A stretch of 22,378 nucleotides of DNA from a virus. This document shows positions 1 to 22,378 of this stretch, one piece after another (position 1 is the stretch's first letter; the number at the start of each line of letters is the position of its first letter). A model generated the notes under the pieces. That model ran no database searches. It was not told the origin of the DNA and saw only the letters and a list, made by a program, of their open reading frames with translations. The translations under genes and the position numbers were made by a program. The DNA is taken from positions 1-22,378 of IMG/VR virus record IMGVR_UViG_3300021225_000355, one strand, 5' to 3'.

Positions 1-1
1 C

Positions 2-1681
2 GACCCCACGAGCCACGGCGACGCGGTCACGCTGTTATACGACGCCTTAGCACCGGAGGACGGCGAAGAGGAAAAAGAATTACACGCCATTGAGTGGGGC
101 TTTGCCCATGGCTTAACGGCACCACTCGAAATCCCACGTCCACCCGTGCCACCCATGGAGAGCTTAGAGAGCCTTGACGAAATCTTCGGTACTGCCATCG
201 CCGAGACGACGCCGGACGTGGTGGCCGATACCAAAAGCGACGTTATCCCCAGCAATCCCGAAGTTATCCCCACCATTCACTTGACCGACCTTGGCAACGG
301 GCTGCGCTTTGTCGAAGCCGTCAAAGAGTACGTCTGCTATGTACCGGCGTGGGATAAGTGGATGGTGTGGAATGGCAAGTATTGGGAGGCGTCGGACGAC
401 GTGGTAATTCGCAAGGTCGCCCACGTCGTCGTACTTGAGATGTACAAATCAGCGGTCAAGGATAACGTGCTGGACAACGAGCTGGCAAAGTGGGCATTGA
501 AATCAGAGACGGCGGCGCGCATCAATGCAATGATTGAGAGCGCCCAGCCGTACCTCGTCGTTGACGTTGCCCGCTTCGATGCGCACCCCGATCACCTCAA
601 CGTTGATAACGGAATTGTCAGCCTCGAGCATGGCACAATTATCCCGCATGACCGCTCATGGTTTTTTACCAAGTGTCTCAGCACCGCCTACGACCCAAGC
701 GCCGACCGCACCGTGATTGATGCGTTTATGCAGACCATCACGGCGGGCGACTTGGAATTAACGCAGTACATCAAGCGCGCCGTGGGCTACTCGGCGACGG
801 GGCGCACCGATGAGCATTGCCTATTCTTTGCCTATGGCAATGGGAAAAATGGCAAATCAACGTTTATGAATATGCTGAGCATGGTCATGGGCGACTATGC
901 CACCACGACGAGCGTCGAAGCGCTCTTGGACGTCAACGCCAAGGGCGAGGGGGCGTCGCCGTACATGGCACGGCTTCCCGGCAAGCGCTTAGCCATGGCG
1001 CAGGAGATGCCCGAGGGACGGCGCATGAATGAGTCGTTAGTTAAGTCAATCACCGGGGGCGACCGCATCGCTACGCGTGGTCTGTACAAAGATGTGTTTG
1101 AGTTTACCCCGACACATACGCTGTGGGTATCGGGGAATCATAAGCCCCGCATCAATGGAAGCGATGATGGCATTTGGCGCCGACTTCGTATTTTGCCATT
1201 TACGGTATCCATCCCTGAGGGCGAACGCCGTGATAGCAGAGTGATCGAAGCGGAGTTCTATGCGCACCGCGCCGGTATTTTGCGGTGGATAATCGAGGGC
1301 GCACGGATGTGGTACAAGATGGGGCTCGGCTCATGTCGTGCCGTCGACACTGCAACGTCGGAATATCGCGGTGAAGAGGACGCCGTGGCGCGATTCATTG
1401 CAGAGCGGTGCGACCTTGCCCCCACAAAGTCGGTGAGCAAAGCGTTACTGTATGCGGCATGGCGGGAATGGGCCGAAGACGAAGGGGACAAAGTGTCCCT
1501 TGGCAAGTCACAGCGCTGGCTCCTTCGTCAGCTTGGCGACCGCTGGGCATGCGGACGTGGTGGCAATGGCGGAAGCGCAGTCATTGGCCTCGCGTTACGC
1601 CCAGACCATAGCGACGAGGATGAGTACTTTGCGCCGACGAAGTCAGACCGTGAGATTTTGCGAGAGATGCCGATGCAATAA
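2..1681 (+). CDS. D5/P4-family phage primase-helicase (5' end outside window)
   Basis: Phage replication protein coupling priming and SF3-type helicase activity at the fork. The frame is open from the first bases of the window with no stop, so the gene begins upstream; a GTG at 146 and an ATG at 155 are internal codons, not the likely start. A D5_N-like region covers about nt 300-800. A Walker A motif GNGKNGKST lies at nt 836-862. A Walker B-like stretch (RLAMAQEMPEG) follows near nt 980-1020, and a sensor-type LWVSGNHKPRI near nt 1120-1155. The C-terminal part (about nt 1385-1610, VARFIAERC through WLLRQLGDRW) looks like the winged-helix domain of P4-type primases. Family knowledge: such proteins form hexamers and often bind an origin. 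The gene ends inside the left arm of the inverted repeat at 1671-1774. Any N-terminal primase domain is not visible, so priming activity is inferred. Confidence 0.9.
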   Translation, partial: DPTSHGDAVTLLYDALAPEDGEEEKELHAIEWGFAHGLTAPLEIPRPPVPPMESLESLDEIFGTAIAETTPDVVADTKSDVIPSNPEVIPTIHLTDLGNGLRFVEAVKEYVCYVPAWDKWMVWNGKYWEASDDVVIRKVAHVVVLEMYKSAVKDNVLDNELAKWALKSETAARINAMIESAQPYLVVDVARFDAHPDHLNVDNGIVSLEHGTIIPHDRSWFFTKCLSTAYDPSADRTVIDAFMQTITAGDLELTQYIKRAVGYSATGRTDEHCLFFAYGNGKNGKSTFMNMLSMVMGDYATTTSVEALLDVNAKGEGASPYMARLPGKRLAMAQEMPEGRRMNESLVKSITGGDRIATRGLYKDVFEFTPTHTLWVSGNHKPRINGSDDGIWRRLRILPFTVSIPEGERRDSRVIEAEFYAHRAGILRWIIEGARMWYKMGLGSCRAVDTATSEYRGEEDAVARFIAERCDLAPTKSVSKALLYAAWREWAEDEGDKVSLGKSQRWLLRQLGDRWACGRGGNGGSAVIGLALRPDHSDEDEYFAPTKSDREILREMPMQ

Positions 1682-1774
1682 TGCACTAATAGTGCATTTT
1701 ACCCAAAGTTTTTCTAATTAATTTTCTATATAGGAACTTTTCCTAAAATGCACTATTAGTGCATTATTTCATCG
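1671..1774. repeat. AT-rich long inverted repeat with nested palindromes
   Basis: Arms 1671-1710 and 1735-1774 are reverse complements at 36 of 40 positions, with mismatches only at 1676 and 1702-1704. They enclose a 24-bp AT-rich centre (1711-1734). Each arm contains a 19-bp palindrome, AATGCACTA-N-TAGTGCATT, at 1680-1698 and 1747-1765. The left arm overlaps the last codons of the helicase gene. Possible roles, all inferred: replication origin or cruciform next to the helicase, a pair of operator sites for a dimeric repressor, or a bidirectional terminator (the first palindrome is followed by a short T run). The 104-bp size with 40-bp terminal inverted repeats also resembles a miniature mobile element, but no target-site duplication is visible. 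Confidence 0.85.
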
Positions 1775-1826
1775 CAGATACACGGAAAAAGCCCTAATCG
1801 CCACTACGTAAAAAAAGGAGTGACCT

Positions 1827-2270
1827 ATGTTTCTCACTGCGCCTACCATGATGCAATGCCTCGTCTGTCGTGGCCGCATCGATGCAAAGACACCGCATCC
1901 CCAGCTCTGCTTGGTCTGTCGAAGTAAGGGCGAGCGATCCCTGCTATCCACACTGCACCACGACGTCGACCGCTTGGCCAATGCGTGGGGCAAGCTCGTC
2001 ACACCCGAGCTTGAGCCACGCTTTACCAAGATGCTGGAAGCGGCGTCCGACCTTGACTTGCCGATGACCCGGTTTCGTCGTGACGATGCCATGACAAAGT
2101 TTGGGCAACGGGTGGCCAAGACCATCGAACAGCATGACGCCTTCGCCGCCTTGGTCAAGGCGTGGTGGATGCACCGCATCCGCAAAGATGACCTTCGCAG
2201 TCTTGAATTACAATTAGCTTGGGCAAAGATTCAGACAGAGGCAAGCCATGCGCCACAAAGCGAGTCTTGA
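1827..2270 (+). CDS. Small protein with paired CxxC motifs (possible zinc ribbon), unknown function
   Basis: This 147-residue protein is not recognised. ATG 1827 follows a strong Shine-Dalgarno (AAAAAAGGAG) with suitable spacing. Residues about 11-32 carry two CLVCR motifs (CLVCRGRID and, after a short proline-rich turn, CLVCRSKG). Four cysteines in this arrangement would suit a treble-clef or zinc-ribbon site. The rest looks helical and charged, without a membrane segment. It is the first gene after the inverted repeat and overlaps the VRR-NUC nuclease gene by 23 bp, so the two are probably co-translated and the product may act on nucleic acid. The function is inferred only from the cysteine pairs and the neighbourhood. 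Confidence 0.75.
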   Translation: MFLTAPTMMQCLVCRGRIDAKTPHPQLCLVCRSKGERSLLSTLHHDVDRLANAWGKLVTPELEPRFTKMLEAASDLDLPMTRFRRDDAMTKFGQRVAKTIEQHDAFAALVKAWWMHRIRKDDLRSLELQLAWAKIQTEASHAPQSES

Positions 2271-2526
2271 CGCAAACCACACCGAGATTGTGAGCCAGCT
2301 TCGTCACATCGGCGCCACGGTCGTTGACTTGGCCAAGGTCGGCAAGGGCTGCCCTGACCTGCTCGTCGGCTGGCGTGGTAAGACCTATTTGATGGAGATT
2401 AAGACCAAGACCGGCCACATGCGCACGACACAAGAACAGTTTTTTCGGAGTTGGACCGGCGGCCATATCGCCGTGGTACGAAGTTTCGACGACGCGTACA
2501 ATGTACTGACTATGGAGGGGCTATGA
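2248..2526 (+). CDS. VRR-NUC domain nuclease
   Basis: A compact 92-residue protein of the PD-(D/E)XK nuclease superfamily, VRR-NUC family. The core is visible: HIGATVVDLAKVGKGCPDLLVGWRGKTYLMEIKTKTG provides the catalytic aspartate (GCPDLLV) and the E-x-K motif (MEIKTK), followed by the QEQFFRSW helix typical of the family. Stand-alone VRR-NUC proteins are common in phage replication regions and are proposed to cleave branched DNA such as Holliday junctions or flaps. ATG 2248 sits within the end of the preceding gene and has a GAGG upstream. The TGA stop overlaps the next start (ATGA at 2523-2526), which suggests translational coupling. The family call is secure; the substrate is inferred. Confidence 0.85.
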   Translation: MRHKASLDANHTEIVSQLRHIGATVVDLAKVGKGCPDLLVGWRGKTYLMEIKTKTGHMRTTQEQFFRSWTGGHIAVVRSFDDAYNVLTMEGL

Positions 2527-2888
2527 TTGAACTAATGCTATACCTAGCGTGCAGCCTAGGCACCTGCCACGTCCAGCCGTTGATGATCACGCCGGAAGCC
2601 GTCGCCATTGCGACGTGTGAATCAGGCGACACCGTGACGCTTGGTACGTACTCAATGACCGCACGGAATCACCGCACCGGCGACGGTGGTGCGTGGCAAT
2701 TCAACGACAAAACCTACGTGTGGCTCAATGGCTACGACCACGCCGAGCTGGACACCCCGCAGAATCAATATGACACCTTCGTGTATCTGTGGGATGACGG
2801 CGCCGGCTGGCGTCATTGGGCATCGTCGAAACCATGCTGGACACAGTGGCTACGAATTAATAGCGAAGACAAGGCGGTGCTACGTTGA
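2523..2888 (+). CDS. Transglycosylase/Rpf-like peptidoglycan hydrolase
   Basis: This 121-residue protein resembles the resuscitation-promoting-factor/transglycosylase fold. The motif AIATCESGD places a candidate catalytic glutamate at residue 33, followed by a GDGGAWQFNDKTYVWLNG stretch like the G-x-x-QF-x-x-x-TW pattern of Rpf and lysozyme-like domains. Cys32 and the Cys in SSKPCW near the C-terminus could form the disulfide seen in Rpf proteins. The N-terminus is short and hydrophobic (MIELMLYLACSLG) and could be a weak export signal. I chose ATG 2523 over longer in-frame starts because GGAGG lies just upstream and it forms an ATGA overlap with the nuclease gene. It lies far from the lysis cassette, among replication genes, so it may act at entry or as an auxiliary lysin. 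Confidence 0.65.
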   Translation: MIELMLYLACSLGTCHVQPLMITPEAVAIATCESGDTVTLGTYSMTARNHRTGDGGAWQFNDKTYVWLNGYDHAELDTPQNQYDTFVYLWDDGAGWRHWASSKPCWTQWLRINSEDKAVLR

Positions 2889-3532
2889 ACACCGCCACGC
2901 TCATCGCCGTGACGATGCCCGAACAAGACCTCAGCGTCGAAGAATTCATCGTGTACTGCGCTCGTGTGTCCAATCCTGCCAACCAAGCCAACCACGCCAC
3001 CGCACCAAAGCTCATGCGCTATCTGATGACGCATGGGCATTGGTCGCCCTTCGAGATGGTGAGTGTGGTCATGGAGATTACGACGACCCGTGATATCGCA
3101 CGCCAAATCCTTCGGCACCGGAGCTTCAGCTTCCAAGAGTTTAGCCAGCGCTACGCCAACCCGACGGAAACGCTTGGCTTTGCGCTTCGTGAGGCACGGC
3201 TTCAGGACAGCGCCAACCGTCAAAACTCCATCGTCAGCACCGACCGGCAGACGTCGCTCACGTGGCAACAAATCCAAGACAACGTCCTCACCGAGGCAAA
3301 GCTTGGTTACGACGCCGCCTTGGCTATGGGCATCGCAAAAGAACAAGCCCGGGCCTTGCTTCCCGAAGGCTTGACGGTGTCTCGCCTCTACATGGCGGGG
3401 TCACTCCGCTCTTGGCTGCACTACTGCGACGTCCGCACCAAGGCCGACACCCAAGCCGAACATCGTGCGGTCGCAGAGTCGGCGTGGCAAATCATCATTG
3501 GGCTATGCCCATCATTGGAGAAAACAAAGTGA
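2885..3532 (+). CDS. thyX: Flavin-dependent thymidylate synthase ThyX
   Basis: Converts dUMP to dTMP using methylenetetrahydrofolate, FAD and NADPH. The ThyX signature RHR-x-x-S-x-Q-E-x-S-x-R-Y is complete at residues 77-90 (RHRSFSFQEFSQRY). The flanking HWSPFEMVSVVMEI and GLTVSRLYMAGSLRSWLHYCDVRT segments also fit the family, and 215 residues is normal length. The start is probably TTG 2885, overlapping the preceding TGA; an ATG at about 2915 would remove the first strand. It overlaps the dCTP deaminase gene through GTGA at 3529-3532, and the two form a nucleotide cassette that supplies dTMP during phage replication. No dUTPase is visible nearby. Confidence 0.95.
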   Translation: MNTATLIAVTMPEQDLSVEEFIVYCARVSNPANQANHATAPKLMRYLMTHGHWSPFEMVSVVMEITTTRDIARQILRHRSFSFQEFSQRYANPTETLGFALREARLQDSANRQNSIVSTDRQTSLTWQQIQDNVLTEAKLGYDAALAMGIAKEQARALLPEGLTVSRLYMAGSLRSWLHYCDVRTKADTQAEHRAVAESAWQIIIGLCPSLEKTK

Positions 3533-4083
3533 TTCAAAGTGACAGCGAAATCAAGGCCATGATTGAGGCAGGGATGATTGAGGGCGCGGAGCTTAGCCAA
3601 GTCCGCACCGGCGTCATTAGCTATGGGGTGACGTCGTATGGCTACGACATGCGCACGGCGGATGAATGGCAATACTTCAATCATGACAGCGCCCGCGTCA
3701 TCGACCCGAAGCGTGGCAATCTGCATGAACTCATGACGGCCACCGTGGCACCGCATTTTAAGATACCGCCCAATGAGTTTGTACTGTGTCGATCCCTCGA
3801 GTACTTCCGCATCCCCAAGGACGTGCTGTGCGTGGTCGTCGGAAAGTCAACGTATGCCCGTTGTGGGCTCATCGTCAACACGACGCCCCTCGAGCCCGGC
3901 TGGGAGGGCCACGTCACCATTGAGCTAAGCAACACCGCCCCTCTGCCCATCCGTGTCTATGCGAATGAAGGCATTGCTCAAGTACTGTTTTTTCGTGGCC
4001 GACCCGCCGCCAAAAACTACGCAGATAAGCAGGGCAAGTATCAAGGGCAACGGGGTATTACGTTGCCAAAGGTGGAGCGATGA
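3529..4083 (+). CDS. dcd: dCTP deaminase
   Basis: Deaminates dCTP to dUTP, upstream of ThyX in dTTP synthesis. Family motifs are clear in the 184-residue product: VISYGVTSYGYDMR (residues 29-42), EFVLCRSLEYFRIP, GKSTYARCGLIVN (105-117), PLEPGWEGHVTIELSN with the conserved glutamate 132, and NEGIAQVLFF. I chose GTG 3529 because GGAG at 3517-3520 is well spaced and the protein then begins IQSDSEIKAMIEAG, like typical Dcd N-termini; ATG 3505 is an alternative. The sequence belongs to the ISYG-x-x-SYGYD/GKSTYARCG clade and not to the mycobacterial or archaeal bifunctional types. Whether it also has dUTPase activity cannot be read from the sequence. Confidence 0.95.
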   Translation: MIQSDSEIKAMIEAGMIEGAELSQVRTGVISYGVTSYGYDMRTADEWQYFNHDSARVIDPKRGNLHELMTATVAPHFKIPPNEFVLCRSLEYFRIPKDVLCVVVGKSTYARCGLIVNTTPLEPGWEGHVTIELSNTAPLPIRVYANEGIAQVLFFRGRPAAKNYADKQGKYQGQRGITLPKVER

Positions 4084-4301
4084 TGGTTACCACGCTTTTC
4101 CGTGCGTTGTTCAGACTGCGATGTAGGCACGTTGGAGGCGTGGTACACTTCGTCGCCTTGGCCACCCTTCGCCATGAGCGAGGTAGGCACTACCGCTACA
4201 ACGCACGGCCTGATGGCGTCATGGTGCCGATTGCGTCACGGCGAAGTCGCTACCGTCGCCGGGTGAAGTTTTTGCGCTGGGTAAAAGGAGGAATACGATG
4301 A
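4083..4301 (+). CDS. Small arginine-rich protein, unknown
   Basis: This 72-residue ORF overlaps the end of the dCTP deaminase gene. GGAG at 4074-4077 is five bases from ATG 4083 and only two from ATG 4080, so 4083 is the better start. The product is strongly basic, with many arginines, especially RRSRYRRRVKFLRW near the C-terminus, and a hydrophobic patch (GGVVHFVALATL) in the middle. No family is recognised. The charge suggests nucleic-acid contact, or a small membrane-proximal protein, but neither is demonstrated. Its TGA overlaps the next start (ATGA at 4298-4301). Confidence 0.6.
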   Translation: MVTTLFRALFRLRCRHVGGVVHFVALATLRHERGRHYRYNARPDGVMVPIASRRSRYRRRVKFLRWVKGGIR

Positions 4302-4408
4302 CCCACACCCTGCACCTCGGCATAGACATTACGCCGGAGTACGTAGCGATTGCACAGAAGCACATCGCCCATTATGCGGTCGAAACACCGCTAGAAGGAC
4401 TACTATGA
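4298..4408 (+). CDS. 36-residue small protein, unknown
   Basis: A very short ORF supported mainly by its signals. A perfect Shine-Dalgarno AAGGAGG (4285-4291) stands six bases before ATG 4298. The start overlaps the preceding TGA and its own stop overlaps the next ATG at 4405 (ATGA). The product begins MTHTLHLGIDITPEYVAIAQ and ends ETPLEGLL; it has no cysteines, no membrane segment and no recognised motif. It may be a genuine microprotein, or a leader whose translation couples expression of the coiled-coil gene that follows. Confidence 0.6.
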   Translation: MTHTLHLGIDITPEYVAIAQKHIAHYAVETPLEGLL

Positions 4409-5073
4409 GCCAGCCAATTCGTCTGCCAATCAATGCACCAAGCTACAGCGCCGGTGGGGCAAATTTCTACATCGACAAAACCGGCGCTATCTATCAGACA
4501 TGGGTGGGGCGCACCGTCGTCGGTGGTGACTGGGGAAGCCACGTCTACCGCACCGCCCCCGGCGCACCGTCGCAGCTCCTCTTTTTCCAGCCCGGTATCA
4601 ACGGCTACCTCGAAGTCATGAATAAGCAGTTATGGTTCGGCTACTGCGATGCCCGCGGCGCCCAATGGCGTCTACTCATTGACGGCTACATCGACCCAAG
4701 TGACACGCCGTCCAGCGCCGTGGTCAACGTCGATGAGGCGCAGGTCGCTGGGCTTAAGCAAAGTATTAGCACCGCTCAAGCGACGGCAGACCGCGCGAGT
4801 AGCACTGCAACTCGTGCCACCCAAACCGCAAACGATGCCAGTAACGATGTTCACAACTTGGCGGTCACCGTGGCGACATTGCAAGCCCAAGTCAATGCCC
4901 TGCAAGCACAAAGCCTGACGAAGTCGCAAGTCGAAGACATCGTTTGGGCAAAGATTTGGGACGTGAATTATCTGATTCGGCTTGGCTTTATCAACGGCAC
5001 ATCACCGTACCAGCAAGTCCAAGACTACCTCGTCGACCTTGCGACCTACATCCATCGCATCGTCAAACCGTGA
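4405..5073 (+). CDS. Coiled-coil phage protein, unknown
   Basis: This 222-residue protein is not recognised. Residues about 1-100 are rich in glycine and aromatics (SAGGANFYIDKTGAIYQTW, LLFFQPGINGYLEV) and look like a compact beta domain, possibly repeated. Residues about 110-170 form a helical, alanine/threonine/glutamine-rich stretch (ISTAQATADRASSTATRATQ through TLQAQVNALQAQ) typical of a trimeric coiled coil, and a small C-terminal domain follows. This plan suits a phage fibre or accessory virion protein, but no homologous family is visible and the location before the lysis cassette is unusual. ATG 4405 overlaps the preceding stop and has GAAGGA upstream. The stop is part of the repeated CGTGATATACTACGC motif. 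Confidence 0.75.
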   Translation: MSQPIRLPINAPSYSAGGANFYIDKTGAIYQTWVGRTVVGGDWGSHVYRTAPGAPSQLLFFQPGINGYLEVMNKQLWFGYCDARGAQWRLLIDGYIDPSDTPSSAVVNVDEAQVAGLKQSISTAQATADRASSTATRATQTANDASNDVHNLAVTVATLQAQVNALQAQSLTKSQVEDIVWAKIWDVNYLIRLGFINGTSPYQQVQDYLVDLATYIHRIVKP

Positions 5074-5083
5074 TATACTACGC
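5069..5083 (+). promoter_or_regulatory. Extended -10 promoter-like motif, copy 1
   Basis: CGTGATATACTACGC contains TG-A-TATACT, a good extended -10 match, and overlaps the stop codon of the preceding gene. The same 15 bases recur at 20496-20510, again on a stop codon and again followed by an 18-bp GC hairpin. No convincing -35 box lies 16-18 bp upstream. It could start a short RNA ending at the hairpin, or the lysis transcript. Confidence 0.45.
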
Positions 5084-5109
5084 CTGCATGTGTTTTTCTC
5101 CTTGACATG

Positions 5110-5152
5110 CACGACGCCCCCGCACTGCCCCTACCAGTGCGGGGGCGTCGTG
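5110..5152. terminator. 18-bp perfect GC-rich hairpin
   Basis: Arms 5110-5127 and 5135-5152 are perfectly complementary around a seven-base loop. G-U pairs could extend the stem outward to 5107/5155. There is no run of T after the 3' arm, so it would be a U-tract-less (I-shaped) terminator or an mRNA-stabilising hairpin. It separates the replication/accessory genes from the lysis-packaging operon. Confidence 0.75.
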
Positions 5153-5155
5153 TGT

Positions 5156-5185
5156 ACTTGACACCCCCCTGACAATTAAAGTAGG
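5156..5185 (+). repeat. 30-bp element, copy 1 (upstream of amidase)
   Basis: Bases 5156-5185 match 11048-11077 at 28 of 30 positions, including 21 consecutive identical bases. The element holds TTGACA followed by six C, then TGACAAT, then AAGTAGG. This copy is intergenic and its last bases overlap the start of the amidase Shine-Dalgarno. No -10 box lies at normal spacing from TTGACA, so it may be an activator or phage-specific promoter site. Confidence 0.6.
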
Positions 5186-5192
5186 AGGTAAT

Positions 5193-5696
5193 ATGCCATA
5201 CCCTGTCGATACTGTGCCCGCCCTCAGTCATGGCGGAACGCGTGCTATGCCACCCCAAGTTATTGTTCTGCATCACACCGGGTCAAGCGGCACACCACAA
5301 AGCCAAATTACGTACCTGCGCAGCAATCCGCGTGGGGTGTCAATTCACACTATCATTGCCAAGGACGGACGACGCACCCGCATGGTAGACGACGACCACG
5401 TCGCCTTTCACGTTGGCTATAGCGTCATTGGCAGCTTAGGCAATCGCAATCCCAATGCGATGTCACTGGGCATCGAGATTATGAACAGCGGGTCGAAGTC
5501 TGTGCCCGATCCCTATCCGCATAGCCAAGTGGACAGCACCGCCGAGCAGGTAAGCATCTGGCTAAAGAAGTACCCAAGCATACAGATGATTACGCCGCAC
5601 GCCGGGATTGATACGCAGGGCAAATACGACCCCTATGCTTTCCCGTGGGATGTCTTTTGGAAATTACTCAGTGTACACATGGGGGTAACAGGATGA
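5193..5696 (+). CDS. N-acetylmuramoyl-L-alanine amidase (Amidase_2 endolysin)
   Basis: Cleaves the amide bond between MurNAc and L-alanine in peptidoglycan. The 167-residue protein is a single Amidase_2/PGRP-type catalytic domain. The first zinc ligand lies in IVLHHTG (His27/28), His52 follows in VSIHTII, and near the C-terminus TPHAGIDTQGKYDP supplies His136, Lys144 and Asp146, matching the ligand-lysine-ligand arrangement of T7 lysozyme-like enzymes. No signal peptide or cell-wall-binding domain is present, so release would depend on the holin encoded downstream. A perfect AGGAGG at 5183-5188 precedes ATG 5193. The stop overlaps the next ATG (ATGA at 5693-5696). Confidence 0.92.
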   Translation: MPYPVDTVPALSHGGTRAMPPQVIVLHHTGSSGTPQSQITYLRSNPRGVSIHTIIAKDGRRTRMVDDDHVAFHVGYSVIGSLGNRNPNAMSLGIEIMNSGSKSVPDPYPHSQVDSTAEQVSIWLKKYPSIQMITPHAGIDTQGKYDPYAFPWDVFWKLLSVHMGVTG

Positions 5697-5905
5697 CGGC
5701 GCAATCGCCCAACGTTGAAGTGGCTATCGCAGAGATTAGCCGAGATATCAAGTACATCGCCAAGCGTCTCGACGAAGGGACGGTGCGCTTTGACATGGTC
5801 GAAGCCCGCGTCGCCAAATTAGAAGACCACGTCAACCGACTGTACGGTGGCTTGGTCTTGGCTAGTATCGTCGTGCCTATCGCGTTGAAGTTTATGGAGA
5901 ATTAA
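5693..5905 (+). CDS. XhlA-like membrane-anchored lysis accessory protein
   Basis: This 70-residue protein has an N-terminal helical, heptad-like region (about residues 8-47, ending ARVAKLEDHVNRLYG) followed by one C-terminal membrane segment (GLVLASIVVPIALKFM). The layout matches hemolysin XhlA-type proteins found beside holins and amidases in phages. ATG 5693 overlaps the amidase stop, with GGGGGTAACAGG upstream; longer in-frame starts lie inside the amidase gene and are less likely. It probably works with the downstream holin at the cytoplasmic membrane. The assignment rests on architecture and neighbours, not on a diagnostic motif. Confidence 0.7.
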   Translation: MTAQSPNVEVAIAEISRDIKYIAKRLDEGTVRFDMVEARVAKLEDHVNRLYGGLVLASIVVPIALKFMEN

Positions 5906-5907
5906 CG

Positions 5908-6099
5908 ATGAAACCATGGTATGAATCCAAGACCCTCTGGGTCAACGTCCTCGCCCTGCTTGCCATCGTCATCGGTACGCTCACTCAGTGGCCTGAGCTT
6001 ACCAGTGTGTACCCTCAGCTGACGACTGCGCTTGCCATCGTCAACATGCTCCTCCGCTTTGCAACCTACGAGGCAATCGGCAATGGCCCGAAGAGCTGA
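5908..6099 (+). CDS. Holin
   Basis: This 63-residue protein begins MKPWYESKTLWVNVLALLAI, an opening shared by a common family of small phage holins (charged start, then SKT-x-WVN leading into the first membrane helix). Two hydrophobic segments are visible, about residues 11-27 and 38-50, followed by a short polar tail. It would form lesions in the cytoplasmic membrane that let the amidase reach peptidoglycan. ATG 5908 follows GGAG and sits two bases after the preceding stop. The end overlaps the small terminase gene by 17 bp. Confidence 0.8.
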   Translation: MKPWYESKTLWVNVLALLAIVIGTLTQWPELTSVYPQLTTALAIVNMLLRFATYEAIGNGPKS

Positions 6100-6493
6100 C
6101 ATCACCGTCAACCACGCCAAAATCGAAGACCTCATTGAGGCGGTGATGCAACTTGGCATTATCGAGCATGCCTGCAAAGCCGTGGGCCTCGACCGCAAAG
6201 CCGTGTGGAGACTTGAGAAGTCAAATCCAACGCTTGGTGCGCGACTCATGGAGGCTCGGCGTGTCGGCGTAGAGCGACGCCTTGAATACCTCGAAGCCTT
6301 GGCATATGAGATGGCGCCGACGAATCCCACCATGGTCATGTTCTTACTCAAGAAGCTCGACCCGAGTTATAGGGAATCCTACAATGTCACTTCGTCCACT
6401 ACCCCTGCCAACTACGTTATCGACCTCAGTCTCCCCGCCGGTGACGATACGCCACACGACGCAGACGATAGCCCAACGGAAATTCTGGGCTGA
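6083..6493 (+). CDS. terS: Terminase small subunit-like protein
   Basis: This 136-residue protein lies directly before the large terminase. Residues about 10-55 contain a helix-turn-helix-like segment (IEDLIEAVMQLGIIEHACKA then VGLDRKAVWRLEKSNP), as expected for the DNA-recognition domain of small terminases. The middle is helical (ARRVGVERRLEYLEALAYEM) and suited to oligomerisation, and the C-terminal tail is acidic (GDDTPHDADDSPTEI). ATG 6083 lies in the end of the holin gene with GAGG upstream; the frame is open further upstream but no better start exists. It overlaps the large subunit gene by about 110 bp. The role is supported by context and fold-like features. Confidence 0.75.
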   Translation: MARRADITVNHAKIEDLIEAVMQLGIIEHACKAVGLDRKAVWRLEKSNPTLGARLMEARRVGVERRLEYLEALAYEMAPTNPTMVMFLLKKLDPSYRESYNVTSSTTPANYVIDLSLPAGDDTPHDADDSPTEILG

Positions 6494-7604
6494 TCCTGCG
6501 CGCTTTCGCATGTTCATCGGCGGTCGTGGCAGTGGCAAAACACGAGCCGGCGCCGTGGAGGCATTGCGTCAAGCGGAGGGGACGACGGGGCTCATCATTG
6601 CCCCAACGTACCCGATGCTCAAACTTGGCGCCATGGAAACCATCCTGAGCCTTGTCGCATCGGCTGGCATCGCGACGGCGTGGAATAAGTCAGACAAAGA
6701 GCTGCGCTTGCTGGGCAATCGCACCATCATCTTTCGTAGTGCCGATAATCCCGACGCCTTGCGTGGTGCCAACGTGTCGTGGCTATGGTTAGACGAAGCG
6801 GCGATGATGCCAGACGATGTGTGGCCAACCGCCATTGCGACACTTCGCAGGGCGCCGGGTCGGGCATGGGTCACCACGACGCCACGGGGTAAGAATTGGC
6901 TGTACGACGTCTGGCATCGTGGCGACGCTGACTACACCGTGACGCAGGGCAAGACCACGGATAATCCGTATCTGCCCAGTCACTTCGTGACCACGCTCAA
7001 AGAGTCTATGACGTCCGAGATGTATCGCCAAGAAGTCGAAGGCTCATTCATTGATCCCGTAGGCGCAATGTTTCGTCGACAGTGGTTCAGCGTCGTTGAC
7101 CGTGCGCCGCTTGGCCTCAAGTGGTCACGTTACTGGGACCTTGCCGCATCAACGAAGACCTCCGCAGACTACACCGCATCGGTGCGAGTGGCACTGCATG
7201 ACGGCGTGATATACATCGCCGACGGCATCCACCTGCGCGCCGAGTGGCCAGACGTTCGCAAAGTCATCACCACCACGATGCGGAGCGAAGCCGACACCAC
7301 GCACGGCATCGAAGAGGCATTGCACGGCCTCGCTGCCGTCCAAGAGTTACGCCGTGACCCTGCGCTGGCCAATGTGTCATTTCGAGGAATCAGAGTCGAC
7401 AAAGACAAGCAAAGTCGGGCAATGCCATGGGCGGCGCGGGCGGAGGGTGGCGCAGTCAAGATTGTGCAAGGGCAATGGGTGAAAACGTTTTTAGATGAGG
7501 TCGTCGCCTTCCCCAGTGGAAGCCACGACGACTATGTAGACGCAGTGTCAGGAGCTGTGATGATGGTGAGTAAACCAAAGTTTGACTGGGGGTGGACATC
7601 GTGA
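6384..7604 (+). CDS. terL: Terminase large subunit
   Basis: ATP-driven packaging motor and nuclease that fills proheads with DNA. Counting from ATG 6384, Walker A is GGRGSGKT (residues 46-53), Walker B is WLWLDEAAMM with Asp137 and Glu138, and TTTPRGKNWLYD fits the coupling motif. The RNase H-like nuclease begins at RYWDLAAS (Asp252), and its distal acidic motif is HDDYVDAVSG (381-390). At 406 residues it is at the short end of the family but complete. ATG 6384 has AGGG nine bases upstream and leaves a normal lead-in (QRKFWADPARFRMFIGG); ATG 6510 is too late. The stop overlaps the portal start as GTGA. Confidence 0.93.
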   Translation: MSLRPLPLPTTLSTSVSPPVTIRHTTQTIAQRKFWADPARFRMFIGGRGSGKTRAGAVEALRQAEGTTGLIIAPTYPMLKLGAMETILSLVASAGIATAWNKSDKELRLLGNRTIIFRSADNPDALRGANVSWLWLDEAAMMPDDVWPTAIATLRRAPGRAWVTTTPRGKNWLYDVWHRGDADYTVTQGKTTDNPYLPSHFVTTLKESMTSEMYRQEVEGSFIDPVGAMFRRQWFSVVDRAPLGLKWSRYWDLAASTKTSADYTASVRVALHDGVIYIADGIHLRAEWPDVRKVITTTMRSEADTTHGIEEALHGLAAVQELRRDPALANVSFRGIRVDKDKQSRAMPWAARAEGGAVKIVQGQWVKTFLDEVVAFPSGSHDDYVDAVSGAVMMVSKPKFDWGWTS

Positions 7605-9613
7605 CTATCAATTATCCCGGATGGATGCAAAGCATGTCACGCAGTGGGCGCATTGCGACGGCGACGGATGCCTACGAAGTGGTGCCGATGTTGTACCGCG
7701 CCGTCAATCTGCGCTGTGACGCAATCAGCACGGTGCCCTACACATTGACCCGACGTGGTGTTGCCGTGGATTGGCCATGGCGACAATCACCGTCGGAACT
7801 TATCAAAGCGACGGAAAGATCTTTGTTGCTCACCGGTGGCGCCTATTGGTACCGCGTCATCAATGGGCGTACTATGACCGGCTTTGTCGTACTTAATCCC
7901 ACGACGATGACGGTGAACTTCGAGCCGACCAAAGCGACGCTCGAAAACCCGTATAGTGGCGCACTGTTTACACAGACACAACTTGGTAAAATCTATGGGC
8001 CCTGGGACATCAACAACATCGTGTATTTTCGTGAGCCGTCGTATCGTGACGACATCTTGCCCGGTCTTGCACCGGCACAAGTCGCTTTGCAAAGTAGCCA
8101 GCTGGGTCATTACCTCGAGCGCTTTACCTCCGCCTTCTTCGAGGGTGGTGCCCAACCGGTCATGGTGATGAACTTACCCGAGTCCATGGACGACGCAGAG
8201 TTCGCACGATTTCGGGGCGAATTCTCAACACGCATCAGCGGAGTGGCCAACGCCTTCCGCAGTCTCTTTGTGCGTAGCCCAGAACTCAAAGTACAAAAGG
8301 TGACTCCCGACATCAATACGATGATGTTACCTGAGCTACAAGAGCGGGTCATCACATCTATCGCCATGACCCTCGGCGTCCCGCGCACCATGCTCGAAGC
8401 CAGCGCCGCCAATTACGCAACGGCAGACAGCGACCGACAAAGTTTTTGGCGAGAAACCGTTGTACCACGGCTTGGCCTCTATGAACAGATTCTCAATAAT
8501 CAACTCCTTGGCCCACTTGGCTATGAGATGCGTTTCAATCCGGAGATGCTTGACGTCATGCAGGCCGACGAAGCCAACCGCGCCGACTCTTTGCTCAAGC
8601 TCACACAGGCAGGGCTTCCCTTGCCGGATGCAATGCGCATCCTTGGCTATGACGGTGTTGACGAGATGTTTTTAACACCGACGACCGAAGCGCCACCAAG
8701 TGAATTACCACTGGACACCGCACCGCAGGAGCCGACGCCGATCATCGGCGCCACAACGCCACCCCAGCCCGACACCGCTACACGCAGTGTAGATTGGGCG
8801 TTACTTACAAAAAAATTAGAACGGCGCATCAAGGCAGGGAAGACACCGCAGTGTAACTTCGATAGCGCCGTTATCTCTGCCGACGAAGTAAAGTCAGTGA
8901 TGGCACGGCTTCGCGATGACATGACGGTGCATGAGGCGTTGCATGTCGTCGAAGAAGTCAAAGCGGTCGACGATATGACCAAAGACGAGCGACGGATATA
9001 CAACGAACTCGTGCCGGAGTTTGAAAAGCGTGGCAGTGCATGGGTGCGCAAAATCATGCGCAATGAGACCGTAGACCCGACCTTGGCGGACGTCGTCGCC
9101 CCGGTGTTAAACCGTGAATTGTCCAAGGCCGCCCAGCAACGCATCGACGAAATTAGCACCGACATCGGCGTGGGCTCCGATGATGCGACAAATGACCGCG
9201 TGGTAGATTGGCTCGTTGACTACGTGCCCCTCGAGACCCGACTCATTGACGCTACGACCGCAGAGCGAATTAAGAAGGTCATCGACGCCTACCGCCAAAC
9301 CGAGGGCATGACGGCGCAGGACGTCGCCGCCTTGCTCCAGCCTGCGGTAGACCCTGCCCGCGCGTTGATGATTGCCCGCACGGAGATTGTCAGGGCACAA
9401 ACGCAGGCGGGCATCATTTACCAGGGCTACCTCAAAGAAAAAGGACTCACCTACGAGCGCATCTGGGTGACGGAGCGCGACGAGATGGTGCGTAAGTGCC
9501 CCATCTGTTACCCCTTGGATGGGCGCAAAGAGTCCGAAGGCTGGGATGGCTACGAACCACCGGCGCATCCGAATTGTCGCTGTGCGACGGCACTGAGACT
9601 CGTAAGGGATTAA
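7601..9613 (+). CDS. Portal protein fused to MuF-type minor head protein
   Basis: A 670-residue fusion. The N-terminal part (about 1-370) is an HK97-type portal: YEVVPMLYRAVNLRCDAIST, YWYRVINGRTMTGFVVLNP, IVYFREPSYRDDILPGLAP and the late MTLGVPRTMLEAS fit this family, which forms the dodecameric DNA-entry ring. A proline/threonine-rich linker (about 365-390) leads to a helical region. The C-terminus (about 560-670) is MuF-like: ALMIARTEIVRAQTQAG, then CPICYPLDGR and PPAHPNCRCATAL, the typical CPxC...HPNCRC pattern. GTG 7601 is preferred to GTG 7592 because it forms GTGA with the terminase stop and has a GGGGGTGGA Shine-Dalgarno. These functions are usually separate genes; no stop or frameshift divides them here. 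Confidence 0.9.
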   Translation: MTINYPGWMQSMSRSGRIATATDAYEVVPMLYRAVNLRCDAISTVPYTLTRRGVAVDWPWRQSPSELIKATERSLLLTGGAYWYRVINGRTMTGFVVLNPTTMTVNFEPTKATLENPYSGALFTQTQLGKIYGPWDINNIVYFREPSYRDDILPGLAPAQVALQSSQLGHYLERFTSAFFEGGAQPVMVMNLPESMDDAEFARFRGEFSTRISGVANAFRSLFVRSPELKVQKVTPDINTMMLPELQERVITSIAMTLGVPRTMLEASAANYATADSDRQSFWRETVVPRLGLYEQILNNQLLGPLGYEMRFNPEMLDVMQADEANRADSLLKLTQAGLPLPDAMRILGYDGVDEMFLTPTTEAPPSELPLDTAPQEPTPIIGATTPPQPDTATRSVDWALLTKKLERRIKAGKTPQCNFDSAVISADEVKSVMARLRDDMTVHEALHVVEEVKAVDDMTKDERRIYNELVPEFEKRGSAWVRKIMRNETVDPTLADVVAPVLNRELSKAAQQRIDEISTDIGVGSDDATNDRVVDWLVDYVPLETRLIDATTAERIKKVIDAYRQTEGMTAQDVAALLQPAVDPARALMIARTEIVRAQTQAGIIYQGYLKEKGLTYERIWVTERDEMVRKCPICYPLDGRKESEGWDGYEPPAHPNCRCATALRLVRD

Positions 9614-9615
9614 CC

Positions 9616-10071
9616 ATGGCAACTGACTTTGAAATCATCGGACGCATAAGCACCGCACAGATTCTCGACGCCATGCGCACGGTCACGCTAGGCTATGCAC
9701 AGGAAGTCGCCGGTATTTTGCTCACGGACAAACCGCCGCCACCCCGCGCCGGCGCACAGGTCTATAAGTCTGCAAAGCAACGGCGCTTCGTCATGGCCAA
9801 TATCGCCAACGGTAATATTAGCTTCCCCTACGTCCGTGGTCGTGGTAATGGACTGCGAGGAAGTCAGAGTCTCTCACAGTCATATCGCACCAACCTCGAC
9901 GGAGACAACGCCGTGTTGACGTCGTCTGCCAGCTATGCACCCTATGTCGTGGGCGACCAACAAGCACCGATACACCAAGGGCGCTGGACAACGGCGATGC
10001 AAGCCGCCGACCGGGTCAAACAAGACGGCGCATTGCAAGTTATCCTCACCAAGACAATGGAGGCGCTGTAA
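9616..10071 (+). CDS. Putative head-tail connector/minor head protein
   Basis: This 151-residue protein lies between portal-MuF and the scaffold-like gene. Residues about 75-130 contain RGRGNGLRGSQSLSQSYR, then SYAPYVVGDQQAPIHQGRW, which resembles the YAPYV-x-G...H-x-GRW signature of small phage morphogenesis proteins, some annotated as HK97 gp10-like connectors. The N-terminal region is helical with a proline-rich break (KPPPPRAG). ATG 9616 follows AAGGGA, and the stop overlaps the next start (TAATG). The position suits a neck or head component, but the exact role is inferred. Confidence 0.6.
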   Translation: MATDFEIIGRISTAQILDAMRTVTLGYAQEVAGILLTDKPPPPRAGAQVYKSAKQRRFVMANIANGNISFPYVRGRGNGLRGSQSLSQSYRTNLDGDNAVLTSSASYAPYVVGDQQAPIHQGRWTTAMQAADRVKQDGALQVILTKTMEAL

Positions 10072-11126
10072 TGCCGTATTACATCGAAGCCAGCGGAGGG
10101 CAGTTTTGTGTGTACAAAGAAGGCGTCGCTGAGGCGATGCACTGCTATGCCCGCGCATCGGATGCCAACGCTTACCTCGCCGCCCTGACTATTGCGACGG
10201 CAGACGAAGTCAAAGCGGAGTCATACACCCCGCCGGCCGACGTGGCACGCAATGCCCGCCAAGCCCTCGACGTGCGGGCAAAGAAACCACCAAGTCAGCG
10301 GGGTATGACGCCGGTCGGTATCGCACGAGCGACGCAGTTAGCAAATCGTAGCCCCGTGTCGCTTGACACGATTCAGCGCATGGTGAGCTACTTTGCCCGT
10401 CACGAAGTGGATAAGCAGGGGTCAACATGGGACGAGCAGGGCAAGGGCTGGCAGGCATGGCAAGGATGGGGCGGTGACGCAGGGCGCACGTGGGCAAATC
10501 GTATTTTACAGGAGGCTACCACAATGGAAGAGACAAAGGCATCACGCCGTCACAGCGAAGCGGATATGAAGCTCATCCGCAGTGCCCGCAAAGCGGCGCA
10601 AAGTGTCGCACAGTACATGACTGAGCTTGGCGACGATGGCATGGAGATGGACGAAGAGCCGAAGTCAATCAAAGCGATTGAGCTGAGCGCAGAGTTTAAC
10701 ACACGACAACGCATGATGGTGTCGGCGTTGGTCGAAGTCACACACGAGGCAGGCAAGTTTGACAAGAGCGTTGGCGCCAACGGTGCGCACTACATGCCTG
10801 CCGAAGCGAACCCCTTTGCATCACAAGGGATCGCCTGCGAGTATTGCTACTTCTACCAACCCGAGGGGCAATGCGCAATCGTCGAAGGCTCCATCGAAGA
10901 ATACGCCGTGTGTAAACTCTGGGTGATTCCCGAAGCCGTCATCACGGTGGAGACTGCGGAAGCCGTCGCCGAGCCGGTGACAGAAGCGGAGTCAAGCGAC
11001 GTTATGCCAGAGATGGACGACGCCGAGATGATGGCAGCAAAGTCTGCACTTGACACCCCCCTGACAATAGAAGTAGGGGACGAAGTTAAGGCGTTGGCCC
11101 GTCGTTTACTCGGAGTAGCACAATGA
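10071..11126 (+). CDS. Multidomain phage head/scaffold-like protein with Cys cluster
   Basis: This 351-residue protein has several segments familiar from phage head regions. Residues 1-40 (YIEASGGQFCVYKEG, then DANAYLAAL) match an N-terminal module often found before capsid protease genes. Residues about 80-150 contain GMTPVGIARATQLANR, SLDTIQRMVSYFARHEVD and GWGGDAGRTWANRIL, a widespread phage domain without known function. Cysteines 256, 259, 268 and 281 (CEYC, GQC, CKLWVIP) form a C-x2-C-x8-C-x12-C pattern that recalls iron-sulfur (HiPIP-like) or zinc sites. The C-terminal tail is acidic and scaffold-like. GGAGG at 10060-10064 supports ATG 10071. An internal in-frame ATG with its own AGGAGG lies at residue 152. 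Confidence 0.75.
   Translation: MPYYIEASGGQFCVYKEGVAEAMHCYARASDANAYLAALTIATADEVKAESYTPPADVARNARQALDVRAKKPPSQRGMTPVGIARATQLANRSPVSLDTIQRMVSYFARHEVDKQGSTWDEQGKGWQAWQGWGGDAGRTWANRILQEATTMEETKASRRHSEADMKLIRSARKAAQSVAQYMTELGDDGMEMDEEPKSIKAIELSAEFNTRQRMMVSALVEVTHEAGKFDKSVGANGAHYMPAEANPFASQGIACEYCYFYQPEGQCAIVEGSIEEYAVCKLWVIPEAVITVETAEAVAEPVTEAESSDVMPEMDDAEMMAAKSALDTPLTIEVGDEVKALARRLLGVAQ
10524..11126 (+). CDS. Probable nested in-frame product (C-terminal 200 residues)
   Basis: Within the preceding gene, ATG 10524 is in frame and preceded by AGGAGG at 10510-10515 with an 8-base spacer, a better start signal than most in this genome. It would make a 200-residue protein beginning MEETKASRRHSEADMKLIRS, with the helical region, the four-cysteine cluster and the acidic tail but without the N-terminal modules. 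The start falls exactly at a domain boundary. This recalls lambda C/Nu3, where an internal start yields the scaffold. The internal signal is seen; the scaffold role is inferred. Confidence 0.55.
   Translation: MEETKASRRHSEADMKLIRSARKAAQSVAQYMTELGDDGMEMDEEPKSIKAIELSAEFNTRQRMMVSALVEVTHEAGKFDKSVGANGAHYMPAEANPFASQGIACEYCYFYQPEGQCAIVEGSIEEYAVCKLWVIPEAVITVETAEAVAEPVTEAESSDVMPEMDDAEMMAAKSALDTPLTIEVGDEVKALARRLLGVAQ
11048..11077 (+). repeat. 30-bp element, copy 2 (in coding sequence, upstream of capsid gene)
   Basis: Matches 5156-5185 at 28 of 30 positions, including 21 consecutive bases. This copy encodes residues ALDTPLTIEV of the scaffold-like protein and ends 45 bp before the protease-capsid start. 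It carries TTGACA but no well-spaced -10. Conservation inside a coding sequence suggests a regulatory site upstream of the capsid gene. Confidence 0.55.
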
Positions 11127-12739
11127 CCGATTTTGTGAAATCCTTTGGAGGCGGGGTTAAGGCGGTGGGCGACTACGTTTTGCGTGGTCGTGGCATCGTC
11201 TACGGTGGCCAAGACCTCACCGGCGACCGATTCACCAAAGCCACCGACCTCGGCGATACCCGAAGCCCGATTGGTATGCCGGTCTACTATGACCATGGTA
11301 TGTCAACCATCCGTGGGCAAATTGGCACGGTCAAAGCATGGACACCGACTGACGATGGGATTGACGTTGAGATTGAACTTGACAAACGCCTCGGCTACAT
11401 CGGCGACGTGATGAAGCTCGTCAAAAGCGGAGCGCTGGGCTTAAGCACCGGCGCACTCAGTCACCTCGTCGTACGCAAAGGGGGCGAACTCAAGCGGTGG
11501 ATTGTCGGCGAAATCTCTTTGACGCCGACGCCAGCCGAGCCCCGCACATTAACCGAAGTGAAGGCAACTCAGGACGATGCCGTGCGCAATGCGACGGCGC
11601 CGTTGAGCCCAAGCGATATTACTCCATCATCTAACAAAGGAAACTACACCGTGGAAAACATCAACCAAATCGTGAAAGACGCTGTCGTGGATGCACTGAA
11701 AAGCGTCGCAGGCGAGCCCGTCGCCGGTGGCACCATTGTCGCCCCCGCCCCCACCGTGAAAAGCATTGCCCTCGACAATGACACCGATCCGTTTGCCAGC
11801 CGTGACTACGAGCGCGCCTACAAAGCCTATGTCCGTGGCGTCGCTGACAACAGCGTCCTTGACGTATTGCACAACGCCAAAAGCCATGCGTTTAAGACCA
11901 TGACCGAAGCTACCAACAACGACGGCGGCTTCACCGTACCGACCACGGTCAACCGCGAAATCGTCGCCCGCCGTGACGACATGTCATTGCTTGGGCAATT
12001 CGCTTTCACTCGGGTCACCACGGAATCATGGAAACACATCATGCCTGCGCAAAGCACGAAAGCCACGCCGGGCATCGTGTCCGAAGGCACCACCGCGACC
12101 GCCTCCGAGCCCAACTTGGCCAACAGTCGCCCCATTCAGCTCTACAAAGATACCCTCGAATTCGCCGCATCCGACGAACTCTTGGCCGATACGTCAAGCA
12201 ATCTTGAGCAATTCATGCAAGTGGAAATTGCGCGGGCAATGGCGGTCTCATCGAATAACTATATTCTCTTGGGCACCGGCTCAGGTCAACCCTATGGCCT
12301 CAATGCCCGCGTGACCAACAGCGTCGCCCTGAGTGCCAGCGCAATCACCAACGCTCAAGTCGTCGCAGTCAGCACCGCAGTCAATGGCAACTACTTGCAA
12401 AATGGGCAGACCGGCTGGGTCATGCGCAACGCCACATGGGGCGCCGTGCGTACACTTGACCTCACTAACTACCACCCATTGTCCAGCATCGAAGGTGGTG
12501 TACGCTACATCGAAGGCTGGCGCGTAGGACTCAGCGAAGCCGTCGCCGCCATCGGCACCGGCAACAAGTCGCTGTGGTTTGGTAACTTCAACTACTACGC
12601 CTTCTGTGAACGCACCTCGGGCGTCCAGATTGACCGCTGGCGCGATGTACGCAAAGGCTTGACCTACATCGTCGCCTCATGGCGCTACGGTGGCGACGTC
12701 ACGCAGCCCGAGGCCTTCGCCGTCGGTACCCACGCCTAA
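11123..12739 (+). CDS. Prohead protease fused to HK97-type major capsid protein
   Basis: A 538-residue polyprotein. Residues 1-145 are a phage prohead protease: GIVYGGQDLTGDRF, then PVYYDHG with candidate catalytic His58, GLSTGALSHLV with candidate Ser108, and the IVGEISLTPTPAEPR end (127-141). Residues about 177-538 are an HK97-fold capsid protein: a helical delta-like stretch (INQIVKDAVVDALKSV), NNDGGFTVPTTVNREIV, QLYKDTLEFAASDELL, EIARAMAVSSNNYILLGTGS and the C-terminal GLTYIVASWRYGGDV. An internal in-frame GTG at 11651, after AAAGGA, could make capsid protein alone. The stop is followed by a UUCG hairpin. The protease would cleave itself and the delta region during maturation (family knowledge). 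Confidence 0.9.
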   Translation: MTDFVKSFGGGVKAVGDYVLRGRGIVYGGQDLTGDRFTKATDLGDTRSPIGMPVYYDHGMSTIRGQIGTVKAWTPTDDGIDVEIELDKRLGYIGDVMKLVKSGALGLSTGALSHLVVRKGGELKRWIVGEISLTPTPAEPRTLTEVKATQDDAVRNATAPLSPSDITPSSNKGNYTVENINQIVKDAVVDALKSVAGEPVAGGTIVAPAPTVKSIALDNDTDPFASRDYERAYKAYVRGVADNSVLDVLHNAKSHAFKTMTEATNNDGGFTVPTTVNREIVARRDDMSLLGQFAFTRVTTESWKHIMPAQSTKATPGIVSEGTTATASEPNLANSRPIQLYKDTLEFAASDELLADTSSNLEQFMQVEIARAMAVSSNNYILLGTGSGQPYGLNARVTNSVALSASAITNAQVVAVSTAVNGNYLQNGQTGWVMRNATWGAVRTLDLTNYHPLSSIEGGVRYIEGWRVGLSEAVAAIGTGNKSLWFGNFNYYAFCERTSGVQIDRWRDVRKGLTYIVASWRYGGDVTQPEAFAVGTHA

Positions 12740-12750
12740 ACAACGCTTTG

Positions 12751-12778
12751 ACGGGGCGGCGCTTCGGCGTCGCCTCGT
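12751..12778 (+). terminator. 12-bp stem with UUCG tetraloop after capsid gene
   Basis: Arms 12751-12762 and 12767-12778 pair over 12 bp (two G-U pairs when transcribed) around C-UUCG-G, one of the most stable RNA tetraloops. It lies 11 bases after the capsid stop. No T run follows, so it may protect the capsid mRNA or only partly attenuate downstream transcription. Confidence 0.7.
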
Positions 12779-12796
12779 GCTACAAAGGATGCCACG

Positions 12797-12979
12797 ATGC
12801 AAGTACAACTAATTCATCGCCTTGTTCATAGTGACGGCAATACCCATACGGTGTATGAGCCCGGCGACATCTACGACACGAGCCCTGCAGACGCCGAGAT
12901 GCTTATTGCGCAGGGATCGGCCGTCGCACTAGAAGAAGCCAAGACCGAAGAAGCGCCCAAGAAGAAGCGAGTGGTATAA
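12797..12979 (+). CDS. Small head/neck accessory protein
   Basis: This 60-residue protein sits between the capsid and connector genes. It reads VQLIHRLVHSDGNTHTVYEP, then GDIYDTSPADAEMLIAQGSA, then a charged lysine/glutamate tail ending PKKKRVV. The pattern of an extended strand, a Y-x-PGD turn and an A-x-x-LIAQGSA helix is common in very small proteins found directly after capsid genes in siphoviruses; their function is poorly known. AAAGGA precedes ATG 12797. The next gene starts one base after its stop. Confidence 0.7.
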   Translation: MQVQLIHRLVHSDGNTHTVYEPGDIYDTSPADAEMLIAQGSAVALEEAKTEEAPKKKRVV

Positions 12980-12980
12980 C

Positions 12981-13580
12981 GTGGCCTACATCACCGCGAC
13001 CGACCTCAAAAACTACATGAAGATAAATGGGAGCGCCGACGACACCCAGCTTGCGCTTTTTGCCGACCGCGCCCAGCATGTAATAGAGCAATATACCCAT
13101 CGCGTCTTTGAGTGGGCGGGAGCGGGGACGGTCAAGAAGTTTACTCCCATTTCTTACATGGACGGCGGCGACCTTCTCGACTACTACACGCTGTCGCTTG
13201 GCTTTGCAGAGTTCTATGAACTTACCAGCATTACCAACGGCAACGGCACTGCGATTTCAACAAGTGACGTCGTGTTACTGCCCGGGAACATCACGCCGAA
13301 GTATGCTATTCGCATCAAATCATCGGCGAATGTGACATGGACGTATTCAACGACTATCGAAGAGTCAGTCAGTGTGACCGCCAAGTGGGCATACAGTGCA
13401 ACGGCGCCGGCGGACATCGTCCAAGCTGCGTTGCGCATCGGCGCCTATTTGTACCGACAGCGAGACGGTACGCCAGACTCCGACCGCCCCATCGTCTCTG
13501 CCGACGGTGTCGTATTGTCCGCACCACGCATCCCTTCGGACGTCCTTGAGTTACTCCGTCCATATCGTCGGAGGTCATAG
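12981..13580 (+). CDS. Head-tail connector (gp6-like)
   Basis: This 199-residue protein resembles HK97 gp6/phage connector proteins. The N-terminus (AYITATDLKNYMKINGSADD TQLALFADRAQHVIEQYTHR, read as one helical unit) is the typical start in which a short helix is followed by D-x-x-L-x-x-x-x-x-A-x-x-x-IE-x-YT. The middle is strand-rich (FAEFYELTSITNGNG, VTAKWAYSA), and a late helix (PADIVQAALRIGAYLYRQRD) is also characteristic. Connectors form a ring under the portal. The start is GTG 12981, almost abutting the preceding stop; the upstream Shine-Dalgarno is weak (AAGCGAG), suggesting coupling. Confidence 0.8.
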   Translation: MAYITATDLKNYMKINGSADDTQLALFADRAQHVIEQYTHRVFEWAGAGTVKKFTPISYMDGGDLLDYYTLSLGFAEFYELTSITNGNGTAISTSDVVLLPGNITPKYAIRIKSSANVTWTYSTTIEESVSVTAKWAYSATAPADIVQAALRIGAYLYRQRDGTPDSDRPIVSADGVVLSAPRIPSDVLELLRPYRRRS

Positions 13581-13582
13581 CA

Positions 13583-14029
13583 ATGGGTAGTCAACTCTCT
13601 ACCATCGTGACTGCCATTGCCACCATGACCATCACAGGCTATGCCTACGACGTGCATGTTGGCGATGAGATGCGTAATCACTTTGACATTGCCAATATCC
13701 CATGCCGTGTTATCAACGCCGTCGGCTTTGCGTCAACGATGCAAAAAGTAGCGACGTTTGGCAGTGGTCATGTCATGACGACGGAATGGACGATAACTGA
13801 CATTGCGCTCATTCGCAAAGCAGGGATGGGCTATGGGCTCAAAGATATCCAACCCGACATGCAAGGGTATCTCGCCGCCTACCATGACGCCGTGCGTACC
13901 TTAGTCACCAACCGCTGGACGTTGACGCGGTGTCAACTGCGTAGCTCCGTCCTCGAGTGGCCCCAAGCGTCGGGATCATGGCACGACGCAGTCACGGCCA
14001 CACTCAGCATTACCGAAATTATCCAATAG
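13583..14029 (+). CDS. Putative tail terminator/neck protein
   Basis: This 148-residue protein has no diagnostic motif. It is strand- and helix-mixed, opening with a helix (QLSTIVTAIATMTITGYAYD) and ending SWHDAVTATLSITEIIQ. A small domain of this shape (an N-terminal helix over an open sheet) between the gp6-like connector and the major tail protein is the usual place for the tail terminator, which caps the tube and joins it to the head. A strong GGAGGT at 13570-13575 precedes ATG 13583. The assignment is positional. Confidence 0.6.
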   Translation: MGSQLSTIVTAIATMTITGYAYDVHVGDEMRNHFDIANIPCRVINAVGFASTMQKVATFGSGHVMTTEWTITDIALIRKAGMGYGLKDIQPDMQGYLAAYHDAVRTLVTNRWTLTRCQLRSSVLEWPQASGSWHDAVTATLSITEIIQ

Positions 14030-14038
14030 GAGGACTCC

Positions 14039-14488
14039 ATGGCACAGACTACTACCGCAGTATCGGGAGCGGCCGCTACCATATCCATCTATGTGAGCGC
14101 TGCATACGTCGATATCTCCGGCTCATCGCAAAGCGTTGACGCCGTGACCGCATCGGTCATCAACGGCTCAGCGCACACCTTTGACGGAAGCTACGCACTC
14201 ATTACGATGGGCAAGTTCGAAACCGTCGAAGTGACTGTCAATATCCTTTACACCGAAACCGCCGCCGAAGCCTTTCAATCAGTGCGGGCGCTGTTTGAAG
14301 CCAAGACTGCTACTAAGCTCAAATGGTTACCCCTTGGCGCCGCATCGGGTGCCGACCAATACGAAACCATGGCGACGGGCTATATCACGTCGATGGATTA
14401 CCCACCGATTGACGCAACGTCCGCTGGGCCCATCATGGTGTCATTCACCATCACGGCACCAGGCATCCTTTACACCGCCAATACCTAA
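14039..14488 (+). CDS. Major tail (tube) protein
   Basis: This 149-residue protein is rich in beta-strands, threonine and serine, and resembles phage tail-tube subunits: SISIYVS-like early strand (AATISIYVSAAYVDISG), FDGSYALITMGKFETVEVTV, AAEAFQSVRALFEAK as the typical single helix, and GYITSMDYPPIDATSAGPIM before the last strand. It directly precedes the chaperone pair and tape measure, which fixes its role in a siphovirus gene order. AGGAGG lies ahead of ATG 14039. The stop is followed by the 14502-14559 structured leader of the next gene. Confidence 0.8.
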   Translation: MAQTTTAVSGAAATISIYVSAAYVDISGSSQSVDAVTASVINGSAHTFDGSYALITMGKFETVEVTVNILYTETAAEAFQSVRALFEAKTATKLKWLPLGAASGADQYETMATGYITSMDYPPIDATSAGPIMVSFTITAPGILYTANT

Positions 14489-14501
14489 TTTTGCAGGGCG
14501 T

Positions 14502-14559
14502 GGCGCACGTGGGCATCCGTGCGCCTAGCCATATGTTGATGCCCAGATAGGAGATGCCC
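14502..14559 (+). promoter_or_regulatory. Structured leader with alternative pairings at the chaperone Shine-Dalgarno
   Basis: An 8-bp perfect hairpin (14502-14509 with 14518-14525) displays GGGCATC (14511-14517) in its loop. Two copies of the complement GATGCCC follow, at 14538-14544 and 14553-14559; the second overlaps the AGGAG Shine-Dalgarno (14549-14553) of the next gene. Pairing with either copy would create mutually exclusive structures or a pseudoknot that could tune chaperone translation. The structure is seen; regulation is inferred. Confidence 0.5.
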
Positions 14560-14563
14560 TCTT

Positions 14564-14785
14564 ATGAGTCTCTACACCATCGACGCCGACCTTTTGACCA
14601 TCCGTGACATGATGACGTTATCCAAGGCGGGAAGCGCAGGCGACATGACCGCCATTTTGCCAATCCTTGACAAGTGCGTCGTGACCGACGACGGACGCAA
14701 AGTGGAAGACTTGCCCGCCAAGCATCTACGCATCATTATTGACGCCCTAACCAAGAAACTGTCAGGCACCGACTCGGGAAACTAA
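14564..14785 (+). CDS. Tail assembly chaperone, short form (gpG-like)
   Basis: This 73-residue protein occupies the gpG position between the tube and tape measure genes. It reads LYTIDADLLTIRDMMTLSKA and LPAKHLRIIIDALTKKLSGT, a small acidic-helical protein as in this class, which coats the tape measure during tail assembly. ATG 14564 follows AGGAG by about ten bases. Its last codons form the slippery sequence G GGA AAC immediately before TAA, so a share of ribosomes would shift to the -1 frame and make the long form. Confidence 0.85.
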   Translation: MSLYTIDADLLTIRDMMTLSKAGSAGDMTAILPILDKCVVTDDGRKVEDLPAKHLRIIIDALTKKLSGTDSGN

Positions 14786-14967
14786 TGCACGCGGTGCGGG
14801 CACATCTTTGGACAAAGAGCCCGGCGCCGCTGGAGTACATTGAGCTTGTGTGCTGTCGCGATATCTATCACTGCCCACCCCAAGACCTCCCGCCGTGGCA
14901 CATCATTCAGCAACACCTTGCAATGATTGGCATTGAATCAGAGGTCAACAAAAGGAAAAAGAAGTAA
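14564..14967 (+). CDS. Tail assembly chaperone, -1 frameshift long form (gpGT-like)
   Basis: A -1 shift on GGGAAAC at 14776-14782 fuses the 73-residue short form with the next frame (14782-14967), giving about 134 residues (join 14564..14782 and 14782..14967). The extension reads LMHAVRAHLWTKSPAPLEYI, then LVCCRDIYHCPPQDLPPWHI, and ends NKRKKK. The heptamer is in the correct phase (0-frame codons TCG GGA AAC TAA). A two-tier stem-loop begins eight bases downstream. The ATG at 14785 has no good Shine-Dalgarno, supporting expression by frameshift and not by separate initiation. The tape measure ATG overlaps the stop (TAATG). This matches lambda gpG/gpGT. Confidence 0.8.
14776..14830 (+). promoter_or_regulatory. 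Programmed -1 ribosomal frameshift signal
   Basis: Slippery heptamer GGGAAAC occupies 14776-14782. After an 8-base spacer, 14791-14801 pairs with 14819-14830: 11 bp including one U-G, with a single bulged G at 14823. Inside, TCTTT (14805-14809) pairs with AAAGA (14814-14818) around a GGAC loop. Heptamer, phase, spacer and stimulatory stem all fit known tail chaperone frameshift sites. Confidence 0.85.
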
Positions 14968-16826
14968 TGGCAGAAGAGACCGTCATCATACGATTTCAGG
15001 GCGACGCCTCCAGCGTAGAGACCGCAGCTAATGCGGCGTCAGATGCGGTGGATGGCGTCGGCAACAAAGCGAAGACCGCCGGCAAGGGCTTTGATGCACT
15101 GAGTAGCATTGCGACCGGCGCCTTTCAAGCGATTGGAAGCGCTGCAGTCAGTTTAGCCAGCGCTGGCTTTGCCAAGATTACCGACTTTATCGCCGGGTCA
15201 ATCGAAGAGGCGGCGTCGTTTCAATCAGTCTTCGCCCAGACCGAAGCCGTCGTTAAATCCACGGGCGAAGCGGCGGGGCTCACTGCCGACCAGATGGCCG
15301 ACATGGCTGATGCACTGAGCGCCGCCTCAGGAATGTCACTGTTTAGCGACGATGCAATCTTAGGCGCACAAAATGTCCTTGCTACCTTTACGCAGATACG
15401 TGGCGAAAACTTCGGCGGAGCAACGCAGGCAATCATCGACATGAGCCAAGCGTTGGGCACCGATTTACAAAGCAGTGCAATGCAAGTCGGCAAAGCGCTC
15501 AACGATCCCTTGGCAGGCATCACCGCATTAAGCCGCGCCGGTGTGCAATTCACCGATGCACAAAAAGAGCAAATCAAAGCGATGGTCGAAGCGGGCGACG
15601 TCGCCGGTGCGCAACGTATCATCCTTGGCGAACTTGCCACGCAATTCGGTGGGAGTGCCTTGGCTGCCGTCGATACCTTCGCTGGGCGTCAAATCATCCT
15701 CCAAGAGAAACTTGCCAACGTCCAGCAGACGCTTGGCAATTCACTACTTCCCGTCATTGAGCGTTTCGCCAGCTTTGCCACCACGACGCTTGTGCCCGCC
15801 GTCGAATCAATGGTCATCGCCTTCACCGGCTTCATTGATGGCACCGATTGGGACGGTATTATTGCATCGCTTAGCGGCGTGTCAACGGCGTTGGGTAATG
15901 TGATAAGCGGTACTGATTGGCAAGGTGGTATGAGCCAAATGGAGTCGGGCTTTGCCACCCTTGCCTACATCGTCGATCCCGTAACGCTTGCCTTGCAAAA
16001 CTTGGCGATGACAGCAATGCCCATCTTTGCCAGCATGGCTAGCGCAATTATGGCGACGCTTGCCAGCCCTGCAATCCAAGCAAGCATCCAAGGCACTATC
16101 GACGTGTTTACCATGCTCGGACAAATCCTTATGCAGGTTGTCGGCATCGCCATCGACGGTATGCGCCATGAACTCGAGGCGCTTTACACGGTCTTTACCA
16201 TCATTTGGCCATATATCTCTATGATGATGCAAGGCTGGACGGCGCTGATGCAACCGCTTCAGACATTGGTTATCGGGGTGTTGACGGCGATTAGCCAAGC
16301 GCTCCGAGGTGACTTTGCTGGCGCATTTGACACCGTGCGCACAGCCGTACTCACCTTTGTCACAACGGTGAATACCGCCGTGATGGGCATGGTGGCAAGC
16401 GTCGTCGGCACACTGCAAAGCATGGCGACCAGCATAGTCAACACCGCAATCAGCATCGGCTCACAGATTGCCAGCGGTATCGCTCAAGGCATTAGCGCCG
16501 GAGCGACGATGATTGCCAACGCCGCCAAGAGCGCCGCTTCGTCTGCGCTGGACGCGGCGAAAAAGTTTCTTGGCATTGCGTCACCATCGAAACTTTTTGC
16601 CGAGCAGGTGGGCTATCAGATGAGTGCAGGCATGGCGGCGGGTATCGTCAAAGGAATCCCCGATGTGACCGGCGCAATCGGCGCCACGGCTGGCTCGGCG
16701 GTCGGCGCAGTAAATCAGACCACGCAGAATTATTATCTGTCCGCATCGTATCAAACGGCGCAGTCTGAGTCATCCATTAGTCAAGATTTGCGGGCGATGC
16801 AATTACTCGCTGGAGGCATGGCATGA
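14967..16826 (+). CDS. Tail tape measure protein
   Basis: This 619-residue protein sets tail length and is ejected ahead of DNA. It is largely helical and alanine/glycine-rich. The early part (SSVETAANAASDAVDGVGNK) and the conserved region AGVQFTDAQKEQIKAMVEAG, RIILGELATQFGGSA and VQQTLGNSLLPVIERF are typical of phage tape measures. Hydrophobic segments follow in the middle (about residues 330-480). The C-terminal SAASSALDAAKKFLGIASPS then KLFAEQVGYQMSAGMAAGI is a well-known tape-measure ending. ATG 14967 overlaps the chaperone stop with AAAGGAAA upstream. At this length the tail would be roughly 90 nm by the usual rule of about 0.15 nm per residue, an estimate only. Confidence 0.93.
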   Translation: MAEETVIIRFQGDASSVETAANAASDAVDGVGNKAKTAGKGFDALSSIATGAFQAIGSAAVSLASAGFAKITDFIAGSIEEAASFQSVFAQTEAVVKSTGEAAGLTADQMADMADALSAASGMSLFSDDAILGAQNVLATFTQIRGENFGGATQAIIDMSQALGTDLQSSAMQVGKALNDPLAGITALSRAGVQFTDAQKEQIKAMVEAGDVAGAQRIILGELATQFGGSALAAVDTFAGRQIILQEKLANVQQTLGNSLLPVIERFASFATTTLVPAVESMVIAFTGFIDGTDWDGIIASLSGVSTALGNVISGTDWQGGMSQMESGFATLAYIVDPVTLALQNLAMTAMPIFASMASAIMATLASPAIQASIQGTIDVFTMLGQILMQVVGIAIDGMRHELEALYTVFTIIWPYISMMMQGWTALMQPLQTLVIGVLTAISQALRGDFAGAFDTVRTAVLTFVTTVNTAVMGMVASVVGTLQSMATSIVNTAISIGSQIASGIAQGISAGATMIANAAKSAASSALDAAKKFLGIASPSKLFAEQVGYQMSAGMAAGIVKGIPDVTGAIGATAGSAVGAVNQTTQNYYLSASYQTAQSESSISQDLRAMQLLAGGMA

Positions 16827-17701
16827 GCTACGCAATCACATACACCGTCGCCGGGACAACGTTTAATCTTAATGGCTACGACGCGACCTCAGGGATAACG
16901 TATTACTACCAGGGCGACCAAGGCTTCGGCCTTGCCCCCATGCACCGCATCACGCAACGCGGGCCGATGCAACACGGCGACACCGACGTAGACTTTCGCC
17001 TTGACCCACGAATTCTCCAACTTCCCGTCTTTGCCGTGACGTCGTCCGTCGATGATTACTACGCCGCTCGAGGGCGCTTGCTCAGTGTCTTTTCGCCGTC
17101 TAACGCCGTGGGTACGTTGACGGTTACGACGTCGACATGGTCGCGAAGTATCGACGTCAAGGTGCTGGGCGGAATGGCGTTTGACACCGACCCCCAAGTA
17201 GGCTACACCCTCAAAGCGGTTATCCAGCTTCGTGCCGACGACCCGACGTGGTACGATGTCACCCCACTGACTATCAACGGCTCGTCAGGGATCGCCGGAA
17301 CACCCACCGCTTATCCCGTCGTCTATCCTCGGACGTATGGCACCGCAAATATCAACGCAACTACAACGTATGAATACGACGGCACGTGGCAAACCTTCCC
17401 GGTCATCACAGCGACTGGCCCGATTACCGGCTTAGTCATTACCAACAACACGACGGGACAAGTCATTACCACCACGGGGTCAATCGGCGCGGGGCGTACC
17501 TACACCTACGACCTGCGCTATGGCAAAAAGACGGTCTATGATGACCTTGGCAATAATCAGATAGCTACGGTGGTATCGTCGTCAAACTTGGCGACATGGT
17601 CAATCGTAACAGGGATTAATTCTATCTCAATCACTGCGTCGTCATCCTCGGCACCGGCGTCAGTTATCATCACATACTACACCCGCTACGTCGGGATATA
17701 G
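16823..17701 (+). CDS. Distal tail protein (Dit-like)
   Basis: This 292-residue protein follows the tape measure with an ATGA overlap (16823-16826), the standard place for Dit. The N-terminal half fits siphovirus distal tail domains: QGDQGFGLAPMHRITQRGPM, then DVDFRLDPRILQLPVF, an R-x-L-SVF segment (YAARGRLLSVFSP) and AVIQLRADDPTWYD. The C-terminal half is strand-rich and threonine/glycine-rich (WQTFPVITATGPITGLVITN), like the galectin-like or carbohydrate-binding lobe. Dit forms the hexameric ring joining the tube to the baseplate or fibre. Family recognition is good for the N-terminal domain. Confidence 0.8.
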   Translation: MSYAITYTVAGTTFNLNGYDATSGITYYYQGDQGFGLAPMHRITQRGPMQHGDTDVDFRLDPRILQLPVFAVTSSVDDYYAARGRLLSVFSPSNAVGTLTVTTSTWSRSIDVKVLGGMAFDTDPQVGYTLKAVIQLRADDPTWYDVTPLTINGSSGIAGTPTAYPVVYPRTYGTANINATTTYEYDGTWQTFPVITATGPITGLVITNNTTGQVITTTGSIGAGRTYTYDLRYGKKTVYDDLGNNQIATVVSSSNLATWSIVTGINSISITASSSSAPASVIITYYTRYVGI

Positions 17702-17710
17702 GGAGGCATC

Positions 17711-18631
17711 ATGGCAAGTACAGAACGATCCTTGGGATGGGCGACGGGTGTTGCATCGACGGACGGCGCTACGACGTATGACTCGGCGCGCATGTCGGCC
17801 TTCGAGCGGGCAGGGCTAGGCGTCGGTGTGTTGCTCAGTGGCTCATATCTCGCAATGTCGGGCACTGGCACCACCACGCTTACCATCGCCGACGGCGCCG
17901 CAATCGTCGGCGGATATTTCTACGAGTCCAACGGCACCGTCACAATTTCTACGTCGGCGCTGGGCTCAGGGACTTTCACCATAGTCATCATTGCCAACAC
18001 CGCTGCTGGCTCACAGACCGTCACCGCCAACGGCGCCGGCACCACGACGGTCACCACCGCTACCACCCGCATCGCCTTAGTGACGGCGGGGCAACTCTCG
18101 ACCATCACAACGTCAATCACGGCGACCAACATTGTGACCCTCGGCACGGTCACGACATCGGCAGGGTCAATCACTGCCATCGCGCCGTATTTTCCGTATG
18201 CGACAACGCGCCAACGGAGCGCACAGCAGTACATCTATGCGACGGGTGGCACGACGAGCGCGATGGCTGCCAGCACCTACACGACGCTGACCACCTATGC
18301 TAGCGGCACGTCGAGCGACGATGGCACCATGCTGTTTACCACGTCAACCGGTGCCATCACACTGTATAGCAGTGGGGTGTACCAATTCGACTTCTCTATC
18401 ACGTATGACAGCAATGCAACCGGCAATCGCTCGGCGCTGATTCTCAATCTTGGCGTCGGCTTCCCCGTCGTATCGGCTGCGCTCTATGCGAGTTCTTCGA
18501 TTTATCGCGGAAGTGTCACGGTGCCTATCACCGTCACCGCAGGGACGCCGAATGTCTATGCACTGCAAGCATGGGCAAGCGTCGCCAGCCGGTCGGTGGC
18601 AAATAGTCAACTCTGCGTCACGAGGTTATAA
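17711..18631 (+). CDS. Baseplate/receptor-binding protein with C1q/TNF-like C-terminus
   Basis: This 306-residue protein has a modular tail-spike plan. Residues 1-75 (TYDSARMSAFERAGLGVGVL followed by LTIADGAAIVGGYFY) resemble the N-terminal domain of upper-baseplate proteins that attach fibres. Residues about 75-165 are threonine- and alanine-rich beta sequence. Residues about 185-306 look like a C1q/TNF-type jelly roll: TLTTYASGTSSDDGTMLFTT, then ITLYSSGVYQFDFSITYDS and a final QLCVTRL. Such trimeric heads bind cell-surface sugars or proteins. GGGAGG precedes ATG 17711. Its C-terminal domain is distantly like that of the protein at 19701, suggesting two receptor-binding modules. Confidence 0.7.
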   Translation: MASTERSLGWATGVASTDGATTYDSARMSAFERAGLGVGVLLSGSYLAMSGTGTTTLTIADGAAIVGGYFYESNGTVTISTSALGSGTFTIVIIANTAAGSQTVTANGAGTTTVTTATTRIALVTAGQLSTITTSITATNIVTLGTVTTSAGSITAIAPYFPYATTRQRSAQQYIYATGGTTSAMAASTYTTLTTYASGTSSDDGTMLFTTSTGAITLYSSGVYQFDFSITYDSNATGNRSALILNLGVGFPVVSAALYASSSIYRGSVTVPITVTAGTPNVYALQAWASVASRSVANSQLCVTRL

Positions 18632-18634
18632 GCA

Positions 18635-19723
18635 ATGGCGCCACAGTATGCCATCTACGTCTATACCGCCGGTGGGACGCTGTCGGCAATTTGTACTGAC
18701 TTCTTAAGCGTCGCCGTCAATCGCACGGTCAATAGTGTCGACGTGGCGCAATTCGACGTCAACGCCGTGTCAACGACCGCGCCGTACATCGTCTACGGTG
18801 CTATCGTCGAAGTATACCGCCAAGACATCACCGCAGGCATTGCCTCTACACGGGAGTTCGCCGGATTCATCCGTGGCATCACGACGACCTACGGACAGAC
18901 CACAGTCATCACGGCGCAGGCCGTAGGCGTCAATGCCCTGCTTGGTGACCGCATCGTGGCATACAAAGCGGGCGTGGTGAATCGAAGCCAATTCAGCGCT
19001 CAGCCTGCTGAGACCATTATGAAGACGTTGTACAACTTCAATTTGTCAACGTCGGCGACGGTGGCCAATGGGCGCCACCTAGACGGACGCTTGACCGGAG
19101 CTGGGGCGGCGACGTCATCAGGGCTGGGCAATACCATGTCGTTTAGCTGTGCGGGGCAAAACCTACTCAATGCCCTCCAAGAGATACAGCTCAGTGCGGG
19201 CGGTGACTTTGCATTGACCTACACCGCCCCGGCGACGTGGAGCTTTGTCTGGTATACCGGGCAACTTGGCACGGACAGAAGTGCAACAGTGATTCTCTCA
19301 CTTGCCACTGGGACGATTGCGAAGTTAGTCATTAAGACAAACCGCGTAACCGACACGACCGCAGCCGTCGTTGGCGGACAGGGCGAGGGATCGGCACGGG
19401 TCATCACGACGCGTCCGGCGTCACTTCCGACGGGGCTTGACCTAAGAGAAACGTGGTATGATGCGCGGAATCAAAAGACGACTGCCGAGTATCAACAGCT
19501 GGGCGACATTGCCCTGCGTGATGCAACACGACGGCGCACGACGATACAGACGGAGGTATTGCAAAACGCCGCCTTGCGTTATGGTCGTGACTACTTCTTA
19601 GGTGATTTAGTAACCGTCTATGCCTACGCCGCAGGTAACATCACGCAGAAGGTAAATAGCGTTGCGCTGTCGATGAGTCAGCAAGGAGCGGAGAGCGTCA
19701 ATGTCGGACTTATATCAAACTAG
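18635..19723 (+). CDS. Gp37-like tail/baseplate hub protein
   Basis: This 362-residue protein resembles the siphovirus ReqiPepy6 Gp37-like family. The N-terminus is a two-part beta domain (YAIYVYTAGGTLSAICTDFL, then DVAQFDVNAVSTTAPYIVYG, then EFAGFIRGITTTYGQTTVIT) typical of hub proteins related to baseplate gp27/Tal. A middle region (AETIMKTLYNFNLSTSATVA, SFSCAGQNLLNALQEIQLSA) and the late RYGRDYFLGDLVTVYA complete the pattern. It would sit below Dit and close the tail tube. ATG 18635 is three bases after the preceding stop. It overlaps the next gene by 23 bp. Confidence 0.75.
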   Translation: MAPQYAIYVYTAGGTLSAICTDFLSVAVNRTVNSVDVAQFDVNAVSTTAPYIVYGAIVEVYRQDITAGIASTREFAGFIRGITTTYGQTTVITAQAVGVNALLGDRIVAYKAGVVNRSQFSAQPAETIMKTLYNFNLSTSATVANGRHLDGRLTGAGAATSSGLGNTMSFSCAGQNLLNALQEIQLSAGGDFALTYTAPATWSFVWYTGQLGTDRSATVILSLATGTIAKLVIKTNRVTDTTAAVVGGQGEGSARVITTRPASLPTGLDLRETWYDARNQKTTAEYQQLGDIALRDATRRRTTIQTEVLQNAALRYGRDYFLGDLVTVYAYAAGNITQKVNSVALSMSQQGAESVNVGLISN

Positions 19724-20174
19724 CGCAGACCTCAAAGCCACGACGCAAGACCTTGCCCGCGTCGAGTCGCCCAGCGCGTGTCTCAGTCTGACACGGTCGG
19801 CGACGCTGGCTATCACGACGGCAGGCACGACAATCACATGGCAGACTGAGCTACGCAGTCAGGGTATCACGTGGTCAGGCACGGACATCACGATACCAAC
19901 GGCGGGGTACTACGTGTTGAATCTGTCCTACACGGCAACGGCGCATACGGCGTTTATGCGTCTGATTGTCAACGGCACCACGACGGGCTTCTTTTCGTCC
20001 TCGGCGCTGTCGTCGTCCACCCAAACGTTCACCGTCGTGAGATACTTTGCTACCGGCGACGTGGTGCGCCTCCAAGCATTGCCATCCACCAACGTGACTA
20101 TCGCCGTCAATGCGGAGGGCGCCACCGGCGAATCACCAATTCTCCACATTGCCCAGCTGACTGGAGTACCCTAA
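19701..20174 (+). CDS. C1q/TNF-like fibre head, probable receptor-binding protein
   Basis: This 157-residue protein has a short helical stalk (residues 1-24, SADLKATTQDLARVES) followed by a single jelly-roll domain: WQTELRSQGITWSGTDITIP, then TAGYYVLNLSYTATAHTAFM and FATGDVVRLQALPSTNVTIA, the usual C1q/TNF strand order. Proteins of this size at the end of a baseplate operon are commonly trimeric adhesins that recognise the host surface. ATG 19701 lies in the end of the Gp37-like gene, with GGAG sequences upstream, and its TAA overlaps the next ATG (TAATG). Domain recognition is by pattern only. Confidence 0.7.
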   Translation: MSDLYQTSADLKATTQDLARVESPSACLSLTRSATLAITTAGTTITWQTELRSQGITWSGTDITIPTAGYYVLNLSYTATAHTAFMRLIVNGTTTGFFSSSALSSSTQTFTVVRYFATGDVVRLQALPSTNVTIAVNAEGATGESPILHIAQLTGVP

Positions 20175-20500
20175 TGCCTACTATTAACCGCATCTATGAC
20201 CCCGAAGCCATCCGCATCGCCTACTACGATGATTACGGCGTCGAATATCCGCAGCCCCCTGAGGGCGACGAAGTGGTCGACAGACCCTACACGTATGACG
20301 AAGCCATGACGGCACTGCGCACAGAGCGCGACCGTCGCTTGCTTGCGTGTGACTGGACGCAACTCCCCGACGTACCACTCAGTCAAAGCCAGGTGCAAGC
20401 GTGGCGATCCTACCGTCAAGCCCTGCGCAACACCCCGGAAGCGGTGCAGGCGCAGGGTTGGGACGGTGCGGTGTCTTGGCCAACACCGCCGGCATCGTGA
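20174..20500 (+). CDS. XkdW-like/tail fibre assembly chaperone
   Basis: This 108-residue protein ends with the pattern characteristic of phage tail assembly chaperone (XkdW/APC) families: RTERDRRLLACDWTQLPDVP, then QAWRSYRQALRNTP, then a WP-containing end. These proteins follow fibre or adhesin genes and help fold or attach the fibre, which fits the adhesin immediately upstream. ATG 20174 overlaps the upstream TAA; a longer open frame upstream lies inside the adhesin gene and was discounted. Its TGA belongs to the second copy of CGTGATATACTACGC, and it is the last gene of the structural operon. Confidence 0.85.
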   Translation: MPTINRIYDPEAIRIAYYDDYGVEYPQPPEGDEVVDRPYTYDEAMTALRTERDRRLLACDWTQLPDVPLSQSQVQAWRSYRQALRNTPEAVQAQGWDGAVSWPTPPAS

Positions 20501-20510
20501 TATACTACGC
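20496..20510 (+). promoter_or_regulatory. Extended -10 promoter-like motif, copy 2
   Basis: CGTGATATACTACGC is identical to 5069-5083 and contains TG-A-TATACT. As in copy 1 it overlaps the stop codon of the last gene in a block and precedes an 18-bp GC hairpin (here 20557-20601). No clear -35 is visible. The shared layout suggests a common element, but promoter activity is inferred. Confidence 0.45.
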
Positions 20511-20556
20511 ATGACGTTTTGGGTGTCGCGTCCAAGCGTTACTCTCCTACACCAAC

Positions 20557-20601
20557 GCACCGCGCCCCCAGCATTGTCGACAGATGCTGGGGGCGCGGTG
20601 C
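20557..20601. terminator. 18-bp perfect GC-rich hairpin after late operon
   Basis: Arms 20557-20574 and 20584-20601 pair perfectly around a nine-base loop that contains the palindrome TGTCGACA. No proper T run follows (GCAGTTATTTAG). It lies 57 bases after the last structural gene and probably ends late transcription, as an I-shaped terminator or with help from a protein factor. Confidence 0.75.
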
Positions 20602-20686
20602 AGTTATTTAGCAGTTCCCGGTTTCCGACAAAGCGATAGCAGATAACCGAGTTGGCATGACTTCATTATAGCACAAAAAACTCGTG

Positions 20687-20749
20687 TCAAATTGGTCTCA
20701 AATTGCTCAAAAAACTACTTGACAAGTCAATTAATAGTGTAGTATACTA
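20687..20749 (+). promoter_or_regulatory. Sigma-70-type promoter with two palindromes and upstream repeats
   Basis: TTGACA (20719-20724) and TATACT (20743-20748) stand 18 bp apart, a strong match to consensus. Palindrome TTGAC-AA-GTCAA (20719-20730) covers the -35 and TAGTATACTA (20740-20749) covers the -10, so repressor binding is plausible. Just upstream, TCAAATTG occurs at 20687 and 20698 (11 bp apart) with a partial third copy at 20707, in AT-rich DNA. It would drive the small-gene block from 20791. Confidence 0.75.
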
Positions 20750-20790
20750 AGGTCAGTTAGGAAGCAGTAGCACAGAAAGCGACGAACACC

Positions 20791-21045
20791 ATGAAGTACC
20801 AAGTCACCAAAATCGAGAATGGAAAATCGGTCATCGTTGAGGCCAAGAGCAAAGCCGACGCCCTCAAGAAAGCAATCACAAGTTGCAAAGGCAAAATCAC
20901 GGTAAGCCGCAAAGCCGACTGGGTTGAAAACGTCTACAGCGCAGGGGTGATTGGCTGCTACAAATTCGAACGCAACTTCTATACCGTGACCCCAGTGGTC
21001 GAAATCGAAGCCGTCCCAGTCATCAGCCTCCCAATCGGCTGGTAA
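20791..21045 (+). CDS. Small protein, unknown (first gene after promoter)
   Basis: This 84-residue protein is not recognised. It starts MKYQVTKIENGKSVIVEAKS and contains lysine-rich helix KADALKKAITSCKGK, then a central CYKFERNFYTV strand and a hydrophobic end (VPVISLPIGW). The alpha/beta alternation resembles small phage proteins with a single-domain fold. The Shine-Dalgarno of ATG 20791 is weak (GAAAGCGACGAACACC). It lies 42 bases after the -10 box, so it is probably an early, strongly transcribed gene. No membrane segment is evident. Confidence 0.7.
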   Translation: MKYQVTKIENGKSVIVEAKSKADALKKAITSCKGKITVSRKADWVENVYSAGVIGCYKFERNFYTVTPVVEIEAVPVISLPIGW

Positions 21046-21065
21046 CCCACCCCACACGGTCGAAA

Positions 21066-21088
21066 CGGCGCTTCGCTGTGAGGCGCCG
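21066..21088 (+). other. Small GC hairpin between unknown genes
   Basis: CGGCGC (21066-21071) and GCGCCG (21083-21088) form a perfect 6-bp stem with an 11-base loop beginning TTCG. It sits between two small genes, 22 bases before the next start. It may be a processing or partial termination site; no T run follows. Confidence 0.4.
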
Positions 21089-21109
21089 ATGACATACAAG
21101 GAGAACACC

Positions 21110-21322
21110 ATGCAACACCCCAACGAACACCCCGACATCTCACAGTTCCATACGCCGCTTGAAACTGCGGCGTCCAGCATCGCCCAAGCGGCGTACATGA
21201 TGGAACGCGCAAAAGCCCGCGGTAAGACCGACGAAGTGAAACGCCTGATGGCACAGATTGACCGCTTGGAAACTGCGGTCGCCAAGTACCTCGACAGCCT
21301 CAACAACGAAGGAGCAAAGTAG
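21110..21322 (+). CDS. Small helical protein, unknown
   Basis: This 70-residue protein is polar and helical, without recognised motif. After a proline-rich start (MQHPNEHPDISQFHTPLE) it forms two likely helices, AASSIAQAAYMMERAKARGK and EVKRLMAQIDRLETAVAKYL, with heptad spacing that suggests dimerisation. AAGGAG immediately upstream identifies ATG 21110 as the start; an earlier in-frame ATG at 21089 has no such site. It is two bases from the next gene. Confidence 0.7.
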   Translation: MQHPNEHPDISQFHTPLETAASSIAQAAYMMERAKARGKTDEVKRLMAQIDRLETAVAKYLDSLNNEGAK

Positions 21323-21324
21323 CC

Positions 21325-21531
21325 ATGTCAAAGTTTCTGATTACCTTGCCCGGTGGCCTTGCTATCGAAGTCTACGCCAATGGGCGCGGCAAGGCGGTTG
21401 AATCCGCAGTCAGTCAGCACTACGGTATCAAACCAATAAAAGTGATTTTTCTCAAGTACATCCCGGGCGGTGTGGTATACGAAGTGCGTCGCAGTGGACA
21501 CCCTGCCATTGAAGTCGTTGTGACACAGTAG
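21325..21531 (+). CDS. Small beta-rich protein, unknown
   Basis: This 68-residue protein begins SKFLITLPGGLAIEVYANGR and ends GHPAIEVVVTQ. It seems to be one small alpha/beta domain: two strands, a helix (KAVESAVSQHYG), and two more strands (VIFLKYIP, GVVYEVRR). No catalytic or metal motif is seen. GGAG upstream supports ATG 21325. Function unknown; its neighbours suggest an early phage accessory protein. Confidence 0.7.
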   Translation: MSKFLITLPGGLAIEVYANGRGKAVESAVSQHYGIKPIKVIFLKYIPGGVVYEVRRSGHPAIEVVVTQ

Positions 21532-21537
21532 AAAGCG

Positions 21538-21807
21538 ATGTATACCATGATCCACCAAGCCTACTTCACGGACGTCTACATTCTCGACGGCGTCACGATT
21601 GAGTTTGTGTACACCAAGCAATCCGGCAACACGTGGCAGGTGCGCGCCAGCATCGTCAGCGGTCACACCGTTGCCGAGTTCTACAAGGCGGTCGACGAGA
21701 AACCGGAGTCACTCGAGGAACTCTTCGCCACCCATCGCTTTGCGGTGGCTGACATCATCAAGAGCTGGGCAAACGCCGTCGCCCCAAAGGAGAAAAACAA
21801 TGACTAA
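21538..21807 (+). CDS. Small protein, unknown
   Basis: This 89-residue protein has an N-terminal beta-rich part (AYFTDVYILDGVTIEFVYTK, NTWQVRASIVSG) and an acidic helical end (EKPESLEELFATHRFAVADI then IKSWANAVAPKEKN). No family is recognised. The Shine-Dalgarno is weak (AGAAAGCG); ATG 21547 is an alternative. It overlaps the next gene by eight bases, suggesting coupled translation. Confidence 0.65.
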   Translation: MYTMIHQAYFTDVYILDGVTIEFVYTKQSGNTWQVRASIVSGHTVAEFYKAVDEKPESLEELFATHRFAVADIIKSWANAVAPKEKNND

Positions 21808-22141
21808 TCCAAGTTTTGACCAAGAGGCGGCCGAGATTCTGCTTCGTGACTACTTCGAGATGAAAAGCGAACTCGAAGCCTACGAAGCCAACGTCGACGA
21901 CCTGCGGCGCAATCTGCAGACCCTCGTCGAAGCGCTGGGGGGATCGCTCAAAGTCGCCCACGTCGGCACTGCGATAATTACGCCGGAGTCGACGTCGCAC
22001 AGCTACGATACGAAGATGATTGACACCATCATCGCCAAGGCGCTGCAAGACGGCGACTACCACACCGCCAAGGCGTTGAGCGATGCACGCAAAGAGACGA
22101 CGCGCAAAGCCACGCTACGTATCACGGGGGTGAAGAAATGA
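21800..22141 (+). CDS. Coiled-coil small phage protein, unknown
   Basis: This 113-residue protein has a long N-terminal helix with heptad character (AAEILLRDYFEMKSELEAYE then NVDDLRRNLQTLVEAL), a short strand region (SLKVAHVGTAIITPE), and a basic C-terminal helix (SDARKETTRKATLRITG). The arrangement is common in small phage proteins that may bind DNA, but no specific family is recognised. AAAGGAG precedes ATG 21800. Longer upstream reading in this frame falls inside the previous gene and was discounted. The stop overlaps the next start (ATGA at 22138-22141). Confidence 0.75.
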   Translation: MTNPSFDQEAAEILLRDYFEMKSELEAYEANVDDLRRNLQTLVEALGGSLKVAHVGTAIITPESTSHSYDTKMIDTIIAKALQDGDYHTAKALSDARKETTRKATLRITGVKK

Positions 22142-22314
22142 GCACAATTCTGATTGGCCTCGCTATCACGGCGATGATTATCACGGTCTCCATCACCATC
22201 ACCCAGTGCTGGTATTGGTACGAACGAAAGATTGCCGCGTGGCACCACGAGTGCATGCAAGAAGCGTTTGCCGACGGCTGGGATGCCGCGGTGCATATGA
22301 TGGAAGAGAAGTAG
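22138..22314 (+). CDS. 58-residue single-pass membrane protein, unknown
   Basis: A short ORF starting in ATGA overlap with the preceding stop. Residues 2-22 are strongly hydrophobic (STILIGLAITAMIITVSITI), a clear membrane helix, followed by an aromatic-rich border (QCWYWYERK) and a polar tail with histidines (WHHECMQEAFADGWDAAVHM). No family is recognised. It could be a second holin-like, spanin-like or superinfection-exclusion protein. It is the last gene of this block, just before the terminal hairpin. Confidence 0.6.
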   Translation: MSTILIGLAITAMIITVSITITQCWYWYERKIAAWHHECMQEAFADGWDAAVHMMEEK

Positions 22315-22318
22315 ACGC

Positions 22319-22371
22319 ACGAAGCCCCGACGTGAAGCGCCTCATATATGCGGTGCGCGTCGGGGCTTCGT
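22319..22371. terminator. 14-bp GC-rich hairpin after the small-gene block
   Basis: Arms 22319-22332 and 22358-22371 are perfectly complementary; the 25-base loop can form a second small stem (22338-22341 with 22352-22355). As with the other two hairpins, no T run follows within the window. It lies four bases after the last stop and probably ends the 20791-22314 transcript. Confidence 0.7.
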
Positions 22372-22378
22372 ACATCTG

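Follow-up and report, generated by a model that had tools for sequence, protein, structure and literature searches.

In Streptococcus phage Sfi21, a 302-bp region termed 'PER' is reported to act as a replication origin and, in multicopy, to protect against phages (PMC6356513); in the sequence record, the label 'origin of replication, 302 bp non-coding region, phage inhibitory sequence' stands immediately downstream of a D5-type gene. The helicases of the SaPI (Rep/PriRep) and SCCmec (Cch2) elements use a C-terminal domain to bind iterons located 3' of the genes that encode them, and these self-loading helicases apparently do so as two hexamers (PMC7581432). Replication of the archaeal plasmid pRN1 depends on a 100-bp stem-loop immediately downstream of orf904, a gene encoding a prim/pol-SF3 helicase-winged helix protein; this structure has a 21-nt stem and a 58-nt loop, and within its family the sequence is poorly conserved while the symmetry is conserved (PMC4234260). 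The same element has been predicted for the Bordetella phages BIP-1 and BPP-1 (PMC4234260). In P4, the crr site, made up of 8-bp type-1 iterons in both orientations, lies 3' of the gene for alpha, a protein with a winged-helix origin-binding domain.

Here we analyse an IMG/VR fragment of 22,378 bases (hereafter the window) from a tailed phage that encodes a terminase, a portal, a major head protein, a tape measure and tail genes, and in which a strong inverted repeat directly follows a D5/SF3 primase-helicase gene. We computed the anatomy of this repeat, its fixed position, the symmetry of its arms despite sequence turnover, the co-exchange of the arms with the helicase C-terminus, the fold of that C-terminus and the match of this anatomy to a phage origin annotated as such. 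Judged from these comparisons of sequence, the repeat is very probably the helicase-binding replication origin of the phage, a reading to which we assign a probability of roughly 0.87. The element would join a known origin type represented by Sfi21, P4, SaPI and pRN1, and its most noteworthy aspect is the apparent exchange between phages of an origin along with a DNA-binding domain.

Anatomy of the repeat

A repeat search of the window returned two 40-nt arms, at 1671-1710 and 1735-1774, of which 36 of 40 positions (90%) are complementary across a 24-nt spacer. The sequence-only reading had described this structure as an inverted repeat built from two 19-bp palindromes, and the description holds: its score of 30 makes it the strongest inverted repeat in the window, where every other reaches at most 12, and it was not matched by chance, since a score of 14 was attained by none of 180 dinucleotide shuffles and none of 180 random windows of related loci. 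The accompanying claim that each arm is a near-perfect palindrome applies to the inner 19 bp only, the whole 40-nt arm not being palindromic. The left palindrome, AATGCACTA-A-TAGTGCATT, occupies 1680-1698 and comprises two presumed helicase-binding half-sites (1680-1688 and 1690-1698); the right, AATGCACTA-T-TAGTGCATT, occupies 1747-1765 and likewise comprises two presumed half-sites. With 3 mismatches allowed these two palindromes are the sole matches in the 22-kb window (chance expectation 0.00), and the search of the rest of the phage contig that had been proposed found no dispersed copies.

Beyond the palindromes lie degraded outer half-sites in direct orientation, ATGCAATA at 1673-1680 on the plus strand and the complement of ATGAAATA at 1765-1772, the latter motif being read on the minus strand; in three relatives (L006, L007 and L008) the third half-site unit on the left side is intact. 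The half-site AATGCACTA is present in four copies and two degraded copies, arranged as two sets around an AT-rich core, and each arm is more aptly regarded as a short series of 8-9 bp units. The left palindrome begins within the helicase stop codon, TAA 1679-1681, which lies inside the left arm as had been noted. The core (1699-1746), a presumed DNA unwinding element, has 23% G+C and contains a pyrimidine-rich TTTTTCTA...TTTTC stretch and an inner inverted repeat, AAAGTT/AACTTT. The description of the region as AT-rich in a GC-rich genome is borne out by a G+C content of 29% for 1671-1774 vs 57% for the whole window. The next gene, an open reading frame on the plus strand at 1827-2270, encodes a small CxxC (zinc-ribbon-like) protein and is not part of the candidate origin.

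The exact palindrome was found in IMG/VR in two relatives (L004 and L005) and in one unrelated AT-rich viral contig (L003), where the same 19-mer sits at 7571-7605 within a longer palindrome (GTATAATGCACTATTAGTGCATTATAC) upstream of a small ORF; this last copy is probably due to chance or convergence. A BLASTN comparison of window positions 1-2600 with cultured phages gave no matches.

The helicase gene and its C-terminal domain

The gene preceding the repeat (2-1681, plus strand, its 5' end cut by the contig) encodes the presumed origin-binding initiator. Its assignment to the P4/D5 helicases in the sequence-only reading is confirmed by Pfam matches to D5_N (1.9e-27) and DUF5906 (3.5e-11), with Pox_D5 slightly below the cut-off, and by a PHROG match to DNA primase/helicase; the repeat does lie directly 3' of it. 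The SaPI5 primase-helicase (PDB 7ola) is a relative in both sequence and structure. Full-length relatives have ~790 residues, and a model of one of them (L013) matches ASFV PrimPol as well as 7ola.

AlphaFold modelled the last 130 residues of the window helicase as a winged helix at moderate confidence (pLDDT 70), and the presumed iteron-binding domain is assigned to 1379-1678 on the plus strand. The model aligned with RFX DNA-binding domains (Z 9.0) and with the P4 origin-binding domain 1ka8 (Z 7.3, 74 residues, 2.6 A), scores that are moderate, with other winged helices close behind. The modelled fold thus suggests that the helicase carries a C-terminal winged-helix DNA-binding domain.

Comparison with described origins

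Run on Sfi21, the same detector returned mirrored iterons, TTTAGTTACTTAGTTAC / GTAACTAAGTAACTAAA (of the TTAGTTACTTAGTTAC type), around a 71-bp AT-rich core, a layout like that of the window element. The gene preceding the Sfi21 origin carries Pox_D5 and DUF5906, a class that it has in common with the window helicase. The two systems differ in that the Sfi21 iteron sequence is unrelated, its primase is encoded on a separate gene and its helicase is only 22% identical; unlike the Sfi21 origin, the window element contains a palindrome in each of its arms, and it is shorter.

The SaPI and SCCmec elements also have iterons just 3' of the helicase gene, a likeness drawn from PMC7581432 and from the protein rather than from DNA, although these are staphylococcal chromosomal islands whereas the window derives from a tailed phage. 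The group to which the window belongs shares with pRN1 arms of ~20 nt and a loop of ~60 nt 3' of a replication gene, with symmetry kept without sequence; the pRN1 element, however, has been read as a stem-loop without iterons (PMC4234260), whereas the arms in the window are composed of iterons. In one relative (L006), a CopG-type ribbon-helix-helix gene at 3132-3311 overlaps the helicase start, and the order of this gene, the helicase and the downstream repeat resembles the pRN1 layout of repressor gene (orf56), replication gene and origin. P4 crr resembles the window element, and the winged-helix domain of alpha corresponds to that modelled for the window helicase, but P4 has two separate sites (crr at 4291-4590 and ori at 9086-9809) and a Toprim primase. 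No second iteron site of the P4 type was found in the 22-kb fragment, which is an incomplete genome.

The same anatomy in relatives

A profile scan with the helicase yielded 80 related loci. The sequence-only reading would have been weakened by absence of the repeat from close relatives with an intact helicase gene, and the opposite was seen: an inverted repeat scoring at least 12 lies no more than 220 bp from the helicase stop in 33 of the 37 members of the window's clade, and three of the four members below this cut-off still have imperfect arms (scores 10-11.5). Comparable repeats adjoin the helicase gene in 70% of 60 relatives kept after dereplication, the most distant being about 25-30% identical, whereas random windows from these loci and shuffles reached this strength in 0.6% of cases each; none of 23 other intergenic gaps reached the cut-off. 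About 30% of distant relatives are without a strong inverted repeat within 300 bp of the helicase.

Arm sequences change from clade to clade, while mirrored arms and an AT-rich core directly 3' of the helicase stop are kept in most. Over 59 loci, the median arm match was 16.5 within a locus vs 4.0 between loci. Tandem direct repeats with a period of 8-11 bp occur in 46% of left arms (vs 1.4% of shuffles), and the loop measures 58-75 nt in many loci. In L008 all four half-sites have changed, from AATGCACTA to AGTGCACTA, and the cores of the window's clade follow a loose consensus, AAGTTTTTCTA..TTTTCTCATGTAG..ACTTTcc.AAAA. Mirrored iterons 3' of primase/helicase genes were also found in Acidithiobacillus phage AcaML1 and in the Mycobacterium phages Adephagia and Marcoliusprime.

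Two further arrangements were observed. A scan of a genome collection with the helicase profile gave a single, distant match, in a Chitinivibrionales MAG (L142), where mirrored GTGATTAAAGTGATTAAGTG iterons lie from position 5258 onwards, 3' of the distant D5 helicase, in a possible prophage or island. In L041 (3035-3310), and likewise in L044, two tandem origin-like units with different iterons (GTACGATGGTACGATTGTG vs TTTAAAATGGGAGTTTG) and the same core type follow one helicase gene, and the second iteron set is absent from every other locus retrieved; the tandem units may represent an older and a newer origin, or one of them may serve another initiator.

Exchange of the arms together with the helicase C-terminus

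The relatives L055 and L056 (the same contigs as L092 and L093) are ~98% identical until 218 nt before the helicase stop and again from 131 nt beyond it; between these points the last ~72 helicase residues and the iterons differ, while the DNA before the helicase C-terminus is ~98-100% identical over at least 2.4 kb. A second pair, L119 and L123, is 96% identical upstream and 94% downstream, compared with 61% in the C-terminus and 45% in the repeat, and divergence is concentrated likewise in L121 and L136 (repeat 66%, C-terminus 86%, outside 96% identity). Conversely, L093 and L099 have an identical C-terminus and similar iterons and differ around them. An assembly artefact is an unlikely source of the L055/L056 difference, as both reading frames are open, the two C-terminus classes recur on separate contigs (L097 and L099; L100, L101 and L105) and, within each iteron set, the left and right sides match.

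Iteron similarity was also correlated with C-terminal identity in two clades, with partial rank correlations, given the rest of the helicase, of 0.30 (p=0.006) and 0.18 (p=0.018); for the clade that includes the window the partial correlation is weak, and there the similarity of the iterons tends to track the rest of the helicase too (0.13, p=0.054). The simplest reading of these patterns is that the helicase C-terminal domain binds the arms, and the co-exchange and correlation in relatives support iterons that would be specific for the cognate helicase C-terminus. The co-exchange also speaks against the arms being read by a protein that regulates the downstream gene.

The less expected part of these observations is how fast, and in what way, the element changes: some nearly identical phages differ almost only in the DNA-binding domain of the initiator and its origin. 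We tentatively propose, at somewhat less than even odds, that in D5-helicase phages the helicase C-terminal DNA-binding domain and the adjacent origin form one specificity cassette, which recombination turns over and exchanges much more rapidly than the flanking DNA; the pRN1-type 'stem-loop' and SaPI-type iteron origins would then be of one kind. By analogy, cassette turnover may perhaps be driven by competition with co-resident phages or satellites, or by escape from origin decoys, the latter being proposed because cells that carry origin DNA in multicopy are protected from Sfi21-type phages (PMC6356513). The L055/L056 and L119/L123 pairs amount to natural domain swaps that bear on initiator-origin specificity and on the reason for its change.

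Putative mechanism of initiation

If the repeat is an origin, the winged-helix C-terminus of the D5/SF3 primase-helicase would bind the 8-9 bp half-sites of both arms. The mirror symmetry of the arms would bring two helicase assemblies (hexamer rings) onto the DNA head to head, with the AT-rich core between them. The loaded helicases would melt this core, primers could come from the protein's own primase domain, and two diverging forks would lead to bidirectional replication. A GC-skew minimum had been suggested as a check: near 1.7 kb the skew changes little and with the wrong sign, the window contains no clear switch, and skew is greater on the right than on the left in 72 of 101 loci overall, evidence that we consider not decisive. 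As the contig is a genome fragment, the picture of one origin covers 22 kb only, and a second origin may lie outside it. The repeat and helicase would give an uncultivated phage group a concrete candidate origin/initiator pair, and they suggest a rule for D5-helicase phages, in which an origin would be sought immediately downstream of the helicase gene, as an AT-rich core between mirrored iterons.

Alternative roles of the repeat

Of the roles that the sequence-only reading had put forward (an origin, a cooperative operator pair or a miniature insertion), the origin is supported by synteny with the helicase gene, co-exchange with its DNA-binding domain, a layout like that of the Sfi21 origin and resemblance to P4 crr. 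The last of these has a precedent that bears on function: P4 splits the two tasks exactly, with a replication-required crr next to alpha and the start at ori about 4.5 kb away, and by analogy the window element could be a crr-like site, an essential or stimulatory accessory to which the helicase binds while replication starts elsewhere. We regard this as unlikely, because the element has an arm-flanked core, as at the annotated Sfi21 origin, and because the palindrome does not recur elsewhere in the 22-kb contig, itself incomplete, which has no further strong inverted repeat either. A cooperative operator pair, in which a repressor, perhaps a ribbon-helix-helix protein encoded beside the helicase, binds both palindromes and regulates either the operon that follows or that of the helicase, would account for 19-bp palindromes with TGCA ends and centres 67 bp apart, for the position of the repeat ahead of the next gene and for the CopG-type gene that overlaps the helicase start in L006. 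Such a repressor is nevertheless improbable as the main reader of the arms: in L055 and L056 the upstream DNA is almost unchanged while the arms have been replaced, which makes an upstream-encoded regulator unlikely, change in the arms goes along with change in the C-terminus of the helicase itself, tandem direct iterons take the place of palindromes in many relatives, and a scan restricted to sigma-70-type promoters found none in 1400-2000. An operator role may still be a secondary function of the element.

The folding energy of the strand (-44.8 kcal/mol, z -13) and the location of the repeat after a stop codon are what an RNA structure in the transcript after the helicase gene, whether a terminator, an attenuator or a processing hairpin, would lead one to expect. 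An RNA stem would, however, tolerate G.U pairs, and the arm mismatches over 59 loci comprise 38 G.U vs 35 A.C; the lack of a wobble preference suggests that selection acts on DNA and not RNA, although a DNA cruciform would likewise show no G.U excess. Direct iterons inside the arms, unexpected for a hairpin, favour duplex binding sites over a folded stem-loop. With neither a U-tract after the right arm, where no terminator was called, nor a match to an Rfam family, an RNA role seems very improbable. The miniature inverted-repeat insertion (MITE) is hardly credible: the element is indeed short and AT-rich with terminal inverted arms, but it occupies the same position in nearly all relatives with a different sequence, it is single-copy in the contig, and no target duplication was seen. 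The preferred reading thus remains that of a helicase-binding origin.

Other features of the window

Towards the far end of the window, at 20557-20601, lies a strong hairpin of high G+C content (GCACCGCGCCCC ... GGGGCGCGGTGC); after it comes a stretch of 48% G+C that contains TTGACA-N18-TATACT (about 20716-20750). From sequence, this is likely a terminator and then a promoter ahead of the last genes.
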